From Cellulomonas timonensis (lineage in GTDB: Bacteria > Actinomycetota > Actinomycetes > Actinomycetales > Cellulomonadaceae), in the NCBI RefSeq assembly GCF_900046455.1, contig NZ_FCOT01000011.1, positions 1 through 64,000 of the forward strand: a stretch of 64,000 nt of DNA, read 5' to 3'. Under the pieces are notes generated by a model. The model saw nothing but the letters and a program-made list of their open reading frames with translations, had not been told where the DNA came from and ran no database searches. Position numbers and translations under genes: made by a program. Shown here piece by piece: positions 1-64,000 of the stretch (its first letter is position 1; every line of letters begins with the position of its first letter).

Positions 1-793
1 CGCCCATCCGCTCGTCGGCGATGTGCCCCTCGGCGTCGATGGAGAACGAGTACCGCCCGAGCGCATCGCCGATGGGCCGCGACTCGATCCGGGACAGGTT
101 CACCCCGCGCGCGGCGAACTGCTCGAGCATGTCCAGCAGGGCGCCCGCCTCGTTGCTGGGCAGGTGCACGTCCAGGGTCGTCTTGTCCGCGCCGGTGGGG
201 GCGGGCACCTCGCCCGGGCGGCCGACGAGCACGAACCGGGTGACGGCCCTGTCGTTGTCCTCGACGTGCTCGGCGAGGACGTGCAGCCCGTAGTGCGCGA
301 CAGCGGGAGGCGGCACCAGCGCGGCGTCGAACGCGAGCTCCGGGCCACCGCCCTGGGCGACCTGCTCGGCGAGGAGCGCCGCGGGGGCGGTGTTGGACGT
401 GGCAGGCACATGCGCGACACCGGGCAGGTGCGCGGCGAGCCAGCGCCGGCACTGCACCCACGCGTGCGGGTGCGCGGAGATGCGGTGGACGTCCTCGAGC
501 CGGACCCCGGGCGCGGCGACGAGCGTGAACCCGACGGGCACGAGCATCTCGCGCAGCAGCACCAGCGGCTCGCCCACGGCCAGCGCGTCGAGGGTCGCGG
601 TGACGCCACCCTCGGCGGTGCTCTCGATCGCGACCACGGCGAAGTCGGCCAGGTCGGAGCGCACGGCCTCGATCGCGGAGACCACATCCGTCTGCGGCAG
701 GTACTGGGACTCGTCCGGGGAGGCCACCTGGCGCAGGGCGGCCTCGGTGAACGTCCCGGCGGGGCCGAGGTACGCGTAGCGCGGGACGGACAT
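1..793 (-). CDS. pheA: prephenate dehydratase, 3' end outside window
   Basis: Converts prephenate to phenylpyruvate in phenylalanine synthesis. The minus-strand translation starts MSVPRYAYLGPAGTFTEAAL, the usual start of the catalytic domain. It carries the TRF signature (NDRAVTRFVLVG) near residue 190 and then an ACT regulatory domain with the phenylalanine-binding ESRP motif (SRIESRPIGDA). About 264 codons are visible and the C-terminal end lies beyond base 1. It is a stand-alone dehydratase, not fused to chorismate mutase, as is usual in actinobacteria. It diverges from the membrane protein gene at 956 across about 160 bases. The identification is firm. Confidence 0.95.
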   Translation of the reverse strand, partial: MSVPRYAYLGPAGTFTEAALRQVASPDESQYLPQTDVVSAIEAVRSDLADFAVVAIESTAEGGVTATLDALAVGEPLVLLREMLVPVGFTLVAAPGVRLEDVHRISAHPHAWVQCRRWLAAHLPGVAHVPATSNTAPAALLAEQVAQGGGPELAFDAALVPPPAVAHYGLHVLAEHVEDNDRAVTRFVLVGRPGEVPAPTGADKTTLDVHLPSNEAGALLDMLEQFAARGVNLSRIESRPIGDALGRYSFSIDAEGHIADERMG

Positions 794-955
794 GGACGTC
801 CTCCGGTCGGTGCTCAGGCCGTGGGCTGACGCGGACGGCGGATTGGGAGCGGCTGGTGAGGGGCTCGTGCGGATACCGTGCGCCGCCCGCGCCCAGCAGG
901 GCGTCCGGGTCTGGAGCACGACTGGACGAGCCTAGTGCGACCGTAGGCTGGCCCG

Positions 956-3448
956 GTGCCGACGCCTCCCCGCGCCCTGACCCCCCGCCACGCCCTCGCC
1001 ACCGCGATGGCGGCCGTGGTGGGCGCGCTCGTGCTGCTGCTCGGGCTCGCCGGCCCGGCCGCCGCCGCCATCCCGGCGTCGACCCCCGCATCGTCCCCCA
1101 CCGCCAAGTCCAGCGCGTCCAACCCCGCCGCCGTGGAGGCGAGCCACGCGCCTGTGGTGCTCATCGGTACCACGGGCCTGCGCTGGGACGACATCGGCAC
1201 GCTCACCACCCCCGCGCTGTGGACGATGTCCCGCGAGGGCGCCGTGGGCAGCATCGCGGCCCGCAGTGTCCACTCCTCGAACTGCCCCGCGGACGGGTGG
1301 CTGGCCGTGTCGGCGGGCGCCCGCGCCGCGGACCTGGTCGCCGAGGATCGCACCTGCCGCACCCTGCGCGACCCGCTGCCCGACCAGGCGGTGCCGGCCT
1401 GGGACGACTACCTGCAGTCGGCGGCCGAGGAGGACTACGCGTCGAGGCCCGGCCTGCTCGGCGACACCCTCGCGGCGACCGGCACCGCGGCCGTCGGCAT
1501 CGGGCCCGGCGCGGCGATCGCCCTGGCGGGGACGGACGGCGTGCCCGTCGGGCAGCACCTCAACCGCCCGTGGACCACGTCCGCGCTGCAGACTGCGGTG
1601 CGCGACGCGCTGGACGGTGGCGCACAACTCGTGGTCGTCGATGTGGGCTCCATCCGCGACCCGGGCCAGAGCACCTCGGACCGGGTGGTGGCGCTGCCCA
1701 CCGACGAGGCGTCCGAGGACGACGTCGAGACCCCCGAGCTGGTCGGCCCCGACGCCGTGACCGAGCCGACGCACGGCGAGCAGGCGCAGATCATCGACGC
1801 GCGCGTGGGCGCCGTGCTGGCTGGTGTCTCGGACACACGCGTCGACACGACGGTGCTGGTGACGTCGCTGGCCGACTCGTCCCGGCGGGCGCAGCTCCAA
1901 CTCGCCGCCGCGAGCGGCCCGCAGGCCACCGGCGACGGCGACTACGCGGACGCGCTGCTGGCGGCGCGCTCCACCCGTCAGCCCGGCTACCTGCAGACCA
2001 CCGACGTGACCCCCACGATCCTCACGGCGCTGGGCCTGCGCGGCGACGTGCCGGCGGGCGCGCTGGTCGGCACCACGATCACCACGACCCCCGGCCCGGC
2101 GCTGGCCAGCAAGCGCGTGGCACAGCTCGTCGACGACAACGACCACGTGCTCGCCGTCACGCCGCTGGTCTCGTCGTTCTACGTGATCTTCGTGGCGATC
2201 AACCTGATCCTGTACGCGCTGGTGACCGTCGGCCTCAACGGCCGGGTGCTCGACTGGTGGGGCCGCACGCTCGACCGCTGGGCGCCCCGCAAGGGCCGCC
2301 GCGCGCTGGCCGCCAGCACCGACCCGGTGCTCGTCCTCAAGCAGCTCCGCGTCGCCGGCGTGGCCGTGGCCGCGATCCCGGTCTCGACGTTCCTGGCGAA
2401 CCTGAGCCCGTGGTGGCGGGTGGACCCGCCCTCGTACGCGCTCACGGCGCTGATCGTCACGTGGGTGGGCGTCATCACGGCCATCGCGCTGCTGCCGCGC
2501 TGGCGGAACTGGCTGCTGGGCCCCTTGGGCGTCGTCGCGGCGATCACGGCAGTGGTCATCGCCATCGACATCGCCACCGGCGCGAACCTGCAGCTCGAGT
2601 CCCTGATGGGCACCCGCTCGCTCATCGCGGGCCGCTTCTACGGGTTCAACAACACGGCGTTCGCGCTGTTCGCCACCGCGGCCGTGCTGCTCGCGGTCGC
2701 CGTGACCAACCCGCTGGTCGCCCGCGGCCGACGGGGCGCCGCCGTGGGGGTCGTGGTGGCCATCGGGGTCGCCGCGACGCTGCTGGACGGCCTGCCGAGC
2801 ATCGGCGCGGACTTCGGCGGCCCGCCCGCCCTGGTGCCCGGCTTCGCGGTGCTGGCGCTCCTCGCCGCGGGCATCCGCCTCAACTGGTGGCGCGCGCTCA
2901 GCGTGCTGGCCGCCGGCGCGGTGACGGTCACGGTGTTCGCGGTCATCGACTGGCTGCGCCCGGCCGACTCCCGCACCCACCTGGGCCGCTTCGTCGAGAC
3001 GGTGCTCGATGGCGGCCTGTGGCCCGTGGTGGCCCGCAAGCTCAAGCAGAACGTGGACATCCTGTTCAGCAACGAACTGACGCTGCTCGCCATCGGCGGC
3101 CTGGTCGTGGTGATCCTGGTGCTGGGCCGCCCGCTGCGCACCGCCGTGGGGGCTCCCGACGGCGGCGCCTACGGGTGGCTGTCCTCAGGCGCCCCGCTCA
3201 CCCGGCTGGGCACGGACGCCCCGATGCTGCAGTCCGGGCTGGTGGCGCTGACAGTCACGCTGGGCATCGGCTTCGCGGTGAACGACTCGGGGGTGGTCAT
3301 CCCCGCCATCGGCATCGCGATCACCGTGCCGCTGCTCATCGCGGCATGCGCGAACTGGCTGCTGCTGCTGCGACAGCGGCACCCGGCCGGCGCGCAGGCG
3401 CCGTCCGGGCAGGAGGGCGTCAGCCCTTCGGGTCCCGCGCCGGAGTGA
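956..3448 (+). CDS. large membrane protein with exported alkaline-phosphatase-like domain
   Basis: An 830-residue protein starting at GTG. An N-terminal signal/anchor segment (about residues 15-40, ending in a GPAAAA-type stretch) is followed by an extracytoplasmic domain to about residue 390. That domain begins VVLIGTTGLRWDDIG and ends with TTDVTPTILTALGL, which resembles the alkaline phosphatase/sulfatase fold (compare the DxxPT element). The C-terminal half has about ten hydrophobic helices. The substrate is unknown. The neighbouring gene encodes a family-2 glycosyltransferase, so a role in cell-envelope polymers is possible, but that is inference. The last 29 bases overlap the convergent glycosyltransferase gene. 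Reading-frame usage and membrane topology support a real gene. Confidence 0.85.
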   Translation: MPTPPRALTPRHALATAMAAVVGALVLLLGLAGPAAAAIPASTPASSPTAKSSASNPAAVEASHAPVVLIGTTGLRWDDIGTLTTPALWTMSREGAVGSIAARSVHSSNCPADGWLAVSAGARAADLVAEDRTCRTLRDPLPDQAVPAWDDYLQSAAEEDYASRPGLLGDTLAATGTAAVGIGPGAAIALAGTDGVPVGQHLNRPWTTSALQTAVRDALDGGAQLVVVDVGSIRDPGQSTSDRVVALPTDEASEDDVETPELVGPDAVTEPTHGEQAQIIDARVGAVLAGVSDTRVDTTVLVTSLADSSRRAQLQLAAASGPQATGDGDYADALLAARSTRQPGYLQTTDVTPTILTALGLRGDVPAGALVGTTITTTPGPALASKRVAQLVDDNDHVLAVTPLVSSFYVIFVAINLILYALVTVGLNGRVLDWWGRTLDRWAPRKGRRALAASTDPVLVLKQLRVAGVAVAAIPVSTFLANLSPWWRVDPPSYALTALIVTWVGVITAIALLPRWRNWLLGPLGVVAAITAVVIAIDIATGANLQLESLMGTRSLIAGRFYGFNNTAFALFATAAVLLAVAVTNPLVARGRRGAAVGVVVAIGVAATLLDGLPSIGADFGGPPALVPGFAVLALLAAGIRLNWWRALSVLAAGAVTVTVFAVIDWLRPADSRTHLGRFVETVLDGGLWPVVARKLKQNVDILFSNELTLLAIGGLVVVILVLGRPLRTAVGAPDGGAYGWLSSGAPLTRLGTDAPMLQSGLVALTVTLGIGFAVNDSGVVIPAIGIAITVPLLIAACANWLLLLRQRHPAGAQAPSGQEGVSPSGPAPE

Positions 3449-4388
3449 CGGTGGACCGCAGCGCCCCCGCGGCGCGGCGGACGCGGCGCGCGTTGACGGC
3501 GAGCTGCACGTCCCGGTACTGCGCCGCGCGGTGGAGCTGGCCCTTGAGGTCCGCGCCGGACGGCCGGTGCCGCAGATCGCACGGGACCTCCACGGCCACG
3601 AAGCCCTGACGCAGCAGGTCGATGGTCATGCCGGTCTCGACGCCCCAACCCCGGGCGAGCGGGGTGGCGGCCTCGAAGGCCTCACGGGTGAGGCAGCGCA
3701 TGCCCGACAGCGGCTGGGTGGGCGTCCAGCCGGTCATCGCCGCGATGGCGCGGCGCGCGGCGCCCACGACGATGCCGCGTCCACCCGCGCCGGGCTGCGG
3801 CGGCAGCAGGGCGATGGACAGGTCGGCGGTGCCCTCGAGCACCGGCGGGACGAGGGGCGCGGTGTTGACTGCCGTCTCCCCCAGGTCCCCGTCGATGAAC
3901 AGCAGCAGGCGCGGCAGGCGGTCCGGGGCGTCACGCATCGCGACGACGGCGGCGCCCGTCTCCATCGCGGCGGCCTTGCCACGGTTATGCGAGTGGCGCA
4001 CCACCACGGCGCCGGCCTCACGGGCCACATGTTGGGTGTTGTCCTCGGAGCCGTCGTCGACGACCAGCACGAGGTCGACGTGCGGGATGGCCCGGGCGGA
4101 GCGGACGGTGGCGGCGATGCGCCGGGACTCGTCCTTCGCGGGGATCACCACGGCGACGCGCTGACGCGACCGGGCGCCGGGCACCTTCTTGGTGGGGCTG
4201 GTGAGCGGCTCGCTGGACGAGACCGCGCGGCGTGAGCCCCGTCGGCGCGACGTCTTGGGCGGCGTCTCCTCGCCCGACGACACGTCGTCGGGGGCGATGT
4301 CGTCCGCCTCCTGGGGCTCGGGCGTGGCGTCCACCCGCGCGACCTGCGCGTTCGTCTCGACTTCGGCAGCCTTGCCGCCCTGGCGCAT
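3420..4388 (-). CDS. family 2 glycosyltransferase (polyprenyl-phosphate/GPGS type)
   Basis: A cytoplasmic GT-A glycosyltransferase of 322 residues. After about 70 basic, disordered residues the catalytic domain begins with VAVVIPAKDESRRI and continues with LVVDDGSEDNT, both typical of nucleotide-sugar binding in GT2. The metal-binding DxD-like element is LFIDGDLGE. The family includes glucosyl-3-phosphoglycerate synthases and dolichyl/polyprenyl-phosphate sugar transferases, and the exact acceptor cannot be read from the sequence. The start is ATG at 4388, directly preceded by an in-frame GTG (4391). No clear ribosome binding site is present. Its 3' end overlaps the convergent membrane protein gene by 29 bases. 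Confidence 0.88.
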   Translation of the reverse strand: MRQGGKAAEVETNAQVARVDATPEPQEADDIAPDDVSSGEETPPKTSRRRGSRRAVSSSEPLTSPTKKVPGARSRQRVAVVIPAKDESRRIAATVRSARAIPHVDLVLVVDDGSEDNTQHVAREAGAVVVRHSHNRGKAAAMETGAAVVAMRDAPDRLPRLLLFIDGDLGETAVNTAPLVPPVLEGTADLSIALLPPQPGAGGRGIVVGAARRAIAAMTGWTPTQPLSGMRCLTREAFEAATPLARGWGVETGMTIDLLRQGFVAVEVPCDLRHRPSGADLKGQLHRAAQYRDVQLAVNARRVRRAAGALRSTVTPARDPKG

Positions 4389-4410
4389 CACGAAGGCCAG
4401 CCTACCCAGC

Positions 4411-4450
4411 CTGCGGGGTCCTCGCCGTCAACGCGGTGGGGACCCCGCAG
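4411..4450 (-). terminator. intergenic hairpin, likely terminator of the DUF5926 gene
   Basis: Perfect 10-base arms CTGCGGGGTC (4411-4420) and GACCCCGCAG (4441-4450) enclose a 20-base loop that can pair further. It lies just downstream of the DUF5926 stop and before the glycosyltransferase start. No long T tract is visible, which is common in high-G+C actinobacteria. Confidence 0.55.
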
Positions 4451-4461
4451 TGCGGAGGGGG

Positions 4462-5286
4462 TCAGCGCAGCGTGACCTGACGGGCCACGAGGCCGGCGCG
4501 GGCCCGGCGGGCGTTCGCGTCGAGCGGCGTCTCATCCGCCAGGGCGGCCTCGAAACGGGGCAGGAACTCGGTGACGGCGCCCTCAATGTCCTCGGCCTCG
4601 GTGCCGCGGGCCAGCTCCCACACCGGCACCACGATGCCGCTGGAGCGGAAGTACCCGACGAACTTGGCGCCGTCGAAGCCCGACTCGCGCTTCGAGTGCA
4701 GCCGCGCGAGGGCGTCGAGGACCTTCTGCTCGTCATGCGGCTGCGCCCAGCGCAGGAACTCGCGCGAGCCCATGCGGCACCAGTACGCGGACTCCACGGA
4801 GCCCAGCTTGACGGTGGGGATGATGCCCGAGTCGGCCTCCTCGATGGCGGCGGCCAGGTCGGCGGTGCGCTCGGTGCCGGGCGCGAGCCAGTAGCCGAAG
4901 CTCTCCTCGACCGTCACCTCGAACGGGATGCTGAGGTCCAGCACGTCCTGCAGGCGCGGGCCGGGGCCGGGCAGGCCCTCGGGCTCCACGGCGGTGCCGG
5001 GCTCGACGTCCAGCGCGGCGAGCAGCACGGCCGCGAGGTCGCGGCTCGCGTCGCCGGAGCCGCCCTGCGACTGGAGGGCGAGCAGCACCACGCCGTCGTC
5101 GCGGTGCAGCGCCGGCCAGCCCATCGGCAGCACAGTGGTGAGGAGCACCTCGCGCGAGCCGTACTCGGCGGTGGTGCGGGCGGGAGCGGTCGCGGCGGGC
5201 ACGACCTCCTTGAGGGCGACCCAGTCGGGCTCACCGGGGAGCCCCTCGAAGGGGCGCAGGACGAAATCGACTGAACCAGTGGCCAT
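4462..5286 (-). CDS. DUF5926 family protein
   Basis: A 274-residue protein matching the actinobacterial DUF5926 family, recognised from VDFVLRPFEGLPGEPDWVAL at the N-terminus and the conserved middle WCRMGSREFLRWAQPHDEQ. The biochemical function of this family is not established. Homologues usually start with a short lysine/arginine-rich tail that is missing here. The ATG at 5286 is chosen because the family homology begins a few residues after it, and codons upstream run into the divergent pgm promoter region. No membrane segment or signal peptide is present, so it is probably cytoplasmic. A likely terminator follows at 4411-4450. Confidence 0.85.
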   Translation of the reverse strand: MATGSVDFVLRPFEGLPGEPDWVALKEVVPAATAPARTTAEYGSREVLLTTVLPMGWPALHRDDGVVLLALQSQGGSGDASRDLAAVLLAALDVEPGTAVEPEGLPGPGPRLQDVLDLSIPFEVTVEESFGYWLAPGTERTADLAAAIEEADSGIIPTVKLGSVESAYWCRMGSREFLRWAQPHDEQKVLDALARLHSKRESGFDGAKFVGYFRSSGIVVPVWELARGTEAEDIEGAVTEFLPRFEAALADETPLDANARRARAGLVARQVTLR

Positions 5287-5368
5287 GGGCGACGAGATTA
5301 CCCGCTGTGCCGATGTGACCCTCGCCTGAGCGGGTGACCTGCGGCGTTGTCGGTGGCAGGATCGCTGC

Positions 5369-7039
5369 ATGGACCCGCGCGCCGGAACCCTCGCCCAGCC
5401 TGCCGACCTCATCGACGTGGACGCGCTCGTCAGCGCGTACTACGAGCGGAGCCCCGATCTGGACGATCCCGCCCAGCAGGTGGTGTTCGGCACCAGCGGG
5501 CACCGCGGCTCCGCGTTCGACGGCGCGTTCAACGAGTCGCACATCATCGCCACGACGGCCGCGATCGTCGAGTACCGGCGCGGCCAGGGCACCGACGGCC
5601 CCCTGTTCATCGGCCGGGACACGCATGCGCTGTCGCTGCCCGCCTGGCAGACGGCCGTGGAGGTGCTCGCGGCTGCCGGTGTGGAGCTGTTCGTCGACGC
5701 GCGCGACTCGTACACGCCGACGCCCGCGGTGTCCCACGCGATCCTGCTGCACAACGGCGCGACCAGCCTCGACGGCGTGCGGGTCGAGGGCCCGGGCCTA
5801 GCCGACGGCATCGTCGTGACCCCATCGCACAACCCGCCGCGCGATGGCGGCTTCAAGTACAACCCGCCCACCGGCGGCCCGGCGGGGTCGGATGCCACCG
5901 CGTGGATCGCCGCCCGGGCCAACGAGCTGCTGCGCTCGGGCGTCGGCCAGGTGCGGCGGCTGTCGCTCGCGGCGGCCCTCGCCGCCGAGACCACCCACAA
6001 GCACGACTTCCTCGAGGCCTACGTCGACGACCTCGCCAACGTGATCGACCTCGACGCGATCCGTGACGCCGGGGTGCGGATCGGCGCGGACCCGCTCGGC
6101 GGGGCGTCCGTCGAGTACTGGGGCGCCATCGGCGAGCGGTACGGGCTGGACCTGACCGTCGTGAACCCGACGGTGGACCCGCGGTGGGCGTTCATGACGC
6201 TCGACTGGGACGGCAAGATCCGGATGGACTGCTCCTCGCCGTCCGCGATGGCGTCCCTGGTGCGCACGATGGCCGACGGGGCGCCCTATGACATCGCCAC
6301 CGGCAACGACGCGGACTCCGATCGGCACGGCATCGTGACGCCCGACGCGGGCCTGATGAACCCGAACCACTACCTCGCGGTGGCCATCGAGTACCTCTAC
6401 TCCGGCGCGCGCCCCGCGTGGCCCGGCGACACCGCCATCGGCAAGACCCTCGTGTCGTCCTCGCTGATCGACCGGGTCGCGGCCGGGCTCGGGCGCCAGC
6501 TGCTCGAGGTGCCCGTCGGGTTCAAGTGGTTCGTGCCCGGACTGCTCGACGGGTCCGTCGGCTTCGGCGGCGAGGAGTCCGCCGGCGCCTCGTTCCTGCG
6601 CCGCGACGGCCGCGTGTGGACCACCGACAAGGACGGGCTGATCCTGGCGCTGCTGGCCTCCGAGATGCTCGCCACCACCGGACGCTCCCCCTCCCAGCAC
6701 CACGCCGACCTGGTGCAGCGCTACGGCGAGTCCTGGTACGCCCGGGTGGACGCCCCGGCGACCCTCGAGCAGAAGGCTCGGCTCGCGAAGCTGTCGCCCG
6801 AGCAGGTCACCGCCACGACCCTCGCCGGCCAGGAGATCACCGCCAAGCTGACCACTGCCCCCGGCAACGGGGCGGCCATCGGCGGGCTCAAGGTCACCAC
6901 CGAGGACGCGTGGTTCGCGGCCCGCCCCTCCGGCACCGAGAACGTGTACAAGATCTACGCCGAGTCCTTCATCAGCCCCGAGCACCTGGTGGAGGTGCAG
7001 GAGCAGGCGCGGTCCGTGGTGAACGACGCGCTCGCCTGA
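5369..7039 (+). CDS. pgm: phosphoglucomutase (alpha-D-glucose specific)
   Basis: Interconverts glucose-1-phosphate and glucose-6-phosphate. The 556-residue length suits the bacterial Pgm family. Visible signatures are [10 protein letters not shown] near residue 33, the phosphoserine loop TPSHNP around residue 153, the metal-binding loop NDADSDRHG around residue 315, [10 protein letters not shown] near 400, and the C-terminal phosphate-binding RPSGTEN. The ATG at 5369 is about 80 bases from the divergent DUF5926 start. In this window Pgm could feed glucose-1-phosphate from the sucrose-phosphorylase-like enzyme at 24.3 kb into glycolysis, which is an inference. A hairpin terminator follows. Confidence 0.96.
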
Positions 7040-7083
7040 TCCAGGCCCTGGTCCGGGCCCCCGGACGCCGCACATCGGGCATA

Positions 7084-7110
7084 CCCCGCACCCGATAACT
7101 GAGTGCGGGG
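7084..7110 (+). terminator. hairpin after pgm
   Basis: Perfect 8-base arms CCCCGCAC (7084-7091) and GTGCGGGG (7103-7110) with an 11-base loop. It sits 45 bases after the pgm stop and 30 bases before the next gene. Confidence 0.55.
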
Positions 7111-7139
7111 GCACCGCCGTGCGATGAGAGAATCAGCGG

Positions 7140-8495
7140 GTGTTCAGCCCGTACCGCACGATCCTCGCGCGGCCCGGCGCACTGGCCTTCTCCGCCTCAG
7201 GCGTGATCGCACGCCTGCCCATGTCCATGGCGGGCATCGGGATCGTCCTCATGGTCGAGGCGCTGTACCACTCGTACGGCCTGGCCGGTCGCGTGTCCGC
7301 GGTCTACGTCCTCGCCCAGGCGATCTGCTCCCCGCAGCTCGCCCGCCTCGTCGACCGCCACGGCCAGGCCCGCGTCATGCGACCCGCCATCACCGTCGCC
7401 TCGCTCGGCCTAATCGGCATCGTCACGGCCGCGATGTCCCACGCCCCCACCCCGTGGCTGTACGCGACGGCGGCCCTCACCGGCGCCACGATCGGCTCCT
7501 TTGGCGCCCTGGTGCGTGCCCGCTGGTCGAACATGCTCACGTCCTCCCGGGACGTGCACACGGCGTACTCGCTGGAGTCGGCGCTCGACGAGCTCGTCTT
7601 CGTGGTGGGTCCCGTGCTCGCGACGATCCTCGCGGCCAACGTGTCCCCCGCCGCCGGCCTGCTGGTCGCGGTGCTCGGGATGATCTGCGGCGGATTCTGG
7701 TTCCTCAGCCAGCGGGCCACCCAGCCGGCGCCCACGGTGCGGGAGGTGGACGCGCCCCGGCAGGGGTCGGTGCTCCGCTCCGGCGGCATGGTCGTCCTGG
7801 CGATCGTGTTCGTCGCCATCGGCGCGATCTTCGGCGGCACCGACGTCGCGACGGTGGCCTTCGCCGACGAGCATGGGCGCCCGGACCTCGCGGGTGTCGT
7901 GCTCGCCGTGTTCGCCCTCGGCTCGCTGATCTCCGGGCTGCTCTACGGCCTGCGGCACTGGGTCATGGCGCTGTGGAAGCGGTTCGTCATCGGCACCCTC
8001 GTGCTGGCCGTCGGCGCCTCGCTGTTCGTGCTGGTCCAGTCGATGGCCATGCTCGCCGTCGTGATGTTCGTCGCCGGGTTCGCGATCTCCCCCACGATCA
8101 TCAACGGCAACGGCCTGGTGCAGCACTTCGTGGCCCGGGAGCGCCTCACCGAGGGGCTGACCTGGGTCGGCACCGCGCTCGGTGTGGGCGTCTCCGTCGG
8201 CGCCTCCGTGGCGGGCATGGCCATCGACGCCCGCGGCTCGCACGGCGGGTTCGCCGTGGTGGTCGGGGCTGCGGGGCTCGCGGTGCTCGCGGCCGCCGGG
8301 TCGACGCGCGTGCTGCGCAAGGGCACCGCGGACGTCCTGGCGCATGAGGTCGCGGATGCCGAGGTCGAGCCCGAGCCGGTGAGCCCCACTGCCGGCGCCG
8401 CCATCACCGCTGCCGAGATCGCCGCGGCGGAGCACTCGGCCAACGCGGCAGATGGCGCGGCCGAACCGCCGGAGCAGGGCCACCCCGGGCGCTAG
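7140..8495 (+). CDS. MFS transporter
   Basis: A 451-residue polytopic protein with about twelve hydrophobic helices, organised as two six-helix halves separated by a cytoplasmic loop near residues 195-215. It resembles actinobacterial MFS exporters of unassigned substrate, and the cytoplasmic C-terminal tail is rich in Glu and Ala. It starts at GTG 7140. The stop is only 9 bases before the kinase-like gene at 8505, so the two are probably co-transcribed. That pairing, an exporter plus an antibiotic-kinase-like protein, is suggestive of detoxification but gives no direct proof of substrate. Confidence 0.85.
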   Translation: MFSPYRTILARPGALAFSASGVIARLPMSMAGIGIVLMVEALYHSYGLAGRVSAVYVLAQAICSPQLARLVDRHGQARVMRPAITVASLGLIGIVTAAMSHAPTPWLYATAALTGATIGSFGALVRARWSNMLTSSRDVHTAYSLESALDELVFVVGPVLATILAANVSPAAGLLVAVLGMICGGFWFLSQRATQPAPTVREVDAPRQGSVLRSGGMVVLAIVFVAIGAIFGGTDVATVAFADEHGRPDLAGVVLAVFALGSLISGLLYGLRHWVMALWKRFVIGTLVLAVGASLFVLVQSMAMLAVVMFVAGFAISPTIINGNGLVQHFVARERLTEGLTWVGTALGVGVSVGASVAGMAIDARGSHGGFAVVVGAAGLAVLAAAGSTRVLRKGTADVLAHEVADAEVEPEPVSPTAGAAITAAEIAAAEHSANAADGAAEPPEQGHPGR

Positions 8496-8504
8496 CCTTC
8501 CGGC

Positions 8505-9494
8505 GTGCTCGACCACGCCCCGGCCCCGCTCGACCCCGCCACGCTGCACGCCCTCGGGACGGTGCTGGCCCCACTCGGGCCGCTCGACCGCGCCGAGCTC
8601 CTCACCGGCGGGATGTTCGCCATCACATACCGGGCGACCCTCGCCAACGGCACGCGCGTCGTCGTCAAGACGGCCCCCACCGCCACGGACCGGCTCCTGC
8701 GCTACGAGCAGGACCTGCTGCGCACCGAGGCGCTGGTGTACGGCCTCGCAGCCGGCCGGCCGGACCTGCTCATGCCGCGCGTCCTGCTGACCGATCTCAG
8801 CCGCAGCGTGCTGCCCAGCGACGTGCTGGTGGTCACGCATCTCGACGGCACGCCGCTGGCCGATCTGGGCGAGGTCGACGCGATGACGAGCCGCCGTGTG
8901 GAGCAGGACCTCGGCGCGTTCATGGCCCGCCTGCACACCGTGCGCGGCTCGCGGTTCGGCTACCCGAACGAGGCGACCGGACTGCACGCCGCCACCTGGC
9001 CCGAGGCGTTCGGGGCCATGGCGGGCGCGCTGCTCGACGACGCCGCCGCATGGGGCGCCGAGATCCCCGCCGATCGGGTGCGCGCGGCGTTGGCCCGGCA
9101 CGCCGCGGCACTGGCCGAGGTGCGCTCCCCGGCGCTCGTCCACACCGACCTGTGGCCCGGGAACCTGTTCGTCGAGCCGACGACGGGCGCCCTCGTCGGG
9201 GTCATCGACACCGAGCGCGCCGTGTGGGGCGACCCGCTGCTGGAGCTCGCGGGCGCCGACCAGATGGGACTGGGGCCCGTCCCGGAGGCGCTGCTCGAGG
9301 GCTACTCCTCCGCCGGGGGCTCGCTCGCGCTGGGCACGCTGTCCGGGGAGGCCCGCCTGTGGCTCTACCGGATGTACATGAGCCTGGTGCTGACCGTCGA
9401 GATCGGCCCGCGCGGGTACACCGGCGACTGGCTCGGGGGGCACCGCGCGAAGGCCTGGGCGAACCTGCACGCGGCGCTGGACGCGCTGGGCTGA
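8505..9494 (+). CDS. aminoglycoside phosphotransferase-family kinase
   Basis: A 329-residue protein-kinase-fold small-molecule kinase of the APH family (PF01636). It has a nucleotide-binding lysine in TRVVVKTAPT, the catalytic Brenner-type motif HTDLWPGNLF near residue 213 (catalytic Asp and metal-binding Asn), and the metal-binding VIDTERAVWGDP around residue 235. The family includes aminoglycoside, choline, homoserine and fructosamine kinases, and resemblance to known resistance enzymes is not strong enough to claim antibiotic resistance. GTG start, 9 bases after the MFS gene, so the two likely form an operon. Confidence 0.85.
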   Translation: MLDHAPAPLDPATLHALGTVLAPLGPLDRAELLTGGMFAITYRATLANGTRVVVKTAPTATDRLLRYEQDLLRTEALVYGLAAGRPDLLMPRVLLTDLSRSVLPSDVLVVTHLDGTPLADLGEVDAMTSRRVEQDLGAFMARLHTVRGSRFGYPNEATGLHAATWPEAFGAMAGALLDDAAAWGAEIPADRVRAALARHAAALAEVRSPALVHTDLWPGNLFVEPTTGALVGVIDTERAVWGDPLLELAGADQMGLGPVPEALLEGYSSAGGSLALGTLSGEARLWLYRMYMSLVLTVEIGPRGYTGDWLGGHRAKAWANLHAALDALG

Positions 9495-9565
9495 CGGCGG
9501 CGGTGTGCTCGACGTCGCACGTCGGCCCGGGTGCGGCCCGCAGATTGCCGGACCACGATGAGAGC

Positions 9566-9589
9566 GGCCAGCACCCCGGCCAGCACCCC
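9566..9589. repeat. tandem 12-base direct repeat upstream of poxB
   Basis: Two exact adjacent copies of GGCCAGCACCCC (9566-9577 and 9578-9589) end just before the ribosome binding site GGAGG of the poxB-like gene. They may be a simple slippage duplication in the 5' leader. Confidence 0.5.
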
Positions 9590-9603
9590 CGTGGAGGTCC
9601 CTC

Positions 9604-11373
9604 ATGGCACACCAGAACGTCGCCGAACAACTCGTCGCCCAGATCATCGCCGCCGGGGCGCGGCATGTGTACGGCATCGTCGGCGACAGCCTCAACCCCA
9701 TCGTCGACGCGATCCGCCGCGCGGCGAAGGACGGCGCCGACATCGCCTGGGTGCAGGTGCGGCATGAGGAGTCGGCGGCATTCGCGGCTGCGGCGGAGGC
9801 CGAGCTGACGGGACGCCTGGCGGTATGCGCGGGATCGTGCGGGCCGGGCAACCTGCACCTGATCAACGGCCTGTATGACGCGAACCGCTCACGGGTGCCC
9901 GTGCTCGCGATCGCCTCGCACATCCCCAGCCCGCAGATCGGCACCGGCTTCTTCCAGGAGACCCACCCGGACCGGCTGTTCACCGAGTGCTCGGTGTTCT
10001 CCGAGATGATCTCGACGGCCGCCCAGGCGCCCCGGGTGATCCGCTCGGCGATCCACCACGCGTACGGCGCCCCGGGCGTCGCGGTGCTGACGCTGCCCGG
10101 CGACGTCGCCGAGCTCGAGGCGCCCGCGATCGTCCCCGACGTGCTGACTCCCCCGGAGCCGCCGCGCGTGGTGCCGCATGAGGACGCGCTCGAACGCCTC
10201 GCGGCGGTGATCGACGACGCCAAGAAGGTGACGATCTTCGCGGGCGCGGGGGTCCGGGGCGCGCATGACGAGGTGGTCGCCCTCGCCGAGCGGCTGCACG
10301 CGCCCATCGGGCACACGCTGCGCGGCAAGGAGTGGATCCAGTACGACAACCCGTTCGACGTGGGCATGACGGGGCTGCTGGGCTACGGCGCGTGCCAGGC
10401 GGCGCTCGACGGCGCCGATCTGGTCCTCATGCTCGGCACGGACTTCCCCTACGACCAGTTCCTGCCCGCCGACGTGGTCACCGCGCAGGTGGACATCGAG
10501 CCCACCCGGCTGGGGCGGCGCACCCGCAAGGACGTGGCGGTGGTGGGTGATGTCGGGGAGACCGTCCGGGCGCTGCTGCCCCGCGTGCAGCGCAAGCGCT
10601 CGCACCGGTTCCTCGATCAGATGCTGCGCAAGCACGAGCGGGCGATGACCGGCGTGGTCGGCGCGTACACCAAGGATGTGGAGCACCACACACCGATCCA
10701 TCCCGAGTTCGCGGCGGTGCTGCTCGACGAGGAGGCCCCCGAGGACGCGGTGTTCACCGTGGACACGGGCATGTGCAACGTGTGGGCCGCGCGCTACCTC
10801 ACGCCCAGCCCTCAACGCCGGGTCATCGGCTCGTTCCTGCACGGCTCGATGGCCAACGCCGTGCCGCATGCCATCGGCGCCGCGCATGCCGACCGGGACC
10901 AGGGCCGGCCCGCCCGCCCGGTCATCGCGCTCGCCGGGGACGGCGGACTGTCGATGCTGCTGGGCGAGCTCATCACGCTGGTGCAATACCACCTGCCGGT
11001 GAAGGTCGTGCTGTTCGACAACGCGACGCTGGGCATGGTGCGCCTCGAGATGCTGGTGGACGGCCTGCCGTCGTTCGGCACCGACTCCCCGGCCGTCGAC
11101 TACGCGGGCGTCGCCCGGTCGTTGGGCATCCACGCCGAGCGCGTCGAGGACCCCGGCCGCGTCCGCGACGCGCTGCGTGAGGCGCTCGCGCACGACGGGC
11201 CCGCGCTCGTCGACCTGGTCACCGACCCGCACGCGCTGTCCCTGCCGCCGAAGATCACGCGCCAGCAGGTCGCCGGGTTCACCGCGGCCATGAGCAAGGA
11301 GATCCTGGGCGGCGGGATGGGCGAGGTCATGGCGATGGCCCGCTCGAATCTGCGCAACGTGCCGCGCCCCTGA
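9604..11373 (+). CDS. poxB: thiamine-diphosphate-dependent pyruvate oxidase/dehydrogenase
   Basis: A 589-residue ThDP enzyme of the acetolactate synthase superfamily, closest in pattern to PoxB (pyruvate to acetate and CO2, with FAD and quinone). The N-terminal PYR domain has GIVGDSLNPI and VRHEESAAFAAAAEAELTG, with the catalytic Glu in HEESAAF. The central domain has a nucleotide-binding GAGVRGAHDEV. The C-terminal PP domain has the ThDP/Mg motif GDGGLSMLLGE ending in FDNAT. A ribosome binding site GGAGG precedes the ATG by about 7 bases. It seems to be transcribed alone. PoxB in E. coli is membrane-peripheral; a C-terminal amphipathic segment here is plausible but was not confirmed. Confidence 0.9.
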   Translation: MAHQNVAEQLVAQIIAAGARHVYGIVGDSLNPIVDAIRRAAKDGADIAWVQVRHEESAAFAAAAEAELTGRLAVCAGSCGPGNLHLINGLYDANRSRVPVLAIASHIPSPQIGTGFFQETHPDRLFTECSVFSEMISTAAQAPRVIRSAIHHAYGAPGVAVLTLPGDVAELEAPAIVPDVLTPPEPPRVVPHEDALERLAAVIDDAKKVTIFAGAGVRGAHDEVVALAERLHAPIGHTLRGKEWIQYDNPFDVGMTGLLGYGACQAALDGADLVLMLGTDFPYDQFLPADVVTAQVDIEPTRLGRRTRKDVAVVGDVGETVRALLPRVQRKRSHRFLDQMLRKHERAMTGVVGAYTKDVEHHTPIHPEFAAVLLDEEAPEDAVFTVDTGMCNVWAARYLTPSPQRRVIGSFLHGSMANAVPHAIGAAHADRDQGRPARPVIALAGDGGLSMLLGELITLVQYHLPVKVVLFDNATLGMVRLEMLVDGLPSFGTDSPAVDYAGVARSLGIHAERVEDPGRVRDALREALAHDGPALVDLVTDPHALSLPPKITRQQVAGFTAAMSKEILGGGMGEVMAMARSNLRNVPRP

Positions 11374-11478
11374 CCGCCGCCTGGGGCTCGGCGCGATCAC
11401 GGCTCGGTACGATCGCTGCCGTGGGCGGCGAGCCCCGGGCCGCTGACGCGGACCGCACCGAGGAGAGCTTGAGGGTCG

Positions 11479-12000
11479 ATGTCGGACGTGCAGCACGTGG
11501 TGGTCATGGGAGTCTCGGGCTCCGGGAAGACCACCGTCGCCCAGCTCGTCGCGGAGCGCCTGCACCGGCAGTTCCTGGAGGCCGACGACCAGCACCCCGC
11601 GGCCAACGTGGCCAAGATGGCGGCGGGCGAGCCGCTCACCGACCAGGACCGCGCCCCCTGGCTCGCGACCCTGCGTGACTGGCTGGCCGAGCAGACCCGT
11701 GCGGGCCGCCCCAGCGTGCTCACCTGCTCGGCGCTCAAGGTCGCCTACCGCGACGTGCTCCGCGCCGGCGGGCCCGTGCTGTTCGTCCACCTGGACGTGA
11801 CGCCCGACGTGCTGGCCCAGCGGATGGGCCAGCGCGTCGGCCACTTCATGCCACCCGCGCTGCTGGGCTCCCAGCTCGCCGCGCTCGAGCCCTTGCTGCC
11901 CACCGAGCCCGGGTTCACGCTCGACGCCACGGGCACGGCGCAGTCGCTGGCCGCCCAGATCGCCGACCGGGTGCGCGCGCTGTCCGACACGACGATGTGA
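11479..12000 (+). CDS. gntK: gluconokinase
   Basis: Phosphorylates D-gluconate to 6-phosphogluconate, feeding the pentose phosphate pathway. The 173-residue size fits the GntK (thermoresistant-type) family. A Walker A motif GVSGSGKTT lies at residues 11-19, followed by the family features EADDQHPAANVAKMAAGEPLTD, DRAPWL and LTCSALKVAYRDVLR. ATG at 11479. The gene ends 22 bases before the convergent unknown gene pair. No gluconate permease or GntR regulator is adjacent, so its regulation is not visible here. Confidence 0.93.
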   Translation: MSDVQHVVVMGVSGSGKTTVAQLVAERLHRQFLEADDQHPAANVAKMAAGEPLTDQDRAPWLATLRDWLAEQTRAGRPSVLTCSALKVAYRDVLRAGGPVLFVHLDVTPDVLAQRMGQRVGHFMPPALLGSQLAALEPLLPTEPGFTLDATGTAQSLAAQIADRVRALSDTTM

Positions 12001-12022
12001 CCCCGACGACGTGGCCTGCGGG

Positions 12023-12580
12023 CTACGTGGCCGGCGGCGCCAGGATCTGGGACCCGACGAGAACGGGCGTGCACATCCGTGCGCTGAGCACGACCGCGGC
12101 CGGGATCTCCCACAGCGGATCCCAGTGCGCTGTGAACCGCAGCGCGTCGCCGCCGTGCACAGTCGGAGGGACGAAGAAGATCAGCGCACCCGACCCACGC
12201 GCGGCCGGCCAGTACTGCTGGACCCGGCCACGGGCGACGACCGCACGCTTCTCGTAGGCGGTCACCGGCCCGGCGCGGTGGGCTTCTTCAAGGTCGCGGA
12301 GGTCCTGCTCGCGCAGCTCACCGTCCAGGACGGCGTCGCTGAGCGCGTCCCCGCTGGCGTAGAACATCGCCGTCTGCGTGTGCGTCACGTCGAGCAGTGC
12401 CGCCGACGGGGTCGCGACCCCGAGGAGGTCGAGCACGGGGAACGCGGCGGGGATCGGGGTGTGGACCTGGCCGGGGAACGGCTCGAACTCCTGGCTCCGG
12501 AGCGCGGGGAGCCTCTTTCCCTCCCACCAGGTCCTGGCGGGGAACTCCATCTGGGTGGGGTCGTACGTCGGCCAGCTCAC
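12023..12580 (-). CDS. protein of unknown function, downstream paralogue of a tandem pair
   Basis: A 185-residue protein that I do not recognise. It starts at GTG 12580, which overlaps the TGA of the upstream gene (GTGA junction), so translation of the two is coupled. It is paralogous to the upstream product: the segments TAMFYASGDALSDA and YEKRAVVARGRVQQYWPA align with TAWFYNIRHELSDA and REKRAIARRGSLLRLWPA. No signal peptide or transmembrane helix is seen. The N-terminus contains FPARTWWEGKRLPAL. It ends 22 bases from the convergent gluconokinase gene. Confidence 0.75.
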   Translation of the reverse strand: MSWPTYDPTQMEFPARTWWEGKRLPALRSQEFEPFPGQVHTPIPAAFPVLDLLGVATPSAALLDVTHTQTAMFYASGDALSDAVLDGELREQDLRDLEEAHRAGPVTAYEKRAVVARGRVQQYWPAARGSGALIFFVPPTVHGGDALRFTAHWDPLWEIPAAVVLSARMCTPVLVGSQILAPPAT

Positions 12581-13149
12581 GAGTACATCCGATCGATGGT
12601 CCTGGCGAGCAGGACGGTGGTGTTCATGCGGGCGGAGGCCACGATCGCGTCGCGGACCGCGGTGGGCAGGTCGGTGGCGCTCAGGCTCACCAGCAGCCCG
12701 TCCACGTTCGACAGGCGGTACTCGCCTCTCACGGTCGGAGCGCAGACCAGGGCGTACTCGCCGGTCACGTCCGAGTGCGCGGGCCACAGGCGCAGCAGGC
12801 TGCCGCGGCGCGCGATCGCGCGCTTCTCACGGGTGAACAAGACCTCGCGGTCGATGCTGAACCAGTCGTGCTGCTCGCGGGTCATGTCGGAGGGGTTCAC
12901 GTGGGCGTCGCTGAGCTCGTGCCTGATGTTGTAGAACCACGCGGTCGTCGCGTGCTCGAGGTCGAACAGGGGCGCGGTCCCCGCATCGGCCAGCGTCCCG
13001 GTCTCCCGGCGCGGGAACGGCACCGGGGTGGGGACAGCGTGCGACGGGGCGCGCCATGACGTGTCGTCGGTGAGGCCGGCCAGCCATGCGGGGTCGATGC
13101 GCGCGGGCACGTACTCGTCCGGGAGCACGTCGGTCACGGGAGGGGGCAT
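12577..13149 (-). CDS. protein of unknown function, upstream paralogue of a tandem pair
   Basis: A 190-residue protein with no family I can name. It is the first gene of a two-gene coupled unit, with a 4-base GTGA overlap into its paralogue. Conserved between the two are a TPxPF/TPIPAAF element, an aromatic-rich stretch (TAWFYNIRHELSDA), a basic motif followed by LWPA/YWPA, and a C-terminal half with VxSAxMxTxVLxxxxI. This protein looks cytoplasmic, with no signal or membrane segment. The coupling and paralogy suggest the two products may form a heteromer, which is an inference. Confidence 0.78.
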   Translation of the reverse strand: MPPPVTDVLPDEYVPARIDPAWLAGLTDDTSWRAPSHAVPTPVPFPRRETGTLADAGTAPLFDLEHATTAWFYNIRHELSDAHVNPSDMTREQHDWFSIDREVLFTREKRAIARRGSLLRLWPAHSDVTGEYALVCAPTVRGEYRLSNVDGLLVSLSATDLPTAVRDAIVASARMNTTVLLARTIDRMYS

Positions 13150-13231
13150 GGGCTGGATCGTGCCACGTGCGGACCTTCTGAGGGCGAGGTTCGACCGCGA
13201 GCGCAGGATGACGCCCTGGCCGATCAGCCGC

Positions 13232-14851
13232 CTAGTCGGCTGGCGTGGGGGACGGCGCGTCCATGCCCGGCACCTGTCGGCGCCGCGGCGGCTGAGCCGG
13301 CTCGGTGGGCTCCAGTGGCTTCGTGGCCGGCCCCTCCAGCGGGGACCCGGTCGCGTCGAAGCGGGACCCGTGCAGCGGGCAGTCCCAGGACCGCTCCGCG
13401 TCGTTCCACGTGACGATGCCGCCCAGATGCGTGCACACCCCCGAGACCCGTCGGGTCACCCCGCCGACGGTGCACACCGCCTCCGGGTGCCGGAACCGGG
13501 CCCGCTCGATGCGTCCCTGCCCCTCCGGCGGGGTGGGCCGCTCCGCCACCGCCGGCCATGGGCGCAGCCAGTCCGAGGCCAGGCGGACGCCCACCTCCGC
13601 GTTCCACCGGGCGACGGTCCCCGCGCCCCTCACCAGCTCGCGTGGCCGCCACGGCCGCCAGTCGGCCGCCCAGCGCGGCGGGTGGTCGCCCAGCAGCTCG
13701 GCGGCCATCACCAGCGCGGCCGCCACCGCCGTCGTCATCCCCCACTTGTCGTACCCGCTCGCGAACAGCACCCGCCCGTTCGTCGGGACGAGCCGTCCCA
13801 CCAACGGCAGACCGTCCGACGAGGCGTAGTCCTGCGCCGACCACGCGTGGGTCACCACCGCGCCCGGGAAATGCCGCTCCGTCCACCGGGTCAGCCGGCG
13901 CACATGCGCGCCCGTCGGGCCGCCGCGCCCCGTCACGTGACCCGCGCCGCCCACCAGCAGCATCGCGCCCGCATCCGCCGTCGACTCCCCCGCGGCGACC
14001 ACCGGCGTGCTGCGCACCGAGCGGGTGTCGCCATCCGATGACAGGTACATCCCCGGCGGCAGGTCGCCCGGCGCCTGGCAGGCCAGCGCATACGAGCGGC
14101 GCGCCTGGAGCCGGCCGAAGAACCCCCCGCGATCGAGCACCGGGGCTCCCGTCGCGAGGACCACGGTGTCGGCGCGGGTGTCCCCCCGCGTCGTGCGCAC
14201 CACATACGTCCCCGCAGGCTCCCGGTGCGCGCCCAGCACCCGGGCGCGGTCCACGATGCGACCGCCGCGCGCCACCACGTCCTCCGCGAGCGCCGCGAGC
14301 ACGTCCATCGGGTCGAGCTGCGCCTGATCGGCCAACTCCACGGCGCCGACCACCGCCACCGGCAGCTCCAGCTCGTCCCGCCACTCCACGGGCAGGCCGA
14401 GCCGCTCGGCCACGCGCATCTCCTCGTCGACCCGGACCAGGCCGGGTCCCGTGGTCGCATACGTCACCGCGGGCCGCCGCTGATACGCGACACCATGCTC
14501 GTCGCAGTACCGCAGCAGCCAGTCCATGCCCTCCCGGCTGCCCTCGAGGTACGACTCCTGCACCGGCTCCGGGTGCCGGCGCGCCATCGAGGACAGCCGG
14601 GTCCCCTGCAACAGGCTCACCTTGGCCGTCGAACGCCCCGTGGTCCCCGCGCCCACCCAGCGCGACTCCACCACCACCACCGACCAGCCCGCCCGGGCCA
14701 GCAGCAGCGCAGTCGTCAGGCCGGTCAGGCCAGCGCCGACGACCACCACGTCATGCGGATCCGCCAGCTCGGCGGAAGGCCCCGCGCCGCCATCGGTGGC
14801 CAGGGCCCGCGCGTCAAGCCGGTCGAGCCACAGCGACGTGCGCGCGACCAT
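13232..14851 (-). CDS. FAD-dependent oxidoreductase with C-terminal Rieske domain
   Basis: A 539-residue fusion. The N-terminal DAO-type FAD domain has VVVVGAGLTGLTTALLLARAGWSVVVVE (dinucleotide-binding GxGxxG) near residue 35, and a second FAD-contact region VLFASGYDKWGMTTA near residue 375. The C-terminal Rieske [2Fe-2S] domain, about residues 445-515, shows CTHLGG and CPLHGSRF, giving the expected C-x-H and C-x-x-H ligands. Such proteins are annotated as FAD-dependent oxidoreductases in many actinobacteria and the substrate is unknown. ATG at 14851. The YtxH-like gene ends just downstream in the genome (upstream in transcription), so the two may be co-transcribed. Confidence 0.92.
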   Translation of the reverse strand: MVARTSLWLDRLDARALATDGGAGPSAELADPHDVVVVGAGLTGLTTALLLARAGWSVVVVESRWVGAGTTGRSTAKVSLLQGTRLSSMARRHPEPVQESYLEGSREGMDWLLRYCDEHGVAYQRRPAVTYATTGPGLVRVDEEMRVAERLGLPVEWRDELELPVAVVGAVELADQAQLDPMDVLAALAEDVVARGGRIVDRARVLGAHREPAGTYVVRTTRGDTRADTVVLATGAPVLDRGGFFGRLQARRSYALACQAPGDLPPGMYLSSDGDTRSVRSTPVVAAGESTADAGAMLLVGGAGHVTGRGGPTGAHVRRLTRWTERHFPGAVVTHAWSAQDYASSDGLPLVGRLVPTNGRVLFASGYDKWGMTTAVAAALVMAAELLGDHPPRWAADWRPWRPRELVRGAGTVARWNAEVGVRLASDWLRPWPAVAERPTPPEGQGRIERARFRHPEAVCTVGGVTRRVSGVCTHLGGIVTWNDAERSWDCPLHGSRFDATGSPLEGPATKPLEPTEPAQPPRRRQVPGMDAPSPTPAD

Positions 14852-14857
14852 GGTGGA

Positions 14858-15151
14858 TCAGGGAGTGGACCGGTAGTCGGAGTCAGTGGTCCCGCCGAGG
14901 TCGGGCCCGCCGGAGGCGCCGGTCGTCGAGGAGCTGGGCGACGAGACGTCCGGCGAGGGGCTGGCCCACGGGTCGTCCGAGGATCCCGACGTGGCCTTGC
15001 TGCGCAGGTCGCTGACCTTCTCCTGCACCCGCGGGTCGTTCCACGAGTCCGTCAGCTTGGCCTTCACCTTGTCGAGCTTCTCGCGCCCCGCCGGGGTCCC
15101 GAGCAGGTACCCGAGTCCGGCTCCGAGGACGAATGCCGCCTTGCCCTTCAT
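14858..15151 (-). CDS. YtxH-like small membrane-associated protein
   Basis: A 97-residue protein. The N-terminus MKGKAAFVLGAGLGYLLGTPAGREKLDKVKAK is one hydrophobic helix with a GxxxGYLLGT-type glycine zipper followed by a charged helix, as in YtxH/general stress proteins. The C-terminal half is a low-complexity Ser/Pro/Gly/Asp tail. The ATG at 15151 is preceded by AGGCTTTACA with a short GGAGG (plus-strand cctcc at 15159-15163). The stop is 6 bases upstream of the Rieske oxidoreductase start, so one transcript is likely. It may be stress-related by family, but no direct evidence is present. Confidence 0.8.
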   Translation of the reverse strand: MKGKAAFVLGAGLGYLLGTPAGREKLDKVKAKLTDSWNDPRVQEKVSDLRSKATSGSSDDPWASPSPDVSSPSSSTTGASGGPDLGGTTDSDYRSTP

Positions 15152-15273
15152 GTAAAGCCTCCACTCGCTCGTACTCCATCAGTGCGTGCTGACGAGCGTA
15201 GGCGGGGCAGGTGGCGACCGCCTCCCGACAGCACACGCTGGGTCGGCCAGGCATCTGGCGCCTCCGGACCCGA

Positions 15274-15866
15274 TCAGTCGAGCGGAGCCAGCCCGTCATC
15301 GAACTTCCGCATCTGGCGGTAGACCTGCTGCCACGAGTGCCCGTTCGCAATCCAGGCCGGCGCTTGGAGGGCGGGGCACGCTCGAGGACCTGCCTCGTGC
15401 TGAGCAAGCGCAGCAGACCCGTCGCGTTGTGCTGCTCGAGCCATCGGCGCTCGCGCAATGCGCGGCGTCGACCGTCGCTCTCATCGATGAGCACGACCAC
15501 AGACGTCCCCTGCTGCGCGAAGAGTGACGCGTGCGCCAGCACCAAGATCTCACCCAGTGATTCCGAGCTCCGGACTCGTGTCGCCGCGGGCATGCCGCTG
15601 ATACGTGACACCGCCGATTCGAACGCTCGAGATGCCAAGTCGTCGTTCAGGACCTCCACCCGCCCGGAATCCCTGAGCTTCAGCCAGGTCGCTTGTGCAC
15701 CGGTCCGCGCGAAACGGGGATCGCGGCACTTCCCAAGAATCTCCCGGTCGACCCTCTCCGCGGTCTTCAACCTCACGTTGCTCGTCGAGGCCAGTTGCAC
15801 GAGGACGTTTTGCTGGCCGACCGCGAGGAAGTTCAGGCATGGGCCAGCGTCGAGCAGGATGCTCAC
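15274..15866 (-). pseudogene. PIN-like domain toxin gene, frameshifted
   Basis: The start is GTG 15866, overlapping the TGA of the metallopeptidase gene (GTGA). The reading frame MSILLDAGPCLNFLA, SLGEILVLAHASLF and VVVLIDESDGRR has the acidic pattern and order of a PIN-fold nuclease (VapC-like). After LSTRQVLERAP the frame is lost and would run on for another 160 codons of non-coding character. A one-base shift at the G4 run (plus strand 15373-15376) restores a sensible C-terminus that contains AWIANGHSWQQVYRQMRKF and stops at 15274-15276, giving about 197 residues. The lesion is either a natural inactivating deletion in a homopolymer or a sequence error. Confidence 0.7.
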
Positions 15867-16687
15867 GGGCCGCCTTCCGAATTCGTGTCAGGGAACAGCG
15901 GCGCGCTCGGATCCCATTCATCGTCATCGTCGTTCCATGCGTCCGCATCGTCGACGGGCACAGGTGGGCCAAGCTCAGATTCGAGGTCTGCCGGGGACTG
16001 GCCATACCAGTGAGCGAGCTCGGCCACGCTGAGAACGCCACGTCGGTAGCCCTCGACAGCGCGGCTCATCAGGCCCTGGGGAGCGCGGGGCGCCTGGGAG
16101 GTCACCGCGAGCGCCCTGTACTGATCAGCCCATCCGAATCGGGCGGCAAGCCTGGAGGCTGAATCCGATGACCACTCAGTGCACGTGTCCTGGCTGATCT
16201 TCCCCAGAGTGCGCAGCTGGATCGCCGCCATGGCTGGTGACACCTCGAAGCGCTGCACGAGATCAGACAGGTGCGCCTGCGTCAGCGGCCCGTCGAGCTT
16301 GGCGACGCGCCGCCGCACACCGTCAAGCGGGATGAGCAGATGACGAGCGAACGCGTCGGCGCGGATCTCCTCGGGGGTACGAGAGCCCGGCGTCAATGTG
16401 ACCCCTGCGTCGAGGTCGCCTGCGAGCACGTGGCCCAGCTCGTGGGCGATGCTCGAACGCTGCCGCATCGGATGGGGAGTGGTGGCTACCGCGATGATGA
16501 GGAATCCCGTGGTCGGGTGGCACATCGTCAGGCCGTGCTCGTCCTGCCCGGCGTCCATGCTCATGACATCGATCCCGCAGGCGCGGTAGACCAGCTCGAA
16601 CAGGTCATTGATCGGGGCATCGTCCAACTCGTAGTCGCGACGGACCCGGTCCGCGAGCGCTCGTGCTCGATCCTCGTTGCTACTCAT
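15863..16687 (-). CDS. ImmA/IrrE-family metallopeptidase
   Basis: A 274-residue protein with the COG2856 metallopeptidase motif HELGH at residues 82-86 and a downstream third-ligand region EEIRADAFARHLLIP near residue 107. ImmA-type proteases cleave XRE-family repressors, and in type II toxin-antitoxin modules such domains are often paired with XRE antitoxins. The C-terminal region, with a GVLSVAELAHWYGQ helix and an acidic Asp-rich tail, is less conserved. ATG 16687 overlaps the stop of the XRE gene (ATGA), and its own stop overlaps the PIN-like gene (GTGA), so all three are translationally coupled. Confidence 0.9.
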   Translation of the reverse strand: MSSNEDRARALADRVRRDYELDDAPINDLFELVYRACGIDVMSMDAGQDEHGLTMCHPTTGFLIIAVATTPHPMRQRSSIAHELGHVLAGDLDAGVTLTPGSRTPEEIRADAFARHLLIPLDGVRRRVAKLDGPLTQAHLSDLVQRFEVSPAMAAIQLRTLGKISQDTCTEWSSDSASRLAARFGWADQYRALAVTSQAPRAPQGLMSRAVEGYRRGVLSVAELAHWYGQSPADLESELGPPVPVDDADAWNDDDDEWDPSAPLFPDTNSEGGP

Positions 16688-17028
16688 GCCCGGGGGATGC
16701 CCTGGCCGGTCAGGTAGTCGTCGAGCTCGAGGCACGCGTAGAGCCGCTCGCGCATCTGCGTCATGGCGGAAGACGTGCCGTCCGTGCGCGCCGCGTAGCG
16801 AGCGTTCTCCCGCACGTGCGCGTACCCGGTGATCGCCGCCGCCCGCACCGCGAAAAGGTCGGCGAGGAGCACGAGCTCGTCACCCTTGAGGACGCGCTCG
16901 CCTGCCTCGATGCGTGAGTACGTCGGCTGGGACACCTCGATAGCGCGGGACGCCTCTTCCTGCGAGATACCCGCCTGCTCGCGGAGCTCACGTACACGCC
17001 GGCCGAGGGCCGTTGCGTCGATTTCCAT
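16684..17028 (-). CDS. XRE-family helix-turn-helix regulator
   Basis: A 114-residue protein with an N-terminal HTH of the Xre/Cro type (LGRRVRELREQAGISQEEASRAIEVSQPTYSRIEAGER, about residues 8-45) and a short C-terminal helical region. As first gene of the operon it probably autoregulates and may act as the antitoxin or as the substrate of the downstream ImmA-like protease. The start ATG 17028 is preceded by GGAGGAG (plus-strand ctcctcc at 17037-17043), a strong ribosome binding site. This gene and the next overlap by 4 bases. Confidence 0.93.
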   Translation of the reverse strand: MEIDATALGRRVRELREQAGISQEEASRAIEVSQPTYSRIEAGERVLKGDELVLLADLFAVRAAAITGYAHVRENARYAARTDGTSSAMTQMRERLYACLELDDYLTGQGIPRA

Positions 17029-17225
17029 GTGAATACTCCTCCTGTGTTCATTCAGTCTGTCAGAGGCGCCGTCTCGGCGACAAGACCCCTTGACGCATCA
17101 CACAGAACCCGCGCAGCGGCGCCAGCATGTCGCGAACGCCGACCGCACCCTCGCTGCTGCGCGCTTCCACAGTTCCCCAGAGCCACGCCCGCGCCTGGCC
17201 GTCGTCGGCAAGGCTGCAGTCGCTG

Positions 17226-17837
17226 ATGTGCGGCGACCATCCCTCCGACCTCAAGAGGCCCCAGGTGGCAGCAGGAACTCTGACTCGCGAACCGCTCCGT
17301 GACCGGGCCGCAGACCAAGCCCACCAAACCCGCTCTGAGCGCCGCGCCGCAAGGCTCGCCGCGCACCGCGCCCAGCAGGCCGCCGCCGCTGAGGCGGTGG
17401 CAGCGAAGGAGGGAGACAAGCGGGCCCGCGCCCTCCAAGCGGTCCTGCGACGCCGACGGCGCCACGCGCTGGTCATCCTGGCCGCCGCCGCCGCGCTCGC
17501 CGTCGTGGCCAGTTGGGGTGCTGCGCGGATGGCCGATGCCCATCCGTGGTCGCAGATGCGCTGGATGATCGGATTCGGTGGACGCGGCGGCTCTGACGTC
17601 GCCACGCAGCACATCGCCACCGCGGATGCCCGGTGGTTCGTGCTGGCAGTGCAATTGATCCCCGTCGCGCTAGCCGGGGTGTCCCTGCTGTTGTCGCTGC
17701 CCCACCGCGAGCGCGAGCGCACGCTCCACGCCGTGCCGATGTGGCTGGGGGCGGCATTGGCGCCTGCTCTCGCCATCTGCCTGCTCGGACGGTTCGCGAC
17801 GCATGCGGCGGGGCCCGGGGTCAGCCCTCGGCGGTGA
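17226..17837 (+). CDS. membrane protein of unknown function, start uncertain
   Basis: About 203 residues if ATG 17226 is used; an in-frame start at 17127 would add 33 poorly conserved-looking residues. A basic, Ala-rich region with coiled-coil character (about residues 25-75) precedes three hydrophobic helices: ALVILAAAAALAVVASWG, FVLAVQLIPVALAGVSLLL and MWLGAALAPALAICLL. The layout suggests a cytoplasmic N-terminal helix followed by membrane segments. I do not recognise the family. Its 3' end overlaps the convergent pseudouridine synthase gene by 17 bases. Confidence 0.6.
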   Translation: MCGDHPSDLKRPQVAAGTLTREPLRDRAADQAHQTRSERRAARLAAHRAQQAAAAEAVAAKEGDKRARALQAVLRRRRRHALVILAAAAALAVVASWGAARMADAHPWSQMRWMIGFGGRGGSDVATQHIATADARWFVLAVQLIPVALAGVSLLLSLPHRERERTLHAVPMWLGAALAPALAICLLGRFATHAAGPGVSPRR

Positions 17838-18744
17838 GCGGCAGGCGTCGGACGCTGCGGAATCGGCGCGGCTCGCCGTCGATGGGGTCGGTGAAGGCGA
17901 GCTCCCCGGCGAGCAGCTGCAACGGGTTGCTGAAGTCGTCCACCGGGATGTCTCGCACCACCGGGTACAACGGGTCGTTGACGATCGGAATGTCGAGCCC
18001 GTGCAGGTGCAGGCGGAGCTGGTGGGTGCGTCCCGTGCGGGGGGTCAGGCGGTAGACCCCGTGGCCGTCTGCCTCGGACTCCAGCTCGACGAGCGTCTCG
18101 GCGTTGACCGGCGCCCCGGGGACCACCTGCGCCTGCCACGCGCCGCGCTCCTTGTGGATGTGGTTGCGCACCACCACCGGGAACTCCAGGTCCGGGCGCA
18201 GGGGCGCCAGCGCCCAGTAGGCCTTGTCCACCGCGCGACGCTCGAACAGGCTCTGGTAGGGCCCGCGCCACTGGGGCTCGGTGGCGAGCATCAACAGCCC
18301 AGACGTGACGCGGTCCAGGCGATGCAGCGGCGACAGATCCGGCAGGCCCAACTCCGCGCGCATGCGCACGACCACGCTCTGCATCACATGCCGGCCGCGC
18401 GGGATCGAGGAGAGGAACGCGGGCTTGTCGACCACCACGAGCCGCTCGTCGCGGTGCACCACGTGGATCGGGGCGGTCACCTCGGGCTCGTCGCGCAGGT
18501 CGCGGTGGAACCACACGAACTGATGCGGGGCGAACGGGTCCTCCTCGCGCACCGCGCGCCCGCCCTCGTCGACGAAGCGCTGCTGCGCCAGCATCCCCGG
18601 CACGTCGACGTGCTCGGGCAGCTTGTGGCGCAGCCAGGCGCCCATCGTCGGCCACTCGTCCGGCCGCGAGCGGTCGCGGTCCGGGGTGCGCAGCCACGCG
18701 GCGCTCAGGCCATGGCGGGCCGGGAGCGGGGAGGGGGGAGGCAC
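17821..18744 (-). CDS. RluA-family RNA pseudouridine synthase
   Basis: Isomerises uridines in rRNA or tRNA. The 307-residue protein has the RluA catalytic motif HRLDRVTSGLLML with the invariant Asp, preceded by VVDKPAFLSS, and the TGRTHQLRLHLHGLDIPIVND C-terminal motif. An S4-like N-terminal region (MGAWLRHKLPEHVDVPGMLAQQRFVDEGG) is present. GTG 18744 is chosen because homologues begin with a similar (M/V)PPRSPLPxRHGLxAAWLRTP sequence. The upstream LacI reading frame runs into this gene without a stop, so the boundary between the two needs care. Confidence 0.9.
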   Translation of the reverse strand: MPPPSPLPARHGLSAAWLRTPDRDRSRPDEWPTMGAWLRHKLPEHVDVPGMLAQQRFVDEGGRAVREEDPFAPHQFVWFHRDLRDEPEVTAPIHVVHRDERLVVVDKPAFLSSIPRGRHVMQSVVVRMRAELGLPDLSPLHRLDRVTSGLLMLATEPQWRGPYQSLFERRAVDKAYWALAPLRPDLEFPVVVRNHIHKERGAWQAQVVPGAPVNAETLVELESEADGHGVYRLTPRTGRTHQLRLHLHGLDIPIVNDPLYPVVRDIPVDDFSNPLQLLAGELAFTDPIDGEPRRFRSVRRLPLTAEG

Positions 18745-18745
18745 C

Positions 18746-19858
18746 TGGCGATGGTACGCAGCGTTCCGATGAGGCCATCTGCGCGGCCGGACAGGCGCCC
18801 GGGTCTCCCCGCGTGGCGACGGCCAAGGAGCCACGCGAGCACAGGGGCAGAGCGAGCCGATGCACGTCGCCTGGCCCGTCGCCCACGCCGTTCTGGACCA
18901 CATCGATCAGCAGCTCGACCGCGCGCCGTCCGAGCTGCTCGTGGGGGATCGCGAATGTGGTCACGCCTGGTCGCATCCACTCGGCGAGCGGGTAGTTGTC
19001 GAACGAGACGATGGAGACGTCGTCGGGGATGGCGAGCCCGGCCTCGTGGAGCGCCTGGTAGGCGCCGAACGCCAACCGGTCGTTGAAGCAGATGATCGCG
19101 CGCGGTCGCGGGTGCTCCCGCAGCAGGTCGTTCGTCGCGCGCCAGCCCTGCGGGGGCAGCCAGTCGCCGCAGAGGTGGCCGGATGCGGGTTCGAGGCCCG
19201 CGGCCGTCAAGACCTCCCGGATCCCGGCCAGCCGCTCGATGCCTGCCACGGTGTCCGGCGGCACGTCCTGCGGATCTGGCCCGGCGCCGATGAGGTGGAT
19301 CTCGCGGTGCCCGGAGTCGAGGAGGAGGCGTGCGGCGGCGCGTCCGGCCTCGATCTCGTCGGGGACGACGGCGGGGGCGCTCGTGGGCTCTTCCGGAAGG
19401 GTGTTGAGCAACACCGTCGGCATCCGGTTGAGCAACGCCGGGACTGCGCGGGTTCGGGTGAACATGGACGTGAGGATGATGCCGTCGACCTGTCGGTCGT
19501 GCATCGCCTCGAGCAGCGCGCCCTCGATCTCGGGATCGCCCTCGGTCTCTCCGATGAAGAGCATGAATCCGTGGTCCCGGGCGGCCTCGATGGCGCCCTT
19601 GATCATGTCGCCCGCGAGCTGCGAGGTGGCCACCGTGTCGGAGACCAGTCCGAGCGTGCGGGTTTTGCCTTTGCGCAGCCCGATCGACACGATATTCGGC
19701 CGGTAGGAGAGTTCGGCGGCGGCCTCTCGGACGCGTTTTTGGACGCGCTGCGAGATGCGCAGCTCGTCGCCACGCCCAGAAAGAACCAGAGATGCGGTCG
19801 GCGATGACACGCCCGCGGCGCGTGCTACATCGGCCAATGTCACGCGGCTGTTGCCCAC
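18746..19858 (-). CDS. LacI-family transcriptional regulator, no in-frame stop found
   Basis: Repressor divergent from the sugar ABC operon. It has an N-terminal HTH (VTLADVARAAGVSSPTASLVLSG) and a periplasmic-binding-protein-like sensor domain ending in PDDVSIVSFDNYPLAEWMRPGVTT and HRLALPLCSRGS, as expected for about 340 residues. GTG 19858 has the ribosome binding site GAGGGGAG just upstream. No stop codon follows in this frame: it stays open through the downstream pseudouridine synthase gene until 17060. The 3' boundary given here is only the start of the next gene. The cause could be a frameshift, a lost stop or a sequence error. The likely operator lies at 20003-20020. Confidence 0.85.
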
Positions 19859-19967
19859 CTGACTCCCCTCGTCGCTTCGGGATCCTAGACGGGCGCCGCC
19901 GTCTCGAGCGCTTGTCGAAAGCGATTCCCCGCAGATCGGGCGTGATCGATCTGTGACCACCGCCGGC

Positions 19968-19997
19968 TTGACATTGCCCGCCTCCAATCGAGAGCAT
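19968..19997 (+). promoter_or_regulatory. predicted promoter of the sugar ABC operon
   Basis: A perfect -35 TTGACA (19968-19973) is followed after 18 bases by a weak -10 GAGCAT (19992-19997). The predicted start falls on the palindromic operator that begins at 20003, consistent with repression by steric block. Confidence 0.5.
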
Positions 19998-20002
19998 CCT
20001 CG

Positions 20003-20020
20003 TGCTAAGCCGATTTAGCA
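20003..20020. promoter_or_regulatory. predicted LacI-family operator
   Basis: TGCTAAGCCGATTTAGCA is an 18-base palindrome with six matched bases in each arm (TGCTAA/TTAGCA) and a central CG, the classic architecture of LacI-family sites. It lies between the divergent LacI gene and the solute-binding protein gene, right after the predicted promoter. Confidence 0.65.
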
Positions 20021-20069
20021 AATCCGATCCGGGCCCCACCGGATGCGTTCCGACGAAAGGGAGACGACG

Positions 20070-21443
20070 TTGTCTCGAGCCCCTCTGAGGACCCGGCCCA
20101 GTACTGTCACGGCAGCACTGTGCCTGGCGAGCCTCATGACCATCGCCGCCTGCGGCGCACCTGGCGCCACCACGGGTGACGACACCAAGCCCACTGCCGG
20201 AAACGCCAGCGCCTCGGGCGAGGCTCCGACGTGCGGCTCCGACGACGTCGTGCTCAGCGCGTACATCGAAACGGGCTTCCCCCTGCCCAAGGCGCTGACG
20301 GAAGAATTCACCGCGCAGCACCCCAACGTGACGTTCGACATCCGCGAGGACCAGTTCGCGGTCATCACGCAGAACGCGCCGCGCATCCTCGCCGACAATC
20401 CGCCGGACCTGATGCGCCTGCCGCAGATGTCCGACCTCGCGAAGGACGGGCTGCTGCTCGACCTCGACCCCTACGCCGAATCGCTCGGGTGGGACGAGTG
20501 GCCCGCCTCGCAGCTCCTGCAGATGCGCGTCGACGATGAGGGCCGCCGCGGCGACGGCCCCCTGTACGCGATGGGCCTGAATTACTCGATGACGGGGATC
20601 TTCTACAACAAGGAGATCGCCGCCGAGCTCGGCATGACCGAGGCGCCGCAGACCCTCGCCGAGCTCGACGCGCTGCTGCAGAAGGCGAAGGACGCCGGCT
20701 ACAACCCGATCGGGCAGTTCAACGGCGGCGCGACGGGCGGCCTCGCCTTCCCGCTGCAGGCGCTCATGGCCTCCTACGGCGACGCGTCGAAGATCAACGC
20801 CTGGACGTTCCAGCAGCCCGGCGCGACCATCGCCACCCCGGAGAACATCAAGGCCGCCGAGCACCTCGACAAGTGGATCAAGGCCGGCTTCTTCGCCGAT
20901 GACGCCAACGCCATCGACTACGCCACGATGATGAGCCGTTTCATCGACGGCAAGTCGCTGCTGATGTTCAACGGCGACTGGGAGTCGGGCAACCTCGACG
21001 CCCAGATGCCCGGCAAGGCCGGCTTCTTCCTGCTCCCGCCGCTCGAGGCGGGCGGCAAGGTCGGCGCGATGTCCGCGCCCCTGACCTACGGGATCGCGGC
21101 GAAGGCCAAGAACGCTGACTGCGCCGCGTACTTCCTCGACTGGATCGCGACGAACGACGAGGGCCGGACGATCGCCGTCGAGATCGGCGGCTCGCACCCC
21201 ATGGGCCAGACGGGCGCCTTCATGCCCGAAGTCGACGCGGAGTCCGTGACCGCCCAGACGCTGGCCGCGGGCACCACCATCGGCGAGGACGACGGCGCGA
21301 TGGAGTTCATCGCCAACGCCACCGGTGAGATCTACGCCAAGAGCTGGACGCCGAACCTGCAGAAGCTCGTCGCCGGCCAGCAGACGCCCGAGGGGCTCCT
21401 CACGGCCGTGCAGGCCGACTACGAGAACCAGATCGGCGGCTGA
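20070..21443 (+). CDS. sugar ABC transporter substrate-binding lipoprotein
   Basis: A 457-residue extracellular solute-binding protein of family 1. A signal peptide ends in the lipobox IAAC, so it is lipid-anchored outside the cell. The mature protein has the family layout DVVLSAYIETGFPLPKALTEEF, NPPDLMRLPQMSDLAKDGLL, YAMGLNYSMTGIFYNKEIAAELG and GDWESGNL. The start is read as TTG 20070 because the ribosome binding site AAAGGGAGA lies 6-8 bases upstream; an in-frame ATG at 20043 has none. It is the first gene of a five-gene transcript, and the ligand is probably a di- or oligosaccharide. Confidence 0.92.
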   Translation: MSRAPLRTRPSTVTAALCLASLMTIAACGAPGATTGDDTKPTAGNASASGEAPTCGSDDVVLSAYIETGFPLPKALTEEFTAQHPNVTFDIREDQFAVITQNAPRILADNPPDLMRLPQMSDLAKDGLLLDLDPYAESLGWDEWPASQLLQMRVDDEGRRGDGPLYAMGLNYSMTGIFYNKEIAAELGMTEAPQTLAELDALLQKAKDAGYNPIGQFNGGATGGLAFPLQALMASYGDASKINAWTFQQPGATIATPENIKAAEHLDKWIKAGFFADDANAIDYATMMSRFIDGKSLLMFNGDWESGNLDAQMPGKAGFFLLPPLEAGGKVGAMSAPLTYGIAAKAKNADCAAYFLDWIATNDEGRTIAVEIGGSHPMGQTGAFMPEVDAESVTAQTLAAGTTIGEDDGAMEFIANATGEIYAKSWTPNLQKLVAGQQTPEGLLTAVQADYENQIGG

Positions 21444-21444
21444 C

Positions 21445-22407
21445 ATGACAGCGACGACCGGAACGCCCGGTCGCCGCGAGACGGTTGAGTACTCGACAAC
21501 CAGCCAGGAGGCCAGGCGCCGCGCCCTTAAAGCGCGGCGCCTGCGCCGGGGCTGGGCAGCACTCGCCCTCGTGGTGCCAGCGGCCCTCTTCTACGGCGTG
21601 TTCGTCCTGCGGCCGCTCGCCCTGACGTTCCAGTACTCGTTCTACGACTGGAACGGCGTGACCGAGGCGACCTGGGTCGGGTGGGACAACTACACCCGGC
21701 TCCTCGGCGAGAGCGAGATGCTCGGCTCGATCGTCAACGCGCTCGAGCTCATCATCTACTTCTCGTTCGTGCCGGTGGTCCTCGGGCTGTTCGCGGCGGC
21801 GACCATCCGCAAGTTCGCCACGAGCCGGCTGGCGATCATCTCGCGCACGGTGCTCTTCCTTCCCCAGGTCATCCCCCTGGTCGCGGCGGGCATCATGTGG
21901 ACCTGGCTGATGGCCTCCGACGGGCTCGTCAACCAGATCCTGCGCGCCATCGGCCTCGGCTCGCTCGCGCAGGCGTGGCTGGGCAACTTCGACACGGCCC
22001 TGCCCGCCGTCGGCGCCATCGGCGCGTGGGTGGCGCTCGGCCTGTGCATGCTCCTGCTGCTCGCCGGCATGACGAAGATCGACCCCGCGCTCTACGAGGC
22101 GGCCCGCATCGACGGCGCCGGGGCGATCCGCGAGTTCTTCGCGATCACCCTCCCGAGCCTGCGCCAGGAGATCGGCGTGTGCGTCACGGTGACGGTCATC
22201 GCGGCGCTCGCCAGCTTCGACATCATCTACATCTCGACCCAGGGCGGCCCGGGGAACAGCACGCTCGTGCCCGGGCTGGAGATCTACTACCTGGCGTTCT
22301 TCAGCCGGGAGATCGGACAGGCCTCCGCGCTCGCGGTGGCCTTCATGCTCCTCGTGCTCGCGATCGTGCTGCCCATCCAGCGACTCACCAAGGACAGTGA
22401 CTCATGA
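21445..22407 (+). CDS. sugar ABC transporter permease (MalF-type)
   Basis: A 320-residue inner-membrane permease with six predicted helices after a basic N-terminal tail. The cytoplasmic coupling loop EAARIDGAGAIREFFAITLP is the EAA motif that contacts the ATPase. It starts one base after the stop of the binding-protein gene and overlaps the next permease by ATGA. No ATPase gene is in the cluster, so a shared MsiK-type ATPase encoded elsewhere is presumably used, as in many actinobacteria (established for Streptomyces). Confidence 0.93.
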   Translation: MTATTGTPGRRETVEYSTTSQEARRRALKARRLRRGWAALALVVPAALFYGVFVLRPLALTFQYSFYDWNGVTEATWVGWDNYTRLLGESEMLGSIVNALELIIYFSFVPVVLGLFAAATIRKFATSRLAIISRTVLFLPQVIPLVAAGIMWTWLMASDGLVNQILRAIGLGSLAQAWLGNFDTALPAVGAIGAWVALGLCMLLLLAGMTKIDPALYEAARIDGAGAIREFFAITLPSLRQEIGVCVTVTVIAALASFDIIYISTQGGPGNSTLVPGLEIYYLAFFSREIGQASALAVAFMLLVLAIVLPIQRLTKDSDS

Positions 22408-23228
22408 TCGCCTCCCGCCGAGAGAAGTGGGTCGGCAACGTCCTCCTGGTCCTCCTGATGGCCGTGACGATCGTCCCGTTCCTCACGCTCTTCGTCACCG
22501 CGCTGCACCCGGCGGGCACCTACCCGTCGGGACTGGAGTGGCCCGAGGAGCCGCACTGGGAGAACTTCGCCTCCGCGTTCCAGGCCGCGAACATGGGCAA
22601 GCTGCTGCTGTCGAGCGCGCTCATCGTCGTCGGCGTGGTCCCCGTGGCGCTGCTCATCGCCACGCTGGCGGGCTTCGCGCTGGGCCACTTGCGCCCGCCC
22701 GGGCACCGGTGGATCTTCCTGGTGTTCCTGCTCGGGCTCACCCTGCCGTTCCAGGGCGTCATCGTCCCGCTCTACTACCAGATGCGGGAGTTCGGCCTGC
22801 TGAACACCCGGTGGGCGATCATCCTGCCGCTCATCGGGCTGTACATGCCGTTCGCGGTCATGTGGATGCGCGCGCACTTCGTGAACATGCCCACCGACCT
22901 CTCCGAGGCGGCGCGGATGGACGGCGCGAACACGTGGTCGCTGTTCACCAAGATCCACCTGCCGTTGTCGATGCCCGCCCTGTCGTCGCTGGCGATCCTG
23001 CTGTTCCTGTGGACGTGGAACCAGTTCCTGCTGGCAGTGGTCCTCGTGGACGACTCGACGAAGCGGACCATGGCCGGCGCCCTCGGGGCCTTCCAGGGGC
23101 AGTACGGGACGGACATCCCCCTGCTCTGCGCCGGGTCGATCCTCATCCTCACGCCCACCCTGATCGTCTTCCTCGTGTTCCAGCGCCAGTTCGTCTCCGC
23201 GCTCCTGCAGGGAGCGATCAAGGGATGA
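22404..23228 (+). CDS. sugar ABC transporter permease (MalG-type)
   Basis: A 274-residue permease with six hydrophobic helices and the EAA loop EAARMDGANTWSLFTKIHLP. It partners the upstream permease to form the membrane channel. It overlaps both neighbours by 4 bases (ATGA at 22404 and 23225), so all are produced from one mRNA with coupled translation. Confidence 0.93.
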   Translation: MIASRREKWVGNVLLVLLMAVTIVPFLTLFVTALHPAGTYPSGLEWPEEPHWENFASAFQAANMGKLLLSSALIVVGVVPVALLIATLAGFALGHLRPPGHRWIFLVFLLGLTLPFQGVIVPLYYQMREFGLLNTRWAIILPLIGLYMPFAVMWMRAHFVNMPTDLSEAARMDGANTWSLFTKIHLPLSMPALSSLAILLFLWTWNQFLLAVVLVDDSTKRTMAGALGAFQGQYGTDIPLLCAGSILILTPTLIVFLVFQRQFVSALLQGAIKG

Positions 23229-24256
23229 GCTCTGGACTGCCCCCGTTCGACCCCGAGATCTCCCTCGCGCTGGCCGAACGGGCCGACATCGTCGTGACTT
23301 CGCTCGCCCCTGACGAGATCGACGTGCTGCGGGCTCGGGCCACCCCGCCGGACATCCACGCCGTGGCCGCGGAGGCCGGTGGCGCGGTCAGCGAGCACCG
23401 TGCGCCGGGCCGCGAGGGGGACGTGCCGGTGACGGTCGTCCGGCCGCAGCACAGTCCTGGGCCGGTCCCCGTCCTCCTCCACCTCCACGGTGGCGGGCTC
23501 ATCGCCGGCGCCGTGTCCGACAACGTCGACGCGGCGCTGGCCGTCGCGCCGGGGTGGGCCGTCGCTTCGGTGGACTACCGGCTGGCCCCGGAGCACCCGT
23601 ACCCCGCAGCCGTGGAGGACGCGTACGCGGCGCTGCTCTGGCTCGTCGCCGAGGCGGAGCAGTTGGGGATCGACCCCGCCCGCGTCGTCGTCACAGGCGT
23701 CAGCGCCGGTGGCGGGCTGGCCGCCGCGCTCGCGCTCCTCGTGCGGGACCGCAACGGGCCGCCGCTGCTCGGCCAGCTCCTCGTCTACCCGATGCTGGAC
23801 GATCGCAACGACAGCGCCTCAGGACATCAGATGGCAGGCGCCGGCTCATGGGACCGCACCGCCAACGCGACCGGCTGGGGCGCCTACCTCGGCGCGGACG
23901 CGGGAGGACCGCACACCCCCGCCTACGCGTCCGCGGCCCGGGCCGACACCCTGCGGGGCCTGCCACCGGCGTTCATCGACGTCGCCTCGGCCGAGACGTT
24001 CCGCGACGAGTGCGTCGAGTACGCCGCGCGCCTCTGGGCCGATGGCGGCGACGCCGAGCTGCACGTGTGGCCCGGCGGCTGCCACGGGTTCGACGGGCTC
24101 GCCCCATCCGCTCGCATCTCCGTCGCGGCGCGCGCCGCACGAGCGAGTTGGCTCGATCGCCTCCTGGCCCGCGCCCCCCGCGACGCGGAGCCCGCCGCAC
24201 ACCCGCTGCCCCACCCACATCCGCCGATCCGCACCCTGACGGAGTCCCTGACGTGA
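23225..24256 (+). CDS. alpha/beta hydrolase of the HSL (acetyl-esterase) type
   Basis: A 343-residue cytoplasmic esterase. The oxyanion-hole motif HLHGGGLIAG, the DYRLAPEHPYPAAVED block and the nucleophile motif GVSAGG (G-x-S-x-G) are the HSL/family IV hallmarks. The acid and base residues are in the VASAETFRDE and WPGGCHGFDG regions. The last 30 residues are Pro/His-rich and may be a disordered tail. It is coupled to the permease before it and to the phosphorylase after it by 4-base overlaps. This position is unusual for a sugar operon and suggests a substrate that is acylated. Confidence 0.9.
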   Translation: MSSGLPPFDPEISLALAERADIVVTSLAPDEIDVLRARATPPDIHAVAAEAGGAVSEHRAPGREGDVPVTVVRPQHSPGPVPVLLHLHGGGLIAGAVSDNVDAALAVAPGWAVASVDYRLAPEHPYPAAVEDAYAALLWLVAEAEQLGIDPARVVVTGVSAGGGLAAALALLVRDRNGPPLLGQLLVYPMLDDRNDSASGHQMAGAGSWDRTANATGWGAYLGADAGGPHTPAYASAARADTLRGLPPAFIDVASAETFRDECVEYAARLWADGGDAELHVWPGGCHGFDGLAPSARISVAARAARASWLDRLLARAPRDAEPAAHPLPHPHPPIRTLTESLT

Positions 24257-25737
24257 ACACCCGCCCCCAGCTCATCGCCTACGCCGACCGCCTCGCCGGG
24301 AGCGTCTCCGGGCTCGCCGACCTGCTCGACGGGCCGCTCGCCGGAGCGTTCGGCGGAGTGCACGTGCTGCCGTTCTTCACCCCGCACGACGGCGTCGACG
24401 CGGGCTTCGACCCCCGCGACCACACCACCGTCGACCCGCGGCTGGGGACGTGGGAGGACATGCGCTCACTCGCGCAGGGCCGCACCGTCATGGCCGACCT
24501 GATCGTCAACCACGTCTCCGCGCAGTCCGAGCAGTTCATAGACGTCCGCGAGCGCGGCGACGCCTCGCCCTGGGCGCCGATGTTCCTCACGCTCACGTCG
24601 GTGTTCCCCGACGGCGCTGCCGAGGCGGACCTGGCGCGCGTCTACCGGCCCCGGCCGGGCCTGCCCTTCACCACGATGACGCTGGGCGGCGAGCGGCGCC
24701 TGGTCTGGACGACCTTCACCTCCGACCAGGTCGACATCGACCTGCGCACCCCGCAGGCCTGGGACTACCTGGACTCCGTGGTCGACGCGCTCACCGCAGG
24801 CGGGGTCACGCAGATCCGGCTGGACGCCGTCGGGTACACCGGGAAGCAGGCGGGCACGGACTGCTTCATGACCCCCGCCACCGACGAGTACACCGAGCGG
24901 ATCGTGCAGCGGGCCCACGCGCGCGGCGCCTCCGTGCTGGTCGAGGTGCACGGCCATCACACCCAGCAGATCGAGATCGCCCAGAAGGTCGACCACGTCT
25001 ACGACTTCGCCCTGCCGCCGCTCGTGCTGCACGCGCTCACCGCCGCCGACCTCGAGCCGCTGGCGCACTGGCTGCGGATACGCCCCGCGAACGCGATGAC
25101 GGTGCTCGACACGCACGACGGCATCGGCATCGTCGACGTCGGGCCGTCCGACCTGCGCCCCGGCGAGCCCGGCCTCCTCGAGCCCGACCAGATCGACGCG
25201 CTCGTCGAGGCGATCCACCACAACAGCGGCGGCGCCTCACGCCTCGCCACCGGGGCGGCCGCGTCGAACCTGGACCTCTACCAGGTCAACTGCACGTTCT
25301 ACGACGCCCTCGCCCGCGACGACCAGCGGTACGTGCTCGCCCGCCTGATCCAGCTCTTCGTGCCGGGCACACCCCAGGTGTACTACGTCGGCCTCCTGGC
25401 CGGAGAGAACGACATGGACCTGCTCGAGCGGAGCGGTGTGGGCCGTGACGTCAACCGCCACCACTACACGCCCGACGAGATCGCGCACCACCTCGAGCGC
25501 CCCGCAGTCCGCGCGCAGCTCGACGCGCTGCGCGTCCGCGCCGCGCACCCCGCATTCGACGGGACGTTCGCCTGGGACCTCCAGGGCACGCGGGGGCGGA
25601 TGGCGTGGACGGCGGGCGACGAGCGCGCCGAGCTCGACTTCGACGTCGCGGATGGGTCATACGCGATGACGGTCAGCGACGGCACGAGCACTATCGACGT
25701 CGTGTCGTCGGGGAGGCTGACGCCGCGCGTCGGCTGA
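24253..25737 (+). CDS. GH13_18 sucrose-phosphorylase-like glycoside phosphorylase
   Basis: A 494-residue retaining phosphorylase of subfamily GH13_18, cytoplasmic. Visible landmarks are LPFFTPHDGVDAGFDP, the nucleophile region IRLDAVGYTGKQAGT, the acid/base region VLVEVHGHHTQQIE and the transition-state region VLDTHDGIGI. Sucrose phosphorylase releases fructose and alpha-glucose-1-phosphate, but this subfamily also contains sucrose-6-phosphate, glucosylglycerate and glucosylglycerol phosphorylases, so the exact substrate is open. The GTG start overlaps the esterase stop (GTGA). Confidence 0.88.
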   Translation: MNTRPQLIAYADRLAGSVSGLADLLDGPLAGAFGGVHVLPFFTPHDGVDAGFDPRDHTTVDPRLGTWEDMRSLAQGRTVMADLIVNHVSAQSEQFIDVRERGDASPWAPMFLTLTSVFPDGAAEADLARVYRPRPGLPFTTMTLGGERRLVWTTFTSDQVDIDLRTPQAWDYLDSVVDALTAGGVTQIRLDAVGYTGKQAGTDCFMTPATDEYTERIVQRAHARGASVLVEVHGHHTQQIEIAQKVDHVYDFALPPLVLHALTAADLEPLAHWLRIRPANAMTVLDTHDGIGIVDVGPSDLRPGEPGLLEPDQIDALVEAIHHNSGGASRLATGAAASNLDLYQVNCTFYDALARDDQRYVLARLIQLFVPGTPQVYYVGLLAGENDMDLLERSGVGRDVNRHHYTPDEIAHHLERPAVRAQLDALRVRAAHPAFDGTFAWDLQGTRGRMAWTAGDERAELDFDVADGSYAMTVSDGTSTIDVVSSGRLTPRVG

Positions 25738-25760
25738 CGACGCGGGCCGAAGCGAGGGGA

Positions 25761-25789
25761 GTGACACCCGCGACTGCCGGTCATATGAT
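25761..25789 (+). promoter_or_regulatory. predicted promoter of the vapBC module
   Basis: The -35 GTGACA (25761-25766) and -10 TATGAT (25784-25789) are each one base from consensus and separated by 17 bases. The antitoxin gene starts 36 bases downstream. Confidence 0.6.
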
Positions 25790-25824
25790 TATTGACGCCG
25801 TTCTATATAAACCGGAGGCAGAGC

Positions 25825-26034
25825 ATGGCGATGACCAGCGTGGATCTTCCCGAGGACCTCGTCGCTGAAGCGATGCACGCCCTCGGGGCGAAGACCAAGC
25901 GCGAAGCGATCACCAGCGCACTGGAGGACGTCGTGCGCCGAAGCCACCAGCGCGAAGCCCTGGGCGCGCTCAGCCAGATGACCTTCGCCAGCGACCTGCT
26001 CGATCCGGAGGTTCGTGCGCAGGCGCGCCGGTGA
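25825..26034 (+). CDS. vapB: VapB-like antitoxin
   Basis: A 69-residue ribbon-helix-helix type antitoxin: MAMTSVDLPEDLVAEAMHAL provides the N-terminal DNA-binding strand/helix, followed by TKREAITSALEDVVRR. The C-terminal tail (ALSQMTFASDLLDPEV) is the kind of extension that blocks the toxin's active site. ATG 25825 has the ribosome binding site GGAGG 6 bases upstream. The TGA overlaps the toxin start (GTGA), so the pair is coupled, and VapB is probably an autorepressor. Confidence 0.88.
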   Translation: MAMTSVDLPEDLVAEAMHALGAKTKREAITSALEDVVRRSHQREALGALSQMTFASDLLDPEVRAQARR

Positions 26035-26522
26035 GCAAGTCCAGCGCGCGCCGCATCGCAGACAGGCGCGCAGCGATGAAGCCCGCACCAGTCCGACCGG
26101 AACCCACTGCGGACCTGCGCTACCTGATCGACAACAGCGTGTGGGCACGCGTGCCGACCTCCCCGACGATCGCGCAGCGCGTCGCGGACATCCAGCGTGA
26201 TCACACGATCTGCGTGACCACCGCTCAGATGGTCGAGCACGGGTACAGCGCCAGGAACCCCGTCGAACTCGACGCCTCACATCGGGCGATGTCGACGTTC
26301 ACCGTGCTGCACATGTCGCCGACGACGCACACCGTGGCACTCGGCATCCAGCAACGGCTGTGGCACAACGGGCTGATCCGGTCCGCGGGGGCGTTCGACA
26401 CTCTCATCGCCGCCGTCGCGATCGAGCATGACGTGACAGTCCTGCACTACGACAGGGACTTCGAGCACATCGCCTCAGTCGTCAGCGAGTTCCGCGAGGA
26501 ATCGCTCGTCGATCTCGGTTGA
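26031..26522 (+). CDS. vapC: VapC-like PIN-domain toxin
   Basis: A 163-residue PIN-domain RNase. The acidic residues are seen in YLIDNSVWAR (first Asp), the AQMVEHGYSA region and DTLIAAVAIEHDVTVLHYDRDFEHIA (conserved acidic pair and Mg-binding C-terminus). About 28 basic, Pro-rich residues precede the fold, which is longer than typical VapC. It overlaps VapB by 4 bases and is convergent with the next toxin-antitoxin pair. Confidence 0.88.
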   Translation: MSKSSARRIADRRAAMKPAPVRPEPTADLRYLIDNSVWARVPTSPTIAQRVADIQRDHTICVTTAQMVEHGYSARNPVELDASHRAMSTFTVLHMSPTTHTVALGIQQRLWHNGLIRSAGAFDTLIAAVAIEHDVTVLHYDRDFEHIASVVSEFREESLVDLG

Positions 26523-26552
26523 TGACGGCGGGCAGCTGCGGGTGAGGCAACA

Positions 26553-26960
26553 TCACCGATCCCACACGGTGCCGATCTCGCGGAACTCGGCGAGCGCCTC
26601 GTCACGGGTGGCGAGGGTGAGGTTCTCGATGATCGCCTGAGCGGCGAGCAGCCGGTCGAACGGGTCCCGGTGCTCCCACAGCAGCGTCCCGGCGAGCAGG
26701 GCGTGCTCGTGGGTGATGGGCAGCGACGTGATCTGCATGTCCGAGAGGCGCGCGCCCCACGCTTGGACGAGCGGCATGTACTCCTCGGGGAGCTTCCCCA
26801 GCCGGGTCTTGGTCGCGATCTCCATCGCGCTGGCGGCGGAGGCGAACACTGTGACGTGCGGGTCGGCCAGGACGGAGCGCAACGTGACGGGCACGCGGTC
26901 GGGGGCGAAGACGAGCCACAGGAGCGTGTGCGTGTCGAGCAGGTACGCCCTCACTCCCAT
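26553..26960 (-). CDS. PIN-domain toxin (VapC family) of a second module
   Basis: A 135-residue PIN toxin: YLLDTHTLLWLVF with the first Asp, SAMEIATKTRLGKLP with the conserved Glu, and WEHRDPFDRLLAAQAIIENLTLATRDEAL with the acidic DPFDRLLAAQA block. It is unrelated in detail to the convergent VapC at 26031 but has the same fold. ATG 26960 lies inside the end of the Phd-like antitoxin gene (10-base overlap), so they are co-translated. Confidence 0.9.
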   Translation of the reverse strand: MGVRAYLLDTHTLLWLVFAPDRVPVTLRSVLADPHVTVFASAASAMEIATKTRLGKLPEEYMPLVQAWGARLSDMQITSLPITHEHALLAGTLLWEHRDPFDRLLAAQAIIENLTLATRDEALAEFREIGTVWDR

Positions 26961-27172
26961 GCCGCCAGCTCGTCCTCGGTCATCGGCTCGAAGAACGAGT
27001 CGGGGATGTCGGGGCCGTCCATGATCCCGAACTGTCGCGGCTTGCGCTCCGCGGGCACGAGGCGCGCCACGGGGGTGCCGGCGCGCGCGATCCAGACCTC
27101 CTCGCCGCGTTCTGCACGGGCCAGCAGGTCGGACAGCTTCGCTTTGGCATCCTGCACGTTGACCGTGAGCAT
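26951..27172 (-). CDS. Phd/YefM-family antitoxin
   Basis: A 73-residue antitoxin: MLTVNVQDAKAKLSDLLARAERGEEVWIARAGTPVARLVP is the Phd/YefM DNA-binding domain, and the C-terminal QFGIMDGPDIPDSFFEPMTEDELAAWE is an acidic tail that would occupy the PIN active site. The start ATG 27172 is 9 bases from an inverted-repeat block (27181-27205) likely used for autoregulation. The Phd fold with a PIN toxin is a known but less common pairing. Confidence 0.9.
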   Translation of the reverse strand: MLTVNVQDAKAKLSDLLARAERGEEVWIARAGTPVARLVPAERKPRQFGIMDGPDIPDSFFEPMTEDELAAWE

Positions 27173-27180
27173 GGCACCTA

Positions 27181-27205
27181 GTCTACCTAGACCAGACTGG
27201 CTGGT
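27181..27205. promoter_or_regulatory. inverted repeats, candidate operator of the Phd/PIN module
   Basis: Two nested palindromes occur directly upstream of the antitoxin gene: GTCTA-CC-TAGAC (27181-27192) and ACCAG-ACTGG-CTGGT (27191-27205). Paired sites like these are typical of conditional autoregulation in Phd-type modules. Confidence 0.5.
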
Positions 27206-27233
27206 CCAAGGGGTGCGGAGCGGGCGGAGGCGG

Positions 27234-28184
27234 TCAGGCGCCTTCGGCGCGCCCTTCGCGCCAGTACCCCATGAACGCCACGGACCGCCGGTCGACGCCG
27301 CGCTCGCTGACGAGGTGCCGGCGGAGCTGCTTGATGACGCCGGCCTCTCCGGCGAGCCAGGCGTACAGCTCGGTGGAGCGGGTGAGCGCGGCGCCCTCGG
27401 GGTCGATGGGCACCTCCCAGAGGATGCCGGTCTCGATGTCGACGTCTTCGATGCTGGTGGCGGTGGGGCCGATCGGCGGGGCGAGGAGCCGTTCGGCGGC
27501 CTCGTGGACGGCGGGGATGAGGTGGGCGCCGTGGGCGGCGCCGTCGCGCGGCAGCCAGGTGACGCGGATGCCGGGCGGGGCGTCGATCGCGAGGATGTCG
27601 GCGGCGCAGGGCACCTCGAGGACGGCTTCGCCGCGGGCGCCCGGGTCGAGCTCTTCGAGGATGGACGCGATGGCGGGCACGGCGGTCTCGTCGCCGGCGA
27701 GCAGCACGGCCAGGCTGTGCTCGGGCTGCACCCATTCGACGCCGCCGCACCAGCCGTCGTACCGGGCGTTGGGCCCGCAGATCGCCAGGGTGGCGCCGGG
27801 GGTGGCGCGCCGGGCCCAGCGGGTGGCGGGGCCGACGTCGCCGTGGAGCACGATGTCGACGTCGATCTCGTGGGCGTCCTGGCGGACGGCTCGCACGGTG
27901 TAGGTGCGCAGCAGAGGGCGCACGTCGTCGGGCATCGCGCGCCACGCGGAGTACCAGTCACCCTCGCCGCACAGCTCTGTGACGGCGGCCGGGGAGGCGG
28001 CGCCGGGGGCGGCGAGGATGAGCTTGATGCGCTGGTCGAGGCCGGTGTCGGCGAACTGGTCGAGGTCCTGGCCGGTGAAGGTGATCCGGCGGAAGCTCGG
28101 GGTGAGGTCCTCGACTCGGGCGACTTCGACGGCGAAGACCCGGAACGGGCTGACGACCGCCGGAGCGGTCAGCGTTGCGCTCAC
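27234..28184 (-). CDS. siderophore-interacting (ferric-siderophore reductase) protein
   Basis: A 316-residue FAD-binding reductase of the SIP/ViuB family, releasing iron from ferric siderophores in the cytoplasm. The N-terminal FAD-binding domain has ITFTGQDLDQF and LLRTYTVRAV; the NAD(P)H/SIP domain has LLAGDETAVPAIASILEEL and a terminal GYWREG motif. It starts at ATG 28184, only 16 bases from an excellent DtxR/IdeR-type iron box, so expression should rise when iron is scarce. No siderophore uptake genes are adjacent. Confidence 0.93.
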   Translation of the reverse strand: MSATLTAPAVVSPFRVFAVEVARVEDLTPSFRRITFTGQDLDQFADTGLDQRIKLILAAPGAASPAAVTELCGEGDWYSAWRAMPDDVRPLLRTYTVRAVRQDAHEIDVDIVLHGDVGPATRWARRATPGATLAICGPNARYDGWCGGVEWVQPEHSLAVLLAGDETAVPAIASILEELDPGARGEAVLEVPCAADILAIDAPPGIRVTWLPRDGAAHGAHLIPAVHEAAERLLAPPIGPTATSIEDVDIETGILWEVPIDPEGAALTRSTELYAWLAGEAGVIKQLRRHLVSERGVDRRSVAFMGYWREGRAEGA

Positions 28185-28200
28185 AGGACAACCCTTCGTG

Positions 28201-28220
28201 TTGAGGTATGCCTACCCTAA
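28201..28220. promoter_or_regulatory. DtxR/IdeR iron box
   Basis: On the minus strand this reads TTAGGGTAGGCATACCTCAA, close to the actinobacterial iron-box consensus TTAGGTTAGGCTAACCTAA. It sits 16-36 bases upstream of the siderophore-reductase start, in the position expected for iron-dependent repression. Confidence 0.85.
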
Positions 28221-28381
28221 CTGCCCTCATCCACTTCCGGCTGTGGCCCGTGTCACATGCTCGCATCCGACGTGGTTGGCCCCGTCGTACGAAGGTCCTG
28301 GTCGTGGCGATCTGGCGCGCACGCTGGCAAGATGCGGCCGTGGCGCCCCGCTCGTGGCGCCGGCCGACAGGAGCTGCTGCC

Positions 28382-29095
28382 GTGATCACCGCCCATCAGG
28401 TCCGCCAGATCTCGTTCGCCCGCACGCGCGGCGCCGGTGCGTATGACGCGACGGCGGTCGACCACATGCTCCAGCGCGTCGCCACCACGCTCGAGGCCCT
28501 CGAGCAGGGCCGGACGGCCAGCCCCGACGGGTCGCGCCTGCTCCTCCCCCGCGACATCCGCACCGGCGAGCCGCCCGTCGCGAACGGCCACGACGCCGGC
28601 TACTCGGCCGCAGAGGTGGACGCGTTCCGCGCCCAACTGGTCGCCACGCTCGAGGAGTACGTGCGCCGGCACGCCGGGCCACGTCGCAAGGCCTCGAGCG
28701 CGGCTGAGCAGCAGTCGTCGGGCGCGCCGGCGAGCAGGCCGTCGGCGGCGCCCTCGGCCACGCCCTCGCCGACGATGGCGGCGCCCGCCGTGTCCGCGGC
28801 GACGGCCTCTGCTGCGGCGGCCGCCGCGACCCTGACCACGGCGCAGGACTTGTCGTCGGCGCCGGAGGGCCTGAGCGCCTACGACGTCGTCCTCGGCCTG
28901 CAGACCGCGGGCGCCGCGTTGTTCGGCGATCAGCGGGACCGGCTCTTCGTCCGGACGCCCGAGGGGCGGCTCACCCGCGTGGTCGCCGTCGACACCGTGG
29001 CGGACGGGATCGTCGTGCACGCCCTGTCTCTTATACACACCCGACGCTGCCGACGATCTTACGCGTGTAGATCTCGGTGGTGGCGTGCCCCGTGA
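28382..29095 (+). CDS. DivIVA-like protein, 3' end replaced by adapter sequence
   Basis: The native part is about 214 codons (28382-29023). It contains two DivIVA-type segments, ISFARTRGAGAYDATAVDHM near residue 10 and GYSAAEVDAFRAQLV near residue 80. A Pro/Ala/Ser-rich linker follows, then a C-terminal domain LSAYDVVLGLQTAGAALFGDQ..LTRVVAVDTVADGIVVHA. It is a paralogue of the next gene, whose ending (ED-T-DGVVLNLV-stop) implies that only a few residues are missing here. The formal reading frame continues to 29095 through Nextera adapter sequence, so the last 23 codons are not biological. GTG start. Confidence 0.75.
   Translation: MITAHQVRQISFARTRGAGAYDATAVDHMLQRVATTLEALEQGRTASPDGSRLLLPRDIRTGEPPVANGHDAGYSAAEVDAFRAQLVATLEEYVRRHAGPRRKASSAAEQQSSGAPASRPSAAPSATPSPTMAAPAVSAATASAAAAAATLTTAQDLSSAPEGLSAYDVVLGLQTAGAALFGDQRDRLFVRTPEGRLTRVVAVDTVADGIVVHALSLIHTRRCRRSYACRSRWWRAP
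29024..29080 (+). other. Illumina Nextera adapter embedded in the assembly
   Basis: The sequence runs CTGTCTCTTATACACA, three mismatched bases, GACGCTGCCGACGA, the 8-base TCTTACGC, then GTGTAGATCTCGGTGG. From memory this is the transposase end plus i5-side adapter of Nextera libraries, and TCTTACGC is the reverse complement of the i5 index GCGTAAGA (S517). It is not chromosomal sequence. It marks a chimeric join of unknown gap size between two paralogous genes. Confidence 0.95.
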
Positions 29096-29694
29096 TCACC
29101 GCCGACCAGCTCCGCCGCCGCGCACTGTCGAGCAGCTACCGCTCGGACGGTTACGACCAGACCCAGGTCGACCACTACCTGGAACTCGCCGCCGCGACGC
29201 TGTCGGCACTGGAGGAGGGGCGCCCGGGGGCGAGCACTGCGGCGACGATGCTGCTGCGGGAGATGAAGACGGCGAAGTTCGGGCCCCGGCGGTCGGGGGC
29301 GGGTTACGCGTCGACGGAGGTGGAGGCGCTGCGCACAGGCGTCGTGGCGGCGTTGGAGGCGTACGTCGGATCGACGGCGCCTGCCACGTCCACAGGGGCT
29401 TCCCCGGCCCACCTGCCGCCGGCCACGACCTCCTCCAGCGCCGCCACGACACCGGCCACGCCGAACCCCACGCCCCACGCCAGCCCCGCCACCGCACGCG
29501 TGACAGCGCCGACCGTCGTCAGCGCATACCGCGAGCTCAGCGCCTTCGACCTCATCATGCGCGTGCAGAGCGGCCGCACCACGCTGATGGCCACGCGGGG
29601 CGAGCGCGTCGTCGTGCAGACCGCCTCGGGGGCCCTGCACGCCATCGGGTCCGTGGAGGACACACCCGACGGCGTGGTGCTCAACCTGGTGTGA
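29092..29694 (+). CDS. DivIVA-like protein, paralogue of the preceding gene
   Basis: A 200-residue protein starting at GTG 29092 as MITADQLRRRALSSSYRSDG. It has two DivIVA-type repeats (GYDQTQVDHYLELAAATL and GYASTEVEALRTGVVAALEAY), a Pro/Thr/Ala-rich linker and a C-terminal domain matching the paralogue (LSAFDLIMRVQSGRTTLM). Proteins with such N-terminal domains often bind membrane or polar scaffolds, but the function here is unknown. Its native upstream region is lost at the adapter junction, so the ribosome binding site and any extra N-terminal residues cannot be judged. Confidence 0.75.
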   Translation: MITADQLRRRALSSSYRSDGYDQTQVDHYLELAAATLSALEEGRPGASTAATMLLREMKTAKFGPRRSGAGYASTEVEALRTGVVAALEAYVGSTAPATSTGASPAHLPPATTSSSAATTPATPNPTPHASPATARVTAPTVVSAYRELSAFDLIMRVQSGRTTLMATRGERVVVQTASGALHAIGSVEDTPDGVVLNLV

Positions 29695-29722
29695 CGGTCC
29701 TCAGCGTGTGACGGTCGTCAGC
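29689..29722. repeat. imperfect 17-base tandem repeat across two convergent stops
   Basis: GTGTGACGGTCCTCAGC (29689-29705) is followed by GTGTGACGGTCGTCAGC (29706-29722), differing at one base. The first copy holds the stop of the DivIVA-like gene and the second holds the stop of the convergent VIT-family gene. Confidence 0.6.
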
Positions 29723-30857
29723 TGACGGTCGCGCCGAACAGCAGGCCCAGCACGTACGTGGCCCCCGCGGCGCCATAGCCGATCGCGAGCTGCCGCAGCG
29801 CCCGGCGCAGCGGCGGGCCACCCGAGAGCACACCCACGGCCGTGCCCGTGCACAGCAGTGCGATGCCGACCAGCACCGACGCGATGGCCACGGCTGCCAG
29901 GCCCTCGACGCCGAAGAGGTAGGGCAGCACGGGGATCAGGGCGCCCGATGCGAAGAAGCAGAAGCTCGCCCCGGCGGCGCCCATCGCGGTGCCGATCGTG
30001 TCGTGCTCCTCGGCCGCCTCGCCGTCGACCGGCGCCCCGCCCACGGGCATCCCGAACGTGGGCGCCTGCGTGGAGCCGAGCGAGCGCAGCACCTGGTCGG
30101 CGCGCTCGTGGGCGTCATCCGGGGACATGCCGCGAGCGCGGTAGACCAGGGCGAGCTCGTTGGCGTCGACGTCGAGGTGCGGCAACGCGGCGTGAGCATG
30201 CTGGCCGGGGGTCGAGGCCTCCATCAGCTCGCGCTGGGACCGCACCGACACGTACTCCCCGGCGGCCATGGACAGCGCCCCGGCGAGCAGCCCGGCCAGG
30301 CCGGTGAGCAGCACTGTGGCGTTGGACGCGCCACTGGCGCCAATGCCGAGCACCAGGGCGAGGTTGCTGACCAGCCCGTCGTTGGCGCCGAAGACGGCGG
30401 CCCGGAACGTGCCGGAGATGCGGTTGCGGCCCCGCAGCGCGAGCCCTCGCACGACCTCCTCGTGGATCCGCTCGTCGGCGGCCATGGTGGCGGTGGCGTC
30501 GACGTCCGACTCGTAGCTGGACCGGGCCTCGGCGCGCTGCGCGAGCGCGAGGACGAACACGGAGCCGAACCGGCGGGCCAGCCAGCCGAGGGTCCGGGTG
30601 CGCCAGTCGCCGCGCAGGGGGCGCCCCACGTTGTCGCCGAGCAGGTCGAGCCAGTGCGACTCGTGGCGGCGCTCCGCCTCGGCGAGCGCGAGCAGGATCG
30701 CCCGTTCCTCGCCACTGCGACGGTTGGCCAGGTCCCGGTAGACGGCTGCCTCGGCGCGCTCGTCGGCGAGGTAGCGGCGCCAGCGGCGGATCTGCTGACG
30801 GTCTGGCTCCCGGCGGGGGTGCGGGTGGGGGTCCTCGGTGGGCATGAGGGCGATCAT
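29718..30857 (-). CDS. VIT1/CCC1-family metal transporter with N-terminal ferritin-like domain
   Basis: A 379-residue protein that probably moves Fe/Mn across the membrane. The first 150 residues form a ferritin/rubrerythrin-like domain with repeated acidic and His motifs (DERAEAAVYRDLA, ERRHESHW, QRAEARSSYES, DERIHEEV). This is followed by the VIT1 domain with AAVFGANDGLVSNLALVLGIG and helices ending in YVLGLLFG. The arrangement resembles MbfA-type iron exporters. The start ATG 30857 has a GGGGAG-type ribosome binding site. No iron box was found upstream. Confidence 0.9.
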   Translation of the reverse strand: MIALMPTEDPHPHPRREPDRQQIRRWRRYLADERAEAAVYRDLANRRSGEERAILLALAEAERRHESHWLDLLGDNVGRPLRGDWRTRTLGWLARRFGSVFVLALAQRAEARSSYESDVDATATMAADERIHEEVVRGLALRGRNRISGTFRAAVFGANDGLVSNLALVLGIGASGASNATVLLTGLAGLLAGALSMAAGEYVSVRSQRELMEASTPGQHAHAALPHLDVDANELALVYRARGMSPDDAHERADQVLRSLGSTQAPTFGMPVGGAPVDGEAAEEHDTIGTAMGAAGASFCFFASGALIPVLPYLFGVEGLAAVAIASVLVGIALLCTGTAVGVLSGGPPLRRALRQLAIGYGAAGATYVLGLLFGATVS

Positions 30858-31037
30858 CCCATCTCCCCCGCCGCCGCTGCCCGGACCTCGAGGGAGCCCT
30901 CAGCGGCCGCGGCGTCGGCGGATCACCCGCGTGATGGACCCTCTCGAGTTGCTAGGTGGGCACGTGTGCAGAACGGTGGTGCATGCGCCACCGGCTGAAC
31001 GAACCGGGGCCGGGTGCGCACGAGGAGGGGGCCAGAG

Positions 31038-31478
31038 ATGCACGCCGAGACGCGAATAGAGCCAGACACCGCCGCAGTGGCGCCCGCACGCCGCTGGGCG
31101 CGCGAGCGGCTGGCCGAGGCCGGGGTGGGTGGCCCAGCACTGGACCTGCTCGTCCTCCTGGTCAGCGAGGCGGTCACGAATGCCGTGGAGCACGCCGATC
31201 CGCCGGTGCACCTGCGGGTGGATGTCGACGGGGTCCGCACCCGGGTCGAGGTCTCCGACGGCGCGCGCGCCGAGCCGATACTGCGCAACCCGCCGCCGAC
31301 GGCGGAGGGTGGCCGCGGCGTGATGTTCGTCGACCGGCTGGCCTCCCGATGGGGCACGGTGGCGCACACGGACGACGAGAGCAAGGCGGTCGAGAGCAAG
31401 ACGGTGTGGTTCGAGCTGGTGCACGACGACGCGCCCACCGAGCTGGCGCCGAGCCCGCACGCCCGCACCGACGACTGA
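31038..31478 (+). CDS. RsbW-like HATPase anti-sigma kinase domain protein
   Basis: A 146-residue single-domain GHKL ATPase of the HATPase_c_2 type. The N-box is LLVSEAVTNAVEHAD, the G1-type motif is VEVSDGA and the glycine-rich lid is EGGRGVMFVDRLASRWG. Such proteins usually bind a sigma factor or an anti-anti-sigma (STAS) protein in stress signalling. No partner sigma or STAS gene lies in this window, so its target is unknown. ATG 31038 has the ribosome binding site GAGGAGGGGG about 7 bases upstream, which decides against the in-frame start at 31014. Confidence 0.85.
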   Translation: MHAETRIEPDTAAVAPARRWARERLAEAGVGGPALDLLVLLVSEAVTNAVEHADPPVHLRVDVDGVRTRVEVSDGARAEPILRNPPPTAEGGRGVMFVDRLASRWGTVAHTDDESKAVESKTVWFELVHDDAPTELAPSPHARTDD

Positions 31479-31516
31479 CCCGCGTCACGCGCCCACCCCC
31501 ATGCGGCGGGCGCCCC

Positions 31517-32947
31517 TCAGCCGCGCCCGGGGAGCCGTCCCGCACGGCGGCGGCGCACGACGCTCCGCACGGCATAGATGCCGATGAGCACCGCGCACAG
31601 GCAGACCGCCGACGCGAGCTGGCCGCGGGCATCGGCATCCGTGAGCATCAGCGCCATGAACGCGATGAGCAGGCCGAGCGTCGCCCAGGACAGCCACGGG
31701 TGGCCCCACATCCGCACGGTCAGCAGCCCGTCCCGCTCGAGCCGGGGCCGCAGCCGGATCTGCGCCACCGCGATGAACACCCACACCAGGATCAGCGAGG
31801 CCCCGGCGGCGCTCAGCAGGATGCCCAGCAGCGTGTCCGGCAGCAGCCAGTTGAGGCCCACGCTCACCAGCGCGCACACCACCGACAGGCCCACGGCGCC
31901 GACGGGCGCGCCCTGGCGGGACACCCGGAGCAGCGCGCGCGGGCCGTCGCCGCGGCGGGCCAGCGAGTAGGACATCCGCGAGGTGCCGTACACGTTCGCG
32001 TTGAACGCGGACAGCAGCGCGACGACCACCACGATCTCCATCACCAGCGGCAGCGCGGGGATCCCGGTGCGGCTCAGCACGGCGACGAACGGGCCCGCGA
32101 CCAGCTCGGGCGCGTCCCACGGCAACACCAGGACCATCACGGCCACCGAGCCGATGTAGAACAGCAGGATCCGCCACACGACGCTGCGGGCGGCGGCGGC
32201 GATGGCGCGTCTCGGGTCCCGCGACTCGGCTGCCGCGATGGTGACGATCTCGATGCCCCCGAAGGCGAACACGACCACGAGCAGACCCGCCGCGATGCCG
32301 CCCATACCCTGCGGCGCGAAGCCGCCGTGGCCCAGCAGGTTGCTGGTCCCGACCGGCTCGGAGCCCGGCAGCAGGCCCAGCGCGAGCAGGGCGCCCACCA
32401 CCAGGAACAGCACCACCACGGCGACCTTCAGCGAGGCGAACCAGAACTCGAACTCCCCGAAGTTGCGCACCGCCGCGAGGTTGACCACGGCGAACGCGGC
32501 CACGAGGAGCAGCGCGATGGCCCACTGCGGCAGCACGGGCAGCCATCCGTGGATGATCTGCGAGGCGCCCGTGATCTCCACGCCGAGCACCAGCACGAGC
32601 GTCGCCCAGTACAGCCAGCCGAGCGTGAACCCCGCCCATCGGCCGATGCCCTCGTCTGCGTAGGTGGAGAACGAGCCGCTGGACGGCAGCGCGGCGGCCA
32701 TCTCGGCGAGCATCCGCATCACCAGGACGACGAGCACGCCCGCGACGACATACGACACGAGGATCGCGGGCCCGGCGAGGCTGATGCCGGCCCCAGCGCC
32801 CAGGAACAGCCCGGCGCCGATCGCGGAGCCGAGGCCCATCATCGTCAGGTGCCGCACCCGCAGTCCGGTGCCGAGCTGCTCGCCCGTGGGCTCGTCGGCG
32901 CCGCGGGGCTCAGGCGTCAGGGCGTCCGGTCGGGGGGTGGGCTGCAC
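31517..32947 (-). CDS. amino acid permease (APC superfamily, AAT family)
   Basis: A 476-residue transporter with about twelve membrane helices. The conserved first helix GLGSAIGAGLFLGAGAGISLAGPAI and the loop AEMAAALPSSGSFSTYADE are hallmarks of APC amino acid permeases, and the ESRDPRRAI loop is typical of the AAT/GABA-permease group. The substrate is probably an amino acid, and specificity cannot be assigned. Convergent with the preceding kinase gene and divergent from the FKBP gene. Confidence 0.9.
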   Translation of the reverse strand: MQPTPRPDALTPEPRGADEPTGEQLGTGLRVRHLTMMGLGSAIGAGLFLGAGAGISLAGPAILVSYVVAGVLVVLVMRMLAEMAAALPSSGSFSTYADEGIGRWAGFTLGWLYWATLVLVLGVEITGASQIIHGWLPVLPQWAIALLLVAAFAVVNLAAVRNFGEFEFWFASLKVAVVVLFLVVGALLALGLLPGSEPVGTSNLLGHGGFAPQGMGGIAAGLLVVVFAFGGIEIVTIAAAESRDPRRAIAAAARSVVWRILLFYIGSVAVMVLVLPWDAPELVAGPFVAVLSRTGIPALPLVMEIVVVVALLSAFNANVYGTSRMSYSLARRGDGPRALLRVSRQGAPVGAVGLSVVCALVSVGLNWLLPDTLLGILLSAAGASLILVWVFIAVAQIRLRPRLERDGLLTVRMWGHPWLSWATLGLLIAFMALMLTDADARGQLASAVCLCAVLIGIYAVRSVVRRRRAGRLPGRG

Positions 32948-33094
32948 GGTGTGAGGCTAACGAGTCCACCCGGGTCCGCCCCGGGACCATGCGGATCGGC
33001 GCCCCGTCACCCAGCGGACACCCAGGGTTCTCGCGTACCGTCGTCGAGTCCGCCGCCCTCCGGGACGGGATGACCGACCTGAAGGATTGAATCC

Positions 33095-34027
33095 GTGCGC
33101 CGACGACTGGCAGCGTCCACTCTCGCCCTCGCCCTGCTCCTCGCGGGCTGCTCCGGTGACAGCGGGTCGGACGACCCCACCTCGTCCCCTGACGCGAGCA
33201 CCACCGCGGAGGCCACCGCCTCCGCCGAGGACATCGCGGCCCTCGAGGCTGTCTCCGTCGAAGGGGACCTCGGCGCGGAGCCGACCGTCACCTACGACAG
33301 CTGGCCGTTCACCGTCTCGGCCGCCGTCGCGCGGGTCGTGTCGGAGGGCTCGGGCGCCGCGCTCGAGGAGGGCCAGGTCCTGACCGTCGACTACCTCGCC
33401 GTGTCCGGCGAGGACGGCTCCACGCAGGGCAGCACGTACGACGCCGCGCACGAGTCGATCACGCTCGGCGACGTGAACATCGTCCCGCAGCTCAACGAGG
33501 TGCTCACCGGGCAGTCGGTGGGCGCGCGCGTGCTGCTCGCCGTCCCCGGCACCGAGGGCACCACGATCATGTCCATCGAGGTCGTCGACGCCGTGACGGT
33601 GCCGGACCGCGCCGAGGGCGAGGCTGTCGCCCCGGTCGAGGGCCTGCCGACCGTCACCCTGGCGGAGGACGGCGAGCCGTCGATCACCCCCGCCGAGGGC
33701 GACGCGCCCACCGAGCTCGTGGTCCAGCCCCTCATCCAGGGCTCCGGCCCGGCGGTCGAGGCCGGCCAGGCCGTCACCGTGAACTACAGCGGCTGGCTGT
33801 GGGACGGCACCGCATTCGACTCGTCGTGGGGCTCCACGAAGTTCACGACGACGATCGGCGCCGGCCAGGTCATCCAGGGCTGGGACCAGGGCCTCGTCGG
33901 CCAGACGGTCGGCAGCCAGGTGCTCCTGATCGTGCCCGCGTCGCTCGGTTACGGCGACACGGCCACCGGCACGATCCCGGCCGGCTCCACGCTGGTCTTC
34001 GTCGTGGACATCCTCGCGGCCTCCTGA
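33095..34027 (+). CDS. FKBP-type peptidyl-prolyl isomerase lipoprotein
   Basis: A 310-residue exported protein. The signal peptide ends in the lipobox LLAGC (Cys near residue 19), followed by a Ser/Asp/Thr-rich linker. Two FKBP-like units follow, the first weaker (about residues 70-175). The second, C-terminal unit is clear: VTVNYSGWLWDGTAFDSSW, QVIQGWDQGLVGQTVGSQVLLIVP and GYGDTATGTIPAGSTLVFVVDIL, with many active-site aromatic residues conserved. It likely assists folding of secreted proteins on the outer face of the membrane. GTG start. A strong terminator follows. Confidence 0.93.
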   Translation: MRRRLAASTLALALLLAGCSGDSGSDDPTSSPDASTTAEATASAEDIAALEAVSVEGDLGAEPTVTYDSWPFTVSAAVARVVSEGSGAALEEGQVLTVDYLAVSGEDGSTQGSTYDAAHESITLGDVNIVPQLNEVLTGQSVGARVLLAVPGTEGTTIMSIEVVDAVTVPDRAEGEAVAPVEGLPTVTLAEDGEPSITPAEGDAPTELVVQPLIQGSGPAVEAGQAVTVNYSGWLWDGTAFDSSWGSTKFTTTIGAGQVIQGWDQGLVGQTVGSQVLLIVPASLGYGDTATGTIPAGSTLVFVVDILAAS

Positions 34028-34041
34028 TCTGCACCTGATCT

Positions 34042-34090
34042 GACGACGAAACCCCGGGACTCCGTCGAGGAGTCCCGGGGTTTCGTCGTC
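34042..34090. terminator. strong bidirectional terminator hairpin
   Basis: Two perfectly complementary 22-base arms with a 5-base loop; the right arm begins GGAGTCCCGGGGTTTCGTCG. It separates the FKBP gene from the convergent unknown gene that ends at 34115. Confidence 0.85.
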
Positions 34091-34114
34091 TCCGGCGCCG
34101 TCAGCCCACGCCGT

Positions 34115-34738
34115 TCAGTCCCAGGTGAGCTGCCAGCAGTGCTCGCCCGGCCGCCATGGGTTGACGCGGCGCTGCAGCTCCTGCGGCATGCCGCGGGCGT
34201 CGTCGAGGCCGTACCCGTCCCGCGCGGACTCCCACAACGTGGTGCAGTCGCAGGCGCCGTCATGCGGCCAGCCAGGCACGTGCAGGTCCGGGAGCGCGTA
34301 CAGGAACACGCCCTCGGCGGTGATCCGCTCGTCGTCGCGAGCCGGTCCGGCCGCGTAGCCGTGCACCTCGACGACACCCGGATGCGCCACCGCTGATCGG
34401 AGGGCCGCGCCGAGGGTCGGGGAGTCGCGTTGGGTCGTCGCGAGCTGGCTCACGGTGAGCTGCGCGAGCAGCTGCCCCGCGCCGTCGGCCCCGAGCCCGG
34501 CGAACCGCACCAACCCGTCGTCGCCGTTGACCTCGTGCACCGTGCGACGAGAGCCGAGCGGGCGGTAGTCGTGATAGGCCCACGGCACGTGCTCGGAGGT
34601 GGTGAAGGGGGCCAGCACGTCGGCGACGGCGAGCGTCCAGCCCCGTGGGCCAAGGCCGCCAGGCGGCCGGGGCAGCGTGCCCGTCCCGAGCTGCGCCTCC
34701 CACATCCCGGCCACGTCGACCGTCTCGACACTGTCCAC
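34115..34738 (-). CDS. protein of unknown function
   Basis: A 207-residue protein whose family I do not recognise. It starts at GTG 34738, preceded by AGGGGG at a good spacing (8 bases). The sequence has a mixed alpha/beta look with several Trp and aromatic residues (VPWAYHDYRPLGSR, WPHDGACDCTTLWESARDGYG, HCWQLTWD), including a CDC pair and His residues that could bind metal, which is speculative. No signal peptide or membrane helix. The 3' end faces the terminator of the FKBP gene. Confidence 0.7.
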   Translation of the reverse strand: MDSVETVDVAGMWEAQLGTGTLPRPPGGLGPRGWTLAVADVLAPFTTSEHVPWAYHDYRPLGSRRTVHEVNGDDGLVRFAGLGADGAGQLLAQLTVSQLATTQRDSPTLGAALRSAVAHPGVVEVHGYAAGPARDDERITAEGVFLYALPDLHVPGWPHDGACDCTTLWESARDGYGLDDARGMPQELQRRVNPWRPGEHCWQLTWD

Positions 34739-35004
34739 CAGAACCGCCCCCTGTCGCCCCCTGCTGACTGGGCGCGCCAAACTGGTGCCTGCGCCTCGTC
34801 GCACCGGCACGCCCTGGCTCGATCCTGGTGGACCCGCTGTGGTCCCCGCTCGCCGACACTCCGGGCTCGGCCCGCTGACCAGCACAAAGAGTGAACGGTG
34901 AGCGCGGAACCTGTCCGATACGTGGACATCAGCGGAGACTGCGCCCGAGACGGTCGGGCCGTTCGTCCCCATTCGCGGTCCGGCGCATGCGCCAGGCTGG
35001 CCCC

Positions 35005-36225
35005 ATGACCGGCTACGCCGTCCTCGACCTCGAGACCACCGGATTCTCCGCCACCCGCGACGACCGCGTGCTCGAGGTCGCGGTGGTGCTCCTGGACGCG
35101 AAGGGCGTGGTCGAGCAGGAGTGGTGCACCCTCCTCGATCCCGGCCGCGACCTGGGCGCGGAGGAGCGGCGCGGCATCCCCCGAGCAGACGTCGCGCTGG
35201 CGCCGTCGTTCGCGGAGGTCGCCCCGTGGCTGGTGCGGCTGCTCGGCGGCCGCGTGCTCGTGGGCCACAACGTGGGCTTCGATGTGCGCTTCCTGCAGGC
35301 CGAGCTGGACCGGGCGGGGACAACCCTGCGCCTGGACCCGGAGCACTGCCTGTGCACGATGCGGCTCGCCCGGGATCGGCTGCCCGGGGCCTCGCGTGGG
35401 CTCGCGGTGTGCTGCGAGCTCGCGGGCGTGCCGTACGACGGCGCGCAGTCCGCGCTGGGAGACGCGCGGGCGAGCGCCGGGCTGCTGCGGCACTACCTGG
35501 ACGCGGGGACCTTGGACAGGGCTGACACCGCCGGCGCCGTCCCCGTGGAGCAGGTGGACGGACTCGACGTCCCAGAGCCCCGCGCGGCGCACCGTGGGGA
35601 CAGCGGCTCGCTGCACCACTGGCTCGCGACCCTTGCGGACCGACTCCCCCGTGTCAGCGAGCCGCCGCACGCCGACGAGTACCTGGACCTGCTGGACCAG
35701 GCCTTGCTGGACCGCGCGCTGTCCGCGCAGCACCGCGGCTCGCTGCTGGCCGCCGCGCAGGAGGCCGGGCTGGACCTCGCGGACGTGGACGATCTGCACC
35801 GCGCCTACCTGGGGTCGATCGCGCGGGCTGCCCTGGTGGACGCCGCGGCGGGCGGCCGTGGGCTCACAGCCATCGAGGCCGCCGAGCTGCGCGACATCGC
35901 CGGCGCGCTGGGCCTGGGCGACGACGACCTGACCGTCGCCCTGGCGCCTCCGGGCACCCCCATCCAACGTCCGCTGATCGGCCTGGAGGAGGGCGACCGG
36001 GTGGTCTTCACCGACGACTTGAGCCGCCCGCGCGATGAGTGGCACGGCCTCGCGCGTGAGGCCGGCCTCGTGCCCTGGTCGCACGTCACCCAGGACACCC
36101 GGCTGCTCGTGGCGTCGGACCCGGACGCGCTGTGCGGCAAGGTGCGCACGGCCCGACGGCACGGGATCCCGGTGCTCACCGAGCACGCTTTCGCGGGGAT
36201 GCTCGCGCAGGCGCCCGAGGCCTGA
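35005..36225 (+). CDS. DEDDh-type exonuclease with BRCT-like C-terminus
   Basis: A 406-residue protein with a DnaQ-fold exonuclease domain: Exo I LDLETTGF (D8, E10), Exo II HNVGFDVRFL (near residue 90) and Exo III around QSALGDARASAGLL (Q148, D153). In this family the Exo III motif is normally H-x(4)-D; here the His position is a Gln, so activity may be altered. A helical middle region leads to a C-terminal BRCT-like domain (GDRVVFTDDLSRPRDEWHGLAREAGL..TRLLVASDP). Such proteins are annotated as polymerase III epsilon-like exonucleases in actinobacteria. ATG 35005 chosen because the DnaQ fold starts there. Confidence 0.88.
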   Translation: MTGYAVLDLETTGFSATRDDRVLEVAVVLLDAKGVVEQEWCTLLDPGRDLGAEERRGIPRADVALAPSFAEVAPWLVRLLGGRVLVGHNVGFDVRFLQAELDRAGTTLRLDPEHCLCTMRLARDRLPGASRGLAVCCELAGVPYDGAQSALGDARASAGLLRHYLDAGTLDRADTAGAVPVEQVDGLDVPEPRAAHRGDSGSLHHWLATLADRLPRVSEPPHADEYLDLLDQALLDRALSAQHRGSLLAAAQEAGLDLADVDDLHRAYLGSIARAALVDAAAGGRGLTAIEAAELRDIAGALGLGDDDLTVALAPPGTPIQRPLIGLEEGDRVVFTDDLSRPRDEWHGLAREAGLVPWSHVTQDTRLLVASDPDALCGKVRTARRHGIPVLTEHAFAGMLAQAPEA

Positions 36226-36251
36226 GCTCGGCCCGACCCGCACGGGGACGG

Positions 36252-36286
36252 CCGGAGGGCCCGGCTCGACGAGCCAGGCCCTCCGG
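36252..36286. terminator. hairpin between convergent genes
   Basis: A 16-base stem with one mismatch (CCGGAGGGCC-C-GGCTC against its complement) and a 3-base loop lies between the convergent exonuclease and TM2 genes. It is well placed to end both transcripts. Confidence 0.75.
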
Positions 36287-36297
36287 GCGCACGCGCG

Positions 36298-36552
36298 TCA
36301 CCAGTTGGCGAGCGCGCGGCCTTCCTTGTCCTCGAACTTGCCGAGCAAGATGATGACGAAGTCGTACAGCGTCCAGAAGCCCAGGCCGCCGAAGGTCAGG
36401 AGCATGGCGACGCCGGTGCCGATCTTGCCGACGTAGAACCGGTGAATGCCCAGCACCCCGACGAAGAACGCCAGGACAGCGGCGACCGTGCGGTTGCGCG
36501 GGCTGCTGTGGGGGTCAAGGACACGGGCCGCGGGAGCAGCGGTCTCGGACAT
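36298..36552 (-). CDS. TM2 domain membrane protein
   Basis: An 84-residue protein with a short Pro/Ala N-terminal tail and a TM2 domain: VAAVLAFFVGVLGIHRFYVGKIGTGVAMLLTFGGLGFWTLYDFVIIL, with the conserved G-x-x-G-x-HRFY turn and two helices. Function of TM2 proteins in bacteria is not defined. ATG 36552 begins the conserved-looking sequence MSETAAP. Terminator at 36252-36286. Confidence 0.85.
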   Translation of the reverse strand: MSETAAPAARVLDPHSSPRNRTVAAVLAFFVGVLGIHRFYVGKIGTGVAMLLTFGGLGFWTLYDFVIILLGKFEDKEGRALANW

Positions 36553-36724
36553 GGCGACCAACCAATCTGTGAGGTGTCGGATGAGCGGCCGCCGCGTGGT
36601 GACCGCTCGCCGAACGGCTAGGTGAAGCCCACAGAGTAGAGGGGCATATGACGCAAGGAGCCCAGAGGCTCGCAAAACGGGACGCGATATCGGCGCGCTG
36701 CGACACCCAGCGGCAGCCAGCCCG

Positions 36725-37093
36725 CTACCCGCGCGCCCAGGGCGGCTCCTCGCCCAACTTCTCGTAGTACCGCGTGAGCTGCTCCTTCACCTGGGGGATG
36801 TCCGCCGCTGGCAGGTCGACACCCCCGCGCGAGCCGTCCATCACCGCCGCCGCGGCGAAGATCCCGCGTGGCACGGCCTCGATCCTGCCGTCGACGACGT
36901 CCGCGATCAGCAGCTTGTGCGCCGTGAAGTCCTCCTCGCGCTCCGCGTCGTACCAGAGGAACGCGTCGTCGTAGGCCGTGTTCGGACCGTCCTCGGCGCC
37001 CGTGAACTCGCGCACCCGCTTCTCGGCGGCAGCGGCATCCCACGGTCGTTCGCGCGGGGCGAGGGGGAAGTCCTGGAACGGGGGAACAGCCAT
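36725..37093 (-). CDS. small protein resembling a prohead-protease/phage-associated C-terminal domain
   Basis: A 122-residue protein, start ATG 37093. The segment IFAAAAVMDGSRGGVDLPAADIPQVKEQLTRYYEKLGEEPPWARG is like the C-terminal domain found next to phage capsid-maturation proteases (pattern GGVDLPxxDxPxVKxxLxxYY). The preceding part holds LWYDAEREEDFTAHKLLIADVVDGRIEAVPRGI. The resemblance is by eye only, the gene stands alone without other phage genes, and a chromosomal role is likely. Confidence 0.65.
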   Translation of the reverse strand: MAVPPFQDFPLAPRERPWDAAAAEKRVREFTGAEDGPNTAYDDAFLWYDAEREEDFTAHKLLIADVVDGRIEAVPRGIFAAAAVMDGSRGGVDLPAADIPQVKEQLTRYYEKLGEEPPWARG

Positions 37094-37232
37094 GGCCGCC
37101 TCCTGCGGATGCGTGATCGCACGACGCCCGGGGGCCCCGAGCGCGTCCCTTCGAGCGTGGCGCCGCACCACGGTGGCGGCATCCCCAACCCTGCGGGAGC
37201 GCGGGGCGCGCGGGGTGTGGCACCGTTCACCC

Positions 37233-37973
37233 GTGCCGTCCCCCCGTGCGCGAGCAAGCCGCTCGTCCTCTGCCCGTCCCACCCGTTCGACGCGCGGCCG
37301 CTGGGCGCTGCTGCTGGTCCTGGCCGTCGCGATCGGCGTCGGGACGCCGATGTGGCAGGACGCCCGCGCGGGCGCCGACGTCCCCGTGACGGCCGCCGAC
37401 CTGGCGGACGCGCGCACCGCCCTCGACGGGCTGGCCGTGAAAGGCCGGGCGCCCAAGACCGGCTACGAGCGCAGTGCGTTCGGCCAGGCCTGGGCGGATG
37501 TCGACCGCAACGGCTGCGACACCCGCAACGACATCCTGCGCCGCGACCTGGCCGATCTGACGTTCAAGGCGGACACCGACGGCTGCACCGTGCTCACCGG
37601 CACGCTCACCGACCCCTACGGCGGCGCCGTCATCGCGTTCGAGCGCGGCGAGCGCAGCTCCGAGGTGCAGATCGACCACGTCGTCGCGCTGTCGGACGCC
37701 TGGCAGAAGGGCGCCCAGCAGTGGACCACGGAGGTCCGCACCGCCTTCGCGAACGACCCCGCGAATCTGCTCGCCGTCGACGGGCCGCTCAACCAGCAGA
37801 AGGGCGCGGGTGACGCGGCCACCTGGCTGCCACCGCTCAAGGGCTACCGGTGCGTGTACGTGGTGCGCCAGATCCGGGTGAAATCCGCCTACGGGCTGTG
37901 GGTGACCCAGGCCGAGCACGACGCTATGGGCAGGGAGCTGGACCGCTGCGTCACCGCTCCGGCAGCCTCCTGA
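37233..37973 (+). CDS. secreted/anchored HNH endonuclease (DUF1524/GmrSD C-terminal type)
   Basis: A 246-residue protein with an N-terminal membrane or signal segment (WALLLVLAVAIGVG) and then an extracytoplasmic nuclease domain. The HNH-like core is VQIDHVVALSDAWQKGAQQW, continued by FANDPANLLAVDGPLNQQKG, as in DUF1524 proteins. It is probably a secreted or surface nuclease, for nutrient use or competition. No immunity gene is recognised next to it. The GTG at 37233 lacks an obvious ribosome binding site, so the exact start is uncertain. Confidence 0.82.
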   Translation: MPSPRARASRSSSARPTRSTRGRWALLLVLAVAIGVGTPMWQDARAGADVPVTAADLADARTALDGLAVKGRAPKTGYERSAFGQAWADVDRNGCDTRNDILRRDLADLTFKADTDGCTVLTGTLTDPYGGAVIAFERGERSSEVQIDHVVALSDAWQKGAQQWTTEVRTAFANDPANLLAVDGPLNQQKGAGDAATWLPPLKGYRCVYVVRQIRVKSAYGLWVTQAEHDAMGRELDRCVTAPAAS

Positions 37974-38081
37974 CACCCCTGCGAGCCGGGCGCCGGGCCG
38001 GCCTGGGCGCGGCTCTCGGACGGCCCTGAGCCGAGCCTTGCCTTGCTGGCGGCGGCCTCGCGGGCGGCGTACACCAGAGAC

Positions 38082-39980
38082 ATGCAGTGGTGGCGCGCGC
38101 TCGTCCGGCAGTACCCGCTCGTCCTGGCGACCCTCGGCATCGCGGCGCTCGGCGGGGTCCTCACCGCCACCGGCGCCGGGGGCGCGGCACAGTGGGTGAT
38201 CAGCGGGTACGCGCTGGCCATCGCCGCCGTGCAGGCCGTCTCGATGGTCCGCGAGCTGCGGTCCGGCACCTGGGGCATCGACATCCTGGCCGTGACGGCC
38301 ATCGTCGCGACTGTCGTCGTCGGCCAGCACTGGGCCGCGCTGCTCATCGTGCTCATGCTCACCGGCGGGGTCGCGCTCGAGGACTACGCCGCAGGCCGTG
38401 CCCGACGCGAGCTCAGCGCCCTGCTCGCCGCCGCGCCGCAGACCGCGCACGCCGTCGGACCGGACGGCGCCGTCCACGACGTGCCCGTCGACGACGTGCG
38501 GCCAGGCGACCAGCTCGTGGTGAAGCCGGGCGAGGTCGTCCCCGTCGACGGCGACCTGCTGAGCGCCACCGCGACAGTCGACGAGTCGTCGCTCACCGGG
38601 GAGTCGCTGCCCGTCGAGCGCGTGGCCGGCGACGGGCTGCTGTCCGGCGCGGTGAACGGCCCGGCGGGGATCCGGATGCGCGCCACGGCCGCTGCCAGCG
38701 AGTCGCAGTACCAGCACATCGTCGCGCTGGTGCGGGAGGCGTCAGAGTCGAAGGCGCCCTTCGTGCGGCTCGCCGACCGGGTGGCCGTCCCCTTCACCGC
38801 CGTCGCGTTCCTCATCGCCGGGGTGGCCTGGGCCGTCTCCGGTGACGCGTCGCGCTTCGCCGAGGTACTGGTCGTGGCCACGCCGTGCCCGCTGCTCATC
38901 GCCACCCCTGTCGCGTTCATGGCGGGGATGTCGCGCGCCTCGAAGAACGGGATCATCGTCAAGAACGGCGGGGCCCTCGAACGCCTGGCGCGGGTCAAGA
39001 CCGCCGCCTTCGACAAGACGGGCACCCTCACCCGCGGCCGGCCCGAGGTCGTGGCCGTCGAGCCGCGCGACGGGCTCCCCGCCGACGAGCTGCTGCGACT
39101 GGCCGCCAGCGTCGAGCAGTACTCGAACCACTCGCTGGCCGCGTCGATCGTCCACGCCGCCACCTCCCGGGGCCTCGCGCTGAGCCCGGGACGCGGCGTG
39201 CGGGAGAGCATCGGCCACGGGGTCAGCGCCGAGGTCGACGGGCACAGCGTCGCCGTGGGCAAGGAGGCCCACATCGCCGGCCTCGTCGGCGGGGAGCTCC
39301 AGCCAATCGAGCTCGAGCCGGGGCAGCTCGCGGTGTACCTCGCCGTCGACGGCATCCATGCCGGGTCGATCACCCTGGCCGACGCCGTCCGCCCGGAATC
39401 GCTGCACACCGTCACCCGGCTGCGCCAGCTCGGCGTCCGCCACACCGTGATGCTCACCGGCGACGGCGAGGCCACCGCCCGGCACGTCGCCGACGCCGTG
39501 GGCATCGACGACTTCCGCGCCGACTGCCTGCCGGCGGACAAGGTCGCGGCCGTGCGGGCGCTGCCGGACCGGCCCGTGATGATGGTCGGCGACGGAGTGA
39601 ACGACGCCCCGGTGCTCGCCGTCGCCGACGTGGGTGTGGCGATGGGCGCGAAGGGGTCCTCGGCGGCCTCCGAGTCGGCGGACGTCGTCATCCTGCTCGA
39701 CGACGTGGACCGCGCCGCCCGCGCCATCAGCATCGGCCACCGCACCGTGCAGGTGGCCATGCAGGCCATCGGGATCGGGGTGGGCATCAGCCTGGTCCTG
39801 ATGATCACCGCGGCGTTCGGCATGATCCCCGCGATCGTCGGCGCGGGGCTGCAGGAGCTCGTCGACCTGACCACGATCCTGTGGGCCCTGCGCGCCTCCA
39901 GCGCCGGTCGCGGCGAGCCCGCCGACCATGCCGTCACGCCCCGAGCGCCGACCCTCCGCACCGCTCCCGCGGCCGCGTGA
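38082..39980 (+). CDS. P1B-type heavy-metal-translocating ATPase with a TPC motif
   Basis: A 632-residue cation pump. Conserved landmarks are TGES, the transmembrane metal motif VATPCPLLIATP (TPC in place of the usual CPC), the phosphorylation site DKTGTLT near residue 311 and GDGVNDAP near residue 503. The N-terminus has no GMxCxxC metal-binding domain. The CPC position decides ion choice in this family. TPC occurs in lesser-known groups, so the transported metal (Cd/Zn/Co/Ni) cannot be assigned. Starts at ATG 38082, with nothing obviously regulatory upstream. Confidence 0.93.
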   Translation: MQWWRALVRQYPLVLATLGIAALGGVLTATGAGGAAQWVISGYALAIAAVQAVSMVRELRSGTWGIDILAVTAIVATVVVGQHWAALLIVLMLTGGVALEDYAAGRARRELSALLAAAPQTAHAVGPDGAVHDVPVDDVRPGDQLVVKPGEVVPVDGDLLSATATVDESSLTGESLPVERVAGDGLLSGAVNGPAGIRMRATAAASESQYQHIVALVREASESKAPFVRLADRVAVPFTAVAFLIAGVAWAVSGDASRFAEVLVVATPCPLLIATPVAFMAGMSRASKNGIIVKNGGALERLARVKTAAFDKTGTLTRGRPEVVAVEPRDGLPADELLRLAASVEQYSNHSLAASIVHAATSRGLALSPGRGVRESIGHGVSAEVDGHSVAVGKEAHIAGLVGGELQPIELEPGQLAVYLAVDGIHAGSITLADAVRPESLHTVTRLRQLGVRHTVMLTGDGEATARHVADAVGIDDFRADCLPADKVAAVRALPDRPVMMVGDGVNDAPVLAVADVGVAMGAKGSSAASESADVVILLDDVDRAARAISIGHRTVQVAMQAIGIGVGISLVLMITAAFGMIPAIVGAGLQELVDLTTILWALRASSAGRGEPADHAVTPRAPTLRTAPAAA

Positions 39981-40035
39981 GACTCCGCCACGAGGTCGCG
40001 CCGCGAGAAAGCGGCGAACCGTCATGAACAGGGTG

Positions 40036-40056
40036 GTCCACAGTTGTGGACAACTG
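40036..40056. other. overlapping palindromes containing two DnaA-box-like sites
   Basis: GTCCACA-GT-TGTGGAC (40036-40051) overlaps CAGTTGT-GG-ACAACTG (40041-40056). The minus strand of 40045-40053 reads TTGTCCACA, the actinobacterial DnaA-box consensus, and TGGTCCACA at 40034-40042 is near-consensus on the plus strand. It lies in the short gap between the metal ATPase and the M50 protease genes. Confidence 0.4.
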
Positions 40057-40105
40057 TCCTGAACCCACCCGAACCACCCCTGACCTGCCCGGATATGCCC
40101 GCGAA

Positions 40106-40822
40106 CTACCCGAAATAGGCTCCGGCGAGCCAAGTGGACCCCCATCCGAGCGCCGCGAGGCACACCACCAGGAACACCCCCACCCAGACGATGCCCGGCA
40201 CCCGCGTGAGCTTCGCCAGGATGTCCGCGTCAGAGGACGCGCCACGGCTCCGGCGCCGTGAGGTCTGCAGCTCCAGCACTGCGCGCGGGGCCCCCAGCAG
40301 CAGGAACCACGTCACCAGGTAGGCGAACGCGGACTGCAGCTCCGCGCTCCCCCACCACGTCACGCCCACCAGCACCGCGCCGCTGACGAGCACCGACCAC
40401 AGCCCGTACCAGTTGCGGATCTGCACCAGCAGCAGCGCGAGCGCGAGCACCAACAGCCAGAGCAGCCCCACCGCGTACCCCTGGCCGAGGAGCCAGGCGG
40501 CGCCCAGCCCCAGGATCGCGGGACCCACGTACCCGGCGAACGCGGTGGCGATCATGCCGGGGCCGCGCGGCTTGCCCACCGACAACGTGAGCCCCGAGGT
40601 GTCCGAGTGCAGCCGGATGCCAGCGAGCCGCCGGCCGGTCAGCAGCGCCGTGAGCGCATGGGAGCCCTCATGCACGATGGTCAGCACATGCCGGGTCAGC
40701 CGCCACAGCACTGGCACGGCCAGGCAGACCAGTGCCGCCGCCAAGGCGCCCAGCACCACGGCCTGGGGCGGGTCGGGCTGCGTGGTGGTGGCGCGCTCCC
40801 ATATGTCGGTGAGCAGGTTCAT
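40106..40822 (-). CDS. M50-family membrane metalloprotease
   Basis: A 238-residue polytopic protein with the zinc-protease motif HEGSH at residues 51-55 in an early helix (VLTIVHEGSHALTALLTG), matching the peptidase M50B-like family. Several more helices follow (LLWLLVLALALLLVQI and others). It starts 3 bases after the stop of the DUF2993 gene, so they form one operon. A substrate is not evident. Confidence 0.85.
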   Translation of the reverse strand: MNLLTDIWERATTTQPDPPQAVVLGALAAALVCLAVPVLWRLTRHVLTIVHEGSHALTALLTGRRLAGIRLHSDTSGLTLSVGKPRGPGMIATAFAGYVGPAILGLGAAWLLGQGYAVGLLWLLVLALALLLVQIRNWYGLWSVLVSGAVLVGVTWWGSAELQSAFAYLVTWFLLLGAPRAVLELQTSRRRSRGASSDADILAKLTRVPGIVWVGVFLVVCLAALGWGSTWLAGAYFG

Positions 40823-40825
40823 AGG

Positions 40826-41518
40826 TCAGCGGCCTCCGGTCGGGACGAGCACATCGGTTCCGGTGGCGGTGAGCCGCACACCGGTGTCGACCACCGTCAC
40901 GTCGGTGACCGCCACACCCTGGGGCAGCCCGTCGATCGGGATGGCCAGGTCGTTCAGCATCGACCCGAGACCTCCGGGCAGCGACCCTGCCGAGACCTCC
41001 ACCCCGCCGAACTGGACGCTCGTCACCTCGATACGGATCTCGCCGACGTCGGCGCGCGGGACGAGGTGCGCGGACCACGGCAGCCCCAGCGCGTTGCCCA
41101 TGGCGATGAGCTCCTCGCCCTCGGGGCTCAGCGTCACGGCGACGCCCGTGTGCTCTGTGACGAGCTGCTCCAGCGCGCCCGTGCTGAGCGTGCCGGTGAT
41201 CACCGCATGCTGCACGGCGTACGGCGCCCGAGTGCTGACCCCGCGGGCCGTGACGTCCACGTCGTTGAGGGGCGTGCCGTCCAGCGTGATCGCGTCGGCG
41301 TGCGCGGTGACCTCGTCAAGGGTGCCGTTGAGGGCCTGCGTGAGGAACGGGAACCCGTGGACGTCGATCTGCGGCGTCCCGGAGACGTCGAGGCTCTGCT
41401 CGACTTTGGCGACGGCCAGCCGCTCGGCGGCAGCCACCGCGACCCGGTCCGCGATCACGCCCAGCCCCACGAGGAGCACGAGCAGGACCAGGAGTGTGAT
41501 GCCAAGACGTCGTCCCAT
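40826..41518 (-). CDS. DUF2993/LmeA-like lipid-binding membrane protein
   Basis: A 230-residue protein with one N-terminal helix (ITLLVLLVLLVGLGVIADRV) and a large extracytoplasmic domain containing VSGTPQIDVHGFPFLTQALNGTLDEV, the core of the DUF2993 (LmeA-type, phospholipid-binding) family known from mycobacteria, where it supports lipomannan elongation. The exact role here is inferred. ATG 41518 is chosen; an in-frame GTG at 41539 would add 7 residues. It forms an operon with the M50 protease gene. Confidence 0.85.
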   Translation of the reverse strand: MGRRLGITLLVLLVLLVGLGVIADRVAVAAAERLAVAKVEQSLDVSGTPQIDVHGFPFLTQALNGTLDEVTAHADAITLDGTPLNDVDVTARGVSTRAPYAVQHAVITGTLSTGALEQLVTEHTGVAVTLSPEGEELIAMGNALGLPWSAHLVPRADVGEIRIEVTSVQFGGVEVSAGSLPGGLGSMLNDLAIPIDGLPQGVAVTDVTVVDTGVRLTATGTDVLVPTGGR

Positions 41519-41540
41519 TCGGTCAGCGTAAGGAGTCACG

Positions 41541-41587
41541 GACGCGGGGCGCCCACGAAGCCGTCAGGCCCCGGGACGCCCCGCGTC
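41541..41587 (-). terminator. hairpin after the flotillin gene
   Basis: Perfect 11-base arms GACGCGGGGCG (41541-41551) and CGCCCCGCGTC (41577-41587) flank a 25-base loop. It lies between the flotillin stop (41607) and the start of the DUF2993 gene. Confidence 0.55.
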
Positions 41588-41606
41588 GGATGCGCATCGG
41601 ATGCGG

Positions 41607-43088
41607 TCAGTTCGCCTTCGCGTCGCCACCCCGCGCGGAGCCCACCACGCTGGCGGCCGCGCCGCCCGCGGCGCCGCTGAGCAGGCTGTTCAGGTCGAGC
41701 CCTGTGAGGGACTTGATGACGTCCTGCCCCTCGCTGAGCACCTGCGCGACGTTCTTGGTGAGCGCCGAGGCGCCGTCGGTGGAGACCACCGTCAGCGAGT
41801 CGATGGCGCCGATCGGCTCGGCTGCCGCCCGCACGATCTCCGGCATCAGCGCGATGACCTGCTGCGCGAGGACGGCGGCTCCCTGCTCCCGCAGCGCCTC
41901 GGCCTGCGCCTTGGTCGCCTCGGCGGCGGCCAGGCCCTCGGCACGGGCCGCCGCGGCGCGGGCCAGGCCCAGCGCCTCGATGGCCTTCGCCTCGGCGAGC
42001 TGGCGGTCCCGCTCGGCGTTACCGGCGCGGATCGTCGCCTCGGCAGCCGCCTCGGCGTCCTGCACGGCGGCGACCTTGTTCGCCTCGGCGATGCGGGTCC
42101 GCTTGAACGCGTCCGCCTCAGTGGCGGCGTTCGCGGCGTCACGCTCGGCGTTGGCCTGCTGGACGGCGGCGTACGCGGCGGCCTCGGCCGGCTTGCGGAC
42201 GTCGATGTCGAGCTGCTCCTCGGTGACCTTCGCCTGCTCGGCGAGGGCCTCACGCTGCTCGGTGGCGACCAGGCGGTCCTGCTCGGCGCGCGCGAGCTGC
42301 CCGGCGGCCTCCGCGTTGGCGTTGGCGCGGTCCGTCTCGGCCTTGATGCCGGCCTGCTTCAGCGAGAGGTCCCGCTGCCGCTCCGCGATCTGCTCCATCG
42401 CCTGGATCTTGGCGAACTCGGAGACCTGCTGGGCCTCCGCCTCCTTGACCTCGGCGACCTGGCGGGCGCGCGCGGCCTCGGCACGGCCCAGGTTGGCCAG
42501 GTAGTCCGAGCCGGGCGTGGAGATGTCGGAGATGTTGAGCAGGTCGACCTGCAGGCCCTGCTCCGCGAGGTCCGTCTTCGTCGAGGCGACCACCGCGTCC
42601 TGCAGCGACTTCCGGTCGGAGATGATCTGCTCGATCGTCATGTCGCCGATGATGGCGCGCAGGGACCCCTCGAGGGACTCCTTGATGACGTCGGTCAGCG
42701 TGGCCTGCTGGGAGAGGAAGCGCTGGGCGGCACGCCGCACGCCCTCCTCGTCGCCGCGGACCTTGAAGTTGATGGACGCCTTGATGGCGAGCTTGATGCG
42801 GTTGCGGTCGACGCCCTCGACAGTGATGCCGATCTGGCGCTGCTCGAGCGAGATCGGGAAGCCCTGCTGCAGCACCGGCCACACGAACACCCGGCCGCCG
42901 ACGATGACCCGCTGGCCGCCCTCGGGGGTCGCCGCGTTCCGGCCCGCCCCGCGGCCCACGATGATCAGGGCCTCGTTCGGGGGCACGCGGCGGATCCGCT
43001 TGGTGATGAGGGCGATCACCGCGAAGAACGCGATGACGAGGGCGGCGACCGCGATGACGGCCGCACCACCCGAGAAGAAGTCATTCAT
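41607..43088 (-). CDS. flotillin (SPFH/band 7 protein)
   Basis: A 493-residue membrane scaffold protein. An N-terminal helix (VIAVAALVIAFFAVIALI) precedes the SPFH domain (LIIVGRGAGRNAATPEGGQRVIVGGR..VEGVDRNRIKLAIKASINFKV), then a long Ala/Glu-rich coiled-coil region (residues about 200-410) typical of flotillins, ending in a hydrophobic Gly/Ala region. Flotillins organise membrane microdomains and bind partners such as NfeD. Its neighbour, 98 bases upstream in the same orientation, is an NfeD-like gene. Confidence 0.92.
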   Translation of the reverse strand: MNDFFSGGAAVIAVAALVIAFFAVIALITKRIRRVPPNEALIIVGRGAGRNAATPEGGQRVIVGGRVFVWPVLQQGFPISLEQRQIGITVEGVDRNRIKLAIKASINFKVRGDEEGVRRAAQRFLSQQATLTDVIKESLEGSLRAIIGDMTIEQIISDRKSLQDAVVASTKTDLAEQGLQVDLLNISDISTPGSDYLANLGRAEAARARQVAEVKEAEAQQVSEFAKIQAMEQIAERQRDLSLKQAGIKAETDRANANAEAAGQLARAEQDRLVATEQREALAEQAKVTEEQLDIDVRKPAEAAAYAAVQQANAERDAANAATEADAFKRTRIAEANKVAAVQDAEAAAEATIRAGNAERDRQLAEAKAIEALGLARAAAARAEGLAAAEATKAQAEALREQGAAVLAQQVIALMPEIVRAAAEPIGAIDSLTVVSTDGASALTKNVAQVLSEGQDVIKSLTGLDLNSLLSGAAGGAAASVVGSARGGDAKAN

Positions 43089-43186
43089 GATGATCCCCGG
43101 CGAGCCGGGGCTCCTTTCGTCGGTGCGGACGGGGTCGGTGCTGCGGTGGAGCTACGGCGCGGGGTGCTCAGGCGCCCCGGCGCCGG

Positions 43187-43672
43187 TCAGGCCTTGGTCA
43201 CGCGCACGCGCGATCCGGAGACGCCGATCACGACGACGCGCTGACCTGCGTCAAGGACGTCGTCGGACCACGCCAGGCGGCTCTCCAGGTCACGGACCCC
43301 CTCGAGCCGCACCTCGCCGCCATCCGGCCCGGTGGTCGCGGTGAGCACGCCGAAGGCGCCCTCGAGCGCCGGTGGCGGGGCGTCCTCGCCGTCGGCGAGC
43401 CGGTTGATCATCACCTGGGCGACTGCCGCGGAGATGGCCGCGAAGAGCACCGCGAAGGCGTAGGTCCACACCGTGGGGAGGTCGTTCGCGACGGCGATGA
43501 CGCCGCTGGCCCCGAACACGACGGCGCCGATGCCGACCGCGGAGCCGGACAGCCCGACGTCACCGAAGCTCAGCTCGCCGAAGACCTCGCCGAGCACAAG
43601 CGAGACGACCAGGAGCAGGAGGCCGATGCCTCCGATAATGGAGAAGAGGAGCACGGGGGCCGCTTTCGACAC
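43187..43672 (-). CDS. NfeD-like membrane protein, partner of flotillin
   Basis: A 161-residue protein with several membrane helices (VLLFSIIGGIGLLLLVVSL; GSAVGIGAVVFGASGVIAVA; VWTYAFAVLFAAISAAVA) and a C-terminal soluble beta domain of about 65 residues (LEGAFGVLTATTGPDGGEVRL..QRVVVIGVSGSRVRVTKA), matching the NfeD/YuaF architecture with an OB-fold. YuaF and FloT-type proteins co-localise in Bacillus. Gene order suggests a functional pair here. Confidence 0.85.
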   Translation of the reverse strand: MSKAAPVLLFSIIGGIGLLLLVVSLVLGEVFGELSFGDVGLSGSAVGIGAVVFGASGVIAVANDLPTVWTYAFAVLFAAISAAVAQVMINRLADGEDAPPPALEGAFGVLTATTGPDGGEVRLEGVRDLESRLAWSDDVLDAGQRVVVIGVSGSRVRVTKA

Positions 43673-43782
43673 TGGGGGGCGGGTGCCGCCAGTATGACGG
43701 CTCCAGCCCCGCCGGGGGTTGACCCGTTCAGGTCATGTGCGCCTGCGCGCGCCCCGGCAGGGCTGGGGGGTGGACAGCCAGG

Positions 43783-44862
43783 TCAGAGGCCGACCTCGCA
43801 GGCGATGGCGAGACGGTCGGCTGCGGCGCTGCCCTCGGTGAGCGCAGTGGTCATCTCGGGCTCGGCCAGCTCGTAGGTCGCCGGCTGGAAGATCGCCAGC
43901 AGCGCGTTGGCGTCTGCCTCGTGCTCGGCGCCCAGGTCGGCCTTCGCGGCCTCCATGAGCTGGGTCACCGTGAGCAGCATCGCGTCGTCCGCCTGCTCGC
44001 CGGCAGAGGTGACGATCGCGAACAGGCTGTTCGGGTCGTCGGCGAAGAGGATCTCGCAGCCGCGCTCCTTGCCGGTCAGACCCGCCACCGACCCGGGCAG
44101 CACCAGCGAGCCCTCGACGACGGGCGGCAGCGCCACCGCAGGAGCCTCGCTCTCAGCGGCGGCAGCGGCGGCCGCGGCCTCCTCAGCAGCCTCGAGATCG
44201 GCGGCGGCCTCTGCGGCATCGACGGCCTCGGCTGCCGCGGCGACCCGCTCCTCCTCCGCCTCCACCAGGGCGATCCCCGCGGTCACGAGGATGATCGTCG
44301 AGACCACCGTCGCGACGAAGGCCAGCGTCGAGACGACGATGCCGGCGATCGCCAGGCCCTTGCCAGGCCGGCCGCTGCGACGGGTCCGCACCAGCGCCGC
44401 GATCGACAGGCCCAGGCCCACGGGCCAGACCAGGAACGCCAGGACCAGCCCCGCGATGGCCAGGCCGTCGGTGCCGGTCGGGGCGGGGGCGCCCTGGGCG
44501 GCCAGCGGCGTGCCGTATGGCGGCGGCTCGGTGGCCAGCGCGGCGTCGACAGGCACCGTCGCCGCGGGGACGTCAGAGGCATCGACCACGTCGGGGACGT
44601 CAGTGGCGTCCGCGGGCTCGACCACTGCGTCGTCCTCCACCACAGGCGTCTCCGCGTTCGCGTCAGCCTCTACCTCGACGTCCGGGTCCACGTCTGCCTC
44701 CGACTCCGACTCCTGCTCGGGCGCGGCCTCCACCACGAGGACGCTGCCCTCGGCGGCGGCCTCGCCTTGCGGGGTCGCGGACTCATCGGCGGCCGGCGCG
44801 ACGCCCTCGGGCTGGGCGGGGATCGGCCGCGTGGGGTCGGTCGTTTCCTGGGGGTCAGACAC
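43783..44862 (-). CDS. DUF4190-like membrane protein with acidic N-terminal region
   Basis: A 359-residue protein starting at GTG 44862 with a GGAG ribosome binding site 5 bases upstream. The first 130 residues are acidic, Pro/Ala/Val-rich and probably disordered. Two helices follow (LAIAGLVLAFLVWPVGLGLSIAALV and LAIAGIVVSTLAFVATVVSTIILV), matching a DUF4190-type membrane domain. Then comes an Ala/Glu-rich coiled segment and a C-terminal extracytoplasmic domain with two Cys (ERGCEILF, IACEVGL). No function is known to me. The Asp/Glu-rich composition is real and not a frame artefact. Confidence 0.75.
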   Translation of the reverse strand: MSDPQETTDPTRPIPAQPEGVAPAADESATPQGEAAAEGSVLVVEAAPEQESESEADVDPDVEVEADANAETPVVEDDAVVEPADATDVPDVVDASDVPAATVPVDAALATEPPPYGTPLAAQGAPAPTGTDGLAIAGLVLAFLVWPVGLGLSIAALVRTRRSGRPGKGLAIAGIVVSTLAFVATVVSTIILVTAGIALVEAEEERVAAAAEAVDAAEAAADLEAAEEAAAAAAAAESEAPAVALPPVVEGSLVLPGSVAGLTGKERGCEILFADDPNSLFAIVTSAGEQADDAMLLTVTQLMEAAKADLGAEHEADANALLAIFQPATYELAEPEMTTALTEGSAAADRLAIACEVGL

Positions 44863-45150
44863 GATGTCTCCGGGGGGATTCGGGGGATTCCCGCTGCTCG
44901 ATCGAGTGCGGGCAGTCGCCTGGCGGCGCCACCCAAGCAGGTCGTCGGCCCGTGTGAAGCCGCTGTCCACCAGGTGGTCGCTTTCATCCCGTTCGCACGG
45001 TTGATCCGCTTCGCCCGTCCGCCTGGCGAGCCAGGGGGAATCCCGTTCGCGCGGATCGGCGTCGGGGAGGCACGCTGACCTCCTGGAGTCGCGCTCGCGC
45101 GGCCACCCGGCCTCTCAGCACGTCAACCCCGCACCGCATCTGGAGTGACA

Positions 45151-46653
45151 GTGACCGCGCCCTCGGGCACCACGCCGCCCTCGGGCGCCACCTCCGCCTC
45201 AGCCAGCCCGTGGCGGGGCAGCCACCGCATCGTGACGATCGGGCTCGTGGCCCTCGCCAGTCTGTCGGCCTTCGAGGCGTTGGCCGTCTCGACCGCGATG
45301 CCGACCGTCGCCACGGCCCTCGACGGGTTCCACCTCTATGCGATGGCCTTCGCGGCGCCCATCGCGTCGAGCGTGGTCGGGATGACGATGGCCGGCCGCT
45401 GGTCGGATCGGCGCGGGCCGGGCCCGGTGCTGGTGTGGGGCGTGGCGCTGTTCGTCCTCGGCGTGCTGGTCGCCGGGCTCGCGGTGAGCATGGAGATGCT
45501 GGTCGTGGGCCGCGTGGTGCAGGGCGTCGGCTCGGGCCTGGAGATCGTCGCGATGTACGTCGTCGTCGCGCGGGCATATCCCGCGCTGGTGCGACCACGG
45601 GTGTTCGCCGCGTTCGCCGCCGCCTGGGTGATCCCCGGCGTGGTGGGGCCGCTGATCGCAGGCCTGATCGTGGAGCACGTGGGCTGGCGGTGGGTGTTCC
45701 TGGCGGTGCCTGCCCTGGCGATCCCCGCGCTGCTCGCCGTGCGGCCGGCGACGGCCGGGCTCGGGCCGCAGGACGACGGGGCCACCGGCGGGGCCGCCTC
45801 GGGCCGCACCGCTCAGCGCCTGCTGCCGTTGTCGCTGCTCGCGGCGGTGGCCGTCCTCGCGCTGCACCACGGCGGCCAGCAGAAGGGGGTCTCCGCGGCG
45901 GTGTGGATCGTCCTCGCTGGCGCGGCCCTCGCGGTGAGCCTGCCGCCGCTGCTGCCTGCGGGCACGCTGCGCTCGAGGCAGGGCCTGCCCACGGTGATCC
46001 TGCTGCGCGGCCTGATGAGCGCGGCGTTCTTCGGTGGCGAGGTGTTCCTGCCATTGCTGCTGCAGAGCAGGCATGGCCTCAGCCCGTCCGGGGCTGGTGC
46101 GGTGCTCACGCTGGCGGCGGTCACCTGGTCGGTGGGCTCGTCGGTGCGGGGCCGGGTCACCACCCTGCGGGACACCGTGTTCCTGCGGGGCGGCACGCTG
46201 GTGATGGCTGTCGGCACGGCGATGGCCGCGCTGCTCGTGGCGCCGGCCACCCCGGTGCTGATCGGGTATGCGGGCTGGGCGCTGACCGGCTTCGGCATCG
46301 GGCTGGCGATGCCCACCACCTCGGTGCTCACGCTGCAGCTCTCCACCCCGGCTGAGCAGGGCGCCAACAGCTCTGCCCTGCAGACGATGGACGCGATCGC
46401 GACGGCCCTCGCGCTGGCGCTCGCCGGGTCGCTGTTCAGCGCGCTGGGCGGGACGTCGTCGGACTCGGCGTTCATGGCGGGATTCGGTGCGGCCGGGGTG
46501 ATCGCGCTGGTGGCCATGGCGCTGTCGGGCCGGGTCGTCGCCTCCCGCCGCGCCAACGACGGGACTGGCCCGGCCACGCCCGCGAGCGCCCTGTCCGACG
46601 CCACCGCAATCGCCGCCCCCACCCCCACTCCCACCGCCGAGCCGACCACATAG
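45151..46653 (+). CDS. MFS transporter
   Basis: A 500-residue major facilitator protein with roughly 12-14 helices. The first loop motif is TMAGRWSDRRGPGPV and GRVVQGVGSGLE is motif B-like, typical of DHA-type drug exporters. The C-terminal tail is Pro/Thr-rich. GTG 45151 is preferred to GTG 45145 because the ribosome binding site GGAG needs the extra spacing. It reads in the same direction as the Bcr/CflA-like gene 68 bases downstream, so they may share a transcript. Confidence 0.88.
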   Translation: MTAPSGTTPPSGATSASASPWRGSHRIVTIGLVALASLSAFEALAVSTAMPTVATALDGFHLYAMAFAAPIASSVVGMTMAGRWSDRRGPGPVLVWGVALFVLGVLVAGLAVSMEMLVVGRVVQGVGSGLEIVAMYVVVARAYPALVRPRVFAAFAAAWVIPGVVGPLIAGLIVEHVGWRWVFLAVPALAIPALLAVRPATAGLGPQDDGATGGAASGRTAQRLLPLSLLAAVAVLALHHGGQQKGVSAAVWIVLAGAALAVSLPPLLPAGTLRSRQGLPTVILLRGLMSAAFFGGEVFLPLLLQSRHGLSPSGAGAVLTLAAVTWSVGSSVRGRVTTLRDTVFLRGGTLVMAVGTAMAALLVAPATPVLIGYAGWALTGFGIGLAMPTTSVLTLQLSTPAEQGANSSALQTMDAIATALALALAGSLFSALGGTSSDSAFMAGFGAAGVIALVAMALSGRVVASRRANDGTGPATPASALSDATAIAAPTPTPTAEPTT

Positions 46654-46721
46654 GCCTGTCCGCTCTGTCCACGATGTGAGCAACGGGAAGAATCGTCGGC
46701 CTCGGCGCGGTTCCCCTCCTC

Positions 46722-48017
46722 ATGGACCTCCCACGCGCCCAGGCCGCCGCGCCCGCACGCACGCGCATCAGCCTCGGCCTCGTGCTGCTGCTCTCTGCCC
46801 TCACGGCGGTGGGGCCGTTCACCTTCGACACCTACCTCGCGGCGTTCCCCGAGATCGCCGATGACCTGGGCGCCACGCCGGCGGCCGTCCAGCTCACCCT
46901 CACGGCATCGCTCGCGGGCCTGGCCGCGGGGCAGTTGCTGATCGGGTCGTTGTCGGACGCGTTCGGGCGGCGCCGCCCACTGATCGTGGCGTTGGGGCTG
47001 TACGCGGTGACGTCGGCGGCGATGCTGCTGGTGCAGACCATCGAGCTCTTCACGGCGCTGCGGGTGCTGCAGGGCTTCTCCGCGGCGGCGGGCATGGTGC
47101 TGTCGATGGCGATGGTGCGCGACAGGTTCTCGGGCGATGCGGTGTCCAAGGTGATGGCGCGGCTGATGCTGGTGGTGGGCGTGGCGCCGGTGCTGGCCCC
47201 GACCATTGGCGCGCAGCTGCTGCGGCTCGGGTCGTGGCGGCTGATCTTCGCCTTCCTCACGGCCGTCGGCGTCGCGCTGCTGATCCTCGCTGTGACGGCG
47301 CTGCGCGAGACGCTGCCCGTGGAGCGGCGCCGCACCGGGGGCACCATCGCGGCGTTGCGCTCCTACCGCGAGCTGCTGATGGACCGCGGGTTCCTGGGGT
47401 TGGCGCTGCTATCCGCGTTCTACCTGTCGGCGATGTTCACCTACGTGTCCTCGTCCACATTCGTCTTCCAGGACGGCTACGGGCTGACGGCGCAGGAGTT
47501 CGGCTGGGTGTTCGCGGGCGGCGCCGTGTCGATCACCGCCGGGACGCAGATCGCGGGCGCACTGGTGGGGCGGTTCCGGCCGCAGCAGGTCCTGGCGGGC
47601 GGCATGGTCGGCGGGGTGGCCGCGTCGCTCGCGCTGGTGGCCGTGGCGGCGGCGGGCGCGTCGTTCTGGCCGCTGACGCTGCTGATGATGCTGACCCTCG
47701 GCACCGCCGGGCTGGTGATGCCCTCGGCGCCGGCGATCGCCCTGGAGGCGAACCCGCATCGGGCAGGCTCCGCCGCAGCCCTTCTGGGCGCTCTGCAGTT
47801 CGGGCTCGGGGCGGTCATCGCGCCGCTGACGGGGATCGGCGGCCCGCCGAGCGCGCTGGTCATGGCGGTGTTCATGTGCGGGACGATCCTCGTCTCGGCG
47901 CTCCTGCTGCTCACCCTGCGCCGCACGTGGCGGCGGGCCCAGAGCACCGTCCTGGCGCAGGAGCACACCCGGCAGCCGGAGCGCCCGGCGGTGGGAGTGC
48001 CACTCGCCACAGACTGA
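46722..48017 (+). CDS. Bcr/CflA-family multidrug MFS transporter
   Basis: A 431-residue MFS protein. The start of the fold, VGPFTFDTYLAAFPEIADDLGATPAAVQLTLTASLAGLAAGQLLIGSLSDAFGRRRPL, is the typical Bcr/CflA signature, including the DxYLPAxP-like first loop and the GxLSDRxGRRP motif A. Twelve helices are predicted. The family exports small drugs such as bicyclomycin and chloramphenicol, and the substrate here is unknown. ATG 46722. Confidence 0.9.
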   Translation: MDLPRAQAAAPARTRISLGLVLLLSALTAVGPFTFDTYLAAFPEIADDLGATPAAVQLTLTASLAGLAAGQLLIGSLSDAFGRRRPLIVALGLYAVTSAAMLLVQTIELFTALRVLQGFSAAAGMVLSMAMVRDRFSGDAVSKVMARLMLVVGVAPVLAPTIGAQLLRLGSWRLIFAFLTAVGVALLILAVTALRETLPVERRRTGGTIAALRSYRELLMDRGFLGLALLSAFYLSAMFTYVSSSTFVFQDGYGLTAQEFGWVFAGGAVSITAGTQIAGALVGRFRPQQVLAGGMVGGVAASLALVAVAAAGASFWPLTLLMMLTLGTAGLVMPSAPAIALEANPHRAGSAAALLGALQFGLGAVIAPLTGIGGPPSALVMAVFMCGTILVSALLLLTLRRTWRRAQSTVLAQEHTRQPERPAVGVPLATD

Positions 48018-48063
48018 CGTCTCACCGCGCGAGCCGCCCGGGATGCCGGTAGGAATGTCCGGC

Positions 48064-49038
48064 ATGACAACCATCGGGCTCCACGCCTCGCACGAGCAGG
48101 TCCACCCGACCGCGCTGCTCAGCGCGGTCCGACGCGCCCAAGACGCCGGCTTCGGGGCGGCGATGTGCTCCGACCACTTCGCCCCGTGGAGTGAGCGCCA
48201 GGGCCACTCCGGGTTCGCCTGGTCGTGGCTGGGCGCCGCGCTGGCCACCACCGACTTGCCGATGGGCGTGGTCAACGCCCCTGGCCAGCGCTACCACCCG
48301 GCGATCATCGCGCAGGCCTCGGCGACACTGGCCGCGATGTTCCCCGGCCGGTTCTGGGTGGCACTCGGCTCCGGTGAGAACGCGAACGAGCACATCACCG
48401 GCGACAGGTGGCCGGACAAGCCGACGCGTGACGCCCGCCTGCGCGAATGCGTGGACGTCATCCGCGCGCTGCACGCCGGCGAGGAGGTCACCCACCACGG
48501 CCTGGTCACGGTGGACCGGGCCCGGGTGTGGACGCTGCCGGAGATCCCGCCGCTGCTCATCGGCCCGGCGGTGTCCGTCGAGACCGCCCGCGCGCATGCC
48601 GACTGGGCGGACGGGCTGATCACCACCAACCAGCCGATCGAGAAGCTGCGCGCCCTCGCGGGCGCCTACCGGGACGCCGGCGGGCAGGGCGACCTCGCGT
48701 TGCAGGTGCACCTGTCGTGGGCGCCGGACGAGGAGGCCGCGATGGCCATCGCCCGCGACCAGTGGCGGACGAACACCTTCGCGCCCCCGGTGTGCTGGGA
48801 CGTGGACACCCCGCAGGCCTTCGACATCATCGGCGAGCACGTGCCCGACTCCCAGGTGCGGGGCACCGTGCTGGTGGGCTCCGACCTGGGGCGGCTCACG
48901 GACCAGATCGCCGAGCTGGCGGACGTCGGCTTCGAGCAGGTGTACCTGCACCATGTGGGCCAGCACCTGGAGGGGTTCGTGGACGCGTTCGGCGAGCACG
49001 TGCTCCCGCAGCTCAGCGGCGTGGGGGTGGCGGCATGA
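48064..49038 (+). CDS. LLM-class flavin oxidoreductase (TIGR03885-like, non-F420 flavinoid oxidoreductase)
   Basis: A 324-residue TIM-barrel oxidoreductase of the luciferase-like monooxygenase superfamily: HASHEQVHPTALLSAVRRAQDAGFGAAMCSDHFAPWSERQGHSGFAW, VALGSGENANEHITGDRWP and the C-terminal GFEQVYLHHVGQHLEGFVDAFGEHVLP. The pattern fits the TIGR03885 group, which is known to sit next to trehalose-synthase-like GH13 genes, exactly as seen here. Cofactor (FMN versus F420) is not settled by sequence. ATG 48064 follows AGGA at a usable distance. It overlaps the next gene by ATGA. Confidence 0.88.
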   Translation: MTTIGLHASHEQVHPTALLSAVRRAQDAGFGAAMCSDHFAPWSERQGHSGFAWSWLGAALATTDLPMGVVNAPGQRYHPAIIAQASATLAAMFPGRFWVALGSGENANEHITGDRWPDKPTRDARLRECVDVIRALHAGEEVTHHGLVTVDRARVWTLPEIPPLLIGPAVSVETARAHADWADGLITTNQPIEKLRALAGAYRDAGGQGDLALQVHLSWAPDEEAAMAIARDQWRTNTFAPPVCWDVDTPQAFDIIGEHVPDSQVRGTVLVGSDLGRLTDQIAELADVGFEQVYLHHVGQHLEGFVDAFGEHVLPQLSGVGVAA

Positions 49039-50708
49039 GGATCACCGACACCGGCGACCTGTGGTGGAAGAACGCCGTCGTCTACTGCCTCGACGTCGAG
49101 ACCTTCATGGATTGGAACGGCGACGGGATCGGCGACTTCGCGGGCCTGACCCAACGACTCGACCACCTGGCCGACCTGGGCGTCACCTGCCTGTGGCTGA
49201 TGCCGTTCTACCCGACGGCCGAGAAGGACGACGGCTACGACATCACCGACTTCTACGGCGTGGACCCGCGCCTGGGCACCCACGGCGACGTGGTGGAGAT
49301 GATCCGCACCGCCCGCGACCGTGGCATACGCGTCATCGCCGACCTGGTGGTCAACCACACGTCCGACAAGCACCCGTGGTTCAAGGCCGCCCGGTCCAGC
49401 AAGGACAACCCCTACCGCGACTTCTACGTGTGGCGCTCCGACGCGCCGCCGCCCACGCAGCACGAGGTGGTGTTCCCCGACCAGGAGACCTCCATCTGGG
49501 AGTTCGACGAGAAGACCGGCGAGTACTACCTGCACCGCTTCTACAAGCACCAGCCCGACCTCAACGTGTCCAACCCGAAGGTGCGGGACGAGATTGCCAA
49601 GGTCATGGGGTTCTGGCTCGAGGTGGGGCTATCGGGGTTCCGCGTGGACGCCGTGCCGTTCCTGCTCGAAGGCGCCGAGGTGGAGCCGGGCGCCGAGGAC
49701 GGCGACCCGCACTCCTACCTGCGCGCGCTGCGCTCGTTCCTGGGCCGGCGCTCCGGCGACGCGATCCTGCTGGGCGAGGTGAACCTGCCGCATGCCGAGC
49801 AGGTGAAGTTCTTCGGTAGCAGCGACGGCGACGAGCTGACCATGATGTTCGACTTCGTCGGCATGCAGAGCCTCTACCTGGCGATGGCGCGCACCGACGC
49901 GGCGCCGCTCGAGAAGGCACTGCAAGACCGGCCGCCGATCCCCCGCGACGCCCAGTGGGCCACGTTCGTGCGCAACCACGACGAGCTGACCCTCGACAAG
50001 CTCACCGAGGGCGAGCGCCAGGAGGTGTTCGCGGCGTTCGGGCCCGAGGAGGACATGCAGGTCTTCGGCCGAGGGCTGCGCCGACGGCTGCCCCCGATGC
50101 TCGACGGCGACCCGCGCCGCGTGCGCATGGCCTACTCGCTGCTGTTCTCGCTGCCCGGCACCCCGGTGCTCTTCTACGGCGAGGAGATCGGCATGGGCGA
50201 GAACCTCGACCTCGACGGGCGGATGGCCGTCCGCACCCCGATGCAGTGGACCTCAGGGAAGAACGGCGGCTTCTCCACCGCCGCCCGCCGCCGCCTGCCC
50301 GGGGGCGTGGTGGAGGGCGGGTTCGCGCCCGAGCACGTCAACGTGGCCGACCAGCGCCACGACCCCGACTCGCTGCTCGCGTTCGTCCAGCAGCTCGTGC
50401 GCCGCTACCGGGAGTCCCCGGAGCTCGGCTGGAGCGAGGTCGAGGTGCTCGACCAGCCCCACGCGGCAGTCTTCGCGCACCGCGCCACGTGGGACGACGG
50501 CTCCCTCGTCGCGCTGCACAACCTGGGCCCCGAGCCGCTGACCGTGCCGCTGCGGCTGCCCGACCTCGACACGGAGGTCGAACTCGTGGACCTGCTGGGC
50601 CAGGGCACGGTGACCTGCGACGAGCACGGCGCCGTGGAGGTCGCGCTGGACGGCTACGGCTACCGGTGGCTGCGCGTCGTGGCACCGGGGGTGCGGCGGC
50701 TGGTCTGA
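49035..50708 (+). CDS. trehalose-synthase-like GH13 alpha-amylase family enzyme
   Basis: A 557-residue GH13 enzyme. Landmarks are WWKNAVVYCLDVETFMDWNGDGIGDFAG, GYDITDFYGVDPRLGT, the nucleophile region GFRVDAVPFLLEG, the acid/base region ILLGEVNLPHAEQ and the third acid region FVRNHDELTLDK. It matches the GH13_16-like trehalose synthase-related group, which interconverts maltose/trehalose or acts on alpha-glucans. The true substrate is uncertain, since the paired oxidoreductase suggests a specialised role. Coupled to the upstream gene by a 4-base overlap and convergent with the first FtsX permease. Confidence 0.88.
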   Translation: MRITDTGDLWWKNAVVYCLDVETFMDWNGDGIGDFAGLTQRLDHLADLGVTCLWLMPFYPTAEKDDGYDITDFYGVDPRLGTHGDVVEMIRTARDRGIRVIADLVVNHTSDKHPWFKAARSSKDNPYRDFYVWRSDAPPPTQHEVVFPDQETSIWEFDEKTGEYYLHRFYKHQPDLNVSNPKVRDEIAKVMGFWLEVGLSGFRVDAVPFLLEGAEVEPGAEDGDPHSYLRALRSFLGRRSGDAILLGEVNLPHAEQVKFFGSSDGDELTMMFDFVGMQSLYLAMARTDAAPLEKALQDRPPIPRDAQWATFVRNHDELTLDKLTEGERQEVFAAFGPEEDMQVFGRGLRRRLPPMLDGDPRRVRMAYSLLFSLPGTPVLFYGEEIGMGENLDLDGRMAVRTPMQWTSGKNGGFSTAARRRLPGGVVEGGFAPEHVNVADQRHDPDSLLAFVQQLVRRYRESPELGWSEVEVLDQPHAAVFAHRATWDDGSLVALHNLGPEPLTVPLRLPDLDTEVELVDLLGQGTVTCDEHGAVEVALDGYGYRWLRVVAPGVRRLV

Positions 50709-50711
50709 CGG

Positions 50712-53294
50712 CTACTCGTAGCTGACCGCGTCGAGCACCGGCAGCCGGGCGGCGCGCACCCCCGGCCACACGGCGGCGAGCACGCCGACGACGATGGCAA
50801 GCAGCACCATGCCGAGCAGGCTGGCCCACGGGACGGCGAGGTCGGTGAGCCCGTCGGCGGCGAACACCGTGGGCATCGTGGAGGCGAGCGCGACGCCGAC
50901 GGCCAGCCCGACGACGGTGCCGAACACGGCGGTGAGGATCGATTCCACGGTGACAGTGCCGGCGAGTTGGAGCCGCCCGAGGCCGACGGCGCGCAGCAAC
51001 CCGATCTCCCGGGTCCGCTCGATCACCGACAACGCCAGGGTGTTGACGATGCCCAGCACCGCGATGACGATCGACAGCCCCAGCAGCGCGTACAGGATCA
51101 CCAGCACCTGGTTCACCTGGTCGGCGAGCCCGGCGACGAACTGCTCGGTGTCCAGCACGGAGACGATGACGTAGGGCCGCACGGCTTGGGTGAGCTGGTC
51201 GCGGAGCTCGCCGAGGTCGGTTCCGGGGGTAGCGGTGACGAACACCGTCGGGATGGTGCGCTCGACGCTGGGCACGAGCGCGTCGAAGACGTCGGGCGAC
51301 ACGACGAGCGGCGCGGGGATCGCGGACGAGTCGATGATCGCGCCGACGCGCAGCTCCAGGGCTCCGGAGCCGCCGGTGAGCGTGAGGCGGTCGCCCACCT
51401 CCCAACCCTCGTCCTTGGCGGCCCCACGTTGTACGGCCACCTCACCGTCCTCGAGCGTCGTGCGGAGGTCCCCGTCGACCTCCTCGACCTGCAGGCTGCG
51501 GCCGATGGTCGCAGGGTCGATCCCGGCGAGCAGCACCGACGACTGGTCTCCCGCGTTGCCACCCGGCCCGCCGACCAGCACCTGGCCGGCGTAGAACGCG
51601 TCCGCGGCGGCGACGTCCGGCAGCGCGCGCACGGCGGTAACGGCGTCCGCGGGGATCGAGCCGGAGGCGGGCGTGCTGAGGATGTAGTCGGTTCTGGCCT
51701 CGCGCGCGACGATCGCCTGGGTGGAGGCCGTGGTCGACGCGGCGATGACAGCGGCCGCCCCGACCAGCGCCATGCCGATCATCAGGGCGCCTGCCGTGCT
51801 GGCGGTGCGGCGCGGGTTGCGCACCACGTTGCCGCGCGCGAGCCTGCCCACCGGCTTGATCCATGCCACGAAGGGCGCCGCGAGGACCCCGATGCTCGCG
51901 CGGGCGATCACCGGGGACAGCAGCAGCACGCCGATCACCACCCCCGCGGCGCCGTAGCCCAGGAGCTGCGGAGCCCGGTCCGCCTCGGGCCGCCACACGG
52001 CCACGAGCACCCCTACGGCGCCCAGCAACCCGAGGCCCGCGCCGATGGCGGCCCGCAGCCGCAACGGCCGCTCGGGCGCCGTCGTCTCATCGCGCATCGC
52101 CTCCACGGGTGGCACCAACGCCGCCCGCCGGGCTGGCACGAACGCCGCGACGAGGCTGACCAGCGTGCCCACCACCAGCGAGATCGCGACTGTCGAGGCG
52201 TTGAGCGGGATGCTGCCCGTGAGCGTCATCCCCATCGACTCCAACACCCGGCGCAGCACCTCGACCAGCGCGAGCCCTCCGGCGATGCCCAGCGCCGAGC
52301 CGATCAGCCCGATGACGGCGGCCTGCACCAGGATCGACAGGAGCACCTGCAGCGGCGAGGCGCCCACCGCGCGCAGCAGCGCGAACTCCCGCGTGCGCTG
52401 CCGCACGGACATGGAGAACGTGTTGGCGATGATGAACGCACCCACGAACAGCGAGATGCCGGCGAAGACCAGCAGGAACGTGAGGATGAACCCGAGGATC
52501 GCCTCGATGGCGGCGCGGCTCTCAGCGCGCGCGTCGTCACCGGTGACGGCCTGCGCGGGGGTGGCCGCGGGCGCCGCGTCCCGGACCACGGGCTCCACCC
52601 GGTCGACGAGCGACGACTCACTCAGCCCCTGCTCGCCGTACACGGCGATGGTGGACACCATGCCGTCGGGGGCGAACAGCGCGCGCCCGGTGGCCGGGTC
52701 CAGGTAGACGAGCGTGGCGCCGGCGGTGGGGGCCACAGCGTCCACGTCGCCGACGATCACGACGTCCAGCAGCTCGCCGCCCAGCACGATCTGGGTGGCG
52801 TCCCCCACCTCGAGCCCCGAGGCGTCGAGGCTGGAGTGCTCCAGCGCGATCTCCCCGGCGCCGTCCGGCAGCCGCCCGTCGATCACGTCCACTCCCCGCG
52901 TCTGCGGGTACAGCACCAGGGCGATGCTGGGCGCCTGCGTGCTCTGCACCGCTGTGCCGTCGGCGCCGACGAGCACCACCGGGCCGGACAGGTCGGGCAG
53001 CGCGGCGGTGACGCCGTCCACCCCGGCCACGACGTCGGCGAGCCCGATCGGCACCTGGTTGCGCGCGTCGGACGCCTCCCCGCCGACGGTGGACTCCCCC
53101 GGCGCGCGATCGGCGCCGCGCACGTACGCGTCGCCCAGCATCGACGTCTCGACGATGTCGGTGAACGTCGAGGACAGCATGGTGCGCAGCGCGAACGTGC
53201 CCGCGACGAACGCGATGCCCAGCGCGACGGCCAGCATCGTCAGCAGGAACCGCACGGGGTGGGCGCCGATGCCCCGCAGCGCGACCCGCAGCAT
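50712..53294 (-). CDS. FtsX-domain ABC transporter permease (first copy)
   Basis: An 860-residue permease with two FtsX-like modules. Each module has an N-terminal helix, an extracytoplasmic domain and three helices; the second begins near residue 460 (GRLARGNVVRNPRRTASTAGALMIGMALVG). These complexes work as MacB/LolCDE-type mechanical exporters rather than classical channels. ATG 53294 overlaps the ATPase stop by one base (TGATG). It is about 55-60% identical by eye to the second copy at 54202, with a block of 128 identical bases (51000-51127 and 54490-54617). Confidence 0.92.
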   Translation of the reverse strand: MLRVALRGIGAHPVRFLLTMLAVALGIAFVAGTFALRTMLSSTFTDIVETSMLGDAYVRGADRAPGESTVGGEASDARNQVPIGLADVVAGVDGVTAALPDLSGPVVLVGADGTAVQSTQAPSIALVLYPQTRGVDVIDGRLPDGAGEIALEHSSLDASGLEVGDATQIVLGGELLDVVIVGDVDAVAPTAGATLVYLDPATGRALFAPDGMVSTIAVYGEQGLSESSLVDRVEPVVRDAAPAATPAQAVTGDDARAESRAAIEAILGFILTFLLVFAGISLFVGAFIIANTFSMSVRQRTREFALLRAVGASPLQVLLSILVQAAVIGLIGSALGIAGGLALVEVLRRVLESMGMTLTGSIPLNASTVAISLVVGTLVSLVAAFVPARRAALVPPVEAMRDETTAPERPLRLRAAIGAGLGLLGAVGVLVAVWRPEADRAPQLLGYGAAGVVIGVLLLSPVIARASIGVLAAPFVAWIKPVGRLARGNVVRNPRRTASTAGALMIGMALVGAAAVIAASTTASTQAIVAREARTDYILSTPASGSIPADAVTAVRALPDVAAADAFYAGQVLVGGPGGNAGDQSSVLLAGIDPATIGRSLQVEEVDGDLRTTLEDGEVAVQRGAAKDEGWEVGDRLTLTGGSGALELRVGAIIDSSAIPAPLVVSPDVFDALVPSVERTIPTVFVTATPGTDLGELRDQLTQAVRPYVIVSVLDTEQFVAGLADQVNQVLVILYALLGLSIVIAVLGIVNTLALSVIERTREIGLLRAVGLGRLQLAGTVTVESILTAVFGTVVGLAVGVALASTMPTVFAADGLTDLAVPWASLLGMVLLAIVVGVLAAVWPGVRAARLPVLDAVSYE

Positions 53295-54076
53295 CAGGGG
53301 GCCTGGTGGCGTGCGCCGAGCGCCTCGAGCACCGTGGCGGGGGTCGGGTCGACGAGCTCGCCGACCAGCCGGCCGTCGGCGAGGAACAGCACACGGTGCG
53401 CGTAGGACGCGGCGGTCGGCTCATGCGTGACCATCACCACCGACTGGCCAAGGTCGTCCACCGACCGGCGCAGGAAGCCCAGCACCTCCGCGGAGGACTC
53501 CGAGTCGAGGTTGCCCGTCGGCTCGTCCGCGAAGACGACCGCCGGGCGGGACATGAGGGCCCGCGCGCAGGCGACCCGTTGCTGCTGCCCGCCGGAGAGC
53601 TCGGAGGGCTTGTGGTGCAGCCGGTCGCGCAGCCGCACCGCGTCCACGACGGTGTCGAAGAAGTCGCGGTCGATGGGCTGGCGCGCGATGTCGAGCGGCA
53701 GCGTGATGTTCTCCGCCGCGGTCAGCGTCGGCACCAGGTTGTACGCCTGGAACACGAAGCCCAGGCGGGTGCGGCGCAGCTTGGTGAGCCGGCGCTCGCT
53801 CAGGCGGCTGACCTCGACGCCGTCCACCTCCACGGCGCCGGCGGTGGGGCGGTCCAGGCCCGCCATGCAGTGCATGAGCGTCGACTTGCCCGATCCGGAC
53901 GGGCCCATGATCGCCGTCAGCTCACCTCGGCCGAAGTCCACGTCGATGCCGTCCAGCGCCTTGACGGCCGTGTCGCCCGAGCCGTAGGTCTTCACGAGCC
54001 CGCGAGCGCGGGCGATCGGGCCGGTGGCGGTGTCCGCGCTCGAGCGGGCGGGCTCGGCGGGTGGGGCGTGACTCAT
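53294..54076 (-). CDS. ABC transporter ATP-binding protein (first copy)
   Basis: A 260-residue MacB/LolD-type ATPase: Walker A GPSGSGKST near residue 65, signature LSGGQQQRVACARAL near 165, Walker B VVFADEPTGNLDS and the His switch MVTHEPTAA. The start ATG 54076 follows GGAGG. It is the first gene of a two-gene operon with the FtsX permease. The homologous second copy begins at 57584. Confidence 0.93.
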   Translation of the reverse strand: MSHAPPAEPARSSADTATGPIARARGLVKTYGSGDTAVKALDGIDVDFGRGELTAIMGPSGSGKSTLMHCMAGLDRPTAGAVEVDGVEVSRLSERRLTKLRRTRLGFVFQAYNLVPTLTAAENITLPLDIARQPIDRDFFDTVVDAVRLRDRLHHKPSELSGGQQQRVACARALMSRPAVVFADEPTGNLDSESSAEVLGFLRRSVDDLGQSVVMVTHEPTAASYAHRVLFLADGRLVGELVDPTPATVLEALGARHQAP

Positions 54077-54147
54077 GTGGCCTCCGCGCGGGGCGTCCCG
54101 GCGCGCGCCGCCGATCCCCCTCGTCAGCGTAGGAGCACCCCGGACAT

Positions 54148-54188
54148 GACGCCGCCGGGGGCGCCTGATGGCGTGCCCCGGCGGCGTC
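54148..54188 (-). terminator. hairpin between the two ABC operons
   Basis: Arms GACGCCGCCGGGG (54148-54160) and the complementary CCCCGGCGGCGTC (54176-54188) give a 13-base stem. It stands just after the stop of the second permease gene (54202) and before the next ATPase gene, so it likely ends the upstream operon. Confidence 0.6.
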
Positions 54189-54201
54189 TCCCAGTGTCGG
54201 G

Positions 54202-56775
54202 CTACTCGTAGCTGACAGCCTCCAGCACCGGCATCCGCGCGGCGCGCAGCCCGGGCCACAGCGCGGCCAGCACCCCCACCACCAGCGCGAGCACCAGCAT
54301 CGACCCGAGGCTGCCCCACGGGACCGAGAGGATCGTCAGGCCGTCATCGGTGAACACCCGCTGCATCGCGGCGGCGAGCCCCACCCCTACGACCAGCCCC
54401 ACCACGGTGCCGAACAGCGCGGTGAGCACCGACTCGATGGTCACCGTGCCGGAGAGCTGGAGCCGCCCGAGGCCGACGGCGCGCAGCAGCCCGATCTCCC
54501 GGGTCCGCTCGATCACCGACAACGCCAGGGTGTTGACGATGCCCAGCACCGCGATGACGATCGACAGCCCCAGCAGCGCGTACAGGATCACCAGCACCTG
54601 GTTCACCTGGTCGGCGATGCCCGCGACGAACTCGTCCTTGTCGAGCAGCGAGATCACCACATACGGCGACAGCGTCTCGGTGAGCGCCTCACGGGCGTCC
54701 TCGAGGCCCACGCCGTCGGCGGTGGAGATGAACACGTTCGCGACGTGGCGCTCGGACGGCACGATCATCTGGTCGTACATGTCCAGTGACATCGCGGAGG
54801 CCACGCCCAGCGCGTTGGACGAGAAGATGGCGCCGACGGTCACGTCCTGCTGCCCGCCGCTGCCCAGGAACGTCAGCTCGTCGCCGACCTTCCAGCCCTT
54901 CTCCTCGGCGACGCTCTCCTGCAGGGCGATCCGCCCGTCGGCGAGCACCTGCGTCAGATCGCCCTCCACCTCCTCGATGTCGAGGCTGCGGCCGAACGCC
55001 AACGGGTCGATGCCGGTGGTGCTCAGCAGCTGGTCGGCCGCCGGGGTCGTGCCGGCTCGGTCGGCCAGGAACACCCCGAAGTACAGCGCGTCGGCGGTGT
55101 CGACCTCGGGCAGTGCCCGCATCTCCTCGACCGCCTGCTCCGGGATGGAGCCGCTGGTGGCGGCGGCCGTGATGAAGTCCGCCACTGCCTCCTTCCGCAC
55201 CACGCTGCCCAGCGAGGCCTGCGTGGTCGCCGCGATGACGGTGGCCGCGCCGACCAGCGCCATGCCGATCATCAGGGCGCCAGCGGTGTTGGCCGTGCGG
55301 CGCGGGTTGCGGACCACGTTGCCGCGCGCGAGCCGCCCGATGGGCTTGACCAGCGCCACGAACGGCGCGGCCAGGACGCCCAGGGCCCCGCGGGCGATCA
55401 CCGGCGCCAGCAGCAGCATGCCGATCACGACAGCCGCGGCGCCGAAGCCGATGAGCATCTCGCCGCTCTCCAGCTCGGGCTTGAGCGCGGCGACCACGAC
55501 GCCGACGACACCGAGGCCGCCGACAGCAGCGCCGATGATCGCGCGCACCTTCAGCGAGCGCTCAGCGCTGACCACGTCGTCCCGCATCGCCTCGACGGGC
55601 GGGATCATCGCGGCGCGGCGGGCCGGCAGGAACGCGGCCCCCACGCTGACGAGCGTGCCCACCAGCACCGAGATGACCACAGTCGTCGGGTCGAGCGGGA
55701 TGTCGCCCGCCAGGCTCATGCCCATGGACTCGAAGGCCACGCGCAGCACGGAGACCAGCCCCACGCCACCGGCAACACCGATCAGCGACCCGATGACGCC
55801 GACCACCGCGGCCTGGACCAGGATCGACGTGAGGACCTGTGTGGGCGAGGCGCCCACGGCCCGCAGCAGCGCGAACTCCCGCATGCGCTGCCGCACCGAC
55901 ATCGAGAACGTGTTGGCGATGATGAACGCGCCCACGAAGAGCGAGATGCCGGCGAAGACGAGCAGGAACGTCGAGATGAAGCCGAGCTGGCCCTCGATGT
56001 CCGCGCGGGCCTCGACCCGCATCTCGGCGCCGCCGACCACCTCGGCGGAGGAGTCGGAGCCGGCGATCACGGCGTTGACGCCGTCGACGATCTCCTGCTC
56101 CGGCACGCCGTCCTCGCCGTAGACGGCGATCGTGGCGACCTGGCCGTCGGGGGCGAAGTCGGCGATGGCCGTGTCGACGTCGACGTAGATGATCGTGGCG
56201 CCGGCCATCGGGCCGCCGGGGTCGATCTCGCCGACCACCTCGACCTTGCGGATCTCGCCAGCGACGACCACGTTCGTGGTGTCGCCGAGCTCCAGCCCCG
56301 AGCTGGCCAGGGTCGCCATCTCCAGGGCGACCTCGTCGATCCCCTCCGGCGCACGGCCGTCGACGATCGTGCTGGTGCGGTCGTCGGGGCTGTACATCAC
56401 GGCGAAGCTCGGCGCCTGCGTGGACTGCACGGCGGTGCCATCGGCGCCCACGAGCACCATCGGGCCGGAGACGTCGGGGAGCGCGGCCTGGACGCCGTCG
56501 ACCTCGGAGAGCTCGTCGGCCAGGGAGATCGGGATGCGGTTGCGCGTGTCGCCGACCTCGGTGCCGACGTCGGCGGTGCGGATCGACGCGTCAGTGCCGC
56601 GCACATACGCGTCGCCCAGCATCGTGGCGTCGACGATCCCCGTGAACGTCGACGAGAGCATCCCGTTGAGCGAGAACGTGCCGGCGACGAACGAGATGCC
56701 CAGCGCGACAGCCAGCAACGACATCAAGAAGCGGACCAGATGCGCGCGGATCGCGCGCAGTGCCACCCGCCCCAT
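54202..56775 (-). CDS. FtsX-domain ABC transporter permease (second copy)
   Basis: An 857-residue paralogue of the permease at 50712, with the same two-module FtsX design and the same conserved segments (FLLVFAGISLFVGAFIIANTFSMSVRQRMREF; GRLARGNVVRNPRRTANTAGALMIGMALVG). It overlaps the ATPase stop by one base (TGATG at 56775). Divergence outside the conserved parts suggests a separate substrate, despite the shared fold. Terminator at 54148-54188. Confidence 0.92.
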   Translation of the reverse strand: MGRVALRAIRAHLVRFLMSLLAVALGISFVAGTFSLNGMLSSTFTGIVDATMLGDAYVRGTDASIRTADVGTEVGDTRNRIPISLADELSEVDGVQAALPDVSGPMVLVGADGTAVQSTQAPSFAVMYSPDDRTSTIVDGRAPEGIDEVALEMATLASSGLELGDTTNVVVAGEIRKVEVVGEIDPGGPMAGATIIYVDVDTAIADFAPDGQVATIAVYGEDGVPEQEIVDGVNAVIAGSDSSAEVVGGAEMRVEARADIEGQLGFISTFLLVFAGISLFVGAFIIANTFSMSVRQRMREFALLRAVGASPTQVLTSILVQAAVVGVIGSLIGVAGGVGLVSVLRVAFESMGMSLAGDIPLDPTTVVISVLVGTLVSVGAAFLPARRAAMIPPVEAMRDDVVSAERSLKVRAIIGAAVGGLGVVGVVVAALKPELESGEMLIGFGAAAVVIGMLLLAPVIARGALGVLAAPFVALVKPIGRLARGNVVRNPRRTANTAGALMIGMALVGAATVIAATTQASLGSVVRKEAVADFITAAATSGSIPEQAVEEMRALPEVDTADALYFGVFLADRAGTTPAADQLLSTTGIDPLAFGRSLDIEEVEGDLTQVLADGRIALQESVAEEKGWKVGDELTFLGSGGQQDVTVGAIFSSNALGVASAMSLDMYDQMIVPSERHVANVFISTADGVGLEDAREALTETLSPYVVISLLDKDEFVAGIADQVNQVLVILYALLGLSIVIAVLGIVNTLALSVIERTREIGLLRAVGLGRLQLSGTVTIESVLTALFGTVVGLVVGVGLAAAMQRVFTDDGLTILSVPWGSLGSMLVLALVVGVLAALWPGLRAARMPVLEAVSYE

Positions 56776-57584
56776 CAGACGGCGGCCGAAGTCGTGGCCT
56801 GGCGCGCGCGGGCAGCGACGGAGCCGAGCATCTCGAGCACCGACGCGGGGGTCGGGTCCAGGAGCTCGCCGACCAGGCGGCCGTCAGCCAGGAACAGCAC
56901 GCGGTGCGCGTAGGACGCGGCCGTCGGGTCGTGCGTAACCATCACGATGGACTGGCCCAGCTCGTCGACCGAGCGGCGCAGGAAGCCGAGCACCTCGGCA
57001 GCGGAGGCGGAGTCGAGGTTGCCGGTGGGCTCGTCGGCGAACACGACCGCCGGGCGGGAGACCAGGGCCCGCGCGCACGCCACCCGCTGCTGCTGCCCGC
57101 CGGACAGCTCGTTCGGCTTGTGCCCCAGCCGGTCGCCGAGCCCGACGGCCGCGACCACAGCGTCGAAGTGCGCCTTGTCGACGGGACGCCGGGCGATGTC
57201 CAGGGGCAGCGTGATGTTCTCCGCCGCGGTCAGCGTCGGCACCAGGTTGAACGCCTGGAACACGAAGCCCAGCCGGGTGCGCCGCAGCTTGGTGAGCTGG
57301 CGCTCGTTCATCTGGCCGACCTGGTCGCCGTCCACCTCGATCGAGCCCTCGGTGGGGCGGTCCAGGCCCGCCATGCAGTGCATGAGCGTCGACTTGCCCG
57401 AGCCCGACGGGCCCATGATGGCGGTGAGCTGACCGCGCCCGAACTCCACGTCGACGCCCGCGAGCGCGTGCACCGCCGTCTCGCCCGAGCCGTACGTCTT
57501 GACCAGGCCGCGTGCGGTGGCGATCGGCCGGGCTGCGTCATCGTGCGTGACGCTGGCCGTGGCGCCTGTCGGGGCGGAGCTCAT
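56775..57584 (-). CDS. ABC transporter ATP-binding protein (second copy)
   Basis: A 269-residue ATPase: GPSGSGKST, LSGGQQQRVACARALVSRP, VVFADEPTGNLDS and MVTHDPTAASYAHRVLFLADGRLVGELLDP are present, nearly the same as in the first copy. ATG 57584 is chosen because GGGAAG lies 6-8 bases upstream; an in-frame ATG at 57596 has no ribosome binding site. The gene pair is a tandem duplicate of the one at 50712-54076. Confidence 0.92.
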   Translation of the reverse strand: MSSAPTGATASVTHDDAARPIATARGLVKTYGSGETAVHALAGVDVEFGRGQLTAIMGPSGSGKSTLMHCMAGLDRPTEGSIEVDGDQVGQMNERQLTKLRRTRLGFVFQAFNLVPTLTAAENITLPLDIARRPVDKAHFDAVVAAVGLGDRLGHKPNELSGGQQQRVACARALVSRPAVVFADEPTGNLDSASAAEVLGFLRRSVDELGQSIVMVTHDPTAASYAHRVLFLADGRLVGELLDPTPASVLEMLGSVAARARQATTSAAV

Positions 57585-57827
57585 GTGACTTCCCATCGTG
57601 AGGCTGAAAGGTGTGTGCCATGGGACATCCTTGCTGGTCGCAGGCTTGCGAGGCGATCAGTTATCGCCCTGATCGCACCCCGAGTCGCCTCGGGGGCGAG
57701 TGAGGGTCGCCCCTTGGTCCCCTACGTCGGATTCGGGGCCCGCGTGTGGCCCATCTGGCCGAGCGTGCCTAGCCTGAGAGGACACGACGATGTGGCTTTC
57801 GCTGGTCTCGGGTAAGAGGTAGCGCTG

Positions 57828-58310
57828 ATGCCGTGGTCGCTTCTGGTCGTCCTCCTGGTCCCCGCAGCGTTCTTCTGCGTGCTGTGGGCCGTGTTCCCCA
57901 GCCCTGACGAGCCGCCGCGCTGGCGCAGGCGACTCGGGGCCGCACTGGGACGGATCGGTGAGCGGCTCCATCCACGCCGTCGTCGCGCCCGGCGCCGGGC
58001 GCGACGCCTCGCCGCCGAGGTGCGGCTCGACGACGTGGGCGACGGGAAGGTCGCCGTGCCGGACCCGTTCCTCGCGCTGCGCGTGCAGACCCGGTTGGGC
58101 AAGGTCGCGGAGCTGGCCCGCACGATCGAGGACGAGCCGCGCTCGATGGCGCGGGCCGAGCGCCTCATCGCCACCCAGCTCGCCTACGACGACCTGCTCG
58201 CGGAGGCCTGCGAGCTGGCCGGGGTGCAGCTCCGCAACCGGGCCAAGGGCGACCCGCAGGAGCGTTTCCGCAAGGAGGTCGAGCTCGCCGAGCGCGGCTG
58301 GACCTGGTGA
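57828..58310 (+). CDS. small protein with N-terminal membrane anchor, unknown function
   Basis: A 160-residue protein. An N-terminal hydrophobic helix (WSLLVVLLVPAAFFCVLWAVF) is followed by a strongly Arg-rich segment (RWRRRLGAALGRIGERLHPRRRRARRRARR) that should stay on the cytoplasmic face. A compact helical domain of about 80 residues with VAELARTIEDEPRSMARAERLIATQLAYDDLLAEACELAGV completes it. AGAGG precedes the ATG at 57828. Convergent with the adenosine deaminase gene. No function recognised. Confidence 0.75.
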   Translation: MPWSLLVVLLVPAAFFCVLWAVFPSPDEPPRWRRRLGAALGRIGERLHPRRRRARRRARRLAAEVRLDDVGDGKVAVPDPFLALRVQTRLGKVAELARTIEDEPRSMARAERLIATQLAYDDLLAEACELAGVQLRNRAKGDPQERFRKEVELAERGWTW

Positions 58311-58369
58311 CGCGCCGCCCACCGCATGCGCCAGGTCCAGCCGTTCCCCCGCTCAGAGGGCGATCGCGC

Positions 58370-59359
58370 TCACCAGAGGCGGTCGCGCACCAGGTCGCGG
58401 TCGGGGCCGGTGAGCCAGGACGCCTCGAGTGCGGCCCGGTTCTGCGCCGTGAAGTCCGCGAGGGTGAACCCGAGCGCGTCGGCGACGGCGACGTAGTCCC
58501 CGGCCAGGTCGGTGCCGCCCATGGCCGGGTCGTCGCTGCCCATCGACAGGGACAGCCCCGCATCGCGCAGCAGGCGGAACGGGTGCTCGGCCATCGGGCC
58601 GTGGAAGTTGTACGTCGTGGACAACCACGCGTAGGTGACGTGGATGCCCTCGGCCTTGACCCGGGCCGCGAGGCCGGGGTCCCGGGTCAGGGCATACCCG
58701 TGGTCCAGCCGGGTGCAGCCCAGCAGGTCCAGGCAGTCGGCGACCTCCTGCGCGTCGAACCGCTCCCCCGCGTGGGCGGTGACGTGCAGCCCGCCGTCCC
58801 GGGCGATGGCGTAGGCCTCGACGAAGTCCGCCGGGGGCCCGGCCAGCTCGTCGCCGTCCATGCCGAGCCCGACCACCAGGTCGCGCGGGCCGGCCACGAC
58901 GTCCCGCGCCATCGCCGCCGCCTGCGCCGGGCTGTGCGCCCGGTACACCGAGGGGATGAGGCGCGCGACGATCCCGGTGTCCGCGCGCGCGTCGTGGACG
59001 CCGGCCGTCAACCCGTCCAGCAGCTCGGGGTAGGTGAGCGTGGGGTGCAGGGTCGGGTTGACGAACATCTCCCGGTAGACGACGTTCGAGCCGCGTGCGG
59101 CGTCGACGAGCGCCTCGTAGGTGATCCGGGCGACGTCGTCACGGGTCACCACGGCGGCGCACAGGCGCTCGAAGACCTCCATGAAGCTGGCCATGTCGTG
59201 TTACGCGTACACCTGGGCCGGATCGTCGGAGGGCAGGTCCACGCCGTGGCGCCGGGCCAGGTCGATGAACGTCTCCGGGCGGACGCAGCCCTCCAGGTGG
59301 CAGTGCAGCTCCACCTTGGGCATCTCCCGGAGTTGGCGTGCGAGGACCGCGGCGCTCAT
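58370..59359 (-). pseudogene. add: adenosine deaminase gene interrupted by an in-frame stop
   Basis: The intact gene would encode about 329 residues deaminating adenosine to inosine. The N-terminal part MSAAVLARQLREMPKVELHCHLEG carries the zinc motif HCHLEG, then the frame stops at TAA (59203-59201, codon 53). The rest continues in the same frame with HAGERF, LDHGYAL and SMGSDDPAMGG, all catalytic landmarks. Because the frame is unchanged, the simplest reading is TAC to TAA (Tyr to stop) or a sequence error. ATG 59359 overlaps the upstream glutamine-amidotransferase-like gene (ATGA). Confidence 0.85.
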
Positions 59360-60096
59360 CCGGCGAGCCAGGTGACGAGGCGGTCCCACAGCTCGGCGTA
59401 CCCGTCCCAGTCGAGGAACTCCGGCGGCGCCCAGTGCGGGGCGATGTCGGAGGTGAACGCGCCGGTGCGACCGGCGCCGTAGCCGCCGACGACGAGCAGC
59501 GGGTGCTCGGCGCAGGTCGCCAGCACCTGCGCGTCGTCCTTGGCGACGACCTCGTTGAGGCCGAGTAGCACGGGCCAGGTGGGCGCGAGGCCGGCCACGA
59601 CGTCGTGCTCGGCGATGACCCGGGGCTGCGCGCCGTAGGGCAGCTCGACCCGGTCGTCGCGGTCCAGCACGCTCACGGGCAGCGCCTCGCCCAGCGGCGA
59701 TCTGCCCCAGCGGGCCTTCGCGTCGATCCCGCTGAACGTCATGTACCCGCCCACCATGAGCAGTCCGGCGCCGCGCTCGACGTGCGCGCGCACCAGCTCC
59801 GACTTGTCGGGGGACGGCACGGAGGCCGAGAACGTCTGCGGCGGGAGCTGGAAGCTGTTCGCGCCGACGTCGGAGATGACCACCACGTCGTACGGCGCGT
59901 AGCCCTCGACGGTCACGGGCAGCCGCTCGTGGATGGTGTGCGACGGCACGTACGTCACCTCGTGGCCGCGCTCGCGCAGGGCGGCGAGGAAGGCCCCGCC
60001 GCCCTCCTCGTACTCGGAGGTGGTGAAGGTGTCGAAGCCCTTCTGGTGGATGGAGTGGACGAACCAGGACTCTCCGATGACGAGCACGTGGGACAT
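59356..60096 (-). CDS. glutamine amidotransferase-like protein (DUF1355-type)
   Basis: A 246-residue protein with a class-I amidotransferase-like fold: MSHVLVIGESWFVHSIHQKGFDTFTTSEYEEGGGAFLAALRERGHEVTYVPSH, YDVVVISDVGANSFQLPP and GAGLLMVGGYMTFSG. The usual nucleophile Cys is not present in the GGYMTF elbow, so it may not be an amidotransferase. It is coupled to the adenosine deaminase gene by a 4-base overlap and lies 10 bases after the LacI gene, so all three may be in one transcript. Confidence 0.8.
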   Translation of the reverse strand: MSHVLVIGESWFVHSIHQKGFDTFTTSEYEEGGGAFLAALRERGHEVTYVPSHTIHERLPVTVEGYAPYDVVVISDVGANSFQLPPQTFSASVPSPDKSELVRAHVERGAGLLMVGGYMTFSGIDAKARWGRSPLGEALPVSVLDRDDRVELPYGAQPRVIAEHDVVAGLAPTWPVLLGLNEVVAKDDAQVLATCAEHPLLVVGGYGAGRTGAFTSDIAPHWAPPEFLDWDGYAELWDRLVTWLAG

Positions 60097-60105
60097 GGGG
60101 GCCTC

Positions 60106-61140
60106 TCAGGACGGGACTGTGGACGTGGACCCGCCGACGACGAGCTCGCCGGCCAGGCTCAGGACATGCGGGGCGGAGCGGCTGCGGGGCAGCGGGCTGC
60201 CGCTGTCGACGGCGTCGAGCACCAGGGTCACCGCCCGCTGGGCGATCTCCGCGATGGGCTGCGCGTACGTGGTCAGGGTGGGGTGCAGGTAGCGGCCGAG
60301 GCGGATGCCGTCGAAGCCGGCCACGCTGATCTCCTCGGGCACGCGCACGCCACGGGCGCGGAACGCGGCGAGCGCGCCGATCGCCATCAGGTCATTCGCC
60401 GCGAAGACGGCGGTGGGCCGCTCGGGGCCGTCGAGCAGGCGCAGCGCGGCGGCGTACCCGGACTCCTCGCTGAAGTCGCCCTCGACCTCGAGGCGGGCGT
60501 CGAGCCCGAGCTCGAGCAGCGCCCGACGATGGCCGCGGGCGCGCTGGTCGGCGACGTCGAGCCCCCGGGGGCCGCGCAGGTGCGCGATGTGCCGGTGCCC
60601 CAGCCCCGCGAGGTGCGTGACGACGGCCCGGGCGCCCGCCGCGTTGTCGCACTGCACCACTGTGGTGCGCAGCGAGGCGGCGGCCCGGTCGAAGGCCACG
60701 ACGGGGAGGTCCAGATGCGGTGTGCGCTGCCGGGCGCCGCTCCGCTCCATCGCGCCGACCAGCAGGATGCCGTCGGCGAGCCGCGACTGCGCGACCCGCG
60801 TCGCCTCGCCCTCCGGGTCGTCGGTGCTGAGCAGCAGCAGCAATGACCCGCGGCGGGTGATCTCCGGGGCCACCCCGGCCACGAGCTCGGGGAAGAACGG
60901 GTTGGTGATCGTCGGGACCACGAGGGCGATGTTGCGGGTGCGCTGCTGGCGGAGGTTCTGCGCGGCGGGGGTGGGGCGGAAGCCCAGCTCATCGATGGCG
61001 TGCTGCACCCGGTCGAGCGTCTCCTGGGCGACGCGGGCCGTGCCGTTGACCGCACGCGAGACGGTGGCCGTGGAGACGCCCGCGCGCCGCGCCACGTCCT
61101 CGACGGTCACCCGACCTGCGGGGAAAAGTCCTGCTGACAC
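60106..61140 (-). CDS. LacI-family transcriptional regulator
   Basis: A 344-residue repressor with an N-terminal HTH (VTVEDVARRAGVSTATVSRAVNG) and a sugar/nucleoside-binding-type sensor domain ending in a Ser/Arg/Pro-rich tail. GTG 61140 is preceded by AAGGAGG at 8 bases. It lies between the nucleoside hydrolase (divergent) and the amidotransferase/deaminase genes (downstream), so it probably controls nucleoside catabolism. A perfect 34-base palindrome lies immediately upstream. Confidence 0.92.
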   Translation of the reverse strand: MSAGLFPAGRVTVEDVARRAGVSTATVSRAVNGTARVAQETLDRVQHAIDELGFRPTPAAQNLRQQRTRNIALVVPTITNPFFPELVAGVAPEITRRGSLLLLLSTDDPEGEATRVAQSRLADGILLVGAMERSGARQRTPHLDLPVVAFDRAAASLRTTVVQCDNAAGARAVVTHLAGLGHRHIAHLRGPRGLDVADQRARGHRRALLELGLDARLEVEGDFSEESGYAAALRLLDGPERPTAVFAANDLMAIGALAAFRARGVRVPEEISVAGFDGIRLGRYLHPTLTTYAQPIAEIAQRAVTLVLDAVDSGSPLPRSRSAPHVLSLAGELVVGGSTSTVPS

Positions 61141-61156
61141 CGTGCGACCTCCTTGT

Positions 61157-61190
61157 CGCCGTGGGATGTAAAGGTTTACATCCCACGGCG
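61157..61190. promoter_or_regulatory. perfect 34-base palindrome, predicted LacI operator
   Basis: Left arm CGCCGTGGGATGTAAA and right arm TTTACATCCCACGGCG are exact complements around a 2-base GG centre. The inner TGTAAA-GG-TTTACA resembles the common LacI-family site. It sits 16 bases from the start of the LacI gene and 87 bases from the divergent nucleoside hydrolase gene. Confidence 0.85.
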
Positions 61191-61276
61191 CTGTGTCTAG
61201 CAGCAGTCGAAAGCCCAGGTCAACGCACACGGAGCGGCGCGTTGCGTACATGGCCTTACATGCCTACGAACTGCAC

Positions 61277-62206
61277 ATGGCACAGAAGATGATCATCGAC
61301 ACCGACACTGCCTCCGACGACGCCGTCGCTCTCGTCCTCGCGCTCACCGATGCGCGCGTGGACGTCCTGGCGATCACCGTCGTCTCCGGCAACGTCCCCC
61401 TCGACATGGGCGTGCAGAACGCCCTCTACACCCTCGAGCAGTGCGGCTCGAGCGTCCCCGTCCACCTCGGCGCCGACCGGCCGCTGATCCGCGAGCACGT
61501 GTTCGCGCACAACGTCCACGGCGCCGACGGCATGGGCGACATCGGGCTGCCCCTTACCGGCCGCACCCCCGCCGACGGCCACGCCGTGGACCGCATCATC
61601 GAGCTGGCTCGCCAGAACCCCGGCGAGATCACCCTGGTGACCCTCGGACCGCTGACGAACATCGCACTCGCGCTGCGCAAGGCCCCGGACATCGCCGGGC
61701 TCTTCCACCGCGTCGTGATGATGGCGGGCACCGGCGACCACACCGGCAACGTCACCCCCACCGCGGAGTTCAACATCTACGTCGACCCCGACGCCGCGGA
61801 CATCGTCTTCACCTCCGGCATGCCGCTGGAGATGGTGGGCTGGGATGTGTCCCGCAACGACGCCACGATCACCCCGGCCGACTCGGCGCGGCTCGCGGCG
61901 ACGGGCCCGCTCGGCGAGTTCTGCACCAGCATCCAGCGCCAGCTCGTGGAGTTCTGCCGCGACGTCACCCACATCGACGGCTTCGACCTGCCGGACCCGG
62001 TCACGGTGGCGGTGGCGATCGACCCGACGATCGGCACCCGCTCGATCGACGCCTATGTGCGCGTCGAGACCACCGGCACGCAGACGCTGGGGATGACAGT
62101 CGTCGACCACCTCGGCGTCACGCGGCAGCCGGCCAACACGAAGGTGGTGCTGGCCGCCGATCGCGAGCGGTTCGTCGAGATGCTGCTCACGGCCTGCGCC
62201 GGCTGA
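61277..62206 (+). CDS. inosine-uridine nucleoside hydrolase
   Basis: A 309-residue enzyme that splits nucleosides to ribose and base. The N-terminal metal site DTDTASDDAVALVLAL (Asp8, Asp10, Asp14, Asp15), the NVHGADGMGD loop and the LVTLGPLTNIALAL segment are family hallmarks. The ATG at 61277 was picked because the conserved MIIDTDT sequence begins directly after it; in-frame starts exist upstream (61193, 61250), and no clear ribosome binding site decides. Regulation by the divergent LacI protein is likely. Confidence 0.92.
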   Translation: MAQKMIIDTDTASDDAVALVLALTDARVDVLAITVVSGNVPLDMGVQNALYTLEQCGSSVPVHLGADRPLIREHVFAHNVHGADGMGDIGLPLTGRTPADGHAVDRIIELARQNPGEITLVTLGPLTNIALALRKAPDIAGLFHRVVMMAGTGDHTGNVTPTAEFNIYVDPDAADIVFTSGMPLEMVGWDVSRNDATITPADSARLAATGPLGEFCTSIQRQLVEFCRDVTHIDGFDLPDPVTVAVAIDPTIGTRSIDAYVRVETTGTQTLGMTVVDHLGVTRQPANTKVVLAADRERFVEMLLTACAG

Positions 62207-62260
62207 CGCGGCGAGGGACGGGCGCCGTGCCGGGAGCGGCTCGGCGCCCGTCAGCGCACG

Positions 62261-63277
62261 TCAGCGCCCGGTGGACTCCCGCACCACGAGCGACGGCATG
62301 AAGATGCTCTTGCGCACCGGCGCGTCGGTCCGGCCGGAGCGGTCGTCGAGCAGCCGCACCGCCTCGGCGGCCATCGCGTCGATGGGCTGGCGCACAGAGG
62401 ACAACCGCGGCATGGTCAGCCGTCCCAGGAACGAGTCGTCATAGCTGACGACCTTCACCTGGTCGGGAACGACCACTCCGGCCTCGCGCAACGTGCTGAG
62501 CACCCCGACGGCGATGATGTCGGCGCCGCAGACGATGCCGTGCGGCAGCACGTCGCCGGCCAGGAGTTGGCGGGTGGCCTCCACGCCCCACTCGAAGCTG
62601 AACTCGCCGAGCAGCGCGGACCCGTGGACGCCGGGGCCGTCCGCGCCGCTATCGGGCTCCATGAGCTCGCGGAACGCCTTGTGCCGCTCGTAGGCGGTGC
62701 TGGTGCGGGGCTGGGCGCCCACGTAGACGATCGACGAGCAGCCCTGCTCGCGCAGGTGGACGACGCATTGGCGCAGCCCGTCGGCGTTGTCGCCGCCCAC
62801 GTAGTCCGCCCCGGCGGCGTCCGCCCAGCGGTCGAGGAGCACCACGGGACCCTGTTGGACGGCCTGCTCGATGGCCGGCACGGAGTCGAACGCGGTCACG
62901 GGCACCACGATGAGGCCGTCGACCATGCGCTGGACGAGCAGCTCGATGCGCTGGGCCTCGGTCTCCACGGACTCGCGCGCGTCGCACAGGATGAGCGAGC
63001 GCCCGCTGTCGGCGAGCTCCTTCTCGACGGCCTCGACGGCCGCGGTGAAGTAGTCGTTGTTGATGGAGGGGACCACCATGCCGATGGTGTCGGTGCGCTG
63101 GGTCCGCAGCGCGCGGGCGAAGACGTTGGCGCTGTAGCCGAGGTCGCTGCTGGCCTTGAGCACGCGCCGGGCCATCTCGGGGTTCACGGACGGGCTGTGG
63201 GTCAGGGCGCGCGAGGCGGTCGCTGTGGAGACGCCCGCGGCTGCCGCGACGTCGCGCACGGTGACCTTGCGTGCCAT
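62261..63277 (-). CDS. LacI-family transcriptional regulator
   Basis: A 338-residue repressor: HTH VTVRDVAAAAGVSTATASRAL, then the sensor domain with GMVVPSINNDYFTAAVEAVEKELADSGRSLILCDARES and DQVKVVSYDDSFLGRLTMPRLSSVRQP. ATG 63277. It is divergent from the ribokinase-like gene across 275 bases that contain two palindromes, so it probably represses that operon and senses ribose or a nucleoside-derived sugar. Confidence 0.92.
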   Translation of the reverse strand: MARKVTVRDVAAAAGVSTATASRALTHSPSVNPEMARRVLKASSDLGYSANVFARALRTQRTDTIGMVVPSINNDYFTAAVEAVEKELADSGRSLILCDARESVETEAQRIELLVQRMVDGLIVVPVTAFDSVPAIEQAVQQGPVVLLDRWADAAGADYVGGDNADGLRQCVVHLREQGCSSIVYVGAQPRTSTAYERHKAFRELMEPDSGADGPGVHGSALLGEFSFEWGVEATRQLLAGDVLPHGIVCGADIIAVGVLSTLREAGVVVPDQVKVVSYDDSFLGRLTMPRLSSVRQPIDAMAAEAVRLLDDRSGRTDAPVRKSIFMPSLVVRESTGR

Positions 63278-63384
63278 CAGCGTTCCTCGTCCCTGCGTGT
63301 GGCCGCTTGTGATGCCGGGAATGCTACCGGCGCCGCGTTCGCGGTCTTTCGCCCCTCCGAGGGCGGTCCGGGTGGTGGCATCAC

Positions 63385-63406
63385 TCTCAGTAATGGATTA
63401 CTGAGA
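63385..63406. promoter_or_regulatory. palindrome in the LacI/ribokinase intergenic region
   Basis: Exact 10-base arms TCTCAGTAAT and ATTACTGAGA around a GG centre. It lies about 107 bases from the LacI start and 147 from the ribokinase start. Its form matches an operator. Confidence 0.55.
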
Positions 63407-63466
63407 CGGAACTGTAACCAGGCCGAGATCGCGGCGCAATGGCGGGAGCGGTCCCACGAGGGAGGC

Positions 63467-63495
63467 TTGACAAAGGCGAACACAGGGCCTTTGAT
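63467..63495 (+). promoter_or_regulatory. predicted promoter of the ribokinase operon
   Basis: TTGACA (63467-63472), 17 bases, then TTTGAT (63490-63495), four of six bases to consensus. The operator-like repeat at 63507-63524 overlaps the expected transcription start. Confidence 0.55.
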
Positions 63496-63506
63496 CAAGC
63501 CCACAT

Positions 63507-63524
63507 CGAGAGAACGATCTCTCG
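63507..63524. promoter_or_regulatory. predicted LacI operator near the ribokinase promoter
   Basis: CGAGAGA-ACGA-TCTCTCG, 7-base arms with a CG at the centre, lies just downstream of the predicted -10. Position and symmetry suit a repressor site. Confidence 0.6.
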
Positions 63525-63552
63525 TGTGACTCCGAAGTAAAGGGTCGAGGCA

Positions 63553-64000
63553 ATGAAGCCTGAGCGGTTCGACGTCACAGTCGTCGGGAGCGTCAACATC
63601 GACCTTGTCGCGTCCGTCGACGACCTCCCCCGACCCGGCGAGACCGTCTCCGCCACCGGCTACGCGCAGTTCCTCGGCGGCAAGGGCAGCAACCAGGCCA
63701 TCGCCGCCGCCCGCCTCGGTCGTCGCGTCGCCTTCGTCGGCCTCACGGGCGACGACGCGGAGGCCGCAGAGGTCCGCACCGCGATGAGCCGCGAGGGCAT
63801 CGACACCCGCCACCTCGGCGCCGCGTCCGAGACCCCCACCGGCCGCGCGCTGGTGCTGGTCGACTCCGCCGCCGAGAACAGCATCGTCGTGGTGGCCGGC
63901 GCCAACGGGCATGTCTCCGCGCGGCACGTCGAGGACGCCGGGGACACCGTCGCCGACGCCGCAGTCGTCGTCGCCCAGCTCGAGATCCCGCTCGCCGCGG
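63553..64000 (+). CDS. rbsK: ribokinase (pfkB family), 3' end outside window
   Basis: The first 149 codons of a PfkB-family sugar kinase. The N-terminal signature VVGSVNIDLVASVDDLPRPGETV and the ribokinase motif GGKGSNQAIAAARLG are clear; the ATP-binding motif lies beyond the window. Ribokinase converts ribose to ribose-5-phosphate, which fits release of ribose by the nucleoside hydrolase at 61277. ATG 63553 with a GGG/GAGG-type ribosome binding site. Confidence 0.9.
   Translation, partial: MKPERFDVTVVGSVNIDLVASVDDLPRPGETVSATGYAQFLGGKGSNQAIAAARLGRRVAFVGLTGDDAEAAEVRTAMSREGIDTRHLGAASETPTGRALVLVDSAAENSIVVVAGANGHVSARHVEDAGDTVADAAVVVAQLEIPLAA

Follow-up and report, generated by a model that had tools for sequence, protein, structure and literature searches.

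A stretch of 58 bases located between two genes of Cellulomonas timonensis is, virtually beyond doubt, an adapter artefact. It lies in the window, which is the whole 64,000-nucleotide stretch of DNA that was analyzed, and it is near certain that it represents an assembly artefact and not a biological feature. The original prediction is supported and can be widened from this single position to the whole assembly. This reading is based on the identity of the adapter and of its index, the absence of the stretch in related genomes, the loss of native bases and the presence of many further copies. Overall, the best explanation is very probably a residual Illumina Nextera adapter, left by read-through, escape from trimming and subsequent joining. 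The adapter parts and the genes around them are placed as follows:

28253..29038, minus strand: spurious open reading frame beginning MYKRQ, with its start codon inside the adapter
28382..29023, plus strand: native part of the first DivIVA-domain gene, which lacks its own end in the assembly
29024..29042, plus strand: Nextera mosaic end, 19 bases, with two mismatches (29040 and 29042)
29043..29056, plus strand: read-1 primer part of the i5 side, GACGCTGCCGACGA (as read through)
29057..29064, plus strand: i5 index TCTTACGC, the reverse complement of S517
29065..29081, plus strand: P5 part GTGTAGATCTCGGTGGT; the adapter match stops at 29081
29082..29091, plus strand: apparent resumption of native sequence, GGCGTGCCCC (hand count against strain ET82)
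29092..29694, plus strand: second gene, related to the first, with a likely GTG start at 29092

The stretch occupies positions 29024-29081 and contains, in order, CTGTCTCTTATACACA, CCC, GACGCTGCCGACGA, TCTTACGC and GTGTAGATCTCGGTGGT. By direct comparison, 56 of its 58 bases are equal to the Nextera i5-side read-through sequence, and the order of the blocks is kept. The four adapter blocks named in the original prediction are all present in their order and place, and their assignment to the Nextera transposase end and the i5-side adapter is borne out. The two misses are found at 29040 and 29042, where the window has CCC and the reference has TCT. They are followed by a run of 39 bases (29043-29081), index included, that is free of mismatches. 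After 29081 only 4 of 12 bases agree with the reference, and for this reason the end of the adapter is set at this position. The extent proposed earlier (29024-29080) stops one base short of this end. When up to three mismatches are allowed, the 19-base mosaic end has a single match in the window, which is the copy at 29024 with its two mismatches, and none in 100 shuffles. The index had been proposed to be the reverse complement of S517. In the excerpt of PMC7770539, S517 is printed as GCGTAAGA, which by computation is the reverse complement of TCTTACGC; the proposal agrees with both, and the index of the window belongs to a commercial kit set.

The same locus in three relatives (genomes G001, G002 and G003) contains ordinary sequence, and none of them carries the adapter bases; the case named in advance as refuting the original prediction, a related genome with these bases here, did not occur. 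Among the relatives found, Cellulomonas cellasea ET82, which is apparently the same as G002, is the closest. ET82 is identical to the window up to GTGCACGCC and then continues with a stop, a spacer, a ribosome-binding site and a GTG start. A stop, a spacer and a ribosome-binding site are also placed at the adapter position in G003. In the more distant G001 (53% identity), the first gene ends at its own stop and no adapter comes after it within the 110 bases covered. CAC is the last shared codon, and its distance from the GTG start amounts to 71 bases in the window, compared with 58 in ET82 and 55 in G003. In a hand alignment, 45 ordinary ET82 bases, covering the end of the gene, the spacer and the start of the ribosome-binding site, stand opposite the 58 adapter bases, which indicates that native sequence is missing here and not merely interrupted. 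The bases that follow the adapter, GGCGTGCCCC, are equal to those of the ribosome-binding-site region of ET82, GGAGTCCCCC, at 8 of 10 positions counted by hand. The ordinary sequence of the three relatives and the bases missing in comparison with ET82 uphold the claim that the join is not the chromosome. On the other hand, the true distance to the second gene, which had been called unknown, is not wholly so, since in the two closest relatives stop and start are 49 (ET82) and 46 bases (G003) apart.

The adapter is directly flanked by a 7-base inverted repeat, GCACGCC at 29017-29023 and GGCGTGC at 29082-29088. The right-hand half of this repeat is missing in ET82. Around the copy in the window, inverted matches reach a length of 9 at most, compared with 10 for the direct-match control, in a search that was not aimed at the repeat itself.

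Both neighboring genes are affected. The open frame of the first gene, listed from 28208, crosses the adapter and is closed by a chance stop at 29093-29095, and 23 false codons are placed between the last native-looking codon and this stop; the last codons of this gene are artificial, as had been anticipated. The longest listed frame of the second gene begins falsely at 29077, within the adapter. The spurious minus-strand peptide start MYKRQ, also anticipated, is listed as such in a frame of 261 residues with a GTG start (29038-28253). The first gene contains an N-terminal DivI1A domain (TIGR03544, 34.2 bits, above the curated cut-off of 22), and its score with Pfam PF05103 is 24 bits, below the cut-off of 28. 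The second gene shares 37% identity with the first over the matched part, scores 20.4 bits with TIGR03544, just under the cut-off of 22, and has no match to a DivIVA family in the Pfam search. The DivIVA-like label stands for the first gene and is only weakly justified for the second. Elsewhere in the window (25792-27177), small open reading frames resemble two putative PIN-domain toxin-antitoxin pairs, according to translations read by eye.

The copy in the window is one of many. The assembly of this genome (4.06 Mb, 13 contigs, 99.98% complete) contains the 16-base mosaic end in 3 exact copies, in 8 copies at up to one mismatch and in 43 copies at up to three mismatches, whereas the reversed control contains none. 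At up to one mismatch, no copy is found in six other genomes of the genus. The 43 copies correspond to 38 places, some copies being paired and hence not fully independent, and are distributed over contigs C1, C8, C9, C10, C11, C12 and C13. On the small contig C1, one copy lies close to the contig end and is directed outward. Five pairs of copies are close together, and in four of these the two copies face each other. According to the bases that follow, and with a type assigned when at least 9 positions equal those of the primer part, 30 of the 43 copies are of the i5 type, 8 are of the i7 type and 5 are unassigned. The plurality index is TCTTACGC for the 30 i5-type copies (weakest column 13/30) and AGGCAGAA, presumably N703, for the 8 i7-type copies (weakest column 4/8). 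Single blocks are poorly diagnostic in this G+C-rich genome and a clean count is obtained from the mosaic end only: GACGCTGCCGACGA alone gives 48 matches at up to one mismatch (14 in the reversed control), the i7 primer part alone 37 at up to two mismatches (24 in the control) and the P5 part alone 142 at up to three mismatches (19 in the control).

The flanks of some copies are repeated. At three copies the left flank recurs beyond the adapter over 41, 56 and 59 bases, compared with at most 13 in same-size controls. The comparison with relatives covered 3 of the 38 places. At C13:847976, a native stretch is repeated on both sides of the adapter in the assembly, and when placed on G001, G002 and G003 the halves share 61-70 bases and form one continuous copy. 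At C11:461949, the match to G002 stops at the last base ahead of the adapter. Further gene breaks of this genome may likewise be false, with degraded adapters placed in some cases between repeated native flanks. A plasmid search with the left flank gave no match.

The distribution of mismatches in the 43 copies has a sharp lower limit. The full 19-base mosaic end is not found at zero or one mismatch and is found 23 times at exactly two (control 0); two, three, four and five mismatches are present in 23, 13, 5 and 2 copies, respectively. The next 14 bases of the 30 i5-type copies have no such floor, 10 of them being perfect and 6 having one miss. In the window copy, both errors (TCT to CCC) are within the mosaic end and are followed by the 39 perfect bases. 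The floor suggests that a trimmer took the good matches and that only adapters with at least two errors survived, since this is the expected residue of a trimmer that clips at up to one mismatch in 19 bases. Trimming is thus a likely part of the explanation. The literature search found no paper on such a trimmer setting, and no paper on adapters of this genome was found among the matches listed, many more having matched. Built-in trimming, according to PMC8021871, normally looks for exact sequences, and errors and read-throughs make this more complicated.

The residue would then have arisen in several steps. Library fragments below the read length would be read through into the i5-side adapter. 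Subsequently, a trimming step may have clipped the adapters with at most one mismatch to the 19-base mosaic end, and the reads carrying at least two errors there would have kept theirs. At places that are hard to read, the few adapter-bearing reads would extend the contig ends. The assembler or a gap filler would finally join the adapter tail to the next piece, with the loss of native bases at the window. The 60-base left flanks of the copies have longest single-base runs of 5.1 on average, compared with 3.5 in 60-mers of the window, and runs of at least 7 are present in 5 of 43 left flanks and in none of 1065 window 60-mers. These longer runs fit hard-to-read stretches with few good reads.

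The substitutions lean strongly to G and C, and to C above all. In 37 of the 43 copies, namely those that clearly match the i5 or the i7 type, 158 of 740 A/T positions are changed, compared with 26 of 784 G/C positions. Trimming alone does not explain this lean. A real adapter residue whose mismatches result from consensus voting between adapter tails and overlaid native reads would agree with changes that lean to G and C like the genome, and the altered base is the native one at 9 of 17 positions within the first 41 bases of three places, counted by eye. This count is suggestive only, as in G+C-rich DNA 9/17 is not much more than expected by chance, and the number of places, three, is small. 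Moreover, a sharp floor of two mismatches that holds for the first 19 bases and is absent from the next 14 is not predicted by voting, and such an origin of the mismatches is considered unlikely. Two further, simple candidates for the lean found no support. For error correction toward common genomic 7-mers, which were counted in the window only, the chosen base was better in 57 cases and worse in 77 (p 0.10). The relation of C or G substitutions to the C or G content of the left flank was evaluated on 37 of 38 assigned copies (Spearman 0.13, one-sided permutation p 0.23).

A chimeric library molecule, in which two fragments were joined via an adapter by PCR or clustering and then sequenced and assembled, would place a copy internally, as is the case in the window, and is in line with the pairs of copies that face each other. 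However, no two-mismatch floor is expected from such molecules, nor do they produce the repeated flanks around some copies, and this origin is highly improbable. A natural repeat that the chromosome truly contains at many places, for example what remains of Tn5-like transposon ends, has a probability close to nil. Such a repeat would fit the many copies within one genome and the derivation of the mosaic end from Tn5 ends, but the copies bear kit indices, synthetic primer parts and tails of the P5 or i7 side, the six other genomes of the genus have none at up to one mismatch, and similar stretches are present at the ends of viral contigs as well as in unrelated phages, plasmids and E. coli.

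The preferred reading, a residual Nextera adapter, can be compared with known cases. The window copy is like the i5-side read-through of Illumina Nextera (Tn5 tagmentation) libraries with S517 in block order, in bases and in index. It differs in having two errors in the mosaic end and in being placed inside a contig, whereas viral-contig copies are at stretch ends. The latter were retrieved with a pattern that leaves the last three mosaic-end bases free and is exact elsewhere. TCT ends the mosaic end in 124 of 124 copies among the matches listed (at least 120 stretches), and all 124 of those listed point outward and lie no more than 120 bases from where the fetched stretch ends; the same S517 index is present in 19 of the 124 listed. 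The adapter residues that escape built-in trimming (PMC8021871) are also alike, in that errors and read-throughs pass exact-sequence checks, but the excerpt of this paper mentions neither a mismatch floor nor the Cellulomonas timonensis genome. Acinetobacter phage TAC1 (MK170160) resembles the window in its internal adapter, which bears the same index and is located where an annotated gene has its 3' end, and differs in that it is another organism and its two copies face each other.

The phage TAC1 record, which is titled complete genome, has these two facing S517 Nextera adapters at MK170160.1 22594-22647 and beyond, and one of them contains the end of the annotated tail fiber gene TAC_0042. 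Adapter-like stretches are present in 49 phage records (30 covering at least 80% of the query), in 10 plasmid records (3 covering at least 80%) and in 2 of 5426 E. coli genomes, one of them within acrS of strain CV601 (NZ_CP067994).

The stretch has no biological meaning and its value is in quality control. At the window, the 3' end of the first gene and the start of the longest frame of the second gene are false, and a false MYKRQ protein is predictable. The genome contains 38 suspect places despite its completeness of 99.98%, a score that is blind to them, and a search for the 19-base adapter start at zero or one mismatch misses every copy. Internal false joins due solely to adapters too error-rich for the trimmer may form a hidden class of errors in assemblies of trimmed reads, a generalization from one genome for which the chances appear evenly balanced. 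If true, the setting of the trimmer would be betrayed by a sharp mismatch floor, and such joins would be found only when the search tolerates mismatches.
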